Source: an uncultured Flavobacteriales bacterium
GTDB taxonomy: Bacteria; Bacteroidota; Bacteroidia; Flavobacteriales_E; Vicingaceae
Reading direction: 5' to 3'
DNA length: 64,000 nucleotides
Assembly (NCBI GenBank): GCA_905479995.1
Contig: CAJQON010000017.1
Coordinates: forward strand, 62,001 to 126,000
Part shown: positions 1 to 64,000 of the stretch, piece by piece
How the letters are laid out: every line of letters starts with the position of its first letter
Position numbering within the stretch: position 1 is the first letter of the stretch
Translations under genes and position numbers: made by a program
The notes under the pieces: model-generated
The model's database searches: none
What the model was told of the DNA's origin: nothing
Seen by the model: the letters and a program-made list of their open reading frames with translations, nothing else

Positions 1-10
1 GAATTCATAT

Positions 11-346
11 TTATTTGTTTGTGTTAGCTATTTTTTCTCCAAGCATTTTACCAAACTCTCTCATTTCTGTTGCTACAGTTTTGTCGTTGGTTGCTCTTTC
101 GTAAGTATCGCTCATTGTAATAATAGATTGATAAAAGAAATGTTTCATTTCATCTACCATCATTTCTTTGGTCCACAAATCAATACGCAAGGTGTTGTTC
201 TCTTTTGGATCCCATAAACTAATCATAATTGCTTTTGCTTCGTTAGAGATGTCTTCGCCAACATCAGATGCGGTCCAGTTTATTTTTTCTGGTACGTTAT
301 TTTCGTCTAAAGAAACTTTAAAATTTATGTCTGATTTTTTACTCAT
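11..346 (-). CDS. gldC: gliding motility protein GldC
   Basis: This 111-residue protein has the length and sequence character of GldC, a small soluble protein that supports gliding in Flavobacterium. It has no signal peptide, begins MSKKSDINFKVSLDENNVPE and continues as an acidic alpha/beta protein. Its start overlaps the end of gldB by four bases (ATGA-type overlap), so the two are almost certainly one transcript with gldB first, as in other flavobacteria. The biochemical role of GldC is not established; it is accessory rather than a core T9SS motor part. The stop codon lies only 11 bases from the left edge, so the downstream partner, if any, cannot be seen. Confidence 0.9.
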   Translation of the reverse strand: MSKKSDINFKVSLDENNVPEKINWTASDVGEDISNEAKAIMISLWDPKENNTLRIDLWTKEMMVDEMKHFFYQSIITMSDTYERATNDKTVATEMREFGKMLGEKIANTNK

Positions 347-1356
347 GGTTTGTACTTTGATTTTTGTAATATGTTTTGGGCATTATCCTCTGTCATTAAT
401 TGACTTATGCTCACCTCAGGGTTTTTCTTCATATAGGCTTTTACAATTTGCCAGCCTACCCAGTGTCCAATTCTTCCTGGAGATCCTTCTGGAAATCCTT
501 GAATAAAAGGAGATTCTCCCATAAACTTAATAATAGTAGAAGTTTTTTTAGTGTATAATAAATCGTTGTCAATTAAGTAAAACCAAATGGGCTCGCTGTT
601 AGCATTGCACCAATTTAATTCTTCGGCTGCATAATTTATTTTTAATGTTCCCGGAGTGTTGGGCATTAATGCATCTAAAAGGTATAAAATTTTTCCTTGA
701 TGTACCATTTCCGTTAATAAGTCGGCATTGGCTTTAGGTGCTTCAAACTCGGTAGACACCCAGCCTAAAACTGCGCCAGGAACCAAATTTTCTTTGTTCA
801 TGAAGTCACTTTTGTATGCCGGAAGTCCGAGCCTGGTATAAGCTTCGTGTTTGCTTCCTAAAAACATATCTAAACCTATTCCTAAATAGTTGTCGCTGGT
901 AACAATAGCGTAGTTATACCCCGAAATATAAGTGATGATTTTTGGAATATTTTTTTTAGGAAAATAGTATTGATAATATTTAAACGTTGTTTCTAGTTCT
1001 TTTTGGTAAGTAGAAAAATCGAGGTATAAGCTGTCTGATTTTTTTTTCGTTTCAAGAATGAAAGGATCGGAAGTAAAAGCGTTTAAATGAAATTGAGCTT
1101 CTTCGCTCTCAATATTACCTATGCTAATTATGTTATTGGTAAAATCGTTAAAAAAAACAGGATAACTGGATTTTAAAAATTGGGTTCCATTTGATTTGGT
1201 GTTTGCTGTAAAAATAGCTTGATCAAAACGCTTAACCTCTAAGGGAATAGATATGTCGCTAACATCTACTTCTAGCGGGTTATTTCCACAAGAAAATAGG
1301 CTTACAAAAAATGCAAATGTTATTAAGGTTTTAAATGTTGAAAAATTGAATTTCAT
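343..1356 (-). CDS. gldB: gliding motility lipoprotein GldB
   Basis: GldB is a lipoprotein needed for gliding and T9SS function in flavobacteria. The N-terminus shows a hydrophobic stretch ending in a lipobox, VSLFSCGNN, so the mature protein starts at that Cys and is membrane anchored. The body carries the family sequence around YPVFFNDF and the C-terminal GRIGHWVGWQIVKAYMKKNPEVS segment; GldB resembles a zincin-like domain without obvious activity. I prefer the ATG at 1356 over a GTG two codons upstream because it gives a compact MKFNF signal. Here gldBC is divergent from a barrel gene, with nadE one gene further on; in Flavobacterium nadE is also a near neighbour. Confidence 0.9.
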   Translation of the reverse strand: MKFNFSTFKTLITFAFFVSLFSCGNNPLEVDVSDISIPLEVKRFDQAIFTANTKSNGTQFLKSSYPVFFNDFTNNIISIGNIESEEAQFHLNAFTSDPFILETKKKSDSLYLDFSTYQKELETTFKYYQYYFPKKNIPKIITYISGYNYAIVTSDNYLGIGLDMFLGSKHEAYTRLGLPAYKSDFMNKENLVPGAVLGWVSTEFEAPKANADLLTEMVHQGKILYLLDALMPNTPGTLKINYAAEELNWCNANSEPIWFYLIDNDLLYTKKTSTIIKFMGESPFIQGFPEGSPGRIGHWVGWQIVKAYMKKNPEVSISQLMTEDNAQNILQKSKYKP

Positions 1357-1382
1357 AAACACCTTTAGGGGTTAATAATGGC

Positions 1383-1390
1383 TAATTTTG
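1383..1390 (+). promoter_or_regulatory. candidate -7 promoter box (TAATTTTG)
   Basis: The bases TAATTTTG fit the Bacteroidetes -7 consensus TAnnTTTG and stand 19 bases before the ATG of the barrel protein gene. No clear TTG is seen at the expected -33 position, so this is a candidate only. Confidence 0.4.
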
Positions 1391-1409
1391 TATCAATAAT
1401 ACTTATTTT

Positions 1410-2216
1410 ATGATACATAAAACAAAGGTACTTACTTTAATAGTATTTGGCTTATTATTTTTAAACCTTTCTGCACAAGATGGAGATTTTGTAAATGACA
1501 AGGAAGCGAAGGTTCAGGATGAAAATAGAGCTTTTCGATTGGGTTTACATGTTACGCCAAACATTTCTTGGTTTAAGGCTAATTCTACTGGTTATGAAGG
1601 CGAAGGGACTAAAATTGGATTTAGTTATGGCTTGTCTTTTGAACGTTTTTTATCTAAAAATTACTTGATTTCTACAGGAATTGATTTGTTATATGCTGGA
1701 GGAGATTTAAAATACAAAGGAGTTACCGAAGGGCTGGCTCAAAATTATACTGCAGATGTAAATCAATCGCTAAACTTACGTTATATTGAATTGCCAATTA
1801 TATTAAAGTTAAGAACCAACGAAATTGGTTATCTCACCTACTTTGGTCAGTTTGGTTTAAAAGCTGGGTTTAACTTTAAGTCAAATGCCAACTATACTTA
1901 TTCTTACAATGATCCATTTATTCCAGTAACACAAACACATAATGAATCGGTAAAAGGAGTTGGAGATCAAATAGGGTTAATTAACTTATCTTTGGTAGTA
2001 GGTGGAGGAATTGAGTATAGTATTTCTGGAAATACCGCATTAGTTCTTGGAGTAACTTTTAACAATGGTTTTATTAATCAATTGGATAAAAAGGAGAATT
2101 TGCTCGATGCCAACGGAAATGCTGAAATTGATGTGAACGGAGATGCGATTTTATCAGAAAAAGGAGCCAGTGCTAATTTGAATTATTTTGCCTTAACTGT
2201 TGGAATTTATTTTTAA
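1410..2216 (+). CDS. outer-membrane beta-barrel protein (PorT-like porin family)
   Basis: A 268-residue protein with a signal peptide (cleavage near NLSAQ-DGDF) followed by alternating beta strands: LGLHVTPNISWF, IGFSYGLSFERFLSKNYLISTGIDLLY, YIELPIILKLR, YFGQFGLKAGF and a closing strand ending in GIYF with a terminal aromatic. This is the pattern of the Bacteroidetes porin family (OMP_b-brl_2, PorT-like) of small barrels. A substrate cannot be read from the sequence. Its TAA stop shares one base with the ATG of nadE, so the two genes are translationally coupled. It is read divergently from gldBC. Confidence 0.8.
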   Translation: MIHKTKVLTLIVFGLLFLNLSAQDGDFVNDKEAKVQDENRAFRLGLHVTPNISWFKANSTGYEGEGTKIGFSYGLSFERFLSKNYLISTGIDLLYAGGDLKYKGVTEGLAQNYTADVNQSLNLRYIELPIILKLRTNEIGYLTYFGQFGLKAGFNFKSNANYTYSYNDPFIPVTQTHNESVKGVGDQIGLINLSLVVGGGIEYSISGNTALVLGVTFNNGFINQLDKKENLLDANGNAEIDVNGDAILSEKGASANLNYFALTVGIYF

Positions 2217-3007
2217 TGGACGCACCTAAAGTAACAGAACATATTGTTTTTTGGTTAAAAGATTACATCAATGAATCTAAAACTAGTGGCTTTGTAATAG
2301 GAGTTTCTGGAGGAATAGATTCTGCTGTAACATCAACCTTGGCAGCTGAAACAGGTTTGCCTATACTTTGCATTGAAATGCCAATCTATCAAGATGCAAG
2401 CCAAGTAAGTAGAGCGCAAAACCACATTGCTTTTTTAAAGAACAACTATGCCAATGTTTCTTCTTTAGAAACAGAGTTAACAGGAGTTTATGATGCTTTT
2501 TTAGCAACAATTCCGAAAGCTGAAGAAGATGAAAGGAAAGCAATGAGTTTGGTAAACACGCGTGCTCGACTGAGAATGACTACCCTTTATTATTATGCTG
2601 CACTCCACAATTATTTAGTGCTTGGCACTGGCAATAAAGTGGAAGATTTTGGAGTAGGTTTTTATACCAAGTATGGTGATGGAGGAGTAGATGTGAGTCC
2701 AATAGCAGATTTACTAAAAACTGAAGTTTACGATATTGGCAAAGTCTTGGGTGTGCTAGAAGAAATTATGGTTGCAGCTCCAACCGATGGTTTGTGGGGC
2801 GATGAACGAACTGATGAAGATCAGATTGGCGCCAGTTACCCAGAGTTAGAGTGGGCAATGGCTGTTGCAGAAAAAGGTATTGTCGATTTTACCAAATTTA
2901 GTCCTCGTGATCATGAGGTGTTTGCAATTTATACCAAATTAAACACCATCAATCAGCATAAAATGCAACCAATTCCGGTTTGTGTTATTCCAGAAGAGTT
3001 AAAATAG
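2216..3007 (+). CDS. nadE: NH3-dependent NAD+ synthetase
   Basis: NadE makes NAD+ from deamido-NAD+, ATP and ammonia, the last step of NAD synthesis, in the cytoplasm. The PP-loop motif SGGIDSAV is near residue 31, and the family segments VNTRARLRMTTLYYYA, LGTGNKVEDFGVGFYTKYGDGGVDVSPIADLLKTEVY and APTDGLWGDERTDEDQIGASYPELE are all present. At 263 residues it is the short form without a glutaminase (nitrilase) domain, so ammonia must come from elsewhere. The start overlaps the stop of the preceding barrel gene by one base. It lies near gldBC, an arrangement often seen in flavobacteria. Confidence 0.95.
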   Translation: MDAPKVTEHIVFWLKDYINESKTSGFVIGVSGGIDSAVTSTLAAETGLPILCIEMPIYQDASQVSRAQNHIAFLKNNYANVSSLETELTGVYDAFLATIPKAEEDERKAMSLVNTRARLRMTTLYYYAALHNYLVLGTGNKVEDFGVGFYTKYGDGGVDVSPIADLLKTEVYDIGKVLGVLEEIMVAAPTDGLWGDERTDEDQIGASYPELEWAMAVAEKGIVDFTKFSPRDHEVFAIYTKLNTINQHKMQPIPVCVIPEELK

Positions 3008-3071
3008 AAAAAATAAATCTCTGATAATCAGTATTTTAGTGATTTGTTGATTGAAATTCTATACCTATAAC

Positions 3072-3101
3072 TTGTATGCATAAGAATATTATGTATATTT
3101 G
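3072..3101 (+). promoter_or_regulatory. sigma-A type promoter of the PadR gene (TTG-N19-TATATTTG)
   Basis: TTG at 3072-3074 and TATATTTG at 3094-3101 are 19 bases apart, which matches the Bacteroidetes TTG / TAnnTTTG promoter. Transcription should start a few bases after 3101, almost on the ATG at 3106. That makes the PadR message leaderless or nearly so, and rules out the upstream ATG at 3076 as the start. Confidence 0.6.
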
Positions 3102-3105
3102 TCTT

Positions 3106-3456
3106 ATGTATTCAAAAGAACTATTAAAAGGAACCCTAAAAACGATCATTTTAAAATTGCTCTCCGAAAGTGATCAGATGTACGGTTATCAAATAACTCA
3201 AAAAGTTAAAGAAATTACCGAGGGAAAAATCAACTTAACCGAAGGAGCATTGTATCCTGCGTTGCATAAGCTAGAAGCTGATGGGTTGTTGTCAACTGAA
3301 AAAATAGAAGTAGGCAACAGAGTCCGTAAGTATTACCGCTTAACGCAATCTGGAAATAATACGGCCCAAGAAAAAGTGGAAGAATTAAAAGAATTTATGG
3401 AGACATTAAAATCTATAATTAACATTAGCCCTCAAAAATTAGCATGGAGCATCTAA
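3106..3456 (+). CDS. PadR-family transcriptional regulator
   Basis: A 116-residue winged-helix repressor. It begins MYSKELLKGTLKTIILKLLSE and has the PadR core MYGYQITQKV then LTEGALYPALHKLEADGLL, followed by a wing with KYYRLTQSG and a C-terminal dimerisation helix. An in-frame ATG lies ten codons upstream at 3076, but the promoter overlaps it and PadR proteins normally start at this M(Y/N)SKEL. The last 13 bases overlap the next gene, which encodes a membrane protein with an N-terminal helical prefix. PadR genes are often paired with such membrane proteins and repress their own operon; that role is inferred here. Confidence 0.88.
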   Translation: MYSKELLKGTLKTIILKLLSESDQMYGYQITQKVKEITEGKINLTEGALYPALHKLEADGLLSTEKIEVGNRVRKYYRLTQSGNNTAQEKVEELKEFMETLKSIINISPQKLAWSI

Positions 3457-4655
3457 CTGAACAAAATATCAGTGAAATAACCACGCTAATTAAAGCTAAA
3501 GGTGTAGAAATGGAAGAGTTGGTTCATGACCTCGTAGATCATATTTGTTGTATGATTGAAGAGCGGATGGAGCAAGGCGAAAACTACACCAGTGCATTGG
3601 ATAAAACGATGAATAGCTTTGGTAATAACGGTATCCGGAACATACAGGAGGAAACCAATTATTTATTAACCAAAAATATATTAGCGATGAGAAAAACAAT
3701 GCACATTACAGGGATTACAGCAGCAATTTTACTGCTTTTAGGATCAATTTTTAAAATTCAACATTGGCCTGGAGCTGGGTTTATTTATATTTTAGGAGCA
3801 GCTTCGCTTTGCCTTTTATTTATGCCTTTATTTTTAGCGGTAAGAATTAAAGAAAAAATCGGTAAACTAAATGTCGTTAGCAATGTTGTTGGAACCATTG
3901 GAGCCATTACGATGTGTTTTGGAATATTATTTAAAATAATGTATTGGCCATTCGCTGGCATCCTAATGAACACAGGAGGTGTTTTGTTGCTTTTTATTTT
4001 TTTACCGCTTTATATTTATAGTGGGTTTAAAAGCAAACAATTAAAAACAAGTACAATCGTTCCGATAATTGTGGCAGTGGCAGGATTTAGCTTGATGTTT
4101 TCGTTGGTTAAATTAAGAAACAGCCAAGATGTAACGGATGCGATACTTAACATTCAATATACAATTTATGAGGATACTGAATCTACCTTAATAACCAACC
4201 AAAGTATTTTGAAAATTCTCCAAAATGATTCAATTACTGCTCATCATGGAGCCAACGAAATTGCACAGCAAATTAATGACATAAGTGAAGATTTAAACTT
4301 TGCAATTGCTCAAAGTATGCATCAAGAAATTCCAGAAGAGAAATTGCGTGAAACCATACGCTTAAATTATTACAGCATATCGAACGATATGGGAGATTTG
4401 GCAATGTTAAGGAAAGACGAAAGAGGCTTGCAAGACTTGGTAGATTTAATTAAAAAATATGAAGGCTTATATCTTTCTATAACTGGAGTTAAAGCAAACC
4501 TAATGATTAACAATGCCAATTTAGAAAGTTACCTCAATAGAACAAAAACACTGTTTCCGCTAGGAATAGTTATACATGACTTGAGTTTGTTAAACTTACA
4601 GGTGCAACGGCTTCATTCAAGTTTATTACAATATTATAAAGGCAAGGTTTCTTAG
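3444..4655 (+). CDS. membrane protein with two GldL-like hairpins and PadR partner
   Basis: A 403-residue protein in three parts. Residues 1-80 are a soluble helical prefix (ELVHDLVDHICCMIEERMEQG, a pattern like the HAAS/DUF1700 prefix domains next to PadR genes). Residues 86-222 hold about five membrane helices; the first two pairs repeat one hairpin, with FKIQHWPGAG at 103-112 and FKIMYWPFAG at 163-172. This K-I-x-H/Y-W-P-x-A-G motif is characteristic of GldL, the inner-membrane T9SS/gliding motor subunit. Residues 223-403 are a soluble helical domain. It is not GldL itself: no gldM follows and the size is wrong. The function is unknown; a sensor or stator-like role is speculation. A terminator follows. 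Confidence 0.75.
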   Translation: MEHLTEQNISEITTLIKAKGVEMEELVHDLVDHICCMIEERMEQGENYTSALDKTMNSFGNNGIRNIQEETNYLLTKNILAMRKTMHITGITAAILLLLGSIFKIQHWPGAGFIYILGAASLCLLFMPLFLAVRIKEKIGKLNVVSNVVGTIGAITMCFGILFKIMYWPFAGILMNTGGVLLLFIFLPLYIYSGFKSKQLKTSTIVPIIVAVAGFSLMFSLVKLRNSQDVTDAILNIQYTIYEDTESTLITNQSILKILQNDSITAHHGANEIAQQINDISEDLNFAIAQSMHQEIPEEKLRETIRLNYYSISNDMGDLAMLRKDERGLQDLVDLIKKYEGLYLSITGVKANLMINNANLESYLNRTKTLFPLGIVIHDLSLLNLQVQRLHSSLLQYYKGKVS

Positions 4656-4690
4656 TTTAGTTAGTGAATACATAAAAGCTAAGGAGAGCA

Positions 4691-4724
4691 AAAGGGTCGG
4701 CAAGTAATTGTCGGCCCTTTTTTA
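4691..4724 (+). terminator. rho-independent terminator
   Basis: A nine-base-pair stem GGGTCGGCA (4694-4702) with TGTCGGCCC (4709-4717), including two G-T pairs and a six-base loop, is followed by a run of T. It ends the PadR/membrane-protein operon. Confidence 0.8.
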
Positions 4725-4805
4725 TTATTTTTACCGTTCATCAAATTTTTGCTGTAAATACCATGTTTTATAGTCATCTTTGTTAAGCAAACTAAATTTT
4801 TGAAT

Positions 4806-7457
4806 ATGTTAAAGTGTATTGGAGCATTTTTTATCGGAGTATTATTTATTGTTGGATGTAAATCGCCAGAGCCGATTATGTTGCCAGAGCAAACCATAGA
4901 AATGGAAAACCCATTTAAAGTTGCTGAACGACCAGTTTACAATCCTTCTAACACCAAAAAAATTGATTTAATTCATGCCAAATTAGATGTTCGGTTTAAT
5001 TGGGAAAAAGCACACCTTTATGGAAAAGCAACATTAACGTTGAAACCTTACTTCTATAATCAGCAAGAAGTGGTATTGGATGCAAGAGGATTTGACATTC
5101 ATAAAATTCAGTTGCTTACCATAGGTGAGGATAGTTTGCCTTTGAGTAAAGATTTAAAGTACGATTATGATAGTTTAACAATCACCATTCATTTAGAAAA
5201 AGAGTATACCCGAAACGATACATTGACCATTTTTGTTGATTATACAGCAAAACCAAATGAATTAAAAGAAGGTGGAAGTGATGCTATAAAATCTGATAAA
5301 GGCTTGTATTTTATCAATGAAAAAGGAGAGGATAAAGAAAAACCGCAACAAATTTGGACGCAAGGAGAAACAGAAGCCAATTCGGCATGGTTTCCTACTA
5401 TTGATTCTCCAAACGAAAAAATAACCCAAGAAATTTCAATTACTATAGAAGATAAATTTAAAACCTTATCCAATGGAATTTTAACACACTCAGAGTTAAA
5501 TGGTGATGGAACGCGTACAGATTTTTGGGAGCACCATCAACAACACGCTCCGTATTTGGTAATGATGGCCATTGGCGATTTTGCTGTAGTTCAAGAAAAA
5601 TGGAGAGGAATTGATGTAGATTATTATGTAGAAAAGGAATACGAACAATATGCCAAAGAAATTTTTGGCTTAACTCCCGAAATGCTAGAGTTTTATTCCA
5701 CTAAATTGGGTGTTGATTATCCTTGGACAAAATACAGTCAGGTAGTTGTGAGAGATTATGTTTCGGGAGCAATGGAAAATACAACAGCGGTTATTCATGG
5801 CGATTTTGTGCAACAAACTCATCGAGAACTTATAGATGGTAGTGCTGGTGAAGATGTTATAGCTCATGAATTATTTCACCATTGGTTTGGCGATTTAGTG
5901 ACCTGTGAATCTTGGGCAAATCTTCCATTAAACGAATCGTTTGCAACTTATGGGGAAGTGCTTTGGAGAGAGTACAAGTATGGAGATGATAAGGCTGCAG
6001 AAGGTTTGCAAGCTGATCTTTCTACTTATTTGCAAGAAGTAAAAGAGGGCAATCATAAAAATATGATTCGTTTTGGTTACGATACTAGAGAGGATATGTT
6101 TGATAGACACACCTATCAAAAAGGTGGTAGAATATTACACATGCTAAGAAATTACATTGGAGACGATGCCTTTTTTGCTTCGTTAAAACTGTATTTAAAT
6201 GAAAATAAATATACAGATGTTGAAATGCACCAATTTCGTATGGCGTGTGAGAAAGTGACAGGAGAAGATTTAAATTGGTTTTTTGATCAATGGTTTTACG
6301 CAAAAGGGCACCCAGAACTACAGATTAAATATGCTTACAATGATTCTTTAAAAACACAAAGCATAAGTGTTACACAAATGCAAGACAATAGTAAGTTTCC
6401 GATTTATAAGTTGCCTGTTAAAATAGATCTTTATATTAATGGTAAAGTCGAGACTAAAGAAGTTACCATAGATGAGATAGAGAATGAATTTGTTTTTGAC
6501 GTAGCTAATCAACCGAATTTAGTAAACTTTGATGCTGATAAAATGTTGTTGTGTGAAAAATTAGACCAGCATAGCTTAGAGGAATGGGCATATATGTTTA
6601 ACCATGCACCTAGATATATAGATCGTTATGAGGCATTGGTTCGATTGTCGAAATCTAAAAAAGAGTTTGCTGTTGAAGCATTAATAAAAGGTCTTTCTGA
6701 TCCTTATCCTAGAATTAGAAGAACGGCAATAAATGGAATTAAAACGGCAGCAAAAGTAAAGCCTGAAGAAACTAAAACTGCATTGTTGGGAATAGCAAAA
6801 AACGATAAAACCTCTATTGCTAGAGGAGATGCTGTATATACATTAGCTACGTATTTTCCTAAAGACCCTTTGGTAAAAGAAGTGTGTATTAATGGTGTGT
6901 CTGAAGAGTCTTATTATGTAATTAGTAGCTCTTTAGAAAGCTTGGCGGAAGTGAGTTATGAAGATGCGTTGAAGTTTTCAAAAACTTTTGAAAAGGATGA
7001 AAATAAAGATATTAAATATGCTGTTTGCAAAGTATATTCAGATCATGGTGGAGCTGAACACAATGCATTTTTTATAGAAACAGCAAAAGGCCTTAATTCT
7101 TATGAGAAATACGGAGTAATTAGTTTATATGGAACATACCTTAAAAAACAAGACAATACGACTATAACCGATGCTTTACCAACTATAGAAAATGTAGCTA
7201 TTGAAGAAAAAGTTTGGTGGGTTAGAATGATCGGAATTAGCACTTTAATTGAACTGGAGGAATTGTTTGGAAACAGAATTCATATTGCTCAAAAAGAGTT
7301 GAAAGATTTAAAAGCAGGAGATGATAAAGAGTTAGATTTACGAAATACCATTGATGCTAATAAATTGCTTAAAGTGAAAATAGAAGCAATTATATTAAAA
7401 GTTAAAGAGACCGAAAAAAACGAGCGTTTAAAAGCAATGCTAGGCTTATCAAGATAA
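4806..7457 (+). CDS. M1 family aminopeptidase, lipoprotein
   Basis: A zinc aminopeptidase of the M1 (PepN/LTA4H) family, about 883 residues. The signal ends in the lipobox LFIVGC, so it is lipid-anchored, probably in the periplasm or outer membrane. The N-terminal beta saddle is followed by the substrate motif GAMENTT and the zinc site HELFHHW (near residue 354) with the downstream Glu in NESFATY. After residue 600 the sequence turns into helical pairs (YIDRYEALVRLSKSK, DPYPRIRRTAINGI) that look like HEAT repeats. I choose the ATG at 4806; a TTG two codons upstream is possible. It should trim N-terminal residues from peptides; the natural substrate is unknown. Confidence 0.92.
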   Translation: MLKCIGAFFIGVLFIVGCKSPEPIMLPEQTIEMENPFKVAERPVYNPSNTKKIDLIHAKLDVRFNWEKAHLYGKATLTLKPYFYNQQEVVLDARGFDIHKIQLLTIGEDSLPLSKDLKYDYDSLTITIHLEKEYTRNDTLTIFVDYTAKPNELKEGGSDAIKSDKGLYFINEKGEDKEKPQQIWTQGETEANSAWFPTIDSPNEKITQEISITIEDKFKTLSNGILTHSELNGDGTRTDFWEHHQQHAPYLVMMAIGDFAVVQEKWRGIDVDYYVEKEYEQYAKEIFGLTPEMLEFYSTKLGVDYPWTKYSQVVVRDYVSGAMENTTAVIHGDFVQQTHRELIDGSAGEDVIAHELFHHWFGDLVTCESWANLPLNESFATYGEVLWREYKYGDDKAAEGLQADLSTYLQEVKEGNHKNMIRFGYDTREDMFDRHTYQKGGRILHMLRNYIGDDAFFASLKLYLNENKYTDVEMHQFRMACEKVTGEDLNWFFDQWFYAKGHPELQIKYAYNDSLKTQSISVTQMQDNSKFPIYKLPVKIDLYINGKVETKEVTIDEIENEFVFDVANQPNLVNFDADKMLLCEKLDQHSLEEWAYMFNHAPRYIDRYEALVRLSKSKKEFAVEALIKGLSDPYPRIRRTAINGIKTAAKVKPEETKTALLGIAKNDKTSIARGDAVYTLATYFPKDPLVKEVCINGVSEESYYVISSSLESLAEVSYEDALKFSKTFEKDENKDIKYAVCKVYSDHGGAEHNAFFIETAKGLNSYEKYGVISLYGTYLKKQDNTTITDALPTIENVAIEEKVWWVRMIGISTLIELEELFGNRIHIAQKELKDLKAGDDKELDLRNTIDANKLLKVKIEAIILKVKETEKNERLKAMLGLSR

Positions 7458-7496
7458 TGCTCTTGTTTTAAAGTAATGTAAGTATCTTATTATCAG

Positions 7497-7504
7497 TATA
7501 TTTG
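7497..7504 (+). promoter_or_regulatory. candidate -7 promoter box (TATATTTG)
   Basis: TATATTTG fits TAnnTTTG and lies 31 bases before the TTG start of the small STAS-like gene. It supports an independent transcript for that gene. No TTG is found at the matching -33 distance. Confidence 0.4.
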
Positions 7505-7535
7505 GTTAGGTTTGTGCAGCACTATTCACTTATAG

Positions 7536-7940
7536 TTGATTTTAGAAAAAGAACATATTACCCAAAAGTCCATTGATTTAGGATTTGCTGTTGTTACTCT
7601 CAGAAACGATGGGATAGTAAATACGCAAATTACAATTACCGATTCTGTTGATCTCGATCAGGCAAAATTATTGTTGAAAGCTTATTTAGATATAACCGAC
7701 AAGACAAAAACTCCTCATTTGTTTACACCAACCAAATTTGTTATTATGGATAAAGAGGTGATGGCATTTGTGAAAAATGAGGCCAATAAATATGGTAAGG
7801 CAGATGCGTTTGTTATTCAATCATTACCGCAAAAAATCATTGGCAATTTTTACCTTAAGGTTGTTAAGCCATCAGTTCCAACACGACTATTTAATTCTGA
7901 AGATGAGGCAGTTGAATGGTTGAGAGGGTATTTAGATTAG
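7536..7940 (+). CDS. STAS/SpoIIAA-like small protein
   Basis: A 134-residue soluble protein that begins at TTG; no ATG occurs before residue 72 (MDKEV), and the frame is closed shortly upstream, so TTG is the best start. The fold reads as alternating strands and helices with LGFAVVTLRNDGIVNTQITITDSVDLDQAKLLLKAYLDI and a final EDEAVEWLRGYLD helix. This fits the Bacteroidetes STAS/SEC14-like (SpoIIAA-type) proteins that carry an EWL motif near the C-terminus. No phosphorylation Ser is obvious. Its stop overlaps by four bases the stop of the oppositely read SGNH gene. The function is unknown. Confidence 0.7.
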   Translation: MILEKEHITQKSIDLGFAVVTLRNDGIVNTQITITDSVDLDQAKLLLKAYLDITDKTKTPHLFTPTKFVIMDKEVMAFVKNEANKYGKADAFVIQSLPQKIIGNFYLKVVKPSVPTRLFNSEDEAVEWLRGYLD

Positions 7941-9187
7941 TTTTTAATCAATTTCACTTTAGCAACTATCTCTTTGTTATTCATTAAATTAAGAAGGTAC
8001 ATGCCTTTTGGAAGAAAGGTTAAGTCTAATTTTTTCTCATTTCCAAATCGAATAATTTCTTTACCTGAAATTTCAATTACAGAGATGTTATTGTAGTTCA
8101 AGTCGCTAATTATTTCAACTAACCCGTTGGTAGGGTTGGGGTATATTGTTGTATTACTTGATGAGTTTAATGTATTTATACTATTGGCAATTACACTTAC
8201 AGATTGAGTAATAGTATCAGAAAAACAACTGTCTTGAGAGTAAACGATTAGTTTTACCTGATAAGTGTTGTTGCTTGCATAGGTGTGGCTAGGATTCTCT
8301 TGAGTGCTATTTCCAGCATCTCCAAAATCCCATTCATAAGTCTGGCCAAGTGTTGAGGTGTTCGCAAAAGTAATTGTCCCTCCTCCACTATAGTTAAAAT
8401 TAGCAATAGGGTGATTGGCGTTAACTCTCCATAAACTTAAGCTGTCTAACACTGTATTTGTTGAAATTCTTTGAATGTTTGCAGCGTCAGTTGCACTAAT
8501 TCCAGCAGGAATAGAAGTACATCCTATGGTTGATTTTTGGTGCAATGTTGAGTAAAATACACAAGCTGCTAAGTAACTTCCATAAATGTTTGGATGACTT
8601 CCATCACCACTGTATAGTCCTACTGATGGAAAGCTATCTCTCATGGTTTTCCATGCCACTCCAACTGGTGAGGTTGTTGCTGAATTTGCTGCTGACATAG
8701 CCATGTAGCTCTCTCTTAAACGTTGCTGCATTCCAGCATAGGTACATATTGGAGGGTAAGATGCGCAATTTGACGCATCTCCATTTTCTCTTCCCCAAGT
8801 CATGTAAAAAACAGGCTCTGAACACGACCAATTTGATTTGATTGAATCACATAACAGTTTAGCATAAGGATAAACATCATTGGCAACTTGAGTTGGGTTA
8901 AATGAGGGTTTTTGGCTTTGTTCTTGAATGACAACATAATCCCATTGATCTTGTTTAATTTTTGCTAAGGTTGTAGCATTGGTAGCATGTTGAATCAATT
9001 GATGTCCACCAGGTGTGTTTTGGTCGGTATAAATTGAATCTCCATAACTTGTTCCAATGTCTTTTAAAAGTTTTGGTAAGTCATTTACGTAAGTGTAGCT
9101 ATTGCCTATAAATAATACTTTTTTTACTTGTGCGTTTAGTGAGGTTATAGCTATAAATGCTAGCAAAAGGAAGATGATTTTTTTCAT
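7937..9187 (-). CDS. secreted SGNH-type hydrolase with PKD domain and T9SS sorting domain
   Basis: A 416-residue secreted protein with four parts. A signal peptide ends near SLNAQ. An SGNH-like domain (DUF4886 type) runs to about residue 245, with block I FIGNSYTY and the C-terminal GDGSHPN holding the candidate catalytic Asp and His. A PKD domain follows (YEWDFGDAGNSTQENPSHTYA). A T9SS type A sorting domain ends the protein (IYPNPTNGLVEIISDL ... LPKGMYLLNL). It is therefore exported by the Sec route, then by T9SS to the cell surface. Esterase or carbohydrate-ester activity is likely from the fold; the substrate cannot be predicted. Its stop overlaps that of the convergent gene. Confidence 0.85.
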   Translation of the reverse strand: MKKIIFLLLAFIAITSLNAQVKKVLFIGNSYTYVNDLPKLLKDIGTSYGDSIYTDQNTPGGHQLIQHATNATTLAKIKQDQWDYVVIQEQSQKPSFNPTQVANDVYPYAKLLCDSIKSNWSCSEPVFYMTWGRENGDASNCASYPPICTYAGMQQRLRESYMAMSAANSATTSPVGVAWKTMRDSFPSVGLYSGDGSHPNIYGSYLAACVFYSTLHQKSTIGCTSIPAGISATDAANIQRISTNTVLDSLSLWRVNANHPIANFNYSGGGTITFANTSTLGQTYEWDFGDAGNSTQENPSHTYASNNTYQVKLIVYSQDSCFSDTITQSVSVIANSINTLNSSSNTTIYPNPTNGLVEIISDLNYNNISVIEISGKEIIRFGNEKKLDLTFLPKGMYLLNLMNNKEIVAKVKLIKN

Positions 9188-9291
9188 GAATAGGGTTTAA
9201 TTTCCTCTAAAGACGAAAAGAATATGAAAGGGAAGCCTGCTAAGTTTGTAGTAAATTTAAAAAGAGGGAGAACAAATTGGGTGTTAGTGTA

Positions 9292-10551
9292 TTAGGTTTT
9301 TTGTTTTTTCTTTTTGGCTGCCGGAAACAAAATGTTGTTCAAGATCAAACGGTAACCAGCAGAGTTAGGATGTAAATTTAAATCTGTTGGTGGATCTCCA
9401 ACCATGTGTTGGTAATCACCTGGGTCGTGCCCACCATAAAAAGTCCAAGTTCCTTTTCCCAATTCACCATGAATGTATTTCGCTGAATTTAACGATTTGT
9501 TTTCGCCCATAACTAACACATTAGACTTTAAGTATTGTTTGTTAAATCCGGTTGTTTGACCGTAAAAACCATTAACAATGCTGGTGTGGTTTTGGCAAAG
9601 CATAGTCGGAACAATATCCCATTTTGCAGAAAAATCAAACAAGGTAAAGTTGTCTATTTTTTGAGGCGTTTTAATGTGTGTTGGAGTGGCGTCTATTACC
9701 GAAAATTCATACTCCAATGGATTTGTTTTCAATTGAAAATCTTTGAAGGCAAAAGTTTTGGAGAAATCGAGTTGAGTATTATAGTTTGGTGTTGTTCCAT
9801 CTCCATCAAACATTGCTTCACAAATGTCTATGCCTTCTGCGGCCAAAGCAATGTCTAGTGCATCTGTTCCAGAGCACATAGCAAACAAAAATCCACCGCC
9901 AACAGTATAATTTTTAATGTTTTTTGCAACCGCTAACTTTAATTGAGAAACTTTTGTAAAGCCTAAGCGTGTAGCTGTTTCTTCATTGTATCGAACCTGC
10001 TCTTTGTACCAAGCCGCATTTCTATAATGGCTGTAAAATTTACCGTATTGGCCAGTAAAATCTTCGTGGTGCAAATGAAGCCAATCGTATTTTGGTAAAA
10101 GGCCTTCAATAATTTCGTCATCATAAACCACGTCATAAGGAATTTCGGCATAGGTCAGCACCAAGGTAACTGCATCGTCCCAAGGCTGCTTATTCTTTGG
10201 AGAGTATACAGCAATTTTAGGTGATTTAAACAATTTTACCATGTCCATGTTTACCTCGGGATCTGAAATTTCGTGTAAAATAGCAGTAGATTTTGCGTTG
10301 GCAATTACTTCAAATGAAACACCTCTAATAATTAGTTCTTCCTCTAAAGCTTTCACATGTTTTATCATAAAACTACCGCCACGATAATTTAATAGCCAGT
10401 CTATCTCAAGGTTGTTTTCTAAAACCCAATAAGCAATTCCATAGGCTTTTAAATGATTTTTCTGGGTATTGTCCATTGGTATAAGCAAGTAAGTTGCACT
10501 TGCCTTAAAAGAGAATAGGGTGATTAATAAAAGGAAAAATAGCTTTTTCAT
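9292..10551 (-). CDS. secreted amidotransferase-fold protein (often labelled asparagine synthetase B)
   Basis: About 419 residues. The signal peptide is MKKLFFLLLITLFSFKASA; I start at this Met (10551), not at the frame's first ATG 11 codons upstream, because the upstream residues would disrupt the signal. Conserved blocks are YLLIPMDNTQKNHLKAYGIAYW, PYDVVYDDEI, YDWLHLHHEDFTGQYGKF and GGFLFAMCSGTDALDIALAAEGID. The last resembles the nucleophile turn of class I glutamine amidotransferase-like folds. Related flavobacterial proteins are commonly named asparagine synthetase B, but there is no AsnB synthetase domain, no N-terminal Cys nucleophile, and the protein is exported, so that name is wrong. 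The real function is unknown. Confidence 0.7.
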   Translation of the reverse strand: MKKLFFLLLITLFSFKASATYLLIPMDNTQKNHLKAYGIAYWVLENNLEIDWLLNYRGGSFMIKHVKALEEELIIRGVSFEVIANAKSTAILHEISDPEVNMDMVKLFKSPKIAVYSPKNKQPWDDAVTLVLTYAEIPYDVVYDDEIIEGLLPKYDWLHLHHEDFTGQYGKFYSHYRNAAWYKEQVRYNEETATRLGFTKVSQLKLAVAKNIKNYTVGGGFLFAMCSGTDALDIALAAEGIDICEAMFDGDGTTPNYNTQLDFSKTFAFKDFQLKTNPLEYEFSVIDATPTHIKTPQKIDNFTLFDFSAKWDIVPTMLCQNHTSIVNGFYGQTTGFNKQYLKSNVLVMGENKSLNSAKYIHGELGKGTWTFYGGHDPGDYQHMVGDPPTDLNLHPNSAGYRLILNNILFPAAKKKKQKT

Positions 10552-10606
10552 AAACCTAAAATTAAGTTTTTTTTGGTGGAGCAATAAAATGGAATTGGAT
10601 TAAAGC

Positions 10607-12175
10607 TTAAAAAGGAGCATCATCATCGTCATCATTTCCACCATAATTGAATCCGTCATCCTCGAAATCGTTCATTTTTGATGATTTTGTTACGTGTCCT
10701 TCATCATCAAATCCCTCTCCGATTGGCATTGGTGCATTGTCATTGTCAAAGTCATTGAAATCATTTGCACCAGGATCTAAATCTTGGAATTTAGCCAATT
10801 GATTAATAAATTTCAGCTGCACATCTCCAATAGATCCGTTACGATGCTTTGCAATTATAATGTTTGCAACACCATTTGTTGGGTTTCCTTCTTCGTCTTC
10901 AACTAAGCCATAATATTCTGGACGGTGAATAAATTGTACCATATCTGCATCCTGCTCTATCGATCCAGATTCTCTTAAATCTGATAGTTGAGGACGTTTG
11001 TCGCCACCTCTTGTTTCAACAGCTCTACTCAATTGTGAAAGTGCTAAAACTGGAATACTCAATTCTTTTGCAATACTTTTTAATGATCTTGAAATCATAC
11101 TAATTTCTTGTTCACGATTTCCTTTGTTATCTCCGCCACCAGTCATTAATTGCAAATAATCAATAATTAGTAATTGGATGTCATGTTGTGCTTTTAGTCT
11201 TCTTGCTTTTGCTCTTAATTCAAATACAGATAAACCAGGAGTATCATCAATAAATATCTTTGCTTCAGCTAAGTCTGTTATTTTAGAATTAATTTGATGG
11301 AGTTCATCAGCTCTTAAATTTCCACTTCTTAATTTCTCAGATGAAATTTCTGATTCTGCAGAAACTAACCTGGTTACCAATTGAACAGACGACATCTCTA
11401 AAGAAAAGAAAGCAACAGCATGCCCAAAGTTAACGGCTGCATTTCTGGCTAAAGAAAGTTCATAAGATGTTTTTCCCATTGCTGGTCTTGCTGCAATAAT
11501 AACTAAATCGGATTGTTGCCAGCCCGAAGTAACACGATCTAAAGCGGTAAATCCTGAAGGTACTCCAGTAACACCTGTTCCTTGCCCTTTAGCTTCTTCA
11601 ATTTGTTTCATCGATTCTCGAATCAATTCTGACATTGATTCGTAGTTTTTTCTAATGTTCCCTTCAGCAACAGAAAATAAGCTTGATTCAGCTTTATCTA
11701 ATAGTGCAAAAACATCCGTAGTTTCATCGTAAGCATCCGTAATTATATCAGAAGAAATCCGAATTAATTCACGTTGAATGTACTTTTGTGCAATTATTCT
11801 GGAGTGGTATTCAATGTTTGCAGCAGAAGCTACTCTATTTGTAAGTTGGGTAATGTAATAAGGTCCTCCAACAATTTCTAATTCACCTCGTTGTTTTAAT
11901 TCGTGGGTTACAGTAAGTATATCTACTGGCTCCGAACCTTGAAACAAACTTTGTATTACAGCAAATATTTTTTGGTGGGCTTCTTTGTAAAAACTCTTGG
12001 GTTGTAAAATATCTATGGCTGCATTTACAGCTTCTTTTTCCAACATTAAGGCTCCAAGTACAGCCTCTTCTAAGTCCATTGCTTGTGGCGGAAGTTTTCC
12101 ATGTTCAATTCCATTGGCAAGCGGAGTAGCTTGTCTAGTTCTTTTTCTTGCCGGTAAATTGTTTGCTTCTGCCAT
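10607..12175 (-). CDS. dnaB: replicative DNA helicase DnaB
   Basis: DnaB is the hexameric helicase that opens DNA at the replication fork. The 522 residues hold an N-terminal helical domain (PPQAMDLEEAVLGALMLEKEAV), a linker and a RecA-like ATPase domain with Walker A ARPAMGKTSYEL, Walker B LLIIDYLQLM, LSQLSRAVE and the DLRESGSIEQDADMVQFIHR block. The length is normal and no intein interrupts the ATPase motifs. The C-terminus is an acidic Asp/Asn-rich tail (about 50 residues, ending GNDDDDDAPF), common in Bacteroidetes homologues. The gene is monocistronic and is read divergently from a lipoprotein gene. Confidence 0.97.
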   Translation of the reverse strand: MAEANNLPARKRTRQATPLANGIEHGKLPPQAMDLEEAVLGALMLEKEAVNAAIDILQPKSFYKEAHQKIFAVIQSLFQGSEPVDILTVTHELKQRGELEIVGGPYYITQLTNRVASAANIEYHSRIIAQKYIQRELIRISSDIITDAYDETTDVFALLDKAESSLFSVAEGNIRKNYESMSELIRESMKQIEEAKGQGTGVTGVPSGFTALDRVTSGWQQSDLVIIAARPAMGKTSYELSLARNAAVNFGHAVAFFSLEMSSVQLVTRLVSAESEISSEKLRSGNLRADELHQINSKITDLAEAKIFIDDTPGLSVFELRAKARRLKAQHDIQLLIIDYLQLMTGGGDNKGNREQEISMISRSLKSIAKELSIPVLALSQLSRAVETRGGDKRPQLSDLRESGSIEQDADMVQFIHRPEYYGLVEDEEGNPTNGVANIIIAKHRNGSIGDVQLKFINQLAKFQDLDPGANDFNDFDNDNAPMPIGEGFDDEGHVTKSSKMNDFEDDGFNYGGNDDDDDAPF

Positions 12176-12294
12176 AAATCAAAATTACAAAACTGAAGTT
12201 GTTCTTTGGGTGATAAGTAGTAAGAATAATACCTTTTCTTTTAAACGAAAATAAAGTGCTAAAGTTTAGGTAATTAACAGCTTTACTAACCGTT

Positions 12295-12313
12295 TATTAA
12301 CACGTTGTTAATA
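12295..12313. promoter_or_regulatory. palindrome between dnaB and lipoprotein gene
   Basis: TATTAACA (12295-12302) and TGTTAATA (12306-12313) are perfect inverted repeats around a three-base centre. A weaker extension by CCG on both sides is visible. It lies in the 176-base divergent intergenic region, 120 bases from dnaB and 38 from the lipoprotein start, so an operator is possible; no matching regulator is known. Confidence 0.4.
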
Positions 12314-12351
12314 CGGAGTTATGCTTTCAAAAAAAAACTTAATTTTAAGCT

Positions 12352-13638
12352 ATGATCCGGTTTATTTTAACTCTTGTTGCACTTACTTTATTGTATTCTT
12401 GTCAAAAAGAAAAAGATAACTCCAAACCTGTTATTGTAGTAACAGCTCCTGTAAATTATCAATCAATTAACGCTATAGATACAGTACCTATTTATGCAAC
12501 TATTAGTGACAATCAAAATATAATTTCTGTAACTGTATCGGTTAAGAATGCTAATGGTGACTTGGTTTTGAATTCAAGGTCTGTGAGGCCGAACAATTCA
12601 GATTATGTGCTCGATATGGAGTATTTTGTTAATGATATTTCTTTGCCAGGAGGGCAATACTATTTTGATATTTCTGCCGATGATGGTGAGAATGTTGCGC
12701 ATAAATATGTGCAAGTAATGTTTAATGCAGCAGCAACCACTCGAGAAGGAGTTTTTATTGTAAGCAATAATGGTTCAACTTCCGATATTGTAAAGTTGGA
12801 TAATGCTTATTTGGCCTCCCCGTTTGCTTCTTTTTCGGGCGATTTTTTAGCCATGGAGGTAAATTCTGTTACCCAGCAATTTTTTCATTGCGCATCTGCA
12901 ACTGGCGACCTAAGTATTTTAGATCCGCTAACAGGAAATTCTCTATGGAGTTCTTCGGCTATTTCTTCTCCTCCAGCTCCATATTTTACCAATCTCATGT
13001 TACATAATCAGGAGTTTTATGTGGGTTACTACAATGGTAATATTAAGCGATTTACGGCTTCGGGAGGAGCAAATGTTAATGCCAATGCTAACGTTGGATA
13101 TTATGTAGAAGAATCTGCTGTAATTAACAATTATCATGTTACAGCACAAAAATCTATTGTACCAGGAACAGTGAATTTAGTGTTGTATTGGGAAAATTCC
13201 GGAGCTTTTGCTCGACAGGTTGCGCTTAATGAAGATGTTTTAGGTATTTACGATTACACTAGTACAGAAATGGTATTAATTACCAATACTTCTGCTCAAT
13301 TGGGTAATGTTGTTTTTTACTACTATTCAACCGGATTAATTGGCTCTCCTTTTAGTGTTAGTTTAGCTAAAATTGAGTCTTGTATAGAAATTTCTAATGG
13401 AGTTTACTTAGTTGCAGAAGGAGGAAACTTAACTATTGTTGATGTCAATAATTTCTCTACATTGGGTTATTTGTCTGGAGTACCTGCCAACTTATTAAAG
13501 TACGATGCGCTAAGCAATGAGCTTTTTGTAGTAAATGGGAATCAACTTACAGTGTATGATTATACAACAAAATTAGTAGTTGCTAACTACGCACATGCCG
13601 CAGCAATTGATGGTGTAGCTTACTGGTATAATAAGTAG
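12352..13638 (+). CDS. lipoprotein with Ig-like N-domain and propeller-like repeats
   Basis: A 428-residue lipoprotein with signal MIRFILTLVALTLLYSC (Cys 17 lipidated), followed by charged KEKDN. Residues 25-125 look like an Ig-like or DUF4625-type domain (VTAPVNYQSINAIDTVPIYATISDNQNIISVTVSV). Residues 130-428 are short beta repeats (SDIVKLDNAYL, GDLSILDPLTGNSLW, YVGYYNGNIKRF, TIVDVNNFSTLGYLSG, LTVYDYTTKLVVANY) of the kind that form a seven-bladed propeller. There are no catalytic motifs. A surface binding or scaffold role is inferred. The stop is one base from that of convergent accA. Confidence 0.7.
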   Translation: MIRFILTLVALTLLYSCQKEKDNSKPVIVVTAPVNYQSINAIDTVPIYATISDNQNIISVTVSVKNANGDLVLNSRSVRPNNSDYVLDMEYFVNDISLPGGQYYFDISADDGENVAHKYVQVMFNAAATTREGVFIVSNNGSTSDIVKLDNAYLASPFASFSGDFLAMEVNSVTQQFFHCASATGDLSILDPLTGNSLWSSSAISSPPAPYFTNLMLHNQEFYVGYYNGNIKRFTASGGANVNANANVGYYVEESAVINNYHVTAQKSIVPGTVNLVLYWENSGAFARQVALNEDVLGIYDYTSTEMVLITNTSAQLGNVVFYYYSTGLIGSPFSVSLAKIESCIEISNGVYLVAEGGNLTIVDVNNFSTLGYLSGVPANLLKYDALSNELFVVNGNQLTVYDYTTKLVVANYAHAAAIDGVAYWYNK

Positions 13639-13639
13639 A

Positions 13640-14596
13640 CTATTCTACAATTTCACCCATAGCGCAAAATTTTTCAATTCTACTATCTACTAGTTTTTCT
13701 TTGTCGATTTTATTCAACTTTGTTAGGTGCTTTTTAATCTCTTTTTTTACGATAGCAAACATTTCTTCAGGATTGGAATGAGCACCACCAATAGGTTCTT
13801 TAATAATTCCATCTACTAAATTATTCGAAAACATGTCTTTTGCTGTTAACTTCAAAGCTTCGGCAGCACGCTCTTTAAATTCCCAGCTTCTCCATAAAAT
13901 AGAAGAACAAGACTCAGGTGAGATTACAGAGTACCACGTGTTTTCTAGCATTAAAACCTGATCTCCGATACCAATTCCTAAAGCACCACCAGAAGCGCCT
14001 TCACCAATTACAATTACAATAATTGGAACTGACAATTGAGCCATTTCTAATAAATTACGTGCTATAGCTTCTCCTTGGCCTCTTTCTTCTGCTTCTAATC
14101 CAGGGAAAGCTCCAGGTGTATCCACTAAACAAACAACGGGTTTGTTAAATTTTTCGGCCATTTTCATTAGCCTTAATGCTTTTCTATATCCTTCTGGGTT
14201 GGCCATTCCAAAATTACGGTACTGACGCATTTTGGTGTTTATACCTTTTTGCTGTCCAATAAACATAATGCTTTGGCCATCAATGCTTCCTATTCCCCCA
14301 ACCATAGCTTTATCGTCTTTTACAGTACGATCGCCATGCAATTCAATAAATTCACCATCAGTAATGGCGTTAATATAACTTAAGGTATATGGTCTTTCTG
14401 GATGACGAGAAACCTGAACTTTTTGCCAAGCAGATAAGTTGCTGTAGATTCCCTTTCGGGTCTCTACTAGCTTCTTTTCTATTTCAGTAATAATTTTAGA
14501 CATATCTATGCCCTTCTCCTCTTGAGTCTTGATGTTCTTTTCAAGTTGCTCTACCAATTCTTTAATTGGTTCTTCAAAATCTAAATATATAGCCAT
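13640..14596 (-). CDS. accA: acetyl-CoA carboxylase carboxyltransferase subunit alpha
   Basis: AccA, with AccD, transfers CO2 from biotin to acetyl-CoA to give malonyl-CoA for fatty acid synthesis. The 318 residues match the family from the N-terminal helix ([20 protein letters not shown]) through [19 protein letters not shown], the [21 protein letters not shown] block, the oxyanion-forming [31 protein letters not shown] and LKLTAKDM. The length is typical. It stands alone here; accD is not in the window. Cytoplasmic. Confidence 0.96.
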
Positions 14597-14660
14597 AGTC
14601 TTTTCTTAAAAAACAGATGGCTAAATTACTAAATTTGTTTAATCAGCATTTTCTATTTCG

Positions 14661-14668
14661 TATTTTTG
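14661..14668 (+). promoter_or_regulatory. candidate -7 promoter box (TATTTTTG) of ispE
   Basis: TATTTTTG fits TAnnTTTG and stands 28 bases before the ATG of ispE, in the divergent gap from accA. It is a reasonable housekeeping promoter box; the -33 element is not clear. Confidence 0.4.
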
Positions 14669-14696
14669 AGTGCTTAATTGATACTTTACTTCAAAT

Positions 14697-15455
14697 ATGG
14701 TTGTTTTTCCTAATGCAAAAATAAATATTGGGCTAAATGTTGTCGCTAAACGAGCGGATGGTTTTCATAATATTGAAAGCATTTTTCATCCCGTTTTAGA
14801 CCTTTGTGATGCCTTAGAACTTGTTTTAATTCCAGGTGATGAAGTGTTATTTTCTTCTAGTGGGATAGCTATTCCAACTGATAATTCGAACAAAAATTTA
14901 TGTTTAAAAGCTTATGATTTACTAAGGGAGGAACATAAGTTGAGCGGAGTAAAAATTCACCTTCAAAAAAACATACCAATTGGTGCTGGTTTAGGTGGCG
15001 GTTCTGCCGATGCTGCTTTTATGTTAAAAGCATTAAATGAATTGTTTGAGCTGGATTTAACATTGGAGCAACTCGTAAATTATGCCAAACAGTTAGGAAG
15101 TGATTGTGCCTTTTTTATTGAAAATAAACCAGTTTATGCTTTTAATAAAGGCGATGAATTTGAGGGTGTTTCTATAGATTTAAGTAGCTACACCATTAAA
15201 ATTGACTATCCTAATATTCATGTTTCTACAAAAGAGGCTTATCAGGGAGTTGTTCCAATTGAAAGTAAGACAGATTTAAAAGCCTTGATCACCGAGCCAA
15301 TAGAAAATTGGAGCAAAAGCATTAAAAACGATTTTGAACAATCAGTAGTTCCAAACCATCCTCAAATAGAAGAATTGAAAGCTAAAATGTATGAAGATGG
15401 AGCGAGGTTTGCTTCAATGACTGGTAGCGGTTCGGCTGTTTTTGGAATATTTTAA
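14697..15455 (+). CDS. ispE: 4-diphosphocytidyl-2-C-methyl-D-erythritol kinase
   Basis: IspE phosphorylates CDP-methylerythritol with ATP in the MEP isoprenoid pathway. It is a GHMP kinase: the N-terminus reads VVFPNAKINIGLNVVAKRADGFHNIES, the ATP loop is PIGAGLGGGSADAAFMLKAL and the C-terminal motif is ASMTGSGSAVFGIF. At 252 residues it is slightly shorter than E. coli IspE, as usual in this phylum. Together with dxs at 19.4 kb it shows that the organism uses the MEP route. It is divergent from accA and directly upstream of an ECF sigma gene with its own promoter. Confidence 0.95.
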   Translation: MVVFPNAKINIGLNVVAKRADGFHNIESIFHPVLDLCDALELVLIPGDEVLFSSSGIAIPTDNSNKNLCLKAYDLLREEHKLSGVKIHLQKNIPIGAGLGGGSADAAFMLKALNELFELDLTLEQLVNYAKQLGSDCAFFIENKPVYAFNKGDEFEGVSIDLSSYTIKIDYPNIHVSTKEAYQGVVPIESKTDLKALITEPIENWSKSIKNDFEQSVVPNHPQIEELKAKMYEDGARFASMTGSGSAVFGIF

Positions 15456-15463
15456 ATTTAACT

Positions 15464-15490
15464 GTAACTTTTTAAACCATCAGTTCGTCC
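15464..15490 (+). promoter_or_regulatory. ECF-type promoter GTAAC-N17-CGTCC (copy 1, before sigma gene)
   Basis: GTAAC (15464-15468) and CGTCC (15486-15490) with 17 bases between form a classic ECF sigma promoter (AAC-type -35, CGTC -10). It ends 22 bases before the sigma gene start. An identically spaced copy stands before the GIN-barrel gene at 17035, which argues for autoregulation by the sigma factor encoded here. Confidence 0.75.
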
Positions 15491-15512
15491 CATTATTAAA
15501 CAGTAGCGTTAA

Positions 15513-15998
15513 ATGACGGTAAAGGAGTATAACCAAAGTGTAGATTCGTATTCGGATAATCTTTTTCGGTTTGTGTTAAAAAACATAAAAGATGAAGAGA
15601 AGGCGAAAGATATCGTTCAGGATACTTACGTTAAATTTTGGGAAAAGAGAGACAATGTTGACGTTAACAAAATCAAATCTTATTTATTTACAACGGCTTA
15701 TCATACCCTAATAGATGTAGTGAGAAGAGATAAGAAGCAAGCTTCGTTTGATGTTGTTAAAGAAGAAAACTTAACTACAAATGATGGTTATACGGATTTA
15801 CAAGAAGTTTTATTAGCAGCCATTGAGCAATTACCTGAAGATCAAAAAGCAGTAATACTTTTAAGAGATTATGAAGGGTACGCTTATAATGAAATTGCAG
15901 AAATAACCGGTATGACAGAATCTAAGGTGAAAGTGTATATTTTTAGAGGAAGAAAATTTTTAAAAAACTATTTAGGAAGTGTAGAGGCAGTATTATGA
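15513..15998 (+). CDS. ECF RNA polymerase sigma factor
   Basis: A 161-residue sigma-70 factor with only regions 2 and 4. Region 2 reads LFRFVLKNIKDEEKAKDIVQDTYVKFWEKRD and then KSYLFTTAYHTLIDVVRRDKK. Region 4 reads LPEDQKAVILLRDYEGYAYNEIAEITGMTESKVKVYIFRGRKFLKNYL. The stop overlaps the ATG of the anti-sigma gene by four bases. A GTAAC-N17-CGTCC promoter precedes it and a second copy precedes the gene after the anti-sigma gene, so this factor probably drives both its own operon and the GIN-barrel gene. The inducing signal is unknown; envelope stress is a reasonable guess. Confidence 0.93.
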   Translation: MTVKEYNQSVDSYSDNLFRFVLKNIKDEEKAKDIVQDTYVKFWEKRDNVDVNKIKSYLFTTAYHTLIDVVRRDKKQASFDVVKEENLTTNDGYTDLQEVLLAAIEQLPEDQKAVILLRDYEGYAYNEIAEITGMTESKVKVYIFRGRKFLKNYLGSVEAVL

Positions 15999-17032
15999 AT
16001 TTGATTACAAAAAATAACTACGAGGCATTTTTGCTAGATTATGTTGAGGGGAATTTATCTCCTGAACATACTGCAGAACTCATGTTGTTTTTTGAAAATA
16101 ATCCTAGTTTAAAAGAAGATTTAGATGATTTTGAGATCTTAACCTTAACGCCACCAGCATTGGAAATGGATAAGGAAGAACTAAAGATAGAAGAGAGTAT
16201 TGTTTCTTTAGCAACTTTTGAAGATGCTATTATTGCAGAAATAGAAGACGAAAATACTGCAGAGCAATCGGCAGCATTGTTCTTGTTTTTAAAAGAGAAT
16301 CCGAGTAAAAAACACGAATTAGTTGCCTATCAGAAAACGATATTGGACGCTCCAGCTATCGTTTTTACAGATAAAAAAGGCCTTAAACAAAAAGATACAA
16401 AAGTGATACCATTGTATTGGTGGTATTCATCTGCTGCTGCAATTATTTTGGCGGTGTTTTTATTAAAAGGGATTTATAGTAATAATGAGGTGAGTTCGCC
16501 ATTCGTTGCTAATGAAATTGAAAATACCAAAACTATTAAAGAAGAGCAACAGGTTAATAAAGCAATTTTAATTGCTGTTGAAGAGGAACAAGAGATAAAC
16601 GAAGAATTGGAAAAACCTGTTATTGATTTAGTAAAACAAACAACAGTAAATAAAGTTGCAGTAAAAAATGGAGTTCAAAAGAATGCGGAGGAGGAGATAG
16701 ACGAAGTGATTTTTGCCAATAAGCAAATTAAAGAGGTTGAATTAAAGGATACTATAGAAATGAATAAGCTACTTCCTCAAAAAGTAGTTCCAGTTAAAGA
16801 AGAGGTGTTGTATGCCAATAATGTAAAAATAGTTTATGAAGATGAGCCAGTAGGGAAAAATGAGGCAGTTGATAAGCCTGGAAAGAAACTTACCAAATTT
16901 GATGCCGTTAGAGCGGCTATAAAACAACAGGTTAGAGAAAAATTTTTAAACAAAAAAAACACAGAAGTGGTACTGGCTTATAGCGCTGAATCGCCTATCT
17001 CTATTCGAAAAAGCAAGAAAAATAAAAAATAG
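15995..17032 (+). CDS. membrane-bound anti-sigma factor with duplicated N-terminal module
   Basis: A 345-residue single-pass protein. The cytoplasmic part contains the same module twice: residues about 9-64 (YEAFLLDYVEGNLSPEHTAE) and about 72-126 (FEDAIIAEIEDENTAEQSAA), each followed by FFENNPSLK / FLKENPSKK and a closing PALEMDK / PAIVFTDKK. One membrane helix follows (WWYSSAAAIILAVFLLKGIY, about residues 143-162), then a charged Glu/Lys-rich periplasmic part with no recognised fold and a very basic C-terminus. The four-base overlap with the ECF gene and the topology support an anti-sigma role, although there is no classic zinc HxxxCxxC site. Confidence 0.8.
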   Translation: MNLITKNNYEAFLLDYVEGNLSPEHTAELMLFFENNPSLKEDLDDFEILTLTPPALEMDKEELKIEESIVSLATFEDAIIAEIEDENTAEQSAALFLFLKENPSKKHELVAYQKTILDAPAIVFTDKKGLKQKDTKVIPLYWWYSSAAAIILAVFLLKGIYSNNEVSSPFVANEIENTKTIKEEQQVNKAILIAVEEEQEINEELEKPVIDLVKQTTVNKVAVKNGVQKNAEEEIDEVIFANKQIKEVELKDTIEMNKLLPQKVVPVKEEVLYANNVKIVYEDEPVGKNEAVDKPGKKLTKFDAVRAAIKQQVREKFLNKKNTEVVLAYSAESPISIRKSKKNKK

Positions 17033-17034
17033 CT

Positions 17035-17061
17035 GTAACAAAATTAAGTAGTTGTCCGTCC
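17035..17061 (+). promoter_or_regulatory. ECF-type promoter GTAAC-N17-CGTCC (copy 2, before GIN-barrel gene)
   Basis: GTAAC (17035-17039) and CGTCC (17057-17061) are again exactly 17 bases apart and share the flanking CT before GTAAC with copy 1. The box is 50 bases before the ATG at 17111, giving a leader of about 40 bases. It links the GIN-barrel gene to the adjacent sigma factor. Confidence 0.75.
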
Positions 17062-17110
17062 TACAATCAAACACCAGCAATTGGGTGTAATTCAATTAAA
17101 ATTTAGAACA

Positions 17111-18673
17111 ATGAAAAAAATAGTTTCACTTCCATTAATGTTAATTCTGATAGTAAATTTAACTGCTCAAACTACGGTTAGGTCACTTGGAGAATTCACA
17201 ACGTTAAATTTAAAAAACACTTTAGAAGTTAGGTTGGTGCAAGGAGAAAAAAATGAAGCTTTGATTTCAGTACCAGGTTCTCCTGAAGACCAACTAGATC
17301 ATGTAATTACAGAGTTGGTAGGTGGTGAACTTACTATTTATACCGATGGGAAAATTAAATCTAGAGAGAATGCTGTAGTGGTTTTAACGTTTAAAAATCT
17401 AACTGAGATTAATCAAAGTGGTGCTTCTAGAATTAGTACTTTAAATAAGATTCGCACAGAAAAATTTAAAGTTGTTGGTAGTGGTGCAGTTCAAGCAGAT
17501 ATTAACATTGACGCCCAAACACTTGATATTCGCGCTTCTGGCGCAAGTGATATCAAATTAAAAGGTTCAGCAAATAAATTTAATCTAGAATTGAGTGGGT
17601 CTTCAGATTTAAAAGCGTCTGATTTTAAAGCAAAAAATGTGGTAATTGATGTTTCTGGAGCATCGGATGTAAAAGTATTTGCTTCAGAATCTATTTCAGG
17701 TCGAGCAAAAGGTGCTTCTCATATCAATGTGAAAGGTAATCCAATACATAGAGCAATTAACAGCTCTTCGAGTACCGATACCTATTACATTGGAAACGAT
17801 AATGTTTCCATTAATCTGGGGGAAACTGCGGTAAATGTGAATGATGAGCATGTCGATTTAAGTACTAAGAACAAAGAAGTTCATGTGCATGATGATACAA
17901 CAAGGGTTAAACTTGGAGGTACGTATATTACATTTATTGACGATTCTATACATGTTTATAAAAAGCCGAAAAAACGAAGAAACCATTGGGCAGGATTAGA
18001 TCTAGGTATAAATGGTTTTATGACCTCTGGAGGGAGTTTTGACTTAAGTAACCCAGCTCACTTTGAACAAACTAATCCGCAAAGTGTAACGCAGTTTATG
18101 GAGCTAAACTATAGCAAGTCATGGACTTTTAGTGTCAATTTTTTAGAGTTTTTTATTCCTATTAAAGAGCATCATTTTGGATTTGTTACAGGTTTAGGAA
18201 CCGAGTGGAATAACTATGAATTGAAACACAACGTGAGGTTAACTCCTTTTGGTGGGTCTGAGGTGTTTAGTAGCGCAAATGCATACGAAGAGCGCTATAC
18301 TTGGGGTGAAATAGATACGACACTTTCGTATTCTAAAAATAGATTTAAAACATGGTTTATTAATGCTCCTTTTTTATTGGAGTTAAATACTGGGCAAGAT
18401 AAAAGAAGGTCTTTCCATTTGTCAGCTGGAGCAATATTAGGATACAACCTGCAAACAAAAATGAAATACGTTTTTAATGAAAATGGAGATAAAAGAAAAG
18501 AAAAAGATAAAGACAGCTTTAATACCAATCCGTTTCGGGCAAGTTTAACTGCTCGTGTAGGTTACAGTTGGTTTACAGTATTTGCAACATATGCATTAAC
18601 ACCTTTGTTTGAAAATGGAAGAGGTCCAGAACTCTACCCCTTTACCGTTGGTGTTGCCCTATTAGGGTTTTAA
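17111..18673 (+). CDS. GIN-domain (DUF2807) protein fused to an outer-membrane barrel
   Basis: A 520-residue exported protein. The signal is MKKIVSLPLMLILIVNLTAQ; the frame opens ten codons earlier, but this Met gives a proper signal and follows the ECF promoter. Residues about 25-215 are a GIN/DUF2807 beta-helix with repeated Ser-Gly-Ala turns (INQSGASRIS, VVGSGAVQADI, IRASGASDIKL, LSGSSDLKAS, VSGASDVKVF, RAKGASHINV). A linker leads to a porin-like barrel (GLDLGINGFMTSGGSFDL, WTFSVNFLEFFIPIKEHHFGFVTGLGTEWNNY, ending TVGVALLGF). The head GIN domain is usually found alone, so the fusion with a barrel is notable. The role is unknown; probably an ECF-regulated envelope component. Confidence 0.8.
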   Translation: MKKIVSLPLMLILIVNLTAQTTVRSLGEFTTLNLKNTLEVRLVQGEKNEALISVPGSPEDQLDHVITELVGGELTIYTDGKIKSRENAVVVLTFKNLTEINQSGASRISTLNKIRTEKFKVVGSGAVQADINIDAQTLDIRASGASDIKLKGSANKFNLELSGSSDLKASDFKAKNVVIDVSGASDVKVFASESISGRAKGASHINVKGNPIHRAINSSSSTDTYYIGNDNVSINLGETAVNVNDEHVDLSTKNKEVHVHDDTTRVKLGGTYITFIDDSIHVYKKPKKRRNHWAGLDLGINGFMTSGGSFDLSNPAHFEQTNPQSVTQFMELNYSKSWTFSVNFLEFFIPIKEHHFGFVTGLGTEWNNYELKHNVRLTPFGGSEVFSSANAYEERYTWGEIDTTLSYSKNRFKTWFINAPFLLELNTGQDKRRSFHLSAGAILGYNLQTKMKYVFNENGDKRKEKDKDSFNTNPFRASLTARVGYSWFTVFATYALTPLFENGRGPELYPFTVGVALLGF

Positions 18674-18712
18674 GAATTTACTTCCTTTATTACCCACCTG
18701 TTTAGTTAGTGC

Positions 18713-18741
18713 AAAAAGCCCCACAAATTGTGGGGCTTTTA
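18713..18741. terminator. bidirectional terminator
   Basis: AAAAGCCCCACAA (18714-18726) pairs with TTGTGGGGCTTTT (18728-18740), flanked by A and T runs on both sides. It can end both the GIN-barrel gene and the convergent Spy-like gene. Confidence 0.85.
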
Positions 18742-18799
18742 TTATTTTATTTCAAGGAATTTCAGAAAGATGAATATTCCTTTTTCAAACGTATAGTTT

Positions 18800-19198
18800 T
18801 TATTTCCTGCTATCTAAATGCGCTTTTCTGTCTGCTGCTTTAGCATCTTTCTTTTCTTTATGCGCTTGTTTCATAGCTCTATATTTTGTCAATTGTTCAG
18901 GGGTTAAAACACCTTCAATTTCTTGAATTTGTGACTTCTTGTTTTCTTTCTTTTCTAGTTTTAATACCTCAAGCTGATCTCTTTTAGGGTCAATTTTAGC
19001 TTTCAATTCTTTATGCTTGGCAGCATAGTTTGCGTCAATTGCCTTCATTTCACTAATCTGACTATCATTTAAATCAAGCTTTATTTTTAATGCTTCATAT
19101 CTGTCTTTTTTCGATTTACTTGCAGCTTTTTGGGCAGTACATAAAGAAGTAAAAGCCATAAACGACATAGTGATAAGTACTATTTTTAAATTTTTCAT
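18800..19198 (-). CDS. small exported Spy/CpxP-like helical protein
   Basis: A 132-residue protein with signal MKNLKIVLITMSFMAFTSLCTAQ followed by a highly charged helical body. It contains KLDLNDSQISEMKAIDANYAAKHKELKAKIDPKR and later GVLTPEQLTKYRAMKQAHKEKK; the LTxxQ-type motif (LNDSQ, LTPEQ) appears twice, as in Spy/CpxP periplasmic chaperones. The C-terminus is Lys/Ala rich. A chaperone or envelope-stress role is inferred only from the motif. It stands opposite the ECF-controlled gene, but no ECF promoter is seen before it. Confidence 0.65.
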   Translation of the reverse strand: MKNLKIVLITMSFMAFTSLCTAQKAASKSKKDRYEALKIKLDLNDSQISEMKAIDANYAAKHKELKAKIDPKRDQLEVLKLEKKENKKSQIQEIEGVLTPEQLTKYRAMKQAHKEKKDAKAADRKAHLDSRK

Positions 19199-19352
19199 AT
19201 GCTTAAATTTTATTGATGTTTAATAGATTAGATGGATAAAGTTAATAAAGGTTTAATTCTAAAACGTTAAAAATTGCTAAAAGATGCCTCAAAGCTTTTA
19301 AAAAAATACAATAAGTTATAAGTAGATGAGTTTTTTAGCAAACAGAAATAAG

Positions 19353-19360
19353 TATATTTG
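19353..19360 (+). promoter_or_regulatory. candidate -7 promoter box (TATATTTG) of dxs
   Basis: TATATTTG fits TAnnTTTG and ends 20 bases before the dxs ATG, leaving a short leader. The -33 position has only TTT, so the fit is partial. Confidence 0.5.
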
Positions 19361-19380
19361 TAACCTTATAACTAACTGTA

Positions 19381-21315
19381 ATGGCTAACTATACAACGGG
19401 AGAACTGTTAAAGCAAATTAATTTACCAAGTGATTTAAGAGAGAAAATTTCTGAAGATCAACTTCCACAGTTATGTGAAGAACTTCGAGACTTTATTGTT
19501 GATGTCGTTTCTCAAAAAGGAGGACATTTTGGAGCAAGTTTAGGTGTTGTAGAGTTAACTGTAGCATTGCATTATGCTTTTAACACACCTTACGATAAGT
19601 TAGTTTGGGATGTTGGTCATCAAGCTTATGGCCATAAGATTCTTACAGGTAGAAGAGAGCAGTTTCATACCAATCGTGTTTATAAAGGAATTAGTGGGTT
19701 TCCAAAACCTACAGAAAGCGAATACGATTCTTTTGCAGTAGGACATTCCTCCACTTCAATTTCGGCAGCTTTAGGAATGGCAGTTGCTTCTCGATATTTA
19801 AAAGAAGTAGAAAGGCAACATGTAGCTATTATTGGTGATGGATCTATGACTGCTGGTTTAGCCTTTGAAGGAATGAATCATGGTGGAGTAGAAAATACTA
19901 ACCTTTTAATTGTGCTCAACGACAATTGCATGGCAATTGATCCAAACGTTGGTGCTTTAAAGGATTATTTAACTGATATTACTACTTCTCATACCTACAA
20001 TAAGGTAAAAGATGAGGTGTGGGACTTGTTAGGGAAAATGAGCAAATTTGGTCCAAATGCTCAAACTATCGTTCAAAAAATTGAAAACGGAATAAAATCT
20101 ACTTTATTAAAGCAGAGTAATCTTTTTGAGTCATTAAACTTTAGGTACTTTGGCCCTATAGATGGTCATGATGTTAATTATATGACCAAGGTAATGAATG
20201 ATTTAAAAGACATTCCTGGACCTAAAATATTACATTGTATTACCGAAAAAGGGAAAGGATATGAACCCGCAGAATCAGGTGATACTACCCAATGGCACGC
20301 TCCAGGGATTTTTAATAAAGATACTGGTGAAATTATAAAGATTGCACCAAAGAATCCTGAGCCACCAAAATACCAGGATGTATTTGGACATTCTATTGTA
20401 GAATTAGCAGAAAAAAATGACAAAATTGTTGGTGTTACTCCAGCTATGCCTTCTGGTTGTTCATTAAATATTATGATGAAGGCCATGCCAGATAGAGCTT
20501 TTGATGTTGGTATCGCTGAACAACATGCGGTTACATTTTCGGCAGGAATGGCTGCTCAAGGATTAATTCCTTTTTGTAACATATACTCTTCATTTATGCA
20601 ACGTGCTTACGACCAGGTCATACATGATGTAGCGTTACAAAAACTTCCAGTTGTATTTTGTTTAGATAGAGGTGGTTTAGTTGGTGCTGATGGTCCAACA
20701 CACCATGGCGCATTTGATTTGGCTTACTTTAGATGTATTCCAAATATGATTGTTTCTGCACCAATGAATGAAGAAGAGTTGCGAAACTTAATGTATACAG
20801 CGCAAGTAGAAAACAATGGCCCATTTTCTATTCGTTATCCGAGAGGTACAGGTGTAATGACTGAATGGAAAACACCATTTAAGAAAATAAAAATAGGAAC
20901 AGGAAGAAGAGTGAAAAACGGAGAAAATATTGCCATTTTAAGTATAGGCCATATAGGTAACTTTGCCGTTAACGCTGCTGAAAAATTGAATAAAGAAGGA
21001 ATTGAAATAGCGCATTATGACATGCGTTTTGTGAAGCCTATAGATGAAATTTTATTACACGAAGTTTTTTCTAAATTTAAAAAAGTAATTACCTTAGAAA
21101 ATGGAACAATAGTAGGCGGAATGGGAAGTGCCGTGCTTGAGTTTATGGCTGACCACAACTATCACGCTCAAGTAAAGCGATTAGGTATTCCTGATGAATT
21201 TATTGAACATGGAACTCAAAACGAATTGTACAATGAATGTTTCTTTAATGAAGAGGCCATCATTAAAACAGTAAAATCATTAATGGATTCTGATGAAAAT
21301 CAGGCCATAGCATAA
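19381..21315 (+). CDS. dxs: 1-deoxy-D-xylulose-5-phosphate synthase
   Basis: Dxs joins pyruvate and glyceraldehyde 3-phosphate, with thiamine diphosphate, as the first step of the MEP pathway. The 644 residues show GHFGASLGVVELTVALHY, the VWDVGHQAYGHKILTGR block, the TPP motif IGDGSMTAGLAFEGMNHGG ... LNDNCMAIDPNVGAL and the transketolase central part FDVGIAEQHAVTFSAGMA and DRGGLVGADGPTHHGAFDLAY. The C-terminal domain includes RYPRGTG and GMGSAVLEF. The DAHP synthase gene starts eight bases after its stop, so dxs, that gene and recJ are probably one operon. Cytoplasmic, often rate-limiting for isoprenoids. Confidence 0.97.
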   Translation: MANYTTGELLKQINLPSDLREKISEDQLPQLCEELRDFIVDVVSQKGGHFGASLGVVELTVALHYAFNTPYDKLVWDVGHQAYGHKILTGRREQFHTNRVYKGISGFPKPTESEYDSFAVGHSSTSISAALGMAVASRYLKEVERQHVAIIGDGSMTAGLAFEGMNHGGVENTNLLIVLNDNCMAIDPNVGALKDYLTDITTSHTYNKVKDEVWDLLGKMSKFGPNAQTIVQKIENGIKSTLLKQSNLFESLNFRYFGPIDGHDVNYMTKVMNDLKDIPGPKILHCITEKGKGYEPAESGDTTQWHAPGIFNKDTGEIIKIAPKNPEPPKYQDVFGHSIVELAEKNDKIVGVTPAMPSGCSLNIMMKAMPDRAFDVGIAEQHAVTFSAGMAAQGLIPFCNIYSSFMQRAYDQVIHDVALQKLPVVFCLDRGGLVGADGPTHHGAFDLAYFRCIPNMIVSAPMNEEELRNLMYTAQVENNGPFSIRYPRGTGVMTEWKTPFKKIKIGTGRRVKNGENIAILSIGHIGNFAVNAAEKLNKEGIEIAHYDMRFVKPIDEILLHEVFSKFKKVITLENGTIVGGMGSAVLEFMADHNYHAQVKRLGIPDEFIEHGTQNELYNECFFNEEAIIKTVKSLMDSDENQAIA

Positions 21316-21323
21316 TTATTTCC

Positions 21324-22409
21324 TTGAAAATAAACCTAAATATTACCAATAAGGCAAAATGGTTAAATCCTAAAGTTCCTTACGTAATTTCTGGACCTTG
21401 TAGTGTAGAATCTGAACAACAAGTATTAGAAACAGCGAAACAAATAGCTAGTGCAAAACAAGTTAGTGTTTTAAGAGGAGGAATTTGGAAGCCTAGAACA
21501 CGGCCGAATTCATTTGAAGGAATTGGAGAGGTTGGATTGCCTTGGTTAAAAGCAGCTGGTAATATAGTTGGTTTACCAGTGGCAACAGAAGTGGCAAAAG
21601 CCGAGCATGTTGAAGCTTGTTTAAAACACGATATTGATGTGTTGTGGATTGGTGCTAGAACAACGGTGAATCCATTTTCTGTGCAAGAAATTGCAGACGC
21701 ATTAAAAGGTGTCGATATTCCTGTATTTGTAAAAAATCCAATTACGCCCGACTTAAATTTATGGATTGGTGCATTAGAGCGTATTAATGCTGTAGGAATT
21801 ACTAGGTTGGGAGCTATTCATAGAGGTTTTGCAACGCATGAGAAATCAGTTTATCGCAACACACCTATGTGGGAATTACCAATAGAACTTAAAATGCTTT
21901 GTCCAGATTTGCCCATTATTTGCGATCCAAGTCACATTAGTGGAAACCACGAATTGATTGCAGGTGTTGCTCAAAAGGCTTTAGATTTAGAGATGGATGG
22001 CTTAATGATAGAGAGTCATGTAAACCCTACAGTTGCCAAGAGCGATGCTGAACAGCAAGTTTCTCCAGATGAGTTAAGCAAAATAATTGAGGAGCTGCAA
22101 GTAAGAAGTTCTCAAAGCAATAATCAAGATTTTGCCAATAATTTGGAGCGTTTGCGTTCTATTATTGATGAGATAGATGAAGATTTGATACATAAGTTTT
22201 CTTCGCGTATGGATGTTGTGGAGAAAATAGGAGCGTATAAAAAAGACAATGAGGTAATAATTTTACAACTCGAACGTTGGGAATATATCTTAAAAAACAG
22301 AACAGAAATTGGCCAAAAATCAGGGTTAAGTGCTGGGTTTATAAAAAAGTTGTTAGACTTGATCCATCAAGAGTCTATTCGATTGCAAACAAAAGTAATG
22401 AACGAGTAA
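21324..22409 (+). CDS. bifunctional DAHP synthase / chorismate mutase (type II)
   Basis: The first enzyme of the shikimate pathway (PEP plus erythrose 4-phosphate to DAHP) fused to chorismate mutase. Residues 1-255 form the class I KDO8P/DAHP synthase barrel: VPYVISGPCSVESEQQVLETAK, LRGGIWKPRTRPNSFEGIG, WIGARTTVNPF, VFVKNPITPDLNLWIGAL, ICDPSHISG. Residues about 270-361 are an AroQ-type helical mutase (LERLRSIIDEIDEDLIHKFSSRMDVVEKIGAYKK), which may also mediate feedback control by prephenate. The start is TTG (MKINLNITNKAKW); no ATG fits. It lies eight bases from dxs, and recJ begins one base after its stop. Confidence 0.92.
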   Translation: MKINLNITNKAKWLNPKVPYVISGPCSVESEQQVLETAKQIASAKQVSVLRGGIWKPRTRPNSFEGIGEVGLPWLKAAGNIVGLPVATEVAKAEHVEACLKHDIDVLWIGARTTVNPFSVQEIADALKGVDIPVFVKNPITPDLNLWIGALERINAVGITRLGAIHRGFATHEKSVYRNTPMWELPIELKMLCPDLPIICDPSHISGNHELIAGVAQKALDLEMDGLMIESHVNPTVAKSDAEQQVSPDELSKIIEELQVRSSQSNNQDFANNLERLRSIIDEIDEDLIHKFSSRMDVVEKIGAYKKDNEVIILQLERWEYILKNRTEIGQKSGLSAGFIKKLLDLIHQESIRLQTKVMNE

Positions 22410-22410
22410 A

Positions 22411-24168
22411 ATGAATAAAAGATGGAAGTTAAAACCTCAGTCAGATGATAAAGAGGTTAAAGAATTATCAGAAAAACTTAACAACTTAGACCAAACTCTA
22501 ACGAACATTCTTTTGCAGCGTGGGGTTAATTCTTATACAGGTGCTAAGGATTTTTTTAGGCCTCAAATTTCAGGAATATATGATCCTTTTTTGATGAAGG
22601 ATATGGATAAAGCTGTTGCTCGATTGCAATTGGCTTTTGAACAAAAGGAGCGTGTTTTAATATATGGAGATTACGATGTTGATGGAACTACTTCAGTTGC
22701 CTTAGTTTATTCTTACTTAAGTAATTACTATCCAACCATAGATCGGGAAGCAATAAAGAAGGATGAAAGTGAATATGGGTTAGAATATTATATTCCAGAT
22801 CGATATGGGGAAGGTTATGGTATTTCTTTTAAAGGTATTGACTATGCTGCTGACAATGGATTTACATTAATAATAGCGTTAGATTGTGGAATTAAGGCCA
22901 TTGAGAAAATTGACTACGCAAAAGAAAAAGGAGTCGATTTTATTATTTGCGATCACCACAGACCTGGAGATGATATTCCAAAGGCAGTAGCCGTTTTAGA
23001 TCCTAAAAGAATAGATTGTAATTATCCTTTTGATGGATTGTCGGGTTGTGGAGTAGGATTTAAGCTAATGCAAGCTTGGACTAAATCAACTGGTAAGAGT
23101 GAAGAGAAATTGCTTGGATATTTAGATTTATTGGCCATTAGTACTTGTGCCGATATTGTTCCGGTAGTAGATGAGAACAGAATATTTGTGCATTATGGGT
23201 TAAAGTTAATTAATGAAAATCCACGACAAAGCATCCGAACACTCTTGGAGTTGGCCGATCTTAAAAAACCGGAATTAACGGTAATGGATGTAGTTTTTAC
23301 TTTTGCTCCTCGTATAAATGCTGCTGGAAGAATTAGTTCTGGGAACAAGGCAGTAGAAATGTTGGTGGCTGAGGATAAAGCAGCTGTTGAAGAAGTTGGG
23401 AAAAAGATTAACAACTATAACCTAGAAAGAAGAGGCTTAGATAAGGAGATTACCACTGAAGCTTTAGCGATTATTGATAAAGATAAAGCCTTGCAAAAGA
23501 AAAAATCTACGGTATTGTTTGGTAGTAATTGGCACAAAGGAGTTATTGGAATTGTTGCTTCTCGCTTAATTGAAACGCATTACAAACCAACAATTATTTT
23601 AACCGAATCGAAAGGAATGGCTACAGGTTCTGCAAGGACTGTAGAGGGATTTGACGTGTATAATGCGATAGATGCCTGCAAAGATTTGTTGGAACAGTTT
23701 GGAGGACACACTGCTGCTGCTGGATTAACCATGAAATTGGAAAACATTGAAGCGTTTACCGAAAAATTTGAAAAAGTGGTGAATGAGCAAATAGATGATG
23801 AATTACTCATTCCTCAAATAGAAATAGATGCGCCTTTAAACTTGGCTCAAATAGATGATAAATTTAACCGCTTACTCAAACAATTTGCTCCTTTTGGGCC
23901 TTATAATATGCGGCCAGTTTTTAGTGCTGACAATGTTTTTTTAACAAGCAATTCTAAAAAAATTGGAGCTGATAAAAGTCATTTACGATTAGAGGTTTTT
24001 CAAGCAGAAAATCCTAACAAAAAGTTTAATTGTATTGGCTTTGGCTTAGGTTATGTGTTAGATGAAATTGATGAAGGCGTGCCTTTCAGTTTAGCTTTTA
24101 ATATAGAAGAAAATCACTGGAATGGGCGAACTACTTTGCAGTTAAATATTTGTGATTTGAAGTTTTAA
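22411..24168 (+). CDS. recJ: single-stranded-DNA-specific exonuclease RecJ
   Basis: RecJ degrades single-stranded DNA 5' to 3' in RecF recombination and repair. The DHH domain shows the metal sites VLIYGDYDVDGTTSVALVYSYL, LIIALDCGIKA and IICDHHRPGDDIP, then the LDLLAISTCADIVPV motif. DHHA1 follows with SNWHKGVIGIVASRLIE and the GGHTAAAGLTMK motif, and a C-terminal OB fold ends near NICDLKF. At 585 residues it is normal for the family. It closes the dxs operon; the gene order has no obvious functional logic beyond housekeeping. Confidence 0.96.
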   Translation: MNKRWKLKPQSDDKEVKELSEKLNNLDQTLTNILLQRGVNSYTGAKDFFRPQISGIYDPFLMKDMDKAVARLQLAFEQKERVLIYGDYDVDGTTSVALVYSYLSNYYPTIDREAIKKDESEYGLEYYIPDRYGEGYGISFKGIDYAADNGFTLIIALDCGIKAIEKIDYAKEKGVDFIICDHHRPGDDIPKAVAVLDPKRIDCNYPFDGLSGCGVGFKLMQAWTKSTGKSEEKLLGYLDLLAISTCADIVPVVDENRIFVHYGLKLINENPRQSIRTLLELADLKKPELTVMDVVFTFAPRINAAGRISSGNKAVEMLVAEDKAAVEEVGKKINNYNLERRGLDKEITTEALAIIDKDKALQKKKSTVLFGSNWHKGVIGIVASRLIETHYKPTIILTESKGMATGSARTVEGFDVYNAIDACKDLLEQFGGHTAAAGLTMKLENIEAFTEKFEKVVNEQIDDELLIPQIEIDAPLNLAQIDDKFNRLLKQFAPFGPYNMRPVFSADNVFLTSNSKKIGADKSHLRLEVFQAENPNKKFNCIGFGLGYVLDEIDEGVPFSLAFNIEENHWNGRTTLQLNICDLKF

Positions 24169-24201
24169 TTTAGGTTGAAGTGATTGCTTTTTTATGAAAA
24201 G

Positions 24202-25542
24202 CTAAATGAATACATTGTCATTGTCTATAAGTTTTTGAATCATATTAGTTGTTATCTTTTTTATTTTTTCTGACTCTTTTCCCATCATGCTTTTTTTAGA
24301 ACACCAATCTGTAGAGCAGGTATTGATTATTATTCCTGAATTTTCTTTTCTTTGAAAAACAATAAATGTTCCAACAGTTTGTTCTGCTCTGAATCCAAAG
24401 TCATAACCTAAAAGATTTATTTTGTAAAAATTCAATAATGAAACATCTAATTTTGGGATGTTATTATTCGTAAATCCAATAATGGGTGCTCCATCGTATT
24501 CTTTAGTTGGTAAAGGTAATATGTCACCAAATTTTAGGTTAGTTCCTTCAAGTAAAGGAGAGTTCGGTTCTATAATTTTATATCCATCAAACCCATTGTC
24601 TTCTTTTGTGCCATATCCGCCATTGCTAAAATCAGCTCCAATACTTGATGTTATTGAGTAGTTTAATCTTGAATCATTCCATCTAATTGTTTTAAGAAGA
24701 ATGTTAGTGGTTTTGTCTTTGTCAAAATCTCTATAACAGATCATTTGATTATCTGTGCTGTCATATCTAATTTGCCACCACATCGTGTTTCCTGACATAA
24801 TAATACTATGGCCTCCATTGTCAATGTAATTGTCAAAGTTTACCCGAGCTTTTCTAGTCCAATATTCATTGTGTCCAGGTAGAAGTAGTATTTCTGAATG
24901 GTTAAAGTTATTGAGATTATCTAAGTCTTTGTCGCAAATATAATTGATGTTTTCTCCATATTTGGAGTGAATCCATTTATAAAACTCTGGAGAAGCATAC
25001 TCATCACTGAAAGGAGTAGGTCTCATAAACGAAGCAGAATTTGATTCTTTATCATTTGTTGAGTTATAACTATACAAACTTTTTCCTCCAGAATTGTTAT
25101 ATGCATTAATGGTGTTTGATGGATAGACTAATGTCATTAATTTTTTTTCTCTTGATCTAACTACAAAAGGAATTGTATTATTAATAAAGTAAAAACCTGA
25201 TTTGAGATCTGGAATAGTAAATTTTATTGGATATTTATACCCAAATCCATTTTTCCAAGGCTCTACATTATTGATAGACTGGGGGTATACATATGCCCGT
25301 ATTTCTTTTATCGTATTACCATAGATATCAGAAATAGTTAGCTTTATATTTTTTACTGAAATGGAATTTAAATATAAGCTACACTCTTCTTTGGGGAAAT
25401 AAGATGTTTTGTCTGTATATCCATTTATTTTGTTTGTATTTTCATTTACAATGGGGTCCTTTTTGCATCCAATTATTATAAAACTAAAAATAAGGAGTAA
25501 ATAGAGACTTATATATTTGTGGTGATATAATGATTTGTTCAT
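24202..25542 (-). CDS. lipoprotein similar to N,N-dimethylformamidase beta subunit C-domain
   Basis: A 446-residue lipoprotein: signal LYLLLIFSFIIIGC, then KKDPIVNENTN. Residues about 35-120 look like an Ig-like domain. From about 150 on the sequence carries the DMFase beta-subunit-like domain (amidotransferase-like Rossmann fold): RPTPFSDEYASPEFYKWIHSKYG, INYICDKDLDNL, ILLLPGHNEYWTRKARVNFDNYIDNGGHSIIMSGNTMWWQIRYD, then a C-terminal part with INTCSTDWCSKKSMMG. Proteins of this type are often found in surface polysaccharide loci, and the next gene is a GT39 glycosyltransferase. Real DMFase activity is not implied. The gene seems more AT-rich than the housekeeping genes around it, which suggests an accessory origin. 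Confidence 0.7.
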   Translation of the reverse strand: MNKSLYHHKYISLYLLLIFSFIIIGCKKDPIVNENTNKINGYTDKTSYFPKEECSLYLNSISVKNIKLTISDIYGNTIKEIRAYVYPQSINNVEPWKNGFGYKYPIKFTIPDLKSGFYFINNTIPFVVRSREKKLMTLVYPSNTINAYNNSGGKSLYSYNSTNDKESNSASFMRPTPFSDEYASPEFYKWIHSKYGENINYICDKDLDNLNNFNHSEILLLPGHNEYWTRKARVNFDNYIDNGGHSIIMSGNTMWWQIRYDSTDNQMICYRDFDKDKTTNILLKTIRWNDSRLNYSITSSIGADFSNGGYGTKEDNGFDGYKIIEPNSPLLEGTNLKFGDILPLPTKEYDGAPIIGFTNNNIPKLDVSLLNFYKINLLGYDFGFRAEQTVGTFIVFQRKENSGIIINTCSTDWCSKKSMMGKESEKIKKITTNMIQKLIDNDNVFI

Positions 25543-26002
25543 AAGGAGAAGTGTATAGTTAGAATTGGTCAGAGTGTTTTTAATTCTTAAGGGCTGTGTG
25601 ATAATGTTCTTAGAATAGTGATGTTAAAGCAAAAGCTTCATATAGCCAGTTTTACGAGCTAACTAAGTTGTATTTACTAAAGTTGTTTTTTAGCTTTGGG
25701 GTGTAGTTGCAAAAATCATTGGAATGGACAACCAGTCTAGCAGTTTAATTTACCAACTCTTAAGCACTAATATAGTTATGTCTCTATAGTTTGTCGTTTT
25801 CGTCATCATCTGTATCTGTTTTATCTGTTTTTTTTATTTAGATAAGATCAGTTTAAAGGGCGTTTTAATTTGTTTTAAGCGTTGCACAAAAATTGCACAG
25901 AACAACTAGAATGTTAACTGTTAGTTAGTTGCGATCAGGGTGTTAAGTGGATTGAACGAATGTTTGTGATTGGAATTGTTGATGTCTTTTAGGTAGGGAA
26001 GT
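25543..26002. other. 460-base intergenic region without a gene
   Basis: No open frame longer than about 25 codons was found here on the strands I read. The region holds a run of ATCTGT-like words near 25807-25835, and near 25885 one copy of a diverged direct repeat whose other copy is at 28083. It could contain the promoter of the DMFase-like lipoprotein gene, but no convincing TAnnTTTG box stands close to that start. Confidence 0.6.
25885..25930 (+). repeat. diverged direct repeat, copy A
   Basis: The first 21 bases (25885-25905) match 28083-28103 at 20 positions, including a shared ATTGCACAGAACAA. Without any gap the similarity continues more weakly for about 45 bases, with a shared GTTGCG and GTTAAG at the same spacing. 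Both copies lie downstream of one minus-strand gene and upstream of the next. Confidence 0.6.
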
Positions 26003-27915
26003 TTATATTCTTTCAAAAGTTCCATAAATAATGGGGTTGCCTTTTCGTAACTTAATTTTAAAGTCATCTATAATAAAGTTTTCTTTGTTCTTGTTCCATA
26101 CGTAAACTTTTAACGTTATATGATCGTGTTTCTGGTTGATGTCAGATAGCTTTATGGAATGATGAATTCTTATCCAGCCATCTTTTCCCTTTTTCGATAC
26201 GTTAAATTTCTTGAAATTAGTTCCTCCCCAATAAATTTCTTTGCCGTTTGACTCTAATGCACCAACTAGCATTCCATCTTCAAAACTTTCTTTTGTGTGA
26301 ACCTTTAAAGAAAGGTCTATAAAATTATTTTCATTTTCTATAATCTCAGCAAGATGCATTGAAAATGTTGGCCCCCATTCATTATTACTGTCAAGTTTGT
26401 AACTGAAATTATTATTGATAGAGATGAGGTTTTTAGCGTCAATCGAAGACCAATTTGTTGTTGTCTCAACGTCAAAGTCTAAATCACTTATTAAATTTTC
26501 TTCGTTGTTTTCCGTTTTATTAAAAAGGTATACTGTCCCACCAAAATAATTGTTTTGAATTTCAATAGTTGGATAATAATCTTGAATTAATGGGACAACA
26601 TTTGGTGTTACAGCGGATATGCATCCAAAGAATAATTTGGTGTGATTTTTACTTTCTTTTTCAAGATATGTTTTTAACTCTGTAACATCTCTTAATGATT
26701 TTGAACAGTAAATAAAGTTGGTATCTATATTTAGTTTTGAAATGTAGTATTGTGATATTTTTTCATGTGAATCTATGATGAATATTGTTTTGTTATTGTT
26801 TTTTTTGACTTTAGTATAATCTGTCAGAATTTGTTGATAAATAGACTTGTAGAAGAGCTCGTAATGTTGCCTGTTGTTGATTAATGTAAAAATATTGGCA
26901 GTTAAAATTACAGTAACCAATATTAGGTTGGTTTTTGGAGTATATGCTTTAAGGTGTCCGAAAAAGATAAAAAACAGAAAGGGGAAACTAAAAATTAATA
27001 CAGAAAATTGAAGTACAGCATTAATGTGTTTTGAATAGTAAAATCCGATTAAAAATGGAAGTAGAAACCAAATGAATGCCAGTAGTATGAATTTACTGTT
27101 TATCTTATTCTGCTTAATACTTTTTAACCCTAAAACACTTAGGGAAATGGAAAATACAATAGTTAGCGTTGAGTAATTAAAAATATAATGGATGAACTCA
27201 AATAAAAAGTCATTGTTCGGTTTTTTTAGCCATGTTAAGCCATTGCTGTTTAACTGATCAAAAAAGATGCCTAAATGAGGGATATACAGCATGAAAACCA
27301 AGATGCCTAAAATGATATAGTTGATCAAATATTTTCGTTGAATGATGAATAGCCCACTTAGGCCTACAATTGCAGCAAATAAAAGACTAAAGTGATGGTT
27401 GTAGGTGCAAAGCGAAGTGAAAATAATAAACAGTACACTGTTTTTACAAAAACGATTAGTTGGGTTTTGCATTAATTTACTCCAATAGTGAACCATTAGT
27501 AATGTAAAGAAAAGACCACTTATGTATGGCCTAGCAATTTGACTATACATTACCGTAAATTGAATGCTTGCCAAAAAAGCAGCTGATATTAAACCAACAG
27601 TTTCATTGAACCACTGCTTTCCAATGAGAAAAATTAGATAAACAGCTACTATTCCGAAAACAGTAAATGGAAATTTTACTACCCATTCTTTTGTACCAAA
27701 TAATTTGGTCCAATAGTATTCAAATACATGAATTCCAGCAGGGTGGCCATCACCTTTAACACCTTGCTCTATTAGCTCAGAAAAAGAATCAAAATTTAAG
27801 CGAAATAAGGCACTAAATTCATCATGGGTAACGGGATTTCAAAATAATTAAAAAACCTTAAAATTGTGGCAATTATGAGGATTAGAATAATTATTGTTTT
27901 GTTGGTTAGCTTCAT
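26003..27915 (-). pseudogene. GT39-type (ArnT/PMT-like) glycosyltransferase, broken by a one-base frameshift
   Basis: This is a multi-membrane glycosyltransferase using a polyprenyl-phosphate sugar, with a C-terminal beta-sandwich domain (about the last 140 residues, NWSSIDAKNLISINNN to GNPIIYGTFERI). The frame starts with ATG at 27915 (MKLTNKTIIILILIIATILRFFNYFEIP) and stops at 27796. The family continuation, VTHDEFSALFRLNFDSF and GVKGDGHPAGIHVF with the catalytic-type Asp-Glu, is in the next frame, open from 27838 to 26003. One missing base near 27832-27836 (the CCCG) explains the break; restoring it gives about 637 residues. A TTG at 27574 is not a real start because the family sequence continues upstream of it. 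A sequencing error is possible. Confidence 0.75.
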
Positions 27916-28082
27916 TTTTAGTTGCTAAATACTTACTAAGTATTCTTGGTTATTGAGTTGTAGCTAATTTTTGGTCTTAGCTATATTTCCTTGTATATTA
28001 CAAAGGGGTTTCGGACGTTTGTGTCTTGGGTTAATCTCGTAAAGTTAACGGGAGAACTTCATTTTTTTGTATTTGTTCGATT

Positions 28083-28128
28083 CACAAATATTGCACAGAA
28101 CAAGTAAGTTGTTGTTTTTTAGAAGGTT
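28083..28128 (+). repeat. diverged direct repeat, copy B
   Basis: This copy matches copy A at 25885, in the same orientation. Just before it and within it TATTTGT (28073-28079) and ACAAATA (28084-28090) can form a stem of seven pairs. It lies in the 258-base gap between the ACT-domain gene and the start of the glycosyltransferase gene, so the two copies bracket that gene. Confidence 0.55.
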
Positions 28129-28173
28129 GCGTTTGATTCGTTAAGAGGAGGCTATTTTTTAGGTAAATTACCT

Positions 28174-28575
28174 TTATTGGTAGCTTTCAGATAGCAAGGT
28201 TAAAACTCGAATGGCTTTTGTTGCATCATTAATATTCACAAAAATGTGATCGTGGTAAAACCCTGAAACAACATTACAGCTGATGTCATTTTTAGCTAAT
28301 TCTGTAGAGAAAATTGCAGTTAAACCAACTGCACTTAATGATGAATGGATTGTTAGTGTTATCCATGCCGCAACATATTCGTAATCAAGGTTTAGTTCAT
28401 CTGCCTTATGTTGTTCTAACACAACAGTTGTTCCTTCCTTTTCTTTAAATTCAAAAAGGGTGTGTTTCCGGTCAATTTTGCTGAAATCTTTTAGTGTAGA
28501 AAAAATATATTTTCCTTCATTCAATAAAGGATTTAACCCTTTTATCAGTTTGGCTGTATTTGTTTCTCCAGACAT
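28174..28575 (-). CDS. ACT domain-containing protein
   Basis: A 133-residue soluble protein with two ACT-like halves. The first half contains GLNPLLNEGKYIFSTL and an EGTTVVLEQHKADEL strand. The second half is a typical ACT unit: AWITLTIHSSLSAVGLTAIFSTELAKNDISCNVVSGFYHDHIFVNINDATKAIRVLTLL. It resembles the COG3602 family of stand-alone ACT proteins, which may bind amino acids; no enzyme domain is attached. It begins ten bases after the lptB stop, so it can be the last gene of an lptB operon. The function is unknown. Confidence 0.8.
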   Translation of the reverse strand: MSGETNTAKLIKGLNPLLNEGKYIFSTLKDFSKIDRKHTLFEFKEKEGTTVVLEQHKADELNLDYEYVAAWITLTIHSSLSAVGLTAIFSTELAKNDISCNVVSGFYHDHIFVNINDATKAIRVLTLLSESYQ

Positions 28576-28585
28576 TTAAGTGATC

Positions 28586-29317
28586 TTATACTTTTCTTCT
28601 GAGTTCAAAATTTTGTCCGAGGTAAACTCTTCTTACTTGTTCATCTGCTGCTAATTCTTCGGCTGTTCCGGCCTTTAAAATGTTTCCTTCAAATAAGAGG
28701 TAGGCTCTGTCGGTAATGCTTAAAGTTTCTTGAACGTTATGGTCGGTAATGAGTATGCCAATGTTCTTTTCTTTGAGTTTGGCTACAATGGTCTGAATGT
28801 CTTCTACTGCAATTGGATCAACACCTGCAAAAGGTTCATCCAGCAAAATAAAGTTAGGGTTTGAAGCCAATGCTCGAGCAATTTCTGTTCTTCTTTTTTC
28901 CCCACCACTTAAGTTGTGCCCTAAGTTTTTTCGAACATGAGTTAAGCTAAATTCTTCTAATAATTCTTCTAGTTTTTGTTGTTGTTCTTGTTTGGTGTAT
29001 GGCATCATTTCCAAGATAGCAGTGATGTTGTCTTCTACGCTTAGCTTTCTAAAAACCGATACTTCTTGAGGTAAGTAACCAATGCCCATTTGTGCTCTTT
29101 TGTACATAGGTGAGCTGGTAATTTCTTTTTCATCTAAAAATACTTTTCCTCCGTTGGGCTTCACGAGGCCAACAATCATGTAAAAAGAAGTGGTTTTTCC
29201 AGCACCATTTGGTCCTAATAAACCTACAATTTCACCTTGTTTTACCTCAATAGAAACTCCTTTAACAACGGTTCGTTTTCCGTATTTTTTACTGATGTTT
29301 TCTGCTCTTAAAATCAT
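28586..29317 (-). CDS. lptB: LPS export ABC transporter ATP-binding protein LptB
   Basis: LptB powers extraction of lipopolysaccharide from the inner membrane, with LptFG. The 243 residues hold Walker [12 protein letters not shown], the Q-loop [18 protein letters not shown], the signature [15 protein letters not shown], Walker [21 protein letters not shown] and the switch TDHNVQETL. The GVDP and PxGVDP pattern and the close match with LptB (formerly YhbG) separate it from other ABC proteins. It sits between tatC and an ACT gene on the minus strand; tatC-lptB neighbourhood is common in Bacteroidetes. Confidence 0.93.
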
Positions 29318-29377
29318 AAGCTAAAGGTAGCGATTGTTTCATGAAAATAAAATAACCTTTTCTGTAGGCTATTATTG

Positions 29378-30190
29378 TTATTTCTTGTCGGCTTTTTTAA
29401 CTACCAATTTAGAAATATAAATACTAAACTCGTATAAAATGAGCAATGGGATGGTTAGTAATACTTGGCTCGATACATCTGGAGGTGTAATTACAGCTGA
29501 CAATATTAGGGTGACCACAATGGCGTGTTTTCTGTATTTTTTCATAAACTCTGGTGTTAATAGTCCAGTTTTAGATAAGAAAAACACGATTAAAGGTAAT
29601 TCGAAAACCAATCCACAAGCCAATGTAATGGTGGTAACAGTACTAATAAATGAGTTGATTGTAATTTGATTTGTAACGATTTCACTTACTTGGTAGTTTC
29701 CTAAAAACTGAACAGAAAGTGGCGAAACAAAAAAGTAGCCAAATAATATTCCAATCATAAATAAAATGGAACCTGAAAATACTAAAGCTGCAGCGTGTTT
29801 TTTTTCTTTGTTTTGAAGAGCAGGTCTAATAAATCTCCATATTTCAAATAAAATATAGGGAAAGCCCATTACTACACCAGCAATAATTGAAGTAACAATG
29901 TGAATGGAAAATTGACCACTCATGGTAATGTTAATTAAGCTAAATTTAATTTCTTCCATACAAAGCGCATCTCCTCGTCCTATAAGATGAGAAAATTTAC
30001 AGAAAAGCTGATAAGTCCAAAATTTAGAACTCTTTTGAGCGAGAATAATGTCATCAAAAAGGATGTCTTTAAAAACGAAAGCGACAACGGTAAGAACTAA
30101 AACAACAGCGCTCGAACGCACTAAATGCCAACGAAGTACTTCTAGGTGATCTAGAAAAGACATTTCTGCTTTATTTTTTTCTTCGCTCAT
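29378..30190 (-). CDS. tatC: twin-arginine translocase subunit TatC
   Basis: TatC is the membrane receptor for twin-arginine signals. It has the conserved start FLDHLEVLRWHLVRSSAVVLVLTVVAFVF, a periplasmic loop with the cysteine-containing FCKFSHLIGRGDALCMEEI, the FPYILFEIWRFIRPAL block before transmembrane helix 3, and ITPPDVSSQVLLTIPLLILYEFSIYISK at the end. Six membrane helices are visible in 270 residues, the usual form. A Tat system therefore operates; tatA/B are not in this window. It lies upstream of lptB on the same strand with a 60-base gap. Confidence 0.95.
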   Translation of the reverse strand: MSEEKNKAEMSFLDHLEVLRWHLVRSSAVVLVLTVVAFVFKDILFDDIILAQKSSKFWTYQLFCKFSHLIGRGDALCMEEIKFSLINITMSGQFSIHIVTSIIAGVVMGFPYILFEIWRFIRPALQNKEKKHAAALVFSGSILFMIGILFGYFFVSPLSVQFLGNYQVSEIVTNQITINSFISTVTTITLACGLVFELPLIVFFLSKTGLLTPEFMKKYRKHAIVVTLILSAVITPPDVSSQVLLTIPLLILYEFSIYISKLVVKKADKK

Positions 30191-30250
30191 TAAGCAGTAA
30201 AGGTAATTATTTGAAGGTTGTTTAGGGCTTTTCTTTGACTAAAATCATAG

Positions 30251-30295
30251 GTTCTCGATACAGTTTTTTGTAAAAAAAAAGCCACTCGAACTGAC
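30251..30295. repeat. REP-like palindromic intergenic element
   Basis: Two arms, GTTCTCGATAC (30251-30261) and CACTCGAACTGAC (30283-30295), bracket a T6-GT-A9 hairpin core. The TCGA words are aligned across the axis. From memory, the same arm words recur in flavobacterial intergenic regions, so this may be one member of a dispersed repeat. It sits between manC and tatC. Confidence 0.45.
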
Positions 30296-30306
30296 AATGA
30301 TTTAGT

Positions 30307-31383
30307 TTAATAAAAACGTTCGTCTTTTTGGAGTTTAATGTCACTCACAAATTGTTTGATGTTCTGTTCATCTTCTTTTTTGCACACCAACAAAATGTCG
30401 TCAGATTCTACCACAATATAGTTTTCCAAGCCTTGGAGCACTACTAGTTTGTCTTGAGGAACATTAATAATGTTTCCTTTAGATTCATATAGCATTACGT
30501 TTTTACCAACTACAGCATTTTCAGCTTCATCTAATGGTAAGTGGGTGTAGATAGATCCCCAAGTTCCTAAGTCACTCCAGCCAATATCTGCACTAATTAC
30601 AAATACATTTTTAGATTTTTCCATGATGCCGTAATCGATAGAAATATTTTTACAAGTAGCATAAGCCTCTTTTATAAAAAGGTGTTCTTCTGGAGTGTTG
30701 TATTTTCCAATTCCTGCGGCAAAAGCTTCATTAATAGTAGGTAAAAGTGTTTCAAAAGCTTTTTGAATGCTGTTTAAGCTCCATACAAACATTCCTGAAT
30801 TCCAGCAGAAATCGCCACTTGCAATAAATTGGTTGGCCAATTCTAGATTGGGTTTTTCAGTAAACGTTTTCACCTGTTTAATGTCTTCGTCTATATCCTC
30901 AAACTGAATGTATCCGTAGCCTGTGTCAGGTCGTGTTGGTGTAATTCCTAAGGTAAATAATGCATCATTATTTGCGGTATATTCTAAGGCTTGCTTCACT
31001 ACGCGTACAAATTCATCCTCCTTTAAAATCAGATGGTCTGCTGGAGCAACGACAATGTTTGCATTTGGATTTTTTGAAGCAATTTTATAGTTAGCATAAG
31101 CAATGCAAGGAGCAGTGTTTCTTCTGCTGGGTTCACAAATTACTTGGTCTTCGTTTAAATTTGGGAGTTGACTGAAGGTAAGCTCTTTGTATATTTCGTT
31201 GGTTACAATGTATATGTTTTCTTCAGGACAAATTCGTTTTAACCTATTGTAGGTTTGTTGAATTAATGTTTCTCCGGTTCCTAAAATGTCTAAAAATTGC
31301 TTGGGCTGTTGAGTTCTACTCATTGGCCAAAATCGGCTACCAATACCACCAGCCATTATTACGCAAAAGTTGTTTGAATTCAT
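30307..31383 (-). CDS. mannose-1-phosphate guanylyltransferase
   Basis: A nucleotidyltransferase that makes GDP-mannose from mannose 1-phosphate and GTP for surface polysaccharides. The N-terminus carries the signature MAGGIGSRFWPMSRTQQPKQFLDILG, followed by QQTYNRLKRICPEENIYIVTN, IVVAPADHLIL, GYGYIQFE, FTEKPNLELANQFIASGDFCWNSGMFVW and SIDYGIMEKSKNVFVISADIGWSDLGTW. At 358 residues it is the short, single-domain form without the C-terminal isomerase domain of ManC/AlgA. The aminotransferase gene upstream ends 11 bases before it. Cytoplasmic. Confidence 0.92.
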   Translation of the reverse strand: MNSNNFCVIMAGGIGSRFWPMSRTQQPKQFLDILGTGETLIQQTYNRLKRICPEENIYIVTNEIYKELTFSQLPNLNEDQVICEPSRRNTAPCIAYANYKIASKNPNANIVVAPADHLILKEDEFVRVVKQALEYTANNDALFTLGITPTRPDTGYGYIQFEDIDEDIKQVKTFTEKPNLELANQFIASGDFCWNSGMFVWSLNSIQKAFETLLPTINEAFAAGIGKYNTPEEHLFIKEAYATCKNISIDYGIMEKSKNVFVISADIGWSDLGTWGSIYTHLPLDEAENAVVGKNVMLYESKGNIINVPQDKLVVLQGLENYIVVESDDILLVCKKEDEQNIKQFVSDIKLQKDERFY

Positions 31384-31394
31384 GTTTGAAAAGT

Positions 31395-32690
31395 TTAGGC
31401 TTGTTTTAATTTAGACAATGCAGCTTCTAATTTTGCGAAAAGTTCATCAATTTCTTCAAAAACCGATGTTCCAACTGAAAGTCTGTACCAAGGAGATTTT
31501 TTTGATGCTCCAAAAGCATAGAAAGGTACAATAGCTAATCCTGCTTCATCGAGTAAATACTTTGTAACATCTGCTGTGGTATCTAAAAACGTCCCATCTT
31601 CAGTTTGATGCTTGGTTAAGTCGAACTTTACAGTTAAATATATTGCAGCTTGAGGAGGAATTGCTTCCACACAAAAACCTTTCTCTTTAAGTGCTGTCAT
31701 CCCTTCATAAAATGCCACTAATCTTTTGTTGATGTCATTTTTAAAAGAGAATAAATAATCGTCTAACTGGTCGTTATTGCTAAGGTATTTTGCAGATGCA
31801 ACTTGCTCAGCTTTAGGCGACCATGCTCCTACATGACTCAAAATGGCTTTCATTTTGTTCATTAGTTTTTCTGGGCCAAATGACCATCCAACTCTAACTC
31901 CTGTTGCCGCAAATGCTTTAGACATTCCATCGATGTAAATGGTGTATCGTTTCATGTCGGAATTGATAGAAACAGGATCAAAATGTCTGGTTTCACCATG
32001 TGTTAACGTCCAATAAATTTGATCGAACAATAAATAAACTGGTTTTTTTGAGTCACCTCTTTTTTTGTTTTCTTCTAATATTAAATCGCAAATTTCTGCT
32101 AAACCATTTTCGGTAAAAACAGTTCCTGTTGGATTAAGAGGAGAACACAATGCGATTATATTGGCGTCAGAAATGTGTGGCTTTATGTCAGCAGCAGTAG
32201 GCATAAAGTTGTTTTCGGGCGTAGCTTCAATTAAAACCTGTTTACATCGCGTTAAATGCGAGTAGTGATTGTTATTCCATGATGGGACAGGAAAAACTAC
32301 AGTATCTCCTGGATCTAAAATGGTTTGAAATGCTGCGTAAATAAGTGGTCGAGCACCACCAGAAATCAAAATCTGATCAGCACTATATTCTAAGCCTTCA
32401 TTAATGTGTAGGAAGTGTGAAACTGCTTCTCTAAGTTCTATGATTCCGTTTGCTGGAGGATAATTTGTTTCGTTGTTTTGATACGCTTTAATTATCTCCT
32501 CTTTCAATTCGGTTGGAATTGGAAAAATACTTGGATTGAAATCACCAATAGTTAAATTGTAAATTTTTTCTCCATTTTTTATCTTTTCTTTTACTTCTCC
32601 AGCTAGTTTAATAATTTCAGATCCGACTAGGTTTTCAGCCATTTCGGATACTTTTTGATTAACGATTGGATCTAATAATGATGTATTCAT
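31395..32690 (-). CDS. class I/II PLP-dependent aminotransferase
   Basis: A fold-type I aminotransferase of the aspartate aminotransferase superfamily, 431 residues. Motifs: YNLTIGDFNPSIFPIPTELKEEIIKAYQ, NYPPANGIIELREAVSHFL, LISGGARPLIYAAFQTIL, ALCSPLNPTGTVFTE, VYLLFDQIYWTL, and the PLP-lysine segment IYIDGMSKAFAATGVRVGWSFG. The substrate is uncertain; related flavobacterial proteins are named aspartate aminotransferase or simply aminotransferase. It precedes the mannose-1-phosphate guanylyltransferase gene by 11 bases on the same strand, but a link to sugar metabolism is not supported by the family. Confidence 0.88.
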   Translation of the reverse strand: MNTSLLDPIVNQKVSEMAENLVGSEIIKLAGEVKEKIKNGEKIYNLTIGDFNPSIFPIPTELKEEIIKAYQNNETNYPPANGIIELREAVSHFLHINEGLEYSADQILISGGARPLIYAAFQTILDPGDTVVFPVPSWNNNHYSHLTRCKQVLIEATPENNFMPTAADIKPHISDANIIALCSPLNPTGTVFTENGLAEICDLILEENKKRGDSKKPVYLLFDQIYWTLTHGETRHFDPVSINSDMKRYTIYIDGMSKAFAATGVRVGWSFGPEKLMNKMKAILSHVGAWSPKAEQVASAKYLSNNDQLDDYLFSFKNDINKRLVAFYEGMTALKEKGFCVEAIPPQAAIYLTVKFDLTKHQTEDGTFLDTTADVTKYLLDEAGLAIVPFYAFGASKKSPWYRLSVGTSVFEEIDELFAKLEAALSKLKQA

Positions 32691-32787
32691 TTTCTATACG
32701 TTTAAAGCTAATTGCGAAGTTAGGGAAAACAGCTATTGAACATTTGAAATACAAGAAGATTAGTTATTAACAGAAAGCTGATTTGGT

Positions 32788-33420
32788 TTAAAACCTAGTT
32801 GCTTGAGATTGTGTTAATTCAATTATTTCGGCAACACCATTAATTAAGTATGCTTTTTTAGAGCCAATTTCTGTACACATATAACGTGTCCTTTGCTTTT
32901 TTCCTTTAATAAAAACACGTTTGCCGTTTAAGCTAAATTTTGCCCCTTCTGGAATTTCTGAAAGCATTTTTAAATCTGAGGGAGCATCGTATTTTTTTAA
33001 TTCAGCAATTAACAGTGGATCTCGAGCAGAAGATGCTGCTGGATTTATCATGTGTTGCTCTAAAACTACTTTTAACTGACCTGGGAAAATATTTTTACTC
33101 AGTAAGATGGACATTAATTTGCTAAACTCTGTTTTCCATTCTATGCCGTGAGCTTTAACATTGTTTTTGTGGTTATGCCATACTAGTAAATGTGCAAACT
33201 CATGCGTTAAGGTAATTAAAAATGCATATTGGTTTAAGTTAGAGTTTACGCTAATTGCTGGCGTTTCATTTTTTAAAGAAGCTCGAAAATCTCCAAATTT
33301 GGTGGTTCTTTTTTTTGCAATTTTCAATTTAAAAGGACGTTGTTCAAACCACTTGAGTAAGATTGGCCAGCTACTTTCGGGAATGTAGTTTTTTAATGTT
33401 TCAAATTGAGAAAGTATCAT
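32788..33420 (-). CDS. SprT-like domain protein
   Basis: A 210-residue protein with a zinc metalloprotease-like site, TLTHEFAHLLVWHNHKNNVKAHGIEWKTEF; HEFAH is the HExxH motif and the downstream H (AHGIEWK) completes SprT-like coordination. The C-terminal part (YMCTEIGSKKAYLINGVAEII) replaces the usual zinc ribbon and shows only one Cys, so it may have lost that domain's metal. The ATG overlaps the feoB stop by four bases, so it is expressed with feoB. The relation to SprT/Spartan proteases suggests a role in DNA-protein repair; this is unproven in bacteria. Confidence 0.82.
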   Translation of the reverse strand: MILSQFETLKNYIPESSWPILLKWFEQRPFKLKIAKKRTTKFGDFRASLKNETPAISVNSNLNQYAFLITLTHEFAHLLVWHNHKNNVKAHGIEWKTEFSKLMSILLSKNIFPGQLKVVLEQHMINPAASSARDPLLIAELKKYDAPSDLKMLSEIPEGAKFSLNGKRVFIKGKKQRTRYMCTEIGSKKAYLINGVAEIIELTQSQATRF

Positions 33421-35333
33421 GAAAATATGGTGTAAACTATAAAGCTACCGATGTAAGCCAATGCGCCCATGTATATTAATTGAATGATGGGCCATTTAAT
33501 AGAGTTGGTTTCTCTGTAAACTACTGCTAAAGTAGCCATACATTGCATGGCAAAAACATAAAAAATTAAGAGAGACAATGTAGTGGCTGTGGTGTATAAT
33601 TTTGCTCCTGTTTTTGGATTGGTAGCAGCCATCATTTTTTCACGTATAGATTTTGTATTGTCTTCATCGCCAACACTATATAGTGTTGCCATCGTACCTA
33701 CAAAAACCTCTCTGGCAGCAAATGAGGTTACCAACGAAATACCAATTTTCCAATCGTAGCCTAAAGGCTCTATTGCTGGTTCAATAAACTTTCCAATAAC
33801 ACCTGCATAAGAAGCCTCTAGTTTTTCTGAGGCTATTCTGGTTTGTATTTCTTTAGGAGAGAGTTTTATTGTTGTTTCACTGTATTTATTTTCAATTTGC
33901 TCGAAGCGATCTCCAGGACCATAGGAAGATAATACCCACAAGAGAATTGAGATAGCGATGATGATTTTACCAGCATCAACTAAAAATACCTTTACCTTAC
34001 TGAGTACTTCTAAAGCAACATTTTTCCATCTTGGAGCTCTATATATAGGCATTTCTAGCATAAAGGCATTTTCTTGTTTGGCCTTTATAATAAGTTTCAT
34101 TACCCAAGCAGAAAATAAGGCTGCTACAAAACCGAGAAGGTATAATCCCAGCACTAATAGTCCTTGTACATTAAAAAATCCAATGCTTCTTTCTGCTGGA
34201 ATAATTAAGGCGATTAGTATGGTATAAACAGGTATTCTTGCAGAGCAGCTCATTAGTGGAGCAACCATAATGGTTATTAATCTTTCTTTTGGATTGCCAA
34301 TTGTTCTGGCACTCATAATGGCTGGAACTGCACAGGCAGTACTGCTTAGAAGTGGTATGATTGATTTCCCGTTTAACCCAAATATTCTTAATATTCTGTC
34401 CATTAGAAAACTCACTCTAGCCATGTAGCCTGTTTCTTCTAAAATGGCCATAAATGTAAATAGTATTGCAATTTGAGGTATGAAAATGACAACTCCGCCT
34501 AATCCCGCAATAATACCATTTACCAGTAAGTCGTTTAAAACTCCTTTAGGTAGGGTGTTGGCAACAAATTCGCTGAGCCAAACAAAACCACCTTCAATCA
34601 AATCCATCGGATAGCTAGCCCATGAAAATACTGCCTGAAAAATGACTAAAAGGAGGCTTAAGAAAATTAAATAACCATAAATTTTATGGGTTAAAATATT
34701 GTCAATTTTCTTTGTTTTGAGGTCTGTTATGTTTTCTCCATCTGCACTAAAAACAGTGGTTAGCAAACTGTCTATTTGTTTGTAGCGAATTAATGTGTCA
34801 TCAATGTTGTTGGAGGTATTAGTTTTAGAGAAAGATGTTTGAACTAGTTGATAGCTAGCTATGGCTTCTTTAAGTTCTTGAATTCCCTTATTGAGTCGTG
34901 CATTAATTGGAACTACGGAGCAATTCAGTTTGTTAGATAATTCCTCGATGTTAATCTCCTGCTTATTAGCTTGAAGAAGGTCCATCATGTTTAAAGCAAT
35001 AATAACTTGTTTGCCTTCATCTATAATTTGAGTGCATAAAAGTAAATTTCGCCTCAAGTTTGTAGCATCCATTACTACAATTGTTACATCACTATCTGTT
35101 GTATGCTTCAGGTATTCGTTGGTTATTTTTTCATCTTCAGAGTTTGGGTTTAGGCTGTAAGTACCTGGTAGATCAATAACATTTAGTGTATTGTTATCGA
35201 TACTTAATGAGCCTGTTTTTTTGTCAACGGTAACACCAGGAAAATTTCCTACTTTTTGGTTTAATCCAGTAAGAATATTGAACAACGTACTTTTTCCAGT
35301 ATTTGGATTTCCAACTAATACGATATTTTTAAT
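33417..35333 (-). CDS. feoB: ferrous iron transporter FeoB (non-ATG start)
   Basis: FeoB imports Fe2+ through a membrane channel with a GTPase head. G1 is GNPNTGKSTLF, followed by VGNFPGVTVD, G3 DLPGTY and G4 LNMMD. The membrane part shows both Gate motifs, including SSTACAVPAIMSARTI and TSFAAREVFVGTMATLYSV. The G1 motif lies upstream of the nearest TTG (35285), so that TTG cannot be the start. Upstream the frame has no ATG, GTG or TTG before the stop at about 35369-35371; an ATT at 35333 lines up with the usual Met in (M)KNIVLVGNPN. I therefore set the start at ATT, giving 638 residues. It follows feoA by 17 bases and overlaps the SprT-like gene. Confidence 0.85.
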   Translation of the reverse strand: MKNIVLVGNPNTGKSTLFNILTGLNQKVGNFPGVTVDKKTGSLSIDNNTLNVIDLPGTYSLNPNSEDEKITNEYLKHTTDSDVTIVVMDATNLRRNLLLCTQIIDEGKQVIIALNMMDLLQANKQEINIEELSNKLNCSVVPINARLNKGIQELKEAIASYQLVQTSFSKTNTSNNIDDTLIRYKQIDSLLTTVFSADGENITDLKTKKIDNILTHKIYGYLIFLSLLLVIFQAVFSWASYPMDLIEGGFVWLSEFVANTLPKGVLNDLLVNGIIAGLGGVVIFIPQIAILFTFMAILEETGYMARVSFLMDRILRIFGLNGKSIIPLLSSTACAVPAIMSARTIGNPKERLITIMVAPLMSCSARIPVYTILIALIIPAERSIGFFNVQGLLVLGLYLLGFVAALFSAWVMKLIIKAKQENAFMLEMPIYRAPRWKNVALEVLSKVKVFLVDAGKIIIAISILLWVLSSYGPGDRFEQIENKYSETTIKLSPKEIQTRIASEKLEASYAGVIGKFIEPAIEPLGYDWKIGISLVTSFAAREVFVGTMATLYSVGDEDNTKSIREKMMAATNPKTGAKLYTTATTLSLLIFYVFAMQCMATLAVVYRETNSIKWPIIQLIYMGALAYIGSFIVYTIFS

Positions 35334-35350
35334 GGATGTGTTGATAGTAC

Positions 35351-35572
35351 TTAGTTGGTTTGAAGTTTAATTTTTTTAGCATCTTTTTTTCGAATACTAA
35401 TACAGTTGTTTTTCGATTTAATAATCATAGGATCATTAAATGGTGCAATTCGTTCCACTTTAAGTTGTTCTCCAATTAAAAAACCCATTGACAAAAGTTG
35501 CAATGCTAAAGCTTCATCTTCAATGGAGTGAATAATGCCTGTTTCGTTTTCTTTGAGGAGATCTAAAGTCAT
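35351..35572 (-). CDS. feoA: ferrous iron transport protein FeoA
   Basis: FeoA is a small SH3-like protein that assists FeoB. The 73 residues show LKENETGIIHSIEDEALALQLLSMGFLIGEQLKVERIAPFNDPMIIKSKNNCISIRKKDAKKI, with the typical G-I, L-L-MG and RIAPFNDP pattern. It immediately precedes feoB. A Fur or similar operator could not be identified in the upstream 90 bases. Confidence 0.92.
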   Translation of the reverse strand: MTLDLLKENETGIIHSIEDEALALQLLSMGFLIGEQLKVERIAPFNDPMIIKSKNNCISIRKKDAKKIKLQTN

Positions 35573-35665
35573 AAGTTTGTTATTTAGAATAAATCTAAAT
35601 AGAGCGCAAAAGTAGAATTAATTTTACGTTAATACAATGATGTTTGGCATTAAATAGGTAAATTG

Positions 35666-35809
35666 TTAAGCGGATTTGATGTTGATTTCAATCGTTTGCT
35701 TGCCCCAGTGTGGGCAACTATTGCATTTATTTTTTTTTCGTAAAAAACACGAAGTCAATAGTAATGTTCCACTTGCAATAAGTATAAATAATTTAACTCT
35801 TCTAATCAT
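35666..35809 (-). CDS. 47-residue CxxC lipoprotein
   Basis: Reading the minus strand from the ATG at 35809 gives a 47-residue protein with a clear bacterial lipoprotein signal: MIRRVKLFILIASGTLLLTS followed by Cys 21 (lipobox LLTSC). The mature part is only 27 residues and has a CxxC pair, KCNSCPHWGK (Cys 29 and Cys 32). It ends TAA at 35666, 93 bases upstream of feoA on the same strand. Short lipoproteins with a CxxCPxW-type tail exist in other Bacteroidetes, which supports that it is real. A TATATTTA box nine bases before its ATG suggests a near-leaderless transcript. The function is unknown; metal binding is possible. Confidence 0.65.
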   Translation of the reverse strand: MIRRVKLFILIASGTLLLTSCFLRKKNKCNSCPHWGKQTIEINIKSA

Positions 35810-35891
35810 ATTGTAAATATAAAAAATGGGAATGACTTATACTTTAGAACTTCGGCAATAAATATTTACTTTTATGTTTTAATTGCAATTA

Positions 35892-36635
35892 ATGCTAAAG
35901 GCTTTACATCATATCGGAAAATACTTTATTCTACTCGGAAGGGTGTTTAAGAAGCCAGACAATTTTAAATTGTACGGTCGCCAAATTATAAATGAAATGG
36001 CGAGTCTTGGTTTAGGTTCGTTAGGATTAATTTCCATTATTTCTTTGTTTATGGGTGCTGTTGTAACAATTCAAACAGTTGCCGCTATAGATAGCCCTCT
36101 TATTCCTTTATATACTGTTGGTTATGCTACACGACAATCTTTTATATTAGAGTTAGCCCCAACTATAATGTGTTTAATTTTGGCTGGTAAAATTGGTTCA
36201 AATATTTCTTCGGAAATTGGTACCATGCGAATTACTGAGCAAATTGATGCTCTGGAAATTATGGGAGTAAATTCTGCTTCCTATTTAATATCTCCAAAAA
36301 TAACTGCTGCTTTAGTTACTATTCCTATAATAGTTATTTACAGTATGTTTCTTGGGGTTTTTGGAGGCTGGCTTGTTGGAGCTTATTCAAGTTCTTTGTC
36401 GGCTGAAGATTACTTGTATGGTCTTCGTTGGGATTTTAAAACCTTTCATGTGATTTATGCTTTGTTTAAAACCTTATTTTTTGCATTTATCATTACAAGT
36501 ATTCCTTCTTACCATGGTTATTATACTAGAGGAGGAGCGTTAGAAATTGGAAAGTCAAGTACAAAGTCTGTGGTGTATAGTAGTATTACTATTTTAGTGG
36601 TTAATTATATTTTAACTCAATTATTGTTGTTATGA
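35892..36635 (+). CDS. mlaE: MlaE-type ABC transporter permease
   Basis: The permease of the Mla phospholipid transporter, which moves phospholipids between the membranes to maintain outer-membrane asymmetry. About 247 residues carry the MlaE signature: FYGRQ-like LYGRQIINEMASLGLGSLGLISIISLFMGAVVTIQ, YATRQSFILELAPTIMCLILAGKIGSNISSEIGTMRITEQIDALEIMGVNS, and YLISPKITAALVTIPIIVIYSMFLGVFGGW. The ATG at 35892 is preferred to a TTG three codons upstream. The stop overlaps the ATG of the ATPase gene by four bases. Confidence 0.93.
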   Translation: MLKALHHIGKYFILLGRVFKKPDNFKLYGRQIINEMASLGLGSLGLISIISLFMGAVVTIQTVAAIDSPLIPLYTVGYATRQSFILELAPTIMCLILAGKIGSNISSEIGTMRITEQIDALEIMGVNSASYLISPKITAALVTIPIIVIYSMFLGVFGGWLVGAYSSSLSAEDYLYGLRWDFKTFHVIYALFKTLFFAFIITSIPSYHGYYTRGGALEIGKSSTKSVVYSSITILVVNYILTQLLLL

Positions 36636-37381
36636 TAGAGGTAAAAAATATAAATAAATCCTTTGGCGAGAAACAAATTTTAAAAGATGTTTCAATTTCG
36701 TTTATAAGAGGGAAAATTAATTTAATTATTGGTGCCAGTGGTTCAGGGAAATCGGTGTTAACAAAGTGTATTGTTGGGCTTCATGAGGTGGATTCTGGTA
36801 ATGTTTCTTACGATGGTAGAGAGTTTGGTGGAATGAATTTTTCACAAAGAAAGGAAGTAAGAAAAGAGATTGGAATGTTGTTTCAGGGCTCTGCTTTATT
36901 CGATTCACTTACTGTTGAAGAGAATGTTCGTTTTCCATTAGAAATGTATACTAAAAAGAGTGATGCGGAAATTTTGGAACGGGTTAACTTTTGTTTAAAC
37001 CGAGTTCAATTAGATAATGTTAATCATTTATATCCTGCAGAGTTAAGTGGAGGGATGCAAAAACGAGTGGGAATAGCTCGAGCAATTGCATTAAACCCTA
37101 AATACTTGTTTTGTGATGAGCCTAATTCGGGTTTAGATCCTCAAACAGGTATTGTTATAGATAACCTTATTAAAGAGATTACACACGAGTACAACATTAC
37201 TACAATTGTTATTACGCACGACATGAACTCTGTTATGGAAACTGGAGAGAACATTACCTTTATTTATAAAGGAGAAAAGTGGTGGCAAGGAAATAAGGAA
37301 GAGATTTTAAAGGAGGATAATAAGGAGCTTTGTGATTTTGTATATGCTTCTAAAATTATGCGAAAGTTTAGGGAAGTATAA
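36632..37381 (+). CDS. mlaF: MlaF-type ABC transporter ATP-binding protein
   Basis: The ATPase partner of MlaE. The 249 residues include Walker A GASGSGKSVLTKCIVGL, Q-loop GMLFQGSALFDSLTVEENV, signature ELSGGMQKRVGIARAIA, Walker B YLFCDEPNSGLDPQTG and the switch ITHDMNSVMETG. The ATG lies inside the mlaE stop (ATGA overlap), so they are translationally coupled. An MlaD-like MCE protein is not encoded next to it; a terminator follows, so the MCE subunit must be elsewhere. Confidence 0.93.
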   Translation: MIEVKNINKSFGEKQILKDVSISFIRGKINLIIGASGSGKSVLTKCIVGLHEVDSGNVSYDGREFGGMNFSQRKEVRKEIGMLFQGSALFDSLTVEENVRFPLEMYTKKSDAEILERVNFCLNRVQLDNVNHLYPAELSGGMQKRVGIARAIALNPKYLFCDEPNSGLDPQTGIVIDNLIKEITHEYNITTIVITHDMNSVMETGENITFIYKGEKWWQGNKEEILKEDNKELCDFVYASKIMRKFREV

Positions 37382-37410
37382 TTTTATCCTTTAATTTTTA
37401 ATGCAATAAA

Positions 37411-37441
37411 AAACCCGCTTAGTAAAACTAAGCGGGTTTTT
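37411..37441. terminator. bidirectional terminator
   Basis: AAACCCGCTTAG (37411-37422) pairs with CTAAGCGGGTTT (37428-37439) around a five-base loop, flanked by A and T runs. It ends mlaEF and the convergent T9SS cargo gene. Confidence 0.9.
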
Positions 37442-37461
37442 ATATTTATTGATTGTTAAGC

Positions 37462-38742
37462 TTACTCAACAATTAATTTTTCTGTTTGTGTTCCAACTGT
37501 TAAGAAGTAAACTCCTTTACTGTAGTTAGCTAAAGAAATAGTTTCTTTAGTTCCACCAGCAACAGTTTTGTTAATGATTGTCTTTCCAACGATATCTCTA
37601 ACAGTTAAAGTTACATTGTCATTAGAAGTAACGTTTACGTTAAATAAACCAGTACTTGGGTTAGGGTAAACATTAAAGTTAGCAGTGTTAGCTACTTCTT
37701 CAACACCAACACTAGTATTACCTGATACTGTAGCGTAAATTGAGTTACTTAAAGTCCAAAGAGAACTAGTTCCTCCACCAACATCAGATGTGTTTGTTGC
37801 AGCAGGAAGGTATCTAGTACGGTTGCTTAAGAATATTGAATTGTGTTGAGAAGATCCATTAGCTAAACCAAAAAAGTTGTTATAATCTTGTCCAGAGTTA
37901 GCATTACCAACAGCAAGAGGTCTAATAACATTAAAAGCACCAGCATCATTTACTAATGAAGTTGTATCTCCAGCATTAAATGAAGTTGGAACATACTCAA
38001 TATAAACACCCATAATTGATCCAGCAGGAATACTTAAACCAGGAGTTTGTACTGAAACAGTAGCTATTCCAGCACTATCAGCTTGTGTTAAAAGGTGACC
38101 ATATTCTGCAGTTACAGTTCCTGTAAGTCCATCATAAGTACCATGAGCTGTGCTTCCTACGTAATCAAGGTAAGGAATTGGCACTGTTCCTGCGTGTCCT
38201 GCAAGACCAGTAAATGAAAGGTATTCAAATGGTCCAGAGCTAGTGTTTGAAGCACCAATTAATACTCTAAAAATAACACTATCATTAGTGTGAGCACCAT
38301 TGTTAATCCAGTAAGCTAAATCCATGTGTAAAGAATCAACAGTTACAACATCGTTAGCAGTAAATTGCATTGCTCTAAAGAAAGTTTCTGTTGGGTCATA
38401 AACCATACCTACAGCATGAGTTGTAGTTACATTGTAAGTACTAGTATACCCAATCCATGTAGTAGAATCTGGCATTATTGGATTAGCAAATGTATACTCT
38501 ACAGTTGAAGCTCCTAATAAGTTTAATAACTCAGCAGGGTAATCAGCTCTTCCGCTTATTGCTCCCGCTTTATTGTTGTTTTGGGCTTTAATAGTGTTTA
38601 ATTTTTTCGCTGCAAAATCGTTAAGTAAGATTTGCTCTTTAGCAGTTGTCTCCTCTACTTTGTTAGGAACAGTGCTTTTAACTTGAGCAAAAGCCGTTGT
38701 TGTAACTATAGCTGCAGCAGCTAGCATGTAAATTTTTTTCAT
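37462..38742 (-). CDS. secreted protein with T9SS type A sorting domain
   Basis: A 426-residue secreted protein with signal MKKIYMLAAAAIVTTTAFAQ and a C-terminal sorting domain of about 75 residues (FNVYPNPSTGLFNVNVTSNDNVTLTVRDIVGKTII ... YSKGVYFLTVGTQTEKLIVE), the T9SS type A signal. The middle (residues 70-330) is beta-rich with repeated Gly/Thr/Ser (SSLWTLSNSIYATVSG, GHLLTQADSAG) and no recognised catalytic domain. It is exported by Sec, then released or anchored on the surface by the T9SS to which GldB-related machinery belongs. A promoter box (TATTTTTG on the minus strand, 38777-38784) precedes it. The function is unknown. Confidence 0.85.
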   Translation of the reverse strand: MKKIYMLAAAAIVTTTAFAQVKSTVPNKVEETTAKEQILLNDFAAKKLNTIKAQNNNKAGAISGRADYPAELLNLLGASTVEYTFANPIMPDSTTWIGYTSTYNVTTTHAVGMVYDPTETFFRAMQFTANDVVTVDSLHMDLAYWINNGAHTNDSVIFRVLIGASNTSSGPFEYLSFTGLAGHAGTVPIPYLDYVGSTAHGTYDGLTGTVTAEYGHLLTQADSAGIATVSVQTPGLSIPAGSIMGVYIEYVPTSFNAGDTTSLVNDAGAFNVIRPLAVGNANSGQDYNNFFGLANGSSQHNSIFLSNRTRYLPAATNTSDVGGGTSSLWTLSNSIYATVSGNTSVGVEEVANTANFNVYPNPSTGLFNVNVTSNDNVTLTVRDIVGKTIINKTVAGGTKETISLANYSKGVYFLTVGTQTEKLIVE

Positions 38743-38776
38743 AGTATAGTTTTTAATTTGTGATTAAATAAGAACT

Positions 38777-38807
38777 CAAAAATAACACTTTTTTCTTAAA
38801 GAAAAAA
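38777..38807 (-). promoter_or_regulatory. promoter box with adjacent 19-base A/T palindrome
   Basis: On the minus strand TATTTTTG (38784 to 38777) fits TAnnTTTG, about 35 bases before the ATG of the T9SS cargo gene. Immediately upstream a 19-base perfect palindrome (38789-38807) of T6-CTT-A-AAG-A6 occupies the -33 region. It could be a bent UP element or a dyad operator. Confidence 0.45.
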
Positions 38808-38857
38808 CCTGATCGATTTAAAGGTTAATTATTTGAATTAACGGTTGTTGAATTGTA

Positions 38858-38894
38858 AAAAAAAGAATGGCCCAAATAGAATTTCTATTGGGCC
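38858..38894 (-). terminator. terminator of gcvP
   Basis: GGCCCAAATAGAA (38869-38881) and TTCTATTGGGCC (38883-38894) form a stem with one bulge; on the minus strand it is followed by a TTCTTTTTTTT tract. It lies 27 bases past the gcvP stop. Confidence 0.75.
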
Positions 38895-38920
38895 GCTCTC
38901 TTTAAAATGTTTAGCTATTT

Positions 38921-41785
38921 TTATGCTATTTCCTCCACATACTCTTCTATTCCAGCACAGCTGCAAATTAAGTTTCTATCGCCATAGGCATCATCTGCCT
39001 TGCCAACAGTTGGCCAGTATTTAGATTCTTTGATCCATTCTGCTGGGAATGCTGCTTTTTCTCTAGAATATGGATAGTTGTACGCGTCAGAAAGTGCTAC
39101 TTTTAAAGTGTGAGGCGCATTTTTAATAGGATTGTTGTCTATGTCAGATTTTCCATCAATAATGTCTTGCACTTCTTTTCTTATCGAAACCATTACTTCG
39201 ATAAATCGATCTAGTTCTTCTTTGCTCTCGCTTTCTGTAGGTTCTACCATTAAAGTTCCAGCTACCGGGAAAGAAACTGTTGGAGCATGGAATCCATAAT
39301 CCATTAGTCGTTTGGCTATGTCGCCTGCTGCAATACCCGATTCAGCTTTAAAATCTCTACATTCTAATATCATCTCGTGGGCAACTCTTCCGTTATTATT
39401 ACTGTAAAGGATACCATAACTATCGGCTAATTTCGTTTTTAAATAGTTGGCATTTAAGATGGCTGTTTCTGTAGATTTTTTTAATCCTTCAGTTCCTAGC
39501 ATTTTAATATAGGCATAAGAAATTAAACAAACATATGCACTTCCCCAAGGAGCTGAAGAGACTGCGGAAATTGCGTGTTCGCCACCAGTTTTAATTAAAG
39601 GGTTAGAAGGTAAAAATGGTGTTAATTGTTTAGCAACACCAATTGGTCCAACTCCTGGACCACCTCCACCATGCGGTATAGCAAATGTTTTGTGTAAGTT
39701 TAAGTGACAAACATCTGCACCAATATTTGCGGGGTTGGTTAATCCAACTTGAGCATTCATGTTAGCACCATCCATATATACTTGCCCACCATTTTGGTGT
39801 ATAATATCTGTAATTTCCATGATGCTTTCTTCATAAACTCCGTGAGTTGAAGGGTAAGTAATCATAGTACATGAAAGGTTGTCTTTGTGTAATTCAGCTT
39901 TTTCTTTTAAATCAGCAACATCAATGTTTCCGTATTCATCACATTTAGTTACCACAATTTTCATTCCTGCCATAACTGCACTTGCTGGATTTGTTCCGTG
40001 TGCTGAGGATGGAATTAAAGCTATGTTTCTGTGCTGATCTCCTCTGCTATCATGGTATGCTTTAATTACTAAAAGGCCTGCATATTCTCCTTGTGCTCCA
40101 GAGTTTGGTTGTAAAGAAACGGCATCGAAACCTGTAATTTCGGATAAATCATCTTCTAATCCTTTTAGCATTTCCTGATATCCTTGAGCTTGATTAATTG
40201 GTGCAAAAGGGTGTATGTTAGCCCATTCGTCCCACCCTAAAGGAATCAATTCTGAGGCAGCATTTAATTTCATGGTACAAGAACCTAATGAAATCATAGA
40301 GTGAGTTAAAGAAAGGTCTTTATTTTCTAATCTTTTAATGTAGCGCATCATTTCTGATTCAGAACGGTACTTGTTAAAGATTTCAAATTCTAAAAATGCA
40401 GTAGTTCTTTTTAATTCTTCTGGCAAACCAATTGCATCTTTTAAATCGGTTGAAGAAGATCCAATTGCTTCAGCAAAAATAGAAACAATGGTTGCAATGT
40501 CTTGGACGTTTTCAGTTTCACCAATACTAATTGAGACGCTGTCGTCCGTGTAATTAAAATTGATTTCTTTGGCTAAAGCTAACTGGTTAATCTTTGCTTT
40601 TACATCCGCTTCAACTTTATAAGTTACCGTATCAAAGAATGTCTCGTTTACTCTTTTGTAACCCAAAGCATCTATAGATCCTGCTAACTTTCCTGTTAGC
40701 TCATTAATGTTTCCAGAAATATTTTTTAATCCGTCAGCACCATGATAAACAGCATACATCCCTGCCATAACGGCCAAAAGTACTTGTGCAGTACAAATGT
40801 TAGAGGTTGCTTTGTCTCTTTTAATATGTTGTTCTCTTGTTTGTAAAGCCATTCTTAATGCTCTGTTTCCTTGAGCATCAACAGAAACGCCAATTATCCT
40901 TCCAGGAATAGATCTTTTGTACGCTTCTTTTGTTGCAAAAAATGCAGCGTGTGGGCCACCATATCCCATTGGCACACCCATTCTTTGAGTAGTACCAACA
41001 ACAACATCAGCTCCCCAACTTCCTGGCGATTCTAATTGCGTTAAGCTTAATATGTCGGCAGCAGCAATTACTATACTTTCATTAGCATGTGCTTTTTCTG
41101 CAAATTCTTTGTAGTTATTTATTTGTCCTGTTACATCTGGATATTGAACAATTGCACCAAATACGTTTTCGTTAAATTCGAAAGAAGAATGGTCTCCAAT
41201 AATGAGTTCTATTCCTAGTGGATTAGACCTTGTTTTTAAGATGTCGATTGTTTGAGGAAGACATTTTTCAGAAATGAAAAATTGATTGGCTCCTGCTTTT
41301 TTTGCCGCTCTAGTTCTACTGTTGTAGGCTAAAATCATGGCTTCTCCAGCAGAAGTACCTTCATCTAATAAAGATGAATTGGCCATTTCCATTCCTGTTA
41401 AATCGATTACCATAGTTTGGTAATTCAATAAAGCTTCTAATCTTCCTTGCGAAATTTCGGCTTGATAAGGAGTGTAGGCAGTGTACCATCCTGGGTTTTC
41501 TAATATGTTTCGTTTAATTACAGAAGGTGTAATGGTATTGTTGTACCCTAAACCAATGTGAGATTTAAACACTTTATTTTTTTTTGCTAAATCTTTTATA
41601 TGGTTTAAGTATTCAAATTCTGTAAGAGCAGGTGCTAATTCTAGTTCATTCGCTAACCTAATTTTGTTAGGAATGGTTTCTTCAATTAATTGATTCATAG
41701 AAGTTGCACCACAAACTGATAGCATGTCGTTAATGTCTTTGTCTCTTGGACCTATGTGTCTGCTCGAAAATTTATCTGTAACCAT
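38921..41785 (-). CDS. gcvP: glycine dehydrogenase (decarboxylating), fused P protein
   Basis: GcvP is the P protein of the glycine cleavage system; it decarboxylates glycine and passes the aminomethyl group to the lipoyl H protein. At 954 residues it is the fused homodimeric form. The N-terminal half includes SSRHIGPRDKDINDML, YTPYQAEISQGRLEALLNYQT and MVIDLTGMEMANSSLLDEGTSAGEA. The C-terminal half carries the PLP-lysine segment CHLNLHKTFAIPHGGGGPGVGPIGV. GcvT and GcvH are not adjacent. Its upstream gap of 110 bases contains a tandem repeat but I see no glycine riboswitch. Confidence 0.97.
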   Translation of the reverse strand: MVTDKFSSRHIGPRDKDINDMLSVCGATSMNQLIEETIPNKIRLANELELAPALTEFEYLNHIKDLAKKNKVFKSHIGLGYNNTITPSVIKRNILENPGWYTAYTPYQAEISQGRLEALLNYQTMVIDLTGMEMANSSLLDEGTSAGEAMILAYNSRTRAAKKAGANQFFISEKCLPQTIDILKTRSNPLGIELIIGDHSSFEFNENVFGAIVQYPDVTGQINNYKEFAEKAHANESIVIAAADILSLTQLESPGSWGADVVVGTTQRMGVPMGYGGPHAAFFATKEAYKRSIPGRIIGVSVDAQGNRALRMALQTREQHIKRDKATSNICTAQVLLAVMAGMYAVYHGADGLKNISGNINELTGKLAGSIDALGYKRVNETFFDTVTYKVEADVKAKINQLALAKEINFNYTDDSVSISIGETENVQDIATIVSIFAEAIGSSSTDLKDAIGLPEELKRTTAFLEFEIFNKYRSESEMMRYIKRLENKDLSLTHSMISLGSCTMKLNAASELIPLGWDEWANIHPFAPINQAQGYQEMLKGLEDDLSEITGFDAVSLQPNSGAQGEYAGLLVIKAYHDSRGDQHRNIALIPSSAHGTNPASAVMAGMKIVVTKCDEYGNIDVADLKEKAELHKDNLSCTMITYPSTHGVYEESIMEITDIIHQNGGQVYMDGANMNAQVGLTNPANIGADVCHLNLHKTFAIPHGGGGPGVGPIGVAKQLTPFLPSNPLIKTGGEHAISAVSSAPWGSAYVCLISYAYIKMLGTEGLKKSTETAILNANYLKTKLADSYGILYSNNNGRVAHEMILECRDFKAESGIAAGDIAKRLMDYGFHAPTVSFPVAGTLMVEPTESESKEELDRFIEVMVSIRKEVQDIIDGKSDIDNNPIKNAPHTLKVALSDAYNYPYSREKAAFPAEWIKESKYWPTVGKADDAYGDRNLICSCAGIEEYVEEIA

Positions 41786-41820
41786 AATAATAAGTTTATG
41801 TTTAGTTAAAAGGGAAGCAA

Positions 41821-41850
41821 AGGTAATAAAAGAAGGTAATAAAAGAAGGT
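41821..41850. repeat. short tandem repeat
   Basis: The 13-base unit AGGTAATAAAAGA occurs twice in a row (41821-41833 and 41834-41846), followed by the first four bases of a third unit. It lies in the gap upstream of gcvP and may change the leader length of its transcript. Confidence 0.7.
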
Positions 41851-41895
41851 GATTTTGTTAACAGGTTTTACCCTATTCACAATTAATTTAACAAG

Positions 41896-42669
41896 CTAAA
41901 CCTTAATTTTTTCCAACGAAGTGTTAAAATCTGTTTTCATTTTAGCAATTTGAGAAATAAGATCTCTGTTTTTTTCAGCGGCATTACCAACTATAATAAT
42001 GTCGGCACCAGACATGTAAATTTCTTTGGCTGCTTCAGGAGTTCTAATTCCTCCACCAATAATTAAAGGCCCATTTAAGTTTTTTCTTGTCTTATTAATC
42101 ATTTCGGTAGAAATGCATTTTTTAGCACCGCTTCCACCATCTATATACGTTAATTTTAAGCCCAAATACTCTCCAGCTAGTGCTGTTGTAGCTGCAATAT
42201 CAGCATTGTTGTGAGGAATAGGATTAGTGTCGCTTACATAAATTGCGGTAGTTTGTGTGCCGCAATCCACTAATAAATATCCAGTAGGAATAACTTCTAA
42301 GTTAGATTTTTGTAGTGTTGGTACTGCAGCAACATGATGTCCAATCAATAATTCAGGGTTTCTACCAGAAATGACTGAAAGAAACAAAATGGCATCAGCA
42401 TATTTTGAGATTTGATCAGGACTACCAGGAAATATAATAACCGGTTTGGTCGTATTTCCTTTTATTAATCGACAAGTTTGGTTAAAGTCTCCTTTGGTAA
42501 TAATGCTACCACCTACAAAGAAAAAATCTACATCAGCAGCATTGCATACTTGAATGGTTTGGATTAATTCGCCAACATTTTGTTTGTCAGGATCAATTAA
42601 TACACCAAACATTTTGATGCCGTTGTTGCTGTTGTTTAAAATTTTATGGTAAACCTGATTGTCTTGCAT
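41896..42669 (-). CDS. geranylgeranylglyceryl/heptaprenylglyceryl phosphate synthase-like (PcrB family)
   Basis: A TIM-barrel prenyltransferase of the GGGP synthase/PcrB family, 257 residues from the ATG at 42669 (a TTG three codons upstream is less likely). It shows GVLIDPDKQNVGELIQTIQ, FFFVGGSIITKGDF, PVIIFPGSPDQISKYADAILFLSVISGRNPELLIG, YIDGGSGAKKCISTEMI and IIGGGIRTPEAAKEIYMSGADIIIVGNAAEK. Members in Bacteroidetes join a polyprenyl diphosphate to glycerol 1-phosphate; here the chain length cannot be predicted. The isoprenoid supply would come from the MEP genes dxs and ispE. It is separated by 18 bases from the PPTase gene, so probably one operon. Confidence 0.85.
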   Translation of the reverse strand: MQDNQVYHKILNNSNNGIKMFGVLIDPDKQNVGELIQTIQVCNAADVDFFFVGGSIITKGDFNQTCRLIKGNTTKPVIIFPGSPDQISKYADAILFLSVISGRNPELLIGHHVAAVPTLQKSNLEVIPTGYLLVDCGTQTTAIYVSDTNPIPHNNADIAATTALAGEYLGLKLTYIDGGSGAKKCISTEMINKTRKNLNGPLIIGGGIRTPEAAKEIYMSGADIIIVGNAAEKNRDLISQIAKMKTDFNTSLEKIKV

Positions 42670-42687
42670 GGAATACAAACTTAAGGA

Positions 42688-43299
42688 TTACAAGGTGTAA
42701 ACAAGTGTGTAATCATCAATTTTTTCCCAATTCATGGCTATTTTTTTTTCGAAAGATGGCATTTTGATTGTTCCTTTAAACTCATCTGATTGCAAGGAGA
42801 AGTCTTCAATGAACAAATGTTCGATAAATAAAACTTCTTTTTTTCCATAGTACTTATATAGTGCCTCTTTTGCTCCCCAATAAATGGTTAATTCTTCGGT
42901 TGTTTGAAGGTTTTGGAGATCAGTTGCATTTAAAAACTTGTGTTTAATTCGATCTACCTTAGTGGCTATTTTTTCTATGTCTACTCCGCAATTTTCGGTT
43001 TTATTTAAAACTATAGCTACATAATTGCCAGAATGCGATATGGAAATGTTCCAGCCGTTACTTAAAAAGGGTTTTCCTAAATGATCGTAACTAATTGTTG
43101 TTTTTGTAAAAAAATGATTTACCAATAAGCGTGTTGAGACCCACTGTTTAGTTCGGTTCTCATTTTTAACTCGAGGAATTTTGGAAAGGTCAATCTTAGC
43201 ATTTTTAGCCGTTGTTATTAGCATTTCTTTTGTTTCGGTAATGTTCCAAACGCCTAAGAAATTAGTTTCGCTTATTTTTTTATGTTGATATACAGGCAT
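42688..43299 (-). CDS. 4'-phosphopantetheinyl transferase superfamily protein
   Basis: An Sfp-type phosphopantetheinyl transferase that activates carrier proteins by attaching phosphopantetheine from CoA. The 203 residues show the motifs FLSNGWNISISHSGNYVAIVL, NCGVDIEKIATKVDRIKHKFLN and the metal-binding WGAKEALYKYYGKKEV. It is divergent from ahcY and 18 bases from the PcrB-like gene. It may serve the acyl carrier protein or an unknown peptide or polyketide carrier; no such synthase is in the window. Confidence 0.88.
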   Translation of the reverse strand: MPVYQHKKISETNFLGVWNITETKEMLITTAKNAKIDLSKIPRVKNENRTKQWVSTRLLVNHFFTKTTISYDHLGKPFLSNGWNISISHSGNYVAIVLNKTENCGVDIEKIATKVDRIKHKFLNATDLQNLQTTEELTIYWGAKEALYKYYGKKEVLFIEHLFIEDFSLQSDEFKGTIKMPSFEKKIAMNWEKIDDYTLVYTL

Positions 43300-43302
43300 T
43301 AA

Positions 43303-43333
43303 TAAATTTGTATTGGGTTATTGCTTAAATTTG
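43303..43333 (+). promoter_or_regulatory. two tandem -7 promoter boxes before ahcY
   Basis: TAAATTTG occurs twice in a row on the plus strand, at 43303-43310 and 43326-43333. Both fit TAnnTTTG. The second, 31 bases before the ahcY ATG, is the more likely; the first may be a second promoter. Confidence 0.5.
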
Positions 43334-43364
43334 TAGTCCTTAAAATTATAAAAACTATAACGAA

Positions 43365-44678
43365 ATGAGTACAGAAGTGGAAAAATTACCTTATAAAGTT
43401 AAAGACATGTCCCTAGCAGAATGGGGAAGAAAAGAAATAACTATTGCTGAGGCAGAAATGCCAGGTTTAATGAGCTTAAGAAAAGAGTTTGGAGATTCTA
43501 AACCTTTAGCTGGAGCTAGAATTGCTGGTTGTTTACACATGACTATTCAAACAGCTGTTTTAATAGAAACATTAACTGCACTTGGTGCAGAGGTTACTTG
43601 GTCGTCTTGTAATATATTTTCAACTCAAGATCAGGCTGCTGCTGCAATTGCTGCAACGGGAGTTCCTGTTTATGCTTGGAAAGGATTAAGCGATGAAGAA
43701 TTTGATTGGTGTATTGATCAGACAATTAAAGGGTTTGAAGGTGGAAAACCTTTAAATATGATACTAGATGATGGTGGAGATTTAACGAACATGGTTTTCG
43801 ATAAATATCCTGAATTATGTGCTGATATTAAAGGATTGTCTGAAGAAACGACTACTGGAGTTCACAGATTATACGATAGAATGAAGAATGGAACTTTAGT
43901 AATGCCTGCAATCAATGTAAATGATTCAGTTACTAAATCTAAGTTTGATAACAAATACGGATGTAAAGAATCTTTAGTAGATGCTATTAGAAGAGCTACT
44001 GATGTAATGATGGCTGGAAAAGTTGCTGTTGTTGCTGGGTATGGCGATGTTGGAAAAGGTTCTGCTGCATCTTTGCAAGGAGCTGGAGCAAGAGTAATTG
44101 TTACTGAAATTGATCCAATTTGTGCTTTACAAGCTGCAATGGATGGTTTTGAAGTAAAGAAAATGGATGATGCTTGTAAAGAAGCAAACATTATTGTTAC
44201 TACAACTGGTAACTTTAATATTATCCAAGGAAAGCATTTTGAATCAATGAAAGATCAAACGATTGTTTGTAACATTGGACACTTTGATAATGAAATTGAC
44301 ATGGCTTGGTTAAATGGTAAGTATGGTAATACTAAAGATACGATTAAGCCACAAGTTGATCAATACAACATTAACGGAAACGTAATTTTTGTATTGGCCG
44401 AAGGTAGATTGGTAAACTTAGGTTGTGCAACTGGACATCCTTCTTTTGTAATGAGTAACTCATTTACAAACCAAACTTTAGCTCAATTAGAGTTGTGGAA
44501 TAACACTGATGCTTACAAAAATGAAGTGTACATGTTACCAAAACATTTAGATGAAAAAGTAGCAAGATTACACTTGTCTAAAATTGGTGTTGAATTAGAA
44601 ACATTAACACAAGAACAAGCTGATTATATTGATGTGAAAGTTGAAGGACCTTACAAAGTAGATCACTACAGATACTAG
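43365..44678 (+). CDS. ahcY: adenosylhomocysteinase
   Basis: AhcY hydrolyses S-adenosylhomocysteine to adenosine and homocysteine, recycling the methyl cycle. The 437 residues have the family signature [60 protein letters not shown], the NAD site [31 protein letters not shown] and the C-terminal DHYRY tail. It is monocistronic, followed by a strong terminator. No SAH riboswitch was seen in the short leader. Confidence 0.97.
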
Positions 44679-44698
44679 AAAGTAATTTTTTAGATATG

Positions 44699-44728
44699 AA
44701 AAAGCCCCAACTTAAGTTGGGGCTTTTT
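44699..44728. terminator. bidirectional terminator
   Basis: AAAAAGCCCCAACTT (44699-44713) pairs directly with AAGTTGGGGCTTTTT (44714-44728), a near-perfect hairpin. It ends ahcY and the convergent sigma-factor operon. Confidence 0.9.
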
Positions 44729-45367
44729 TTATTGTCTTAACTCTTCCATATCTTTAAGGAGCTCATCAAGTTTTTTCATGATGCCACCATAAACAGCTTT
44801 AAGGTCGAGTCGGTATAAAGGTTTTGAAAAAATAGTAACTATGATTAGTAGTACAATTACCGAAGATAACCACACTATAGGTAAACCATGAAATAGGAGT
44901 GTATCTGGATTGTTCATTATTTTATGCAGGGCTTGTTGTCCATCTTCGGTTTCTAAAAAGCCAATAACCATAAAACTGAAATACAAAGGGTAGAATACCT
45001 GATAGAACTGGCCAAGTTTTGTGATAAATCCTTTTAAATAATTGTCAAAACTTTTTAGGTAAGCATAGCTGCTCGCGCTCCAGTCTATTTTATCAATTAA
45101 TTTCATGTTCTTTCTTGATATAATAGTAAGTGTCCCTAGAAGTATGCACATTCCAGTTCCAGCGAAATAAGCTCCCATAGAAACCCCAATCATTAGATGT
45201 GCCAGTGCCAAGCCATAAATATAAAAGTGATTGTACTTGAACATTCTTTTAAACTTATCTATAATGTGAATAGATTTTTGATTGTAAAGATTGTTAAGAC
45301 GAGGTACAACTAGGTCTTCTTGTCCTATAAATCCTGATTTCCATATTGTTTCAATTGATTTTTCCAT
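44729..45367 (-). CDS. four-helix membrane protein partner of ECF sigma factor
   Basis: A 212-residue membrane protein. The first 45 residues are soluble (GFIGQEDLVVPRLNNLYNQKSIHIIDKFKRM); membrane helices follow at about 46-63, 67-84, 124-140 and 162-184 (IVWLSSVIVLLIIVTIFS). The C-terminus is a soluble helical tail with Leu/Glu repeats (MKKLDELLKDMEELRQ). It overlaps the upstream ECF sigma gene by 17 bases, so the two are coupled, and it takes the position of an anti-sigma factor. It has no zinc-binding motif or known anti-sigma domain, so that role is inferred from position only. Confidence 0.7.
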   Translation of the reverse strand: MEKSIETIWKSGFIGQEDLVVPRLNNLYNQKSIHIIDKFKRMFKYNHFYIYGLALAHLMIGVSMGAYFAGTGMCILLGTLTIISRKNMKLIDKIDWSASSYAYLKSFDNYLKGFITKLGQFYQVFYPLYFSFMVIGFLETEDGQQALHKIMNNPDTLLFHGLPIVWLSSVIVLLIIVTIFSKPLYRLDLKAVYGGIMKKLDELLKDMEELRQ

Positions 45368-45839
45368 CTAATAATTTTTTTAAGCGTTCTTTAATTCGTT
45401 TAATTCTAACCCCAATGTTGTTGGGGTTGGTACCAATAATGTTAGCAATTTCTTCGTATGTTTTTTCTTCTAAATAAAGTAAGATAACAGCTCTGTCAAT
45501 TTCAGTAAGTTGTTTAATTGCAACATATAGTTGGTTAATGGATTCGTCTTCGAATACCTTACTTTCTTCACTTAATTCAGGTTGTTGGATTTCAGACTTT
45601 AATTTTTCTGAGGTTTTACTTTTTTTCAAAAGAGTTAAGCATACGTTTAAACTTAATCTATAGATCCAGGTCGACCATTCTGATTCTTGATTAAAGTTTT
45701 CTTTACTTTTCCATATTTGGAGGCAAACCTCCTGATAATAATCTTCAAAATCTTCTTGAGAGTTGGTATAGGCTCTGCAGATTTTGACAATTATACCAGC
45801 ATATGGTAAAATTTGAGCGTTATAGAAATCGATACTCAT
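45351..45839 (-). CDS. ECF RNA polymerase sigma factor
   Basis: A 162-residue sigma-70 factor with region 2 (QEDFEDYYQEVCLQIWKSKENFNQESEWSTWIYRLSLNVCLTLLKK) and region 4 (LTEIDRAVILLYLEEKTYEEIANIIGTNPNNIGVRIKRIKERLKKLL). The 17-base overlap with a 4-TM protein gene suggests regulation by that membrane protein. The upstream region contains TGTAAT on the minus strand (45885 to 45880), but no CGTC at the expected 17-base distance, so autoregulation is not shown here. Confidence 0.9.
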   Translation of the reverse strand: MSIDFYNAQILPYAGIIVKICRAYTNSQEDFEDYYQEVCLQIWKSKENFNQESEWSTWIYRLSLNVCLTLLKKSKTSEKLKSEIQQPELSEESKVFEDESINQLYVAIKQLTEIDRAVILLYLEEKTYEEIANIIGTNPNNIGVRIKRIKERLKKLLDGKIN

Positions 45840-45899
45840 TATTCTTTTTTTCTTAGTTAGTGTCTTGGGTAGATGGTTTATTACACCCTAAAGAAAAAA

Positions 45900-46322
45900 T
45901 TAATTAAAAATGTGTAAAACACTACCATCAAATGAAGTTTGGTACTGCTTAAGAGGAAGGTTTGCTGGGTTTTTAGTTACAGAGCCATCAACAATTAAAA
46001 AGTTGGAGCCGCAACAATCGTCTACCGCTGTAATGTTACTGGCATCAACAGATACAACTGCACACGAGTTTGTTGGTGTGTAAGTGCAATGCCTGTCGTA
46101 AACTTTAAAAGCATCATTGGATGCTCGATATAAAATAAGGCCTCTAGATCCTCCATTTAAATACATCCATCCTCCAGGCACAGATACTTTAATGTAAGCA
46201 GGATTACTCATGTTAATGTAGTAATTAACAGAAACCAACGGAATGTTGGAGTTCTCATCTTTATTACAACTAAGAAAAAGAAGTAACGGGAGTAAAAATA
46301 TAGGGAACCAAATTTTATGCAT
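45900..46322 (-). CDS. Rieske-like lipoprotein lacking the canonical ligands
   Basis: A 140-residue lipoprotein: signal FLLPLLLFLSC, Cys 19. The mature part looks like the small Rieske-type family of Bacteroidetes lipoproteins: GLILYRASNDAFKVYDRHCTYTPTNSCAVVSVDASN then VDDCCGSNFLIVDGSVTKNPANLPLKQYQTSFDGSVLHI. In a true Rieske the cluster needs CxH and CxxH; here the sites read HCTY and CCGSNF, so the His ligands appear missing. Either it is degenerate or it binds metal differently. It is divergent from the small basic secreted protein. Confidence 0.7.
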   Translation of the reverse strand: MHKIWFPIFLLPLLLFLSCNKDENSNIPLVSVNYYINMSNPAYIKVSVPGGWMYLNGGSRGLILYRASNDAFKVYDRHCTYTPTNSCAVVSVDASNITAVDDCCGSNFLIVDGSVTKNPANLPLKQYQTSFDGSVLHIFN

Positions 46323-46379
46323 GCTCTTAAATTCAGTATAAAATTAGTAAATTCGATTTATTAAATAGGAATAACGTCA

Positions 46380-46673
46380 ATGAAAGGGATTAAGTATATC
46401 ATACCGCTACTATTAATTGTTTGCTCACTGAGTGTTTTTGGACAAGAATCAAAACAATTAAAGAATCGAAAAAAAATGCTCGCAAAGCAGGAAGTTTCTA
46501 AAGAGAAGGCAAAGGAAAAAGCCATAGAAGACGGTAAAAAGCGGCACAGAAATATTCAGACAAAAGCTGTAAAGAAAAGAATGAAAAAACAGCAAAAAAA
46601 GTCCACAGCACTTAACAGAAAAAGGTCTGGGAAAAAGAAATCTTTTTTTGCTCGAATTTTTGGAGGGAAGTAA
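46380..46673 (+). CDS. small secreted highly basic protein
   Basis: A 97-residue protein with signal MKGIKYIIPLLLIVCSLSVFGQ; the rest is mostly Lys/Arg (KNRKKMLAKQEVSKEKAKEKA, RMKKQQKKSTALNRKRSGKKK) and ends FFARIFGGK. Its TAA stop is directly followed by the ATG of the first LytTR regulator, so it should be co-transcribed with it. No domain is recognised. Such basic small proteins occur next to signalling genes in Bacteroidetes; a link to the LytTR system is inferred only from position. Confidence 0.75.
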   Translation: MKGIKYIIPLLLIVCSLSVFGQESKQLKNRKKMLAKQEVSKEKAKEKAIEDGKKRHRNIQTKAVKKRMKKQQKKSTALNRKRSGKKKSFFARIFGGK

Positions 46674-47453
46674 ATGACCAAAATAAGGGCGATAATTGTT
46701 GATGATGAATTACTTGCAAGAGAGAATCTTGCGTTGCTTTTAAATGAATTTTGTCCAGAGGTAGAAATTGTAGGGAAGGGAGAGAATGTTGAGCAAGCCA
46801 GGCAATTGATTGCTGAAAAAAAACCCGAAGCTGTTTTTTTAGATATAAGAATGCCAAGTGGAGAGGAAGGCTTGGAATTATTAGAGGATGTTAAAACCAA
46901 TAATTTTCAGATCGTATTTGTAACAGCTTTTAAAGATTATGCTGTTAAAGCGTTTAATGTAAACTCTATTCACTACATTTTAAAACCTATTGATATAGAA
47001 GACTTAAAAGATGCAGTAGAAAAATTAATCTCTTACAAAACGCTTTTTTCGCAAGATTCAACCAACATTGAAATGTACCTAGAGTCCATTAAAAATTTTT
47101 CGGAAAACATTCATTATCAAACCGAATCTAATAAGATTACTATAGCGCATAGTAAGGGTATTAAAATTATTGATGATAATGATATCTTATTTTTAGAAGG
47201 AGATGGAAATTGTACTAATATTCATTTTAAGGATGGGTCTACATTTTTTGATACCCGAACACTTCGAGTTTATGACGAAATTTTAAATGGAGATAAATTT
47301 TACCGTATCCATAAAAAATACATTATTAACTTAATTCACCTTACCGATTATTTGAGCGATGACGGTTATTATGCTAAAATGCAATCGGGAGAGCTGTTGC
47401 CTGTTGCTCGAGCTCGAGTATCTGAGTTTATCAAAACTATAAAATCATTATAG
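46674..47453 (+). CDS. LytTR-family response regulator (first)
   Basis: A 259-residue regulator: REC domain (residues 4-120) with acidic pocket VDDE and phospho-Asp 57 in VFLDIRMPSGEEGLELL, then a LytTR DNA-binding domain (about 150-259; IIDDNDILFLEGDGNCTNIHFKDGSTFFDTRTLRVYDEIL, FYRIHKKYIINLIHLTDYL). It follows the small basic protein without a gap. A 125-base gap separates it from a second LytTR regulator. It is a clear paralogue of that one: QARQLIAEKKP against DARQLIAEEEP, and DIEDLKDAVEKL against DIEDLQAAVKKV. Confidence 0.95.
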   Translation: MTKIRAIIVDDELLARENLALLLNEFCPEVEIVGKGENVEQARQLIAEKKPEAVFLDIRMPSGEEGLELLEDVKTNNFQIVFVTAFKDYAVKAFNVNSIHYILKPIDIEDLKDAVEKLISYKTLFSQDSTNIEMYLESIKNFSENIHYQTESNKITIAHSKGIKIIDDNDILFLEGDGNCTNIHFKDGSTFFDTRTLRVYDEILNGDKFYRIHKKYIINLIHLTDYLSDDGYYAKMQSGELLPVARARVSEFIKTIKSL

Positions 47454-47578
47454 TTTTGTGCGGGTTAGTTGCTAAGAACTACCGTTTAATAGCTCAGACC
47501 TACGAGTGAGTATTTTTACGGAACATTACCAATGCATTTTCGTAAATTTAAATCGCACACTAACTAAAACTAATTCTT

Positions 47579-48337
47579 ATGACTATTAATACCTTAATTA
47601 TTGACGATGAAGAAAATGCTAGAAGTAATCTTAAATTAATATTAGAAGAGTATTGTCCTTCTATAAATGTTGTTGCAGAAGCAGGGTCTGCTGATGATGC
47701 AAGACAATTAATAGCTGAAGAAGAACCAGATTTATTGTTTTTAGATATTAATATGCCCAATGAGGATGGATTTGAATTGTTAGATTCATTAGAGAATAAA
47801 AACTTTTCAGTAATATTTATTACCGCCCACAATCAGTTTGCCATAAAAGCTTTAAAAGCTGGAGCAATTGATTATATTGAAAAACCAATTGACATAGAAG
47901 ATTTACAAGCTGCTGTAAAAAAGGTAAAAGTTAAGGATGGTGGTGATGGAAATGTTGATTATAATATGATTCGAAATATTATTAATGAACATAAAAATGA
48001 CGATAAATCTGATATTATTGCAGTTCCGACATTGAGTGGTTATGAGATAATAAAAATTGAAGATATTATTCATTTGGTTGCAGATGAGAGTTACACTAAG
48101 ATATTTTTAACCAATGGGAAAAAATGTACGAGTAGTATGACTATTGCTAAGTATGAAAAGGTATTAAACGATAATGTATTTTATCGAGTACATAAATCGC
48201 ATATTATTAATACACGTCACCATTTAAAAGAGTTTAACCGACATGATGGCAATATGGCTATTATGGATAACGGGGAAGCTATTCCTGTAGCAAGAAGAAA
48301 ACTTTCAGGATTTATTAATAAGATAAAAACGTTTTAA
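47579..48337 (+). CDS. LytTR-family response regulator (second)
   Basis: A 252-residue regulator with REC (residues 3-118), phospho-Asp 56 in LFLDINMPNEDGFELL, and a LytTR domain (about 145-252; IPVA-type YEIIKIEDIIHLVADESYTKIFLTNGKKCTSSMTIAKYEKVL, FYRVHKSHIINTRHHLKEF). The histidine kinase gene starts nine bases after its stop, so this regulator is the more likely cognate of that kinase. The 125-base gap upstream gives it its own promoter region. Confidence 0.95.
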   Translation: MTINTLIIDDEENARSNLKLILEEYCPSINVVAEAGSADDARQLIAEEEPDLLFLDINMPNEDGFELLDSLENKNFSVIFITAHNQFAIKALKAGAIDYIEKPIDIEDLQAAVKKVKVKDGGDGNVDYNMIRNIINEHKNDDKSDIIAVPTLSGYEIIKIEDIIHLVADESYTKIFLTNGKKCTSSMTIAKYEKVLNDNVFYRVHKSHIINTRHHLKEFNRHDGNMAIMDNGEAIPVARRKLSGFINKIKTF

Positions 48338-48346
48338 GGAATATTA

Positions 48347-51301
48347 ATGCAAAAAATAGTAGGGGTATTGTTAGCGCTTTTCATAAGTGTAAGTGTTTTT
48401 GCCCAGCAGTATAATTTTATTGACTATTCTATTGAAGAGGGCTTAGCGCAATCTCAAGTTAGAGCTATTTGCCAAGATAATTCAGGATATATTTGGGTGG
48501 GAACTTTAGGAGGCTTATCAAAATTTGACGGAATAAATTTTGAAAATTTCTCTGTAAAAGATGGCCTACTAACCAATCAAATTAATTCTATTTATAAGGA
48601 TAGCAAAGGAAATTTATGGTTAGGAACCTTAGGTGGTGTGTCGTTTTATGATGGCAATAAATTTAAAAGCTATCAGTTTAAGGAAGAATTGGCTGAAAAT
48701 ACCGTGCTATCTATTGTTGAGGATAGGATAGGTAATATTTGGTTTGCTACAGATGGAGGAGGAGTTGTTTATTTTAATCAAGAAGAGTTTAATTATATAA
48801 CACTTAAAAATGGTACTGATAATAATTACGTAAGAAACATTATTTCCGATGATAAAGGTAGTGTGTGGCTGGCAACTCGAAATGGAATAACCACTATTGA
48901 CCTAAACTTTAATGTTAAAAATATTGTAGAGGATATTAATGCTACACAAGTTTGTTTGGATAATGAAGAAATTTGGTGCTCTACATTTGGTGATGGAATA
49001 GTAAAGGTTGTAGATGGCGAACAAATGATTTTAAATGTCGATTCGGGTTTAATTAGTAATCACATTAGAGGATTTGTTAAGAGGTCAGATGGTTCTATAT
49101 GGTTTGTTTCTAAAAATGGAATTTCGAAATACTTTAATGGAAAATTTAAAAACTTTACTACTGCCGATGGTTTAAAAGACCATAATGTTAAATGTACTAC
49201 TGAAGATTGTGAAGGCAATTTGTTTTTAGGAACAGATGGTGGCGGATTAATAAAATTTACGAGTGAAGATTTTGTGAGCTATACAGAAAATGATGTTGTT
49301 GGAAGTAACGTGGTAATGTCGGTTTTGCAAGATCAAAATACAAATATATGGGTTTCTACCTATGGTGAAGGAATAGGCGTTTTTACAAGCAAAGGGTATT
49401 CAAGATTTACTACAGCAAACGGATTAGGGAATAATACCGTGTGGTGCAGCCTGGTCTCTTCAGATTTAAATTTATGGGTTGGAACCTCCAATGGGGTATC
49501 GGTATTTAATGGAACATCGTTTAAAACCTACAATCAGAAACACGGCTTAGAAGGTAAAAAAGTTTGGTCTTTGGCTGAAGATGAAACTGGTAAAATTTGG
49601 ATTGGTACAAAAGAGGGTGTTTCCTTAATAGATCCTAAGACAGCTAAAATTAGCAATTTAGGAGTTGGAAGGAATGTTAGAACCATCTTTAAAGATACGG
49701 ACAATTACTTTTGGTTTTGTTCTTCAGATGGACTATTTAAATACAATGTTCAAACACAAAACTACAAGCTATATTCTTCTGGTGATGGCTTGCCAAGTGA
49801 AAGTGTAATGAATATTGTTAAGGACGATAATGGGGTTTATTGGATAGGGACTACCAATGGGTTGGCTGTAATGAAAGATGGGGAAATTACTGCGATTGAT
49901 GTGCCTGGTAATTTTTCTGCGAATAACATTAATTTTTTACAATTAGATGATTTTAACAACTTATGGATAGGAACTAATTTTGGGCTGTATCAATTAAATA
50001 TTAAGGATAAAACGAAGTTTGTTGCGACAGACTTTATTCGGTACTCTAATTTAGATGGGTTAAAAAGTTTAGAGTGCAATCAAAATGCATCTTATATAGA
50101 TAATCAGAACAATTTATGGTTTGGAACCAGTTATGGTTTAATGAAACATAGATTGAAACCTGATAAAGAAAAGATTTCTTACCCAAAAGTTCAATTAAAG
50201 GGAGTGCGATTGTTTTTTGAGGATTTTGATTTTTCAAAGTACTCAGATGGATATATTGGTAATACTGAATTGCCAAATAATCTCCAACTTAAATACAATA
50301 AAAACCACCTTACCTTTGATTTTGTAGGGATTTATTTAACCAATCCAGATAAAGTAACTTACCGATTTAAATTGGAAGGATTTGATGAGGATTGGCATCC
50401 AATAACTGCTTCTCGATTTGTAACTTACTCGAATATCCCTTCAGGTTCATTTACTTTTAAACTTATTGCGAGTACAGATAGAGAAAATTGGTCGACACCT
50501 CAGGAGTTTACTTTTATTATTGATCCTCCATTTTGGTTTACTTGGTGGTTTTTTATGTTAAGTCTGTTGTTTGTATCGGGATTAGTTTTCCTTATCTTTT
50601 TAAGGATTAAAAGAACAAAATTGGCCAAGCAGGCTACTCAACTTTTGCAAGATAAAACCAAAATGCTATCACTAGAGCAACAGGCTCTTAATGCTAGTAT
50701 GAATAGGCATTTTATTTTTAATGCACTAAACTCAATTCAGTTTTACATTAACCGACAAGATAAAATATCAGCCAACAAATACCTGTCTAGTTTTGCCAAG
50801 TTGGTAAGAAAAAATTTAGATAGTTCATTGGTAGCTGAAATTGCATTAGAAGATGAAATAGAGCGGATAAAACTTTATTTGAATTTGGAACAAATGAGGT
50901 TTCAAAATAAATTTAATTATGACATAAACATTGATTCCAATATTGATACGCAATCAATTATGATTCCATCTATGCTGTTGCAACCTTTTATAGAAAATTC
51001 AATATGGCATGGAATATTGCCCTCTAATACTCCTGGAAACATTGTGGTAAATGTAAAGCTAGAAAGAGATAAGTTGTATATAAATGTTACCGATGATGGT
51101 GTTGGAATTGATGTAAGCATAGAGCAAAAAAGAGGCAAAACACAACATCATGATTCTAAAGGAATGGAGTTAACTAAAGGAAGAATAAAGCTGATTAGTA
51201 AAATTTCTAATAAAGATTGTGCAATAAAAGGACCGTATCAAGTATATAGTGCAACTAATAAAGTTGCTGGAACTGAAGTGGTTATTATTTTGACTTTGTA
51301 A
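48347..51301 (+). CDS. two-component regulator propeller histidine kinase (LytS-type core)
   Basis: A 984-residue membrane sensor. After a signal (MQKIVGVLLALFISVSVFAQ) come about 13 Reg_prop repeats forming a two-propeller periplasmic sensor (repeated DxxGxxWxGT patterns, for example DNSGYIWVGTLGGLSKFDG). A Y_Y_Y-type beta domain follows (residues about 610-725), one membrane helix (FTWWFFMLSLLFVSGLVFLIFLRI), a coiled coil and the His_kinase domain NASMNRHFIFNALNSIQFYIN with an HATPase motif DDGVGIDV. Start is ATG nine bases after the second LytTR gene. It senses an unknown extracellular ligand and phosphorylates a LytTR regulator; this is the usual pairing in Bacteroidetes. Confidence 0.93.
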   Translation: MQKIVGVLLALFISVSVFAQQYNFIDYSIEEGLAQSQVRAICQDNSGYIWVGTLGGLSKFDGINFENFSVKDGLLTNQINSIYKDSKGNLWLGTLGGVSFYDGNKFKSYQFKEELAENTVLSIVEDRIGNIWFATDGGGVVYFNQEEFNYITLKNGTDNNYVRNIISDDKGSVWLATRNGITTIDLNFNVKNIVEDINATQVCLDNEEIWCSTFGDGIVKVVDGEQMILNVDSGLISNHIRGFVKRSDGSIWFVSKNGISKYFNGKFKNFTTADGLKDHNVKCTTEDCEGNLFLGTDGGGLIKFTSEDFVSYTENDVVGSNVVMSVLQDQNTNIWVSTYGEGIGVFTSKGYSRFTTANGLGNNTVWCSLVSSDLNLWVGTSNGVSVFNGTSFKTYNQKHGLEGKKVWSLAEDETGKIWIGTKEGVSLIDPKTAKISNLGVGRNVRTIFKDTDNYFWFCSSDGLFKYNVQTQNYKLYSSGDGLPSESVMNIVKDDNGVYWIGTTNGLAVMKDGEITAIDVPGNFSANNINFLQLDDFNNLWIGTNFGLYQLNIKDKTKFVATDFIRYSNLDGLKSLECNQNASYIDNQNNLWFGTSYGLMKHRLKPDKEKISYPKVQLKGVRLFFEDFDFSKYSDGYIGNTELPNNLQLKYNKNHLTFDFVGIYLTNPDKVTYRFKLEGFDEDWHPITASRFVTYSNIPSGSFTFKLIASTDRENWSTPQEFTFIIDPPFWFTWWFFMLSLLFVSGLVFLIFLRIKRTKLAKQATQLLQDKTKMLSLEQQALNASMNRHFIFNALNSIQFYINRQDKISANKYLSSFAKLVRKNLDSSLVAEIALEDEIERIKLYLNLEQMRFQNKFNYDINIDSNIDTQSIMIPSMLLQPFIENSIWHGILPSNTPGNIVVNVKLERDKLYINVTDDGVGIDVSIEQKRGKTQHHDSKGMELTKGRIKLISKISNKDCAIKGPYQVYSATNKVAGTEVVIILTL

Positions 51302-51321
51302 AGTTTTATTATTTTTAGCCC

Positions 51322-52416
51322 ATGCAAGTAAAAGATATAACAACTATAATAGAAGAATTTGCCTCATTATCCTATCAGGAAAGTTATGATAATTCGGGTT
51401 TAATTGTTGGCTCAACTACCGATGAGGTAAATGGAGTGTTGATTTGTTTGGACTGTGTTGATGCTGTTTTGGAAGAGGCTATTGCATTAAATTGTAATAT
51501 GATTATTGCCCATCATCCAATTGTATTTGAAGGAATAAAAAAGCTAAACGGTAAAAACTATATTGAAAAAGTGGTAATTAAGGCCATTAAAAATAATATT
51601 GCAATTTATGCTGCTCATACTAATTTAGACAACACCTTTAATGGGGTTAGTTTTAAAATGGCAGAAAAAATTGGGTTAAAAAACTGTAAGGTTTTAGCTC
51701 CCAAAAAAAACTTGCTAAGTAAACTAATTACTTACTGTCCAAGAGCAAATTCAACTGAATTAAGGCAAGCGCTTTTTAATGCTGGAGCTGGCGATATAAG
51801 CAATTATTCGGAATGTAGTTTTAATACCGAGGGTGTTGGAACTTTTAAAGCAGCCTCAGGAACAAATCCTTACTTAGGAACTGTAGGTCAATCTCACCAA
51901 GAAAATGAAACTAAAATTGAAGTGATTGTTCCAAATTTTAAATTGACTGAGGTTTTAAATGCAATGACAGAAAATCATCCTTATGAAGAAGTTGCTTACG
52001 ATATTGTTGCATTAGAAAATAAATTATTAAATGTTGGAAGTGGAGTAATTGGCGAACTTGAAGATGAAAATGAAGAGTTGGAGTTTTTAACGAATTTAAA
52101 AAATCAGTTGCAAACAGACTGTATAAGGCATACTTCTTTTCGTAATAAAAAAGTTAAAACAGTTGCCGTTTGTGGAGGTTCGGGAAGCTTTTTATTAAAT
52201 AATGCCATTGCTCATCAAGCCGATGTTTTTATAACAGGTGACTTTAAATACCATCAATTTTTTGATGCAGAAGACAAAATTATTATTGCGGATGTAGGTC
52301 ATTATGAAAGTGAGCAATACACTAGTGAGCTTATTTATGAGATTCTTAATAAAAAAATTCCTAATTTCGCAGTTCGTATATCAAAAGAAAATACAAACCC
52401 AATAAATTACCTTTAA
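51322..52416 (+). CDS. Nif3-like dinuclear metal center protein (long form)
   Basis: A 364-residue Nif3/YbgI family protein. Metal-binding segments are MIIAHHPIVFEGIKKL, YAAHTNLDN and FITGDFKYHQFFDAED near the C-terminus. The length shows the long form with a central PII-like insertion (residues about 130-230; ENHPYEEVAYDIV is its signature). The protein forms hexameric rings with two metals; activity is unsettled (GTP cyclohydrolase I type 2 is often quoted but unproven). It is one base from the following zinc-ribbon gene, a conserved pairing in Bacteroidetes. Confidence 0.92.
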   Translation: MQVKDITTIIEEFASLSYQESYDNSGLIVGSTTDEVNGVLICLDCVDAVLEEAIALNCNMIIAHHPIVFEGIKKLNGKNYIEKVVIKAIKNNIAIYAAHTNLDNTFNGVSFKMAEKIGLKNCKVLAPKKNLLSKLITYCPRANSTELRQALFNAGAGDISNYSECSFNTEGVGTFKAASGTNPYLGTVGQSHQENETKIEVIVPNFKLTEVLNAMTENHPYEEVAYDIVALENKLLNVGSGVIGELEDENEELEFLTNLKNQLQTDCIRHTSFRNKKVKTVAVCGGSGSFLLNNAIAHQADVFITGDFKYHQFFDAEDKIIIADVGHYESEQYTSELIYEILNKKIPNFAVRISKENTNPINYL

Positions 52417-52417
52417 A

Positions 52418-53224
52418 ATGGCTAAAAAAGAAGCAACGATAGAAGATAGATTAAGAGCATTGTATGAACTACAAGTAATAGATTCTACTATTGATAAGAT
52501 ACGTACAGTTAGAGGTGAGCTTCCTTTAGAGGTGCAAGATTTAGAGGATGAGGTTGAAGGACTGGGATTGAGACTAGATAAACTATCTCTTGAAACAGAA
52601 GATCTTTCAACTGAGCTTTCCAATAAGAAGAACGGTATTACTGATGCTAATAACTTGATTAAGAAATACGAAACTCAACAAGAGAAAGTTAGAAATAACA
52701 GAGAGTTTGATGCAATTACAAAAGAAATAGAGTTTCAGAATTTAGAAATTCAATTATCAGAAAAAAGAATTAAAGAAGGTGAATTTCTATTGACTTCAAA
52801 AAATGAAAAATTAACTGAAGCTAAAGAATACATTGCAGGAAGGAAGATTGATTTAGAAAATAAGAAGAAAGAATTAGAAGAAATTACTTCTGAAACATCT
52901 TCTGAGGAAGAGAAGCTTACAAAGAAATCTGAGAAAGCAGCAAAAATAATTGACGATAGATTATTAACTGCTTATACAAGAATTAGAGGTAATGCTAGAA
53001 ACGGATTAGCTGTAGTAACTGTACAAAGAGATTCTTGTGGAGGATGTTTTAATAAAATTCCACCACAAAGACAGATGGACATTAAAAACCATAAAAAAGT
53101 ATTGGTTTGTGAGCATTGTGGAAGAGTTTTGGTTGATGCTGCATTAGATCCTAACTATAAGGAGCCTGTTGAAGAGGAAAAGCCTAAGAAAAGAACAACA
53201 AGAAAGAAAAAAGTTGAAGCTTAA
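52418..53224 (+). CDS. zinc-ribbon coiled-coil protein (C4-type, zf-RING_7)
   Basis: A 268-residue protein. Residues 10-190 form a long coiled coil (ELQVIDSTIDKIRTVRGELPLEVQDLEDEVEGL ... EIEFQNLEIQLSEKRIKEGEF). Residues 200-245 form the zinc ribbon with two CxxC pairs, DSCGGCFNKIPPQRQ and VLVCEHCGRVLVD. A basic Lys/Arg-rich tail ends it. These proteins resemble the CT398/ FlgZ-like ribbons and are almost always next to nif3. The function is unknown. The next feature is a terminator. Confidence 0.9.
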   Translation: MAKKEATIEDRLRALYELQVIDSTIDKIRTVRGELPLEVQDLEDEVEGLGLRLDKLSLETEDLSTELSNKKNGITDANNLIKKYETQQEKVRNNREFDAITKEIEFQNLEIQLSEKRIKEGEFLLTSKNEKLTEAKEYIAGRKIDLENKKKELEEITSETSSEEEKLTKKSEKAAKIIDDRLLTAYTRIRGNARNGLAVVTVQRDSCGGCFNKIPPQRQMDIKNHKKVLVCEHCGRVLVDAALDPNYKEPVEEEKPKKRTTRKKKVEA

Positions 53225-53244
53225 TTTCTTTTAAACGTTATATT

Positions 53245-53278
53245 AAAAAACCGCTAGAATTTTCTAGCGGTTTTTTTT
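53245..53278. terminator. bidirectional terminator
   Basis: CCGCTAGAA (53251-53259) pairs with TTCTAGCGG (53262-53270), with A run before and T run after. It ends the nif3 operon and the convergent TPR gene. Confidence 0.9.
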
Positions 53279-53300
53279 ATTGTCTTTTTGTGCTATAAAA

Positions 53301-55184
53301 TTACTTGTTGCAGTATTTACTAATTAATGAATACCCTTGTATTAATCCCAACTCACCTGTTTTGCTTAAATCTTTACACGCCTGTTCATTGTTTTCTAAA
53401 ATCAATAAAATAAGCGCTCTATTAAGGTAGGCTTCAGCAAACGTTGGTGATAGTTTTAAGGATTCACTATAGTCTTCAATTGCACCAATGTAGTTTTCGT
53501 TTTGAAACTTTAAATAAGCTCTATTAAAATAAGCGTAAGCAAAATTGGGATTTAATTCAATACACTTATCATAATCTTTAATTACCTGGTTAATAGAATA
53601 TAGGTTGCTATTGTCTAATTTGTTAATGGTTTTAAATAGCATGTTTGCCTTGCCAAAATAAGCCATGTAATTATCTTCATCTAAGTGTAGTGACTTATTA
53701 AAATCGAGCAGCGCTTTATCTAGTGTGCCTAAAGATGCATGAACAATTGCTCGTTTTAAATACAATTCCCCATTTCTAAAATCAGTTTCAATGTTGGCGT
53801 TTAAATTGTTCAGTTTTGTTGTTTTTAACGCATCACTCACGTCATCGTCAGCTTCATTCAATAAAAAATAAGCCGAAAAGGCTTGGTTTTTCTTGTTCCA
53901 GCTGTCAATAATTCGTTTGTGCTTAGTTGATGCTACTAGACTAATATAATAAGGGCTTATAAGTGCCACTTCATTTGTGCTAATTTCTTCTACATTTTTG
54001 TTGCGACTACTTGTACTAAAAGAAGTGACTTTGGCTAAATCCATTTCTTCAAAATATTTGAGGCTATCACTAATGTTTTCTTTGCTTTTAAATATAATTG
54101 CAGCAGTTTGTTTGTCAAGTTCTGCTCCTTTATAATTGCCAAATCGTTGCCTTAAGTTGGCTCTTAATTTATAGGCATCAACAAAATCGGGGTAAAGGTT
54201 TATTGCTTTTTCAACGTCTTTTAATGCCAGTTTATACTTTTTTGTTTGTTGTAGTAATAAGGCTCTATTGTAATAGGCTAAAATGTTTTTCGGGTTTAAT
54301 AAAATAACCTTATTGTAATCGGCCATTGCTTTGTCTATTTCTTTCTTTTTTGAAAACAATAAAGCTCTGTTGTAATATGCTGAAGCAGAATTAGGAGAAA
54401 GCAGAATAACCTTGTTAAGGTCGGTCAATGCTTCCTCAGGGTGATCAATTTTATTGTAAACCATGGCTCTTTGAAAATAAGCATATTCACTTTCTGAATC
54501 CAATCTTAGTGCATGATTAAGGTCTGTTAAAGCAGAGTCATAACTCAGTAATTGGTAGTAGGCAGAGGCTCTTCTTACGAAGGAATTGGCTTTTCTGGGG
54601 TTGTTTTTAATAAGAATGTTAAAATCTGAAATAGCACTATTAAATTGCTTGTCTCCTAATTTTGACATACCTCGAATAATGTAAACCAGTTCTTTTTTAC
54701 TTCCAAAACGAAGTGCTTTTTCGCAATCGGCAAGTGCATTGGTAAAATCCTGTAGATAATTGTAAGTAATGGAACGGTTTACGTAAATATCGGCATTGGT
54801 AGAGTCTAAGCTTATAGCAGTTTCAAAATCTTTAAAAGATAGTTCATGCTGAAGTAGTCGGTCTCTTACTGATGCTCGAATAATATAGATGTCTACGAAT
54901 TTTGGTTTTAGTTTAATGGCTTCGCCAAAGTCGTATTCCGCTCCAATATAATCGCCTAATTCAAGTTTAGCAATTCCTCTATAATAAAAAGGCTCATAGT
55001 TGGGAGGGTCATTTTTAATTACATAATTAAATTTCTCTATAGCACTTTTGTATTCTTTTTCAGACAACTCTAGTCTGCCAATTAAGAGTTTGTTTTCTTT
55101 TTTAATTTGCCCAAAAAGACAATGTCCACAAAATAAAATTGCGAGCATTAAGAGTGTCTTTTTGAAAGGCAATAAAGGAGTCAT
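53301..55184 (-). CDS. exported TPR-repeat protein
   Basis: A 627-residue protein with a signal (LLMLAILFCGHCLFGQ) and about 14 tetratricopeptide repeats of the NPxxxxAYYNRAxxxxxxKxxxxAxxDYxKVI type (for example NPKNILAYYNRALLLQQTKKYKLALKDVEKAI). A non-TPR stretch near residues 375-430 separates two arrays. It is periplasmic or anchored, a protein-binding scaffold; no partner can be named. The repeats make mis-assembly possible but the frame is intact. A neighbouring exported DUF3352-like protein is read from the same strand upstream. Confidence 0.9.
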   Translation of the reverse strand: MTPLLPFKKTLLMLAILFCGHCLFGQIKKENKLLIGRLELSEKEYKSAIEKFNYVIKNDPPNYEPFYYRGIAKLELGDYIGAEYDFGEAIKLKPKFVDIYIIRASVRDRLLQHELSFKDFETAISLDSTNADIYVNRSITYNYLQDFTNALADCEKALRFGSKKELVYIIRGMSKLGDKQFNSAISDFNILIKNNPRKANSFVRRASAYYQLLSYDSALTDLNHALRLDSESEYAYFQRAMVYNKIDHPEEALTDLNKVILLSPNSASAYYNRALLFSKKKEIDKAMADYNKVILLNPKNILAYYNRALLLQQTKKYKLALKDVEKAINLYPDFVDAYKLRANLRQRFGNYKGAELDKQTAAIIFKSKENISDSLKYFEEMDLAKVTSFSTSSRNKNVEEISTNEVALISPYYISLVASTKHKRIIDSWNKKNQAFSAYFLLNEADDDVSDALKTTKLNNLNANIETDFRNGELYLKRAIVHASLGTLDKALLDFNKSLHLDEDNYMAYFGKANMLFKTINKLDNSNLYSINQVIKDYDKCIELNPNFAYAYFNRAYLKFQNENYIGAIEDYSESLKLSPTFAEAYLNRALILLILENNEQACKDLSKTGELGLIQGYSLISKYCNK

Positions 55185-55270
55185 TTAGTAGTAAGAATAT
55201 TTAACAAAAAAAAGGAATATTTACTTTGATAACAGCATCCTCAAAAACAAAATTGTTAAAGAAGTATAAT

Positions 55271-57973
55271 TTATTTTATATTGTAAGTGTACAACATGTT
55301 TTCGTGTGCTACTACCAAATTCATTGTTTGATCGTTGTTAATGTCAGCAATATGAAAAACATTTGAGCCTGGTAAAGGAAATCCGTCTTCAACAACTCCT
55401 TGGTGGTCAATTAAGTAAATTTGATTTTCAGTAACGACACCGTTTTTATGGTCGGCTAATTTAAACGACAGTGGCTTATGTGTTATGTTGGTTTCATATT
55501 CATTCTTAAAAAGAGTCTTTTTAGCATTGTCTGACACAAAAATACTGTTGCCAGAAGTAAAGGCATAATCCATTGAGTTATCACCATTAAAATCAAAGAA
55601 ACTAAAAGAAGAATTAGGTGTAACGTTGTCAAATTTTAAGGCCTCTTTTTTGTCGTTTAAAAATAGTTTTACCACTGTTCCATTTGTGTCTGCAGTAATT
55701 ATATACGTTTTGGCTAAACTGCTTCCTGTTTGCAAATAACAGGTGTTTCCTACTGGCAATAATTTATCCAATTTCAATCTGTCTTTTCCAGAACGTTGAA
55801 TAATTTTAATTGCTCCATTGGCTAAAGGAATAACAATGTAGTCTTTTCCAGCTAGTGCAAAATGCCACATTTTTCCCTTTGCCGGACTATTTGTAGAAGT
55901 GTATTCCCAGCCTTTAACTTTTTCTCCAGTAACAGTGTAGTTGTAAACCATATTGTCGTTGCAACCTATTAAAATTCGGTAGTTTCTGTTTTTACTGTAA
56001 TCCATTGGGATAACTTCATTTTTTGCTTCAGCAGGTAATTTTACTGGAAATTTCTCAACATTATTTCCGTTGCGATCCAATAAGTATATTTTCGATTTTG
56101 TGTTAAACAATAATTGTAATTTATTGTTTTTGTAAACGTCAATTTGGTGAAATTTACTCCTCACTTTTTCTGCCAATTGTTTGGTCCAAATTATTTTTCC
56201 TGTATTGCTAATAAGGTACAATTTGTTAGCATTGTCTTGAACAATAATTTCTTTAGCGTTGGTTTTATGGTTTTTTACAATTTGAGGCTCGTTACCAATA
56301 GTAGAGTCTAAAGCTAATTCCCATAACGACCCTGTTTCTTGTTTGTAAACAGGGTTGTATTTTAAATAAACATTGTTGTAATACAGGTTGTTTTTTTCGG
56401 TGGTCATTTGGTAAGCCACAGCCTCAAATTTCCTAAAAACATCTAGTTGATCATCAAAAACTGACTTGTTTTCTTCATTAATTAATGTTTTGTATAGGTT
56501 AACGGATCGGGCAATGCTGCTGTAAATAAAAACATTACTTCCTGAGGATAAGTGCTCATTAAATGAGTTGAAATTTTCGTTATTTTCAAGTGTTTTATTG
56601 TTTTTGTTGGCTGTAATAAATGATTTTAGGGCACTTTCTGTGTTGGTAAAAACAGCATAGTCATCAATAAATGCATAATAATGTTGCTCAAAATTTGGGA
56701 AGGGATTCCCTAATAAGTTAGGGAATAAATTAGATAGATTAAGCTGTTTAATTTCCAATTCATTGAAAAGGATTGGTTCAGAAGGTTCGTCATTTGTTTT
56801 TGCAGCAATGCTGTTTAAGTTCGCTTTAGCTTTAGCTTTGTCATTTACTTTAAACACCACAAACTTGTTGTTGGTAAAATCTTCACTTTGCGATTCGGTA
56901 ATAATTAGCGCAGCTTCTTGAGTTATATTTCCGAGGAATTCAACTTCTAAATCAATTCCATATTCAGTAGTTTTTTGATCTAAAAACTTTTGATAACGAA
57001 AATATTCATTGTTGCTTTTTAATAACGCGGTTCTGTTTTCAATAAACATTTTTGTGCTACTTAGCCCATAATGGTAAATGTATGCTGCGTTATGTGGAAT
57101 AACTTCAAGCATGTTTAAATCTTGCGGCTGTTGGTTTTTGAAAAGAGCTAACATGTTTTTGTCATCTGCAAAACTAAATCCATTTAAAGCTATAGAGTTT
57201 GGCTTAATGGTTAAATCTAGCTCAGTCCATTTGGCTACATCTCCTAGTTTTTGAGTTTTACTTTTAGTCGATTTATTTAAAAATTGGGTAATTATTTTGG
57301 TGAAATTGGTGTTGTTTAGGTAGATGTTTCCATCATCAGAATGCCCAGAAGTTCTAATTACTTTGGCAAATGTACTATCGGTAAGTAAGCTGTTGGTGCT
57401 GTTTAATTGACGAATAACATCTTCTATTAAAACAGTGCTAAAACTAAATGCCAAAGTGTTTTTGTAATGAGTAAGCGCAATTTTTTTGCCTTCTCCGTAA
57501 GGAAAGGTATGTATGGCAACGCCATCATAATCTCTTGAGGTTGGATTCTTTTTAGTTGCTACTTTTAGTTTTTGCAGCACATCATTGTTTCCTGATTCTG
57601 GAATAGAAACGTAAAAAATAAAATCATAATTATTTGCTCCAGAAAGGTGTAAAGAACTCAAGACCTCTTTACTTGCAACCATTGCTTTAAATGGACCATT
57701 TAATAGTGAATCTAAAAAATGCATTTTATTATTTAGCTTTTTTGCCGAAGAAGTTTGAGTGCTTAGCTCTTCCCAGATGATGTTGGTGGTTGATATTTTT
57801 TGAAACAATGCACCAAAGTTATTTTCTTTAATGATTAAGGCTGCATTTTGGGGAATAGCTTCAAATGCAGTTTGACTTACAGGTTCCTTTACATTTTTAT
57901 AAAAGTTGTAGGCCACAAAACTGATGGCCACAAGTAATAAGACAAATAATCCTAACAGTATTTTTTTAGTCAT
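55271..57973 (-). CDS. membrane-anchored DUF3352-like protein with C-terminal propeller
   Basis: A 900-residue protein with an N-terminal uncleaved helix (ILLGLFVLLLVAISFVAYNFY), so the body is periplasmic. Residues 40-560 resemble DUF3352-type repeats (VSQTAFEAIPQNAALIIKENNFGALFQKI, FSFSTVLIEDVIRQLNSTNSLLTDSTFAKVI, FVVFKVNDKAKAKANLNSIA). Residues 610-900 are propeller-like repeats of the WD/PQQ kind (KLYLISNTGKIIWTKQL, KIYLLDRNGNNVEKFPVKLP, NMVYNYTVTGEKVKGWEY, NQIYLIDHQGVVEDGFPLPGSNV). No catalytic residues are apparent. The role is unknown. It lies 86 bases from the TPR gene, with the same orientation. Confidence 0.7.
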   Translation of the reverse strand: MTKKILLGLFVLLLVAISFVAYNFYKNVKEPVSQTAFEAIPQNAALIIKENNFGALFQKISTTNIIWEELSTQTSSAKKLNNKMHFLDSLLNGPFKAMVASKEVLSSLHLSGANNYDFIFYVSIPESGNNDVLQKLKVATKKNPTSRDYDGVAIHTFPYGEGKKIALTHYKNTLAFSFSTVLIEDVIRQLNSTNSLLTDSTFAKVIRTSGHSDDGNIYLNNTNFTKIITQFLNKSTKSKTQKLGDVAKWTELDLTIKPNSIALNGFSFADDKNMLALFKNQQPQDLNMLEVIPHNAAYIYHYGLSSTKMFIENRTALLKSNNEYFRYQKFLDQKTTEYGIDLEVEFLGNITQEAALIITESQSEDFTNNKFVVFKVNDKAKAKANLNSIAAKTNDEPSEPILFNELEIKQLNLSNLFPNLLGNPFPNFEQHYYAFIDDYAVFTNTESALKSFITANKNNKTLENNENFNSFNEHLSSGSNVFIYSSIARSVNLYKTLINEENKSVFDDQLDVFRKFEAVAYQMTTEKNNLYYNNVYLKYNPVYKQETGSLWELALDSTIGNEPQIVKNHKTNAKEIIVQDNANKLYLISNTGKIIWTKQLAEKVRSKFHQIDVYKNNKLQLLFNTKSKIYLLDRNGNNVEKFPVKLPAEAKNEVIPMDYSKNRNYRILIGCNDNMVYNYTVTGEKVKGWEYTSTNSPAKGKMWHFALAGKDYIVIPLANGAIKIIQRSGKDRLKLDKLLPVGNTCYLQTGSSLAKTYIITADTNGTVVKLFLNDKKEALKFDNVTPNSSFSFFDFNGDNSMDYAFTSGNSIFVSDNAKKTLFKNEYETNITHKPLSFKLADHKNGVVTENQIYLIDHQGVVEDGFPLPGSNVFHIADINNDQTMNLVVAHENMLYTYNIK

Positions 57974-58065
57974 AATAAACTTAACGCCTTTGTTTTATAA
58001 TGTAAAAATACTGGCTTATTGAAAAGATTGGAAGCTCGATTAATGAAACAATTAACAACGCTTCG

Positions 58066-59247
58066 TTAATAGGAATTTTTTCTGTTGTTGAGTAACAGAA
58101 TTAGTGTAATTCCTCCAAGAACAAAAAACAAGATTGCTGATAATAAAAGAGCTTGTTCTAACGAATAGATGTCGGCAACATAACCTAAAATTGGAGAGGT
58201 AATTGCAAATAGTAATCGGATAATAAAGCTTCTAATAGACATTACTGTTGCTCTCATTTCTGATGGAATGTGACGGTTCATGTAGTCTCGCAAGACTGGA
58301 GTGGCAACTCCTCTAACGACATAAAACAATAGTAAAATGAATAAGCTCCAAAGGCTAATGTATAAACTTATAAAAACGGAACAAGACATGAGTAAAATTA
58401 AAAATGCAATGAGTAAAGTTTTTGTTTTTACTTTTTGCTCAATAACATGCGCATAGTAAGATGGAATTGCTACTGCTAAATTTAAAATTGCGCCAATAAT
58501 TCCGAAGTAAACAACTTTAATGTTAAGGAGTTTGTAGTAAGGCTGAACAAACCAAGCCATGGTTAACGTTGTGCAGCCAATTATAGCTGAATACAAAATA
58601 AAATAGCGCAAGGTTTTGTTCTCATGCAACGAAAATCGAATAATATTTTTAATGTTTTTCCAAGGTTTTGTTTTTCCATCAGCTAAACGGTGCACTTTGG
58701 GTTCGGTGAGGGATAATGCAGTAATAAACCCTGCAGCGGCAATGGCAATTTGATAGTAAAAAGGAGTTCTTAAGGTTATTTCTGCTAAAAATCCACCAAT
58801 AATAAATGCAACAGCTTCGGCAAAATTTCCCATTGAAATGGTTCTTCCTTCAAGTTTGATGAATTCTTTTTCACGTTTTAGTTCAAGTAAGGAATCATAC
58901 ATTAATGCAGTGTCTGATCCTGACACAAAACTTTGGCCTATTCCTAAGCAAAGGGCAGCAGGTAAGAAACCCCAAAATCCAAAACTAAAAGCATAAACAA
59001 TGATGCCCAATAAGCCAAAAAAAGTACCGATTACCATCGAGTTTTTTCTTCCTAAAACATCGGCAACATAGCCAGATGGAATTTCTAATAAGGCAATGGT
59101 CACCGAGTAGATGGCTTGTAACAACATAATGTCGAAAAGCGCTAAGCCATTTTCTTGAAAAAACAATACAATTGTGGGCATAAAAAGCATCATCCATTTA
59201 GATGCTTTAATCACATACAGTTTCCAAATATTTGAAGCGATGCTCAA
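58066..59247 (-). CDS. MFS transporter
   Basis: A 393-residue major facilitator with about 12 helices. Motif A-like loops are visible: EIPSGYVADVLGRKNSMVIGTFFG after helix 2 and, in the second half, YMNRHIPSEMRATVMSIRSF between helices 10 and 11. The substrate is unknown; the pattern is like the Bacteroidetes MFS exporters of drug:H+ type. It begins four bases downstream of the aroQ stop, so it is transcribed with aroQ, but no functional link to the shikimate pathway is known. Confidence 0.85.
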   Translation of the reverse strand: MSIASNIWKLYVIKASKWMMLFMPTIVLFFQENGLALFDIMLLQAIYSVTIALLEIPSGYVADVLGRKNSMVIGTFFGLLGIIVYAFSFGFWGFLPAALCLGIGQSFVSGSDTALMYDSLLELKREKEFIKLEGRTISMGNFAEAVAFIIGGFLAEITLRTPFYYQIAIAAAGFITALSLTEPKVHRLADGKTKPWKNIKNIIRFSLHENKTLRYFILYSAIIGCTTLTMAWFVQPYYKLLNIKVVYFGIIGAILNLAVAIPSYYAHVIEQKVKTKTLLIAFLILLMSCSVFISLYISLWSLFILLLFYVVRGVATPVLRDYMNRHIPSEMRATVMSIRSFIIRLLFAITSPILGYVADIYSLEQALLLSAILFFVLGGITLILLLNNRKNSY

Positions 59248-59250
59248 GAT

Positions 59251-59673
59251 TTATTTTAGCGATAAAAAATGTTGAACTGCCAAGTGATAAGAATTTAATC
59301 CCATTCCGGCAATTACGCCAATGCAATTTTTGGCCATTAAAGATAGATGACGGTATTCTTCTCGAGCATAAACATTAGAAATATGTACTTCAATAACAGG
59401 AGTTTCAATTCCTGCAATGGCATCGCCAATACCAATAGAAGTGTGTGTGTAAGCTCCAGCATTCATAATAATGCCATCATAACTAAAACCAGTTTCGTGT
59501 AATTTATCAATTAATTCCCCTTCAATATTACTTTGATAATATTTAAAATCAATCGTCTCAAAAGTGCTTTTGAGCGTTTTAAAGAACTCTTCAAAAGAAG
59601 CATCTCCATATATCGATTTCTCGCGTTTTCCCAACAAATTTAAGTTAGGACCGTTAATAATTAATAATTGCAT
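59251..59673 (-). CDS. aroQ: type II 3-dehydroquinate dehydratase
   Basis: AroQ converts 3-dehydroquinate to 3-dehydroshikimate, third step of the shikimate pathway. The 140 residues match the family: IINGPNLNLLGKREKSIYG with the catalytic Tyr/Arg region, YQSNIEGELIDKLHE, IIMNAGAYTHTSIGIGDAI, and the catalytic His segment IEVHISNVYAREEYRHLSLMAKNCIGVIAGMG. It is divergent from xerD, an arrangement seen in many flavobacteria. Confidence 0.95.
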   Translation of the reverse strand: MQLLIINGPNLNLLGKREKSIYGDASFEEFFKTLKSTFETIDFKYYQSNIEGELIDKLHETGFSYDGIIMNAGAYTHTSIGIGDAIAGIETPVIEVHISNVYAREEYRHLSLMAKNCIGVIAGMGLNSYHLAVQHFLSLK

Positions 59674-59698
59674 AATAAAAATGTGAGCAGCAAAGATA

Positions 59699-59706
59699 TA
59701 TATTTG
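59699..59706 (+). promoter_or_regulatory. candidate -7 promoter box (TATATTTG) of xerD
   Basis: TATATTTG fits TAnnTTTG, 54 bases before the xerD ATG, in the 87-base divergent gap between aroQ and xerD. No clear TTG was found at -33. Confidence 0.45.
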
Positions 59707-59760
59707 TATTAAGACTTATTTGAATTAAGTAACTCAATAATTGCCTTAAATGGCACCACA

Positions 59761-60666
59761 ATGAATTGGACTCCAACCATAAAAGGATTTAAATCTTATC
59801 TCCAGCTTGAACGTTCTTTGTCGGGCAACTCCATAGATGCCTATTTAAGAGATGTAGAGAAATTTGTGGAATACCTCGAATTGGAAGAGATTGATGTTCA
59901 GCCCGAAAAAGTGGAACAACAAACTATTGAAGATTTTTTACAACGAATTAGCGAGTTAGGACTTAATGCAAGGAGTCAGGCCAGAATTTTATCTGGTTTA
60001 AAAGCCTTTTATAAATATTTGTTGATGGAAGACATTATTGATATGGCTCCAACGGAATTGTTGGAATCGCCCAAGATTGGCAGGAAATTACCAGAGGTGT
60101 TAAGTATTGATGAAGTTAATGAATTGATTAATGCTATAGATTTAAGTAAAGCTGAAGGAGAGAGAAACAAAGCTATGTTAGAGACTCTTTACAGTTGTGG
60201 TTTGCGGGTTTCAGAATTGGTGGGATTACAACTTTCTAATTTATTAATGGATGATGGTTTTATTAGAGTAGTTGGAAAAGGAGATAAAGAACGAATTGTT
60301 CCAATTGGAAGTGTGGCGATTAAACACATTAATATTTATGTGAGTGCAACACGAAATCACATGAGTAATATTGATAAAGAAAGTGAAGATATTTTGTTTC
60401 TAAATAGACGTGGTAAGCAATTGACACGTGTGATGATTTTTACCATAATAAAACAATTGGCCGAAAAAATTCAATTGTCAAAAACGGTAAGTCCGCATAC
60501 GTTTCGGCACTCGTTTGCTACACACTTAGTGGAGGGTGGCGCAGATTTAAGAGCCATTCAGGAAATGCTCGGACATGAGTCTATTACCACCACAGAAATT
60601 TATACTCATTTGGATAGAGAATACCTCCGACAAGCAATTTTAGATTTCCATCCTCGAGCAAAGTAA
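59761..60666 (+). CDS. xerD: site-specific tyrosine recombinase XerD
   Basis: XerD resolves chromosome dimers at dif with XerC. The 301 residues have an N-terminal SAM-like core-binding domain (KSYLQLERSLSGNSIDAYLRDVEKFVEYL) and a catalytic domain with Arg in YSCGLRVSELVGL, Lys in VGKGDKERIVP, HxxR in PHTFRHSFATHLVEGGADLRAIQEMLGHESITTTEIYTHLD, whose final Tyr is the nucleophile. The length and start (MNWTPTIKGF) are typical. I see no attachment sites nearby that would argue for an integrase of a mobile element. Confidence 0.93.
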   Translation: MNWTPTIKGFKSYLQLERSLSGNSIDAYLRDVEKFVEYLELEEIDVQPEKVEQQTIEDFLQRISELGLNARSQARILSGLKAFYKYLLMEDIIDMAPTELLESPKIGRKLPEVLSIDEVNELINAIDLSKAEGERNKAMLETLYSCGLRVSELVGLQLSNLLMDDGFIRVVGKGDKERIVPIGSVAIKHINIYVSATRNHMSNIDKESEDILFLNRRGKQLTRVMIFTIIKQLAEKIQLSKTVSPHTFRHSFATHLVEGGADLRAIQEMLGHESITTTEIYTHLDREYLRQAILDFHPRAK

Positions 60667-60689
60667 TTTTTTGTAATTTGTGGTCTAGT

Positions 60690-62081
60690 ATGGAGGGAGC
60701 TACTTTGCAAGAAAACAACTGGAAGACCGAATTAAATAAAACGGTTCAAAAATACCATGTTATAACATGTTGGGTTGCCGTAGTTTTTAATCTCTTATTT
60801 TTTGTTACCGATTACTTAAATATTTTCGATTATTGGCAAGAGTTTTTAACGTTTAGAACAGCTGTTTCTTTGGTGTGTTTGTTTACTGTGTTGTTCTATA
60901 AAAAACTAAAAATACCCATCGAAATAGTGGGTGTTATTCCTGTATTATTGATTTCCATTCAAAATGCTTACATGTGGAGCGTTATGGATGCCGAGCATTT
61001 GCAAAAGCACACCTTAGCTTATATGGCTTTGTTTATTGGTTCGGGCATGTTTGTTTTCTACCATGTTTATTTTTCAGTATTTATTGTAGTAGCCAATTTG
61101 GTAGCTAACATCATCTTTTTAAACTTAAATAGTCCACTTACCGCTGATGAAATTTTATTGAACGGAGGATTGTTGGTCGGTTCTGTTGCAGTTTTTTCCA
61201 TACTCTTAATCCGAATGCGTTATCGATTAACCAAAAGAGAAATTGTTGCACGCTTTGAGCTTGAAAAGTCTAAACATGAAGTGGAAGAAAAAAATAGAGA
61301 AATTGTAGACAGTATTAATTATGCCAAGCGAATACAAGATGCATTAATTCCTCCTGCTGAGGTAATGAAAAAAATGTTGCCCGATTCGTTTGTAATTTTT
61401 AAACCTAAAGATATTGTTAGTGGTGATTTTTATTGGGCGCAAGAGTTGCACACAACCACAAATACCCAAAAGGATAAAGATGGCTTGGTGTTGTTTAGTG
61501 CTGCCGATTGCACAGGGCATGGCGTTCCTGGTGCGTTTATGAGTGTTATTGGATTAAAATTGTTCAATCAATCGGTAAAGCAACCCACAGTTAACACACC
61601 TGCTCAAGCATTGGATTACTTAAATGCAGAAGTATTCAATACCGTTAATTTACATTCTGATGGAGATAATGTGATTAGAGATGGAATGGATGTTGCCTTA
61701 TGTGCCATCAATTTTACTTCGCTTACATTGCATTTTGCTGGAGCAAACAACCCTGTTTATATTGTTAGAAAAAATGAGTTACACGAAATAAAAGGCGACA
61801 AAAAGCCAATTGGCTCTTATCAATCGGAAACACCTTTTACCGACAATGAATATCAACTAGAAAAAGGAGATATGGTTTATGTTTCTTCAGATGGCTATCC
61901 TGATCAGTTTGGTGGACCAAAAGGCAAAAAATTAAAGTATTCAGTTTTTAAAAAACTATTGACTGAAAACGCACATTTATCCGTAGAAGAACAAAAAGTG
62001 ATTTTAGAAAATTACTTTGAAGATTGGAGAGGAGAGTTGGAACAATTGGATGATGTGTGTCTAATAGGGGTAAGGGTTTAG
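60690..62081 (+). CDS. membrane SpoIIE-type PP2C phosphatase
   Basis: About 463 residues. The N-terminal 180 residues form about six membrane helices (VAVVFNLLFFVTDYLNIFDYW, EIVGVIPVLLISIQNAYMW, YHVYFSVFIVVANLVANIIFLNL, GGLLVGSVAVFSILLIRMRY). A coiled coil follows (EKSKHEVEEKNREIVDSINYAKRIQDALIPP) and then a SpoIIE/PP2C domain with DIVSGDFYWAQEL, FSAADCTGHGVPGAFMSVIG and YVSSDGYPDQFGGPKGKKL. The ATG at 60690 is chosen over a TTG four codons earlier. It likely dephosphorylates an anti-anti-sigma partner; the small STAS-like protein at 7.5 kb is only a distant candidate. Confidence 0.9.
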   Translation: MEGATLQENNWKTELNKTVQKYHVITCWVAVVFNLLFFVTDYLNIFDYWQEFLTFRTAVSLVCLFTVLFYKKLKIPIEIVGVIPVLLISIQNAYMWSVMDAEHLQKHTLAYMALFIGSGMFVFYHVYFSVFIVVANLVANIIFLNLNSPLTADEILLNGGLLVGSVAVFSILLIRMRYRLTKREIVARFELEKSKHEVEEKNREIVDSINYAKRIQDALIPPAEVMKKMLPDSFVIFKPKDIVSGDFYWAQELHTTTNTQKDKDGLVLFSAADCTGHGVPGAFMSVIGLKLFNQSVKQPTVNTPAQALDYLNAEVFNTVNLHSDGDNVIRDGMDVALCAINFTSLTLHFAGANNPVYIVRKNELHEIKGDKKPIGSYQSETPFTDNEYQLEKGDMVYVSSDGYPDQFGGPKGKKLKYSVFKKLLTENAHLSVEEQKVILENYFEDWRGELEQLDDVCLIGVRV

Positions 62082-62120
62082 CCGTTAAACAAATAGTCCT
62101 TTTTATCCTTTTTAAATGAT

Positions 62121-62128
62121 TACCTTTG
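62121..62128 (+). promoter_or_regulatory. candidate -7 promoter box (TACCTTTG)
   Basis: TACCTTTG fits TAnnTTTG and ends six bases before the ATG at 62135, so the message of this lipoprotein gene would start at or next to its start codon. A TTG inside the box, in frame, is thereby an unlikely start. The -33 element is not convincing. Confidence 0.4.
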
Positions 62129-62134
62129 CTACTC

Positions 62135-63730
62135 ATGCTTCGGTACTTAAAAATAACAACCTTTTTGTTGCTTATCGCTTCTCTTTTCTCTTGTAGGAAA
62201 GATTTTGAACGCCCTAATTGGGATGTTGAACTATTGGCTCCGCTTATTAAAACGTCCTTAAACCTAGAAGATTTATTGCCCGATACTGTATTGGTTACCA
62301 ATCCAGATACCTCTTTAAAAGTAGTGTATCAAACCAGTATTTTTGATATTGGAATAGACTCTTTATTTCAAATACCCGATACTACTATTACAGATGTTCA
62401 TTCTATCGCTGTATCTTCTATTGCAGCTCCAGGAAGTGTTTTTTATAGCGAACCAGAAGAGTATTCTTTAAATGTAAATAATGGCGTAGGGTTGAATTTG
62501 GCAATGATAGAATCAGGGTTTATTGAAATAGAAATTTATAGTGAAATAAAAGAAAAAATTATCATTACTTATACGGTTCCTAGTGCAATAAAAAATGGAG
62601 ATACGCTTGAGCTGGTTGAAACTATTAATGCGGCAACACCAGGTAACCCGGCTCATTTTAAACGTAAAATTGACATTAGTGGTTATGATTTAGATTTAAC
62701 AGGAGTAAACCATTCCGAAATAAATACTTTGGTTACAAGAGCAGTGGCTACGGTAGATCCTATGGCTTCAAGTTCAGTAACCCTTATTTTTGGTGAGACA
62801 ATTACTTTTAATACCACATTATTAGGTGTTGAACCCTACTTTGTAAGAGGCTACTTTGGAAATCAGTTGTTGAGTTATAAAGATACTGCAGAAGTGAATG
62901 TATTAAACAAAATTGCAGGAACAATAGATTTAGATGAAGTTGATGTAAATATTGAATTTAAAAATGGAATAGGAGCTGATGCCCAAATTTTATTGAATCA
63001 ATTTGGTGCTTTAAATACCAATACAACTAACAATGTAAACTTACTACACTCTAGTATTGGGTCGCCAATAAATTTAAACAGAGGACTATTGACCTACAGT
63101 ATTCCCGAGGTTAATTATTCAGCCTATAACATACCAATGAATACAATTAATTCTAATATCGATCAACTGATTGAAACCTTACCAAATAGCATTATCTACG
63201 ACATCGACATTAACATAAATCCGTTAGGGAATATATCTGGAGGAAATGATTTTGTTTACAAAAAGCATCTGCTAGAAACCAACTTAAATGTTGAATTTCC
63301 CTTGTCATTAATTGCCAATAATTTAGCCTTATCCGATACACTTTCTTTTTCATTGCCGAATGAAACTCAAACAGGAAGAATTATTGACGGAACCTTGTTT
63401 TTGTATGCAGATAATGGATTTCCTTTTGATGCTGCTATTGAGTTGAGCTTGTTTGATGAATCAAATAATTTTCTTCAAACACTAAATGTGTCCACTAAAA
63501 TTTTAGCTGCACCAGTAGATGGGAATTTGCGTGTTCTTTCTCCCAAACAAAGTGTGCTGTCTATTCCGGTTTCTACTGCAACTGCCGACAACCTTTACTT
63601 GGCTAATAAAATGGTGTTTAAAATTGGTTTTACGACACAACCACAGTCACAGTTTGTAAAACTATACGAAGGCTACGATATTGACATTCAAGTAGTGGGT
63701 GATTTTTCTTATAATTTAAGTTTTAATTAA
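62135..63730 (+). CDS. large lipoprotein of unknown function
   Basis: About 531 residues with a lipoprotein signal, MLRYLKITTFLLLIASLFSC, then RKDFERPNWDVELLAPLIKTSLNLEDLL. The rest is beta-rich with many Asn/Thr/Ser (FDIGIDSLFQIPDTTITDVHSI, IEIEIYSEIKEKIIITYTVPSAIKNGDTLEL, YDIDIQVVGDFSYNLSFN at the end). No named domain is recognised; FERPNWDVELLAPL and the paired hydrophobic strands recall a Bacteroidetes lipoprotein family next to outer-membrane DUF5723-like proteins. The following gene begins 18 bases after its stop, so the pair is probably co-transcribed. Confidence 0.75.
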   Translation: MLRYLKITTFLLLIASLFSCRKDFERPNWDVELLAPLIKTSLNLEDLLPDTVLVTNPDTSLKVVYQTSIFDIGIDSLFQIPDTTITDVHSIAVSSIAAPGSVFYSEPEEYSLNVNNGVGLNLAMIESGFIEIEIYSEIKEKIIITYTVPSAIKNGDTLELVETINAATPGNPAHFKRKIDISGYDLDLTGVNHSEINTLVTRAVATVDPMASSSVTLIFGETITFNTTLLGVEPYFVRGYFGNQLLSYKDTAEVNVLNKIAGTIDLDEVDVNIEFKNGIGADAQILLNQFGALNTNTTNNVNLLHSSIGSPINLNRGLLTYSIPEVNYSAYNIPMNTINSNIDQLIETLPNSIIYDIDININPLGNISGGNDFVYKKHLLETNLNVEFPLSLIANNLALSDTLSFSLPNETQTGRIIDGTLFLYADNGFPFDAAIELSLFDESNNFLQTLNVSTKILAAPVDGNLRVLSPKQSVLSIPVSTATADNLYLANKMVFKIGFTTQPQSQFVKLYEGYDIDIQVVGDFSYNLSFN

Positions 63731-63747
63731 ATCGATTTAAGAAAAAT

Positions 63748-64000
63748 TTGAAAACTACTACCTACATATTAGTTATTGCAATCCAAATGATGTGCTTCAT
63801 GTACGGATCAAAAATGGAAGCTCAAAATCAAAACGACTTTTTTAGAGATTCTATTCAGCGAGTTAGTTTTTCTTTTGGTACAGATTATACCTATGGTTCT
63901 AATGTTATGAATAATGAGTTTTTAAATAAGTTTTTGTTTGGTGGAAAAATAGAACAAGATTTAAAAGATGCTGCATACAATCAATTGGGTACGCACAATA
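63748..64000 (+). CDS. exported protein, partial at right edge (DUF5723-like)
   Basis: The frame opens with TTG at 63748 (no ATG is better placed) and runs off the end of the window after 84 residues. It starts MKTTTYILVIAIQMMCFMYG, a signal peptide, and continues EAQNQNDFFRDSIQRVSFSFGTDYTYGSNVMNNEFLNKFLFGGKIEQDLKDAAYNQLG. The start of the mature part, with a barrel strand then a G-S-N-V-M-N-N-E motif, is like DUF5723 outer-membrane proteins, but too little is visible to be sure. It is truncated by the window edge, not broken. Confidence 0.55.
   Translation, partial: MKTTTYILVIAIQMMCFMYGSKMEAQNQNDFFRDSIQRVSFSFGTDYTYGSNVMNNEFLNKFLFGGKIEQDLKDAAYNQLGTHN

Follow-up and report, generated by a model that had tools for sequence, protein, structure and literature searches.

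Two copies of one ECF-type promoter motif lie at a single locus, one ahead of an ECF sigma gene and the other ahead of a gene for a putative outer-membrane barrel, and this arrangement raises the question of whether the sigma factor controls both, whether other sigma factors read these sites, or whether the pair is a coincidence. In the window, that is, the whole 64 kb stretch of DNA that was analysed, the initial annotation had placed CTGTAAC-N17-CGTCC at 15462-15490 and 17033-17061, before the sigma gene and the GIN-barrel gene, and both copies are indeed present there on the + strand. The features of the locus are as follows.

15462..15490, + strand: predicted ECF-type promoter 1 (-35 GTAAC at 15464-15468, spacer 17, -10 CGTCC at 15486-15490), 5' of the sigma gene
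15513..15998, + strand: ECF sigma factor, 161 aa, whose sigma regions are limited to 2 and 4 (Pfam Sigma70_r2 and Sigma70_r4_2)
15995..17032, + strand: predicted anti-sigma factor, 345 aa, with two three-helix units, a membrane helix and a long tail predicted to be disordered
17033..17061, + strand: predicted ECF-type promoter 2 (-35 GTAAC at 17035-17039, spacer 17, -10 CGTCC at 17057-17061), 5' of the GIN-barrel gene, after the anti-sigma stop
17111..18673, + strand: GIN-barrel protein, 520 aa, with a signal-like N-terminal helix, a DUF2807 head (28-211) and an outer-membrane beta-barrel (about 296-518)
18714..18740, + strand: terminator-like hairpin, 3' of the GIN-barrel gene

Copy 1 (ctgtaac-tttttaaaccatcagtt-cgtcc) begins 7 nt past the ispE stop and 51 nt ahead of the sigma ATG at 15513, and copy 2 (ctgtaac-aaaattaagtagttgtc-cgtcc) begins immediately past the anti-sigma stop, 78 nt ahead of the GIN-barrel ATG at 17111. 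They are the sole matches to GTAAC-N15..19-CGTCC in the window; shuffling the window gave on average 0.12 matches, and two matches were reached in only 1 of 100 shuffles.

The 161-aa protein scores above the cut-off for both Sigma70_r2 and Sigma70_r4_2, and therefore has the two regions (2 and 4) that define an ECF sigma factor. It is 55-81% identical to its orthologues across Bacteroidota, and its gene carries a predicted promoter with an AAC-type -35 and a CGTC-type -10. The best named family for this protein is NCBIfam NF058625 (GFO_1088/PG0214), to which it matches with 124.8 bits, under the curated cut-off of 130 bits, so that we do not count it as a formal member. The window contains another ECF sigma gene, at 45363-45839 on the - strand (G000:C17:107363-107839).

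Conservation of the paired sites among relatives

The sigma factor served as query against sixty genomes (host and relatives), and 40 sigma loci were examined: a site is present 5' of the sigma gene in 35 of them, and a second site in 32. A single scan of genome contigs gave a further set of 80 named sigma loci, which come from Vicingaceae, other Flavobacteriales, Prolixibacteraceae, Marinilabiliaceae and other Bacteroidales; because some genomes of the relative set recur in it, the two sets cannot be treated as independent samples. In 76 of these 80 loci GTAAC-N16/17-CGT occurs at most 120 nt upstream of the sigma gene (opposite strand, 0). A second copy lies past the anti-sigma gene in 54 of the 70 named loci with enough sequence (opposite strand, 0), where its -35 element is found at a median of 7 nt beyond the anti-sigma stop, and is absent in the other 16. 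Over the 716 kb of the named loci, GTAAC-N16/17-CGTCnYA has 126 matches on the + strand versus 2 on the - strand. In both Flavobacteriales and Bacteroidales, the two sites keep their sequence, their spacing and their position beside the orthologues of the sigma gene. Cultured species whose loci have the pair of sites include Prolixibacter bellariivorans (L137), Alkaliflexus imshenetskii (L138) and Marinifilum caeruleilacunae (L159). In L069 (genome G018), in which an insertion of about 1 kb separates the anti-sigma and target genes, promoter 2 lies directly before the target.

The refined promoter consensus is cTGTAACwww-N13/14-CGTCnYA, with a spacer of 16 or 17 nt. The exact spacing of the two copies had been judged unlikely to arise by chance; conservation upholds a non-chance origin, but not a strict N17, as the spacer is either 16 or 17. 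Similarly, the CGTC of the proposed -10 element CGTCC is retained while its final C is a variable base, the conserved form being CGTCnYA. Within the family set, the two spacers of a locus tend to match (19 pairs 17/17, 8 pairs 16/16 and 5 mixed, out of 32 pairs uncorrected for kinship), and Prolixibacteraceae loci often have 16/17 spacers.

Predicted regulon and alternative readings of the sites

The motif had also been put forward as a means of finding the rest of the regulon by a genome scan. In its bare form it was rejected for this use, since GTAAC-N16..18-CGTCC has 9 matches in the 3.1 Mb genome versus 10 for a reversed control pattern, and a refined consensus is required. The reported pair are the only intergenic sites among these 9 matches: six of the remaining seven fall within open reading frames, and the seventh, on contig 46, is inside an opposite-strand frame of 798 codons that runs open as far as the edge of the stretch examined. 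The refined consensus did lead to a TonB-dependent receptor. A promoter sequence model was built from 69 sites, and 150 of 1833 host-genome candidates, taken by a first filter, were scored with it; among these 150, the best matches have 28.0 and 27.3 bits (the two reported sites) and 21.3 bits, and the next one has 12.9. Because the reported pair belongs to the training set of the model, only the third site is an independent find. This site and a sigma gene in its neighbourhood are as follows.

G000:C13:134617-134657, - strand: third site, on another contig (21.3 bits with the promoter model)
L209:2736-3326, - strand: divergent gene for an ECF sigma factor, 3' of the TonB-receptor operon bearing the third site

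The third site is 46 nt upstream of the gene for a TonB-dependent receptor of 788 aa, in which CarboxypepD_reg and TonB plug domains are present. This gene is followed by a lipoprotein-like gene and then by the divergent ECF gene, to which the third site could answer. The site is kept before 81-83% identical receptor orthologues in G006 and G008, hence in three sigma-bearing species including the host; in G010, a genome in which no orthologue of the sigma factor was detected, it is missing before a receptor orthologue of 74% identity. More generally, each of the 28 family genomes that have a sigma orthologue contains 1-5 tight-pattern sites (28/28), and none was found in the 4 family genomes at least 97% complete and devoid of a sigma orthologue. 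On these grounds the host regulon is predicted to comprise three promoters, two at the locus and one at the TonB-dependent receptor operon. The autoregulation of the sigma gene and the direct control of the GIN-barrel gene, both anticipated in the initial annotation, are supported as predictions by the conserved sites beside orthologous sigma genes.

In several members of the genus a tight-pattern site lies upstream of DUF5686-type proteins (L200, L205, L206, L197 and L204), and G010 has one such site despite no detected sigma orthologue; DUF5686 proteins were rejected as members of the host regulon, no relative of the protein being found in the host genome. In L207 and L208 (genomes G007 and G011), a tight-pattern site is located 66 nt ahead of an ABC transporter ATPase gene.

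The genome-wide count of the bare motif, about equal to that of the reversed control, is what would be expected if a genome rich in AT had produced the pair by chance. This explanation is refuted by the conservation of the sites in about 100 orthologous loci, and we give it practically no credence; it is this conservation among relatives, and not the count in the host genome, that rules chance out. Promoter 2 might also be unused, the GIN-barrel gene being read through from promoter 1 and the motif being kept for some other reason. Such read-through would fit with the lack of any terminator-like site found on the + strand between the anti-sigma and GIN-barrel genes and with the presence of one after the GIN-barrel gene, but it is highly improbable, given that in 54 of 70 loci the second site recurs at an equivalent position and shares the -35, the -10 and the spacing of promoter 1, and that it stays with the target past the inserted gene in L069.

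The sites could instead be genuine ECF promoters that several host ECF sigma factors read, in an overlapping network and not a private mini-regulon. Another sigma factor could read them because AAC and CGTC elements are common to many ECF sigma factors and because the ECF family model matches the host genome at 13 further places. Isolated tight-pattern sites are present in G007 and G010, two assemblies less than 90% complete in which no sigma orthologue was detected, and the promoters of Flavobacterium psychrophilum SM6 that have a CGT -10 may serve several ECF sigma factors (PMC9723704). However, just three high-scoring sites were found in the host genome (150 of 1833 candidates scored), sites in the family follow the presence of the sigma orthologue, and the seven class-level genomes that lack the sigma (G037-G043; 91-100% complete) have at most one tight-pattern site each. 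Such a network thus seems unlikely to us, if less so than read-through. We infer that the sigma factor of the locus is the one that reads these promoters, and the explanation that we hold to be very probable is an autoregulated ECF sigma/anti-sigma module in which promoter 2 drives an outer-membrane barrel and which includes a TonB-dependent receptor operon elsewhere in the genome.

The predicted anti-sigma factor and barrel target

The gene for the 345-aa protein starts before the sigma gene ends, the two sharing 4 nt. Alignment and an AlphaFold model both indicate that the N-terminal part of the protein comprises a pair of similar units, each about 45 residues long, with three helices per unit modelled mostly at high confidence. 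A helix at about 141-164 covers the most hydrophobic stretch of the protein and is a predicted membrane helix, and the C-terminal tail beyond it is long and mostly has a pLDDT below 50, indicative of disorder. Pfam and PDB sequence searches gave nothing credible, the protein belonging to no Pfam family, and Foldseek with the model gave no significant match (best E 3.2). With VIA-align, MucA(cyto) is the top structural match to the second unit, with a modest Z of 5.3 (rmsd 1.5 over 47 residues), the next unrelated row having a Z of 2.6. A zinc-binding class I anti-sigma domain was considered and rejected, since the sequence contains no cysteine and hence no Hx3Cx2C motif. The gene overlap and the MucA-like fold of the model suggest that this second protein is likely the cognate anti-sigma factor. 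Neither Pfam nor AlphaFold reveals a barrel in it; the barrel is encoded by the next gene.

This next gene, the predicted target, encodes a protein with the Pfam domains DUF2807 and OMP_b-brl_2 (mean pLDDT of the AlphaFold model, 83.6). OMP_b-brl_2 is present in 38 of 44 target proteins versus 15 of 44 for DUF2807, which argues that the constant part of the target is the outer-membrane barrel and that the GIN head is lineage-specific, as judged from domain content. The proposal that the GIN-barrel gene is a target stands as a prediction, with the barrel and not the GIN domain as the part that is constant. In L049:2578-4821 (genome G009), two tandem DUF2807 genes lie past promoter 2, the first encoding a head without a barrel and the second a head with a barrel. 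RNA structure between the anti-sigma and GIN-barrel genes is no more stable than in shuffled sequences. Within the body of literature searched, no paper was found that links 'head GIN domain' to 'sigma factor'.

We propose that the sigma factor would transcribe its own operon from promoter 1 and the outer-membrane beta-barrel gene from promoter 2, where the anti-sigma gene ends, and would also drive the TonB-dependent receptor operon elsewhere in the host genome. In the resting state the anti-sigma factor, anchored in the membrane, would use its cytoplasmic helical part to hold the sigma factor. An envelope signal, presumably arising at the outer membrane and probably relayed from there along the long periplasmic tail of the anti-sigma factor, would free the sigma factor, which would then direct polymerase to the refined consensus. 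The barrel target should rise more than the sigma/anti-sigma pair, because it has its own promoter and no terminator lies ahead of it.

Relation to known envelope stress systems

Bacteroidota have many ECF sigma factors, few of which have a known promoter or regulon. Here a promoter consensus is tied to one sigma family through about 100 loci, together with a predicted type of anti-sigma factor that every Pfam model misses, a constant outer-membrane target and a regulon that can be tested. The module resembles AlgU/MucA of Pseudomonas aeruginosa in that it would pair an envelope ECF sigma factor with a membrane anti-sigma factor, one modelled helical unit of which superposes on MucA(cyto); RpoE, held by the membrane anti-sigma factor RseA, is a further system of this kind. 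It differs from AlgU/MucA in that no sequence similarity was found, in having two helical units versus one, and in its disordered periplasmic tail. In a 2020 survey, only 6% of Bacteroidetes ECF sigma factors were linked to recognised class I anti-sigma domains (PMC7406223).

In Porphyromonas gingivalis, PG_0214 and the putative anti-sigma factor PG_0215 rise together (PMC10101095). Unlike the present locus, this NF058625 system is associated with PG_0216, a DUF4252 protein, and not with an outer-membrane barrel. In F. psychrophilum SM6, transcript starts were used to map ECF promoters whose -10 element is a CGT box, among them that of one sigma/anti-sigma operon; type IX secretion genes are among their targets, and the sigma factor responsible is not established (PMC9723704). 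The GIN head is a DUF2807 domain, as in Toastrack proteins (DUF2807/DUF4097/DUF2154), which are stress-signalling domains for which an intracellular placement was proposed (PMC11237479). In contrast with these, the DUF2807 head here has a signal-like helix before it and an outer-membrane barrel joined to it, and should therefore be extracytoplasmic.

A close parallel is with the Dma proteins of Bacteroides thetaiotaomicron, in which an anti-sigma domain, a membrane helix, a disordered tether and a barrel are joined in one chain, encoded beside ECF21 sigma factors (PMC13088901). Like Dma/Das, which are dual membrane-spanning anti-sigma systems, the present locus has a Bacteroidota ECF sigma factor beside a predicted anti-sigma factor with a candidate N-terminal anti-sigma unit, and the transmembrane helix and long disordered tether of Dma are both predicted in the 345-aa protein; a link to an outer-membrane barrel is also shared, and in Dma/Das the system's own operon is among the most induced genes (PMC13088901). 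The locus departs from Dma in encoding the barrel apart from the predicted anti-sigma factor, behind a second sigma-type promoter, and in the two helical units of the latter. Only a distant homologue joins these parts:

L083:4322-5989, - strand: fused anti-sigma homologue (genome G047), with an anti-sigma unit, membrane helix, tether and C-terminal PorP/SprF barrel in a single protein

Since tail and barrel form one chain in this homologue, as they do in Dma, we infer by analogy that the present locus may be the split counterpart of a Dma-like system, and we speculate that the tail of the anti-sigma factor contacts the barrel. Only tentatively, and with more doubt than confidence, would we extend this to an undescribed and widespread envelope surveillance in Bacteroidota, a split Dma in which a tail that crosses the periplasm docks on a separate barrel made under sigma control, closing a feedback loop over two membranes. 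Such a relationship might connect the module by descent with the Dma proteins, by which outer-membrane vesicles are controlled in Bacteroides.
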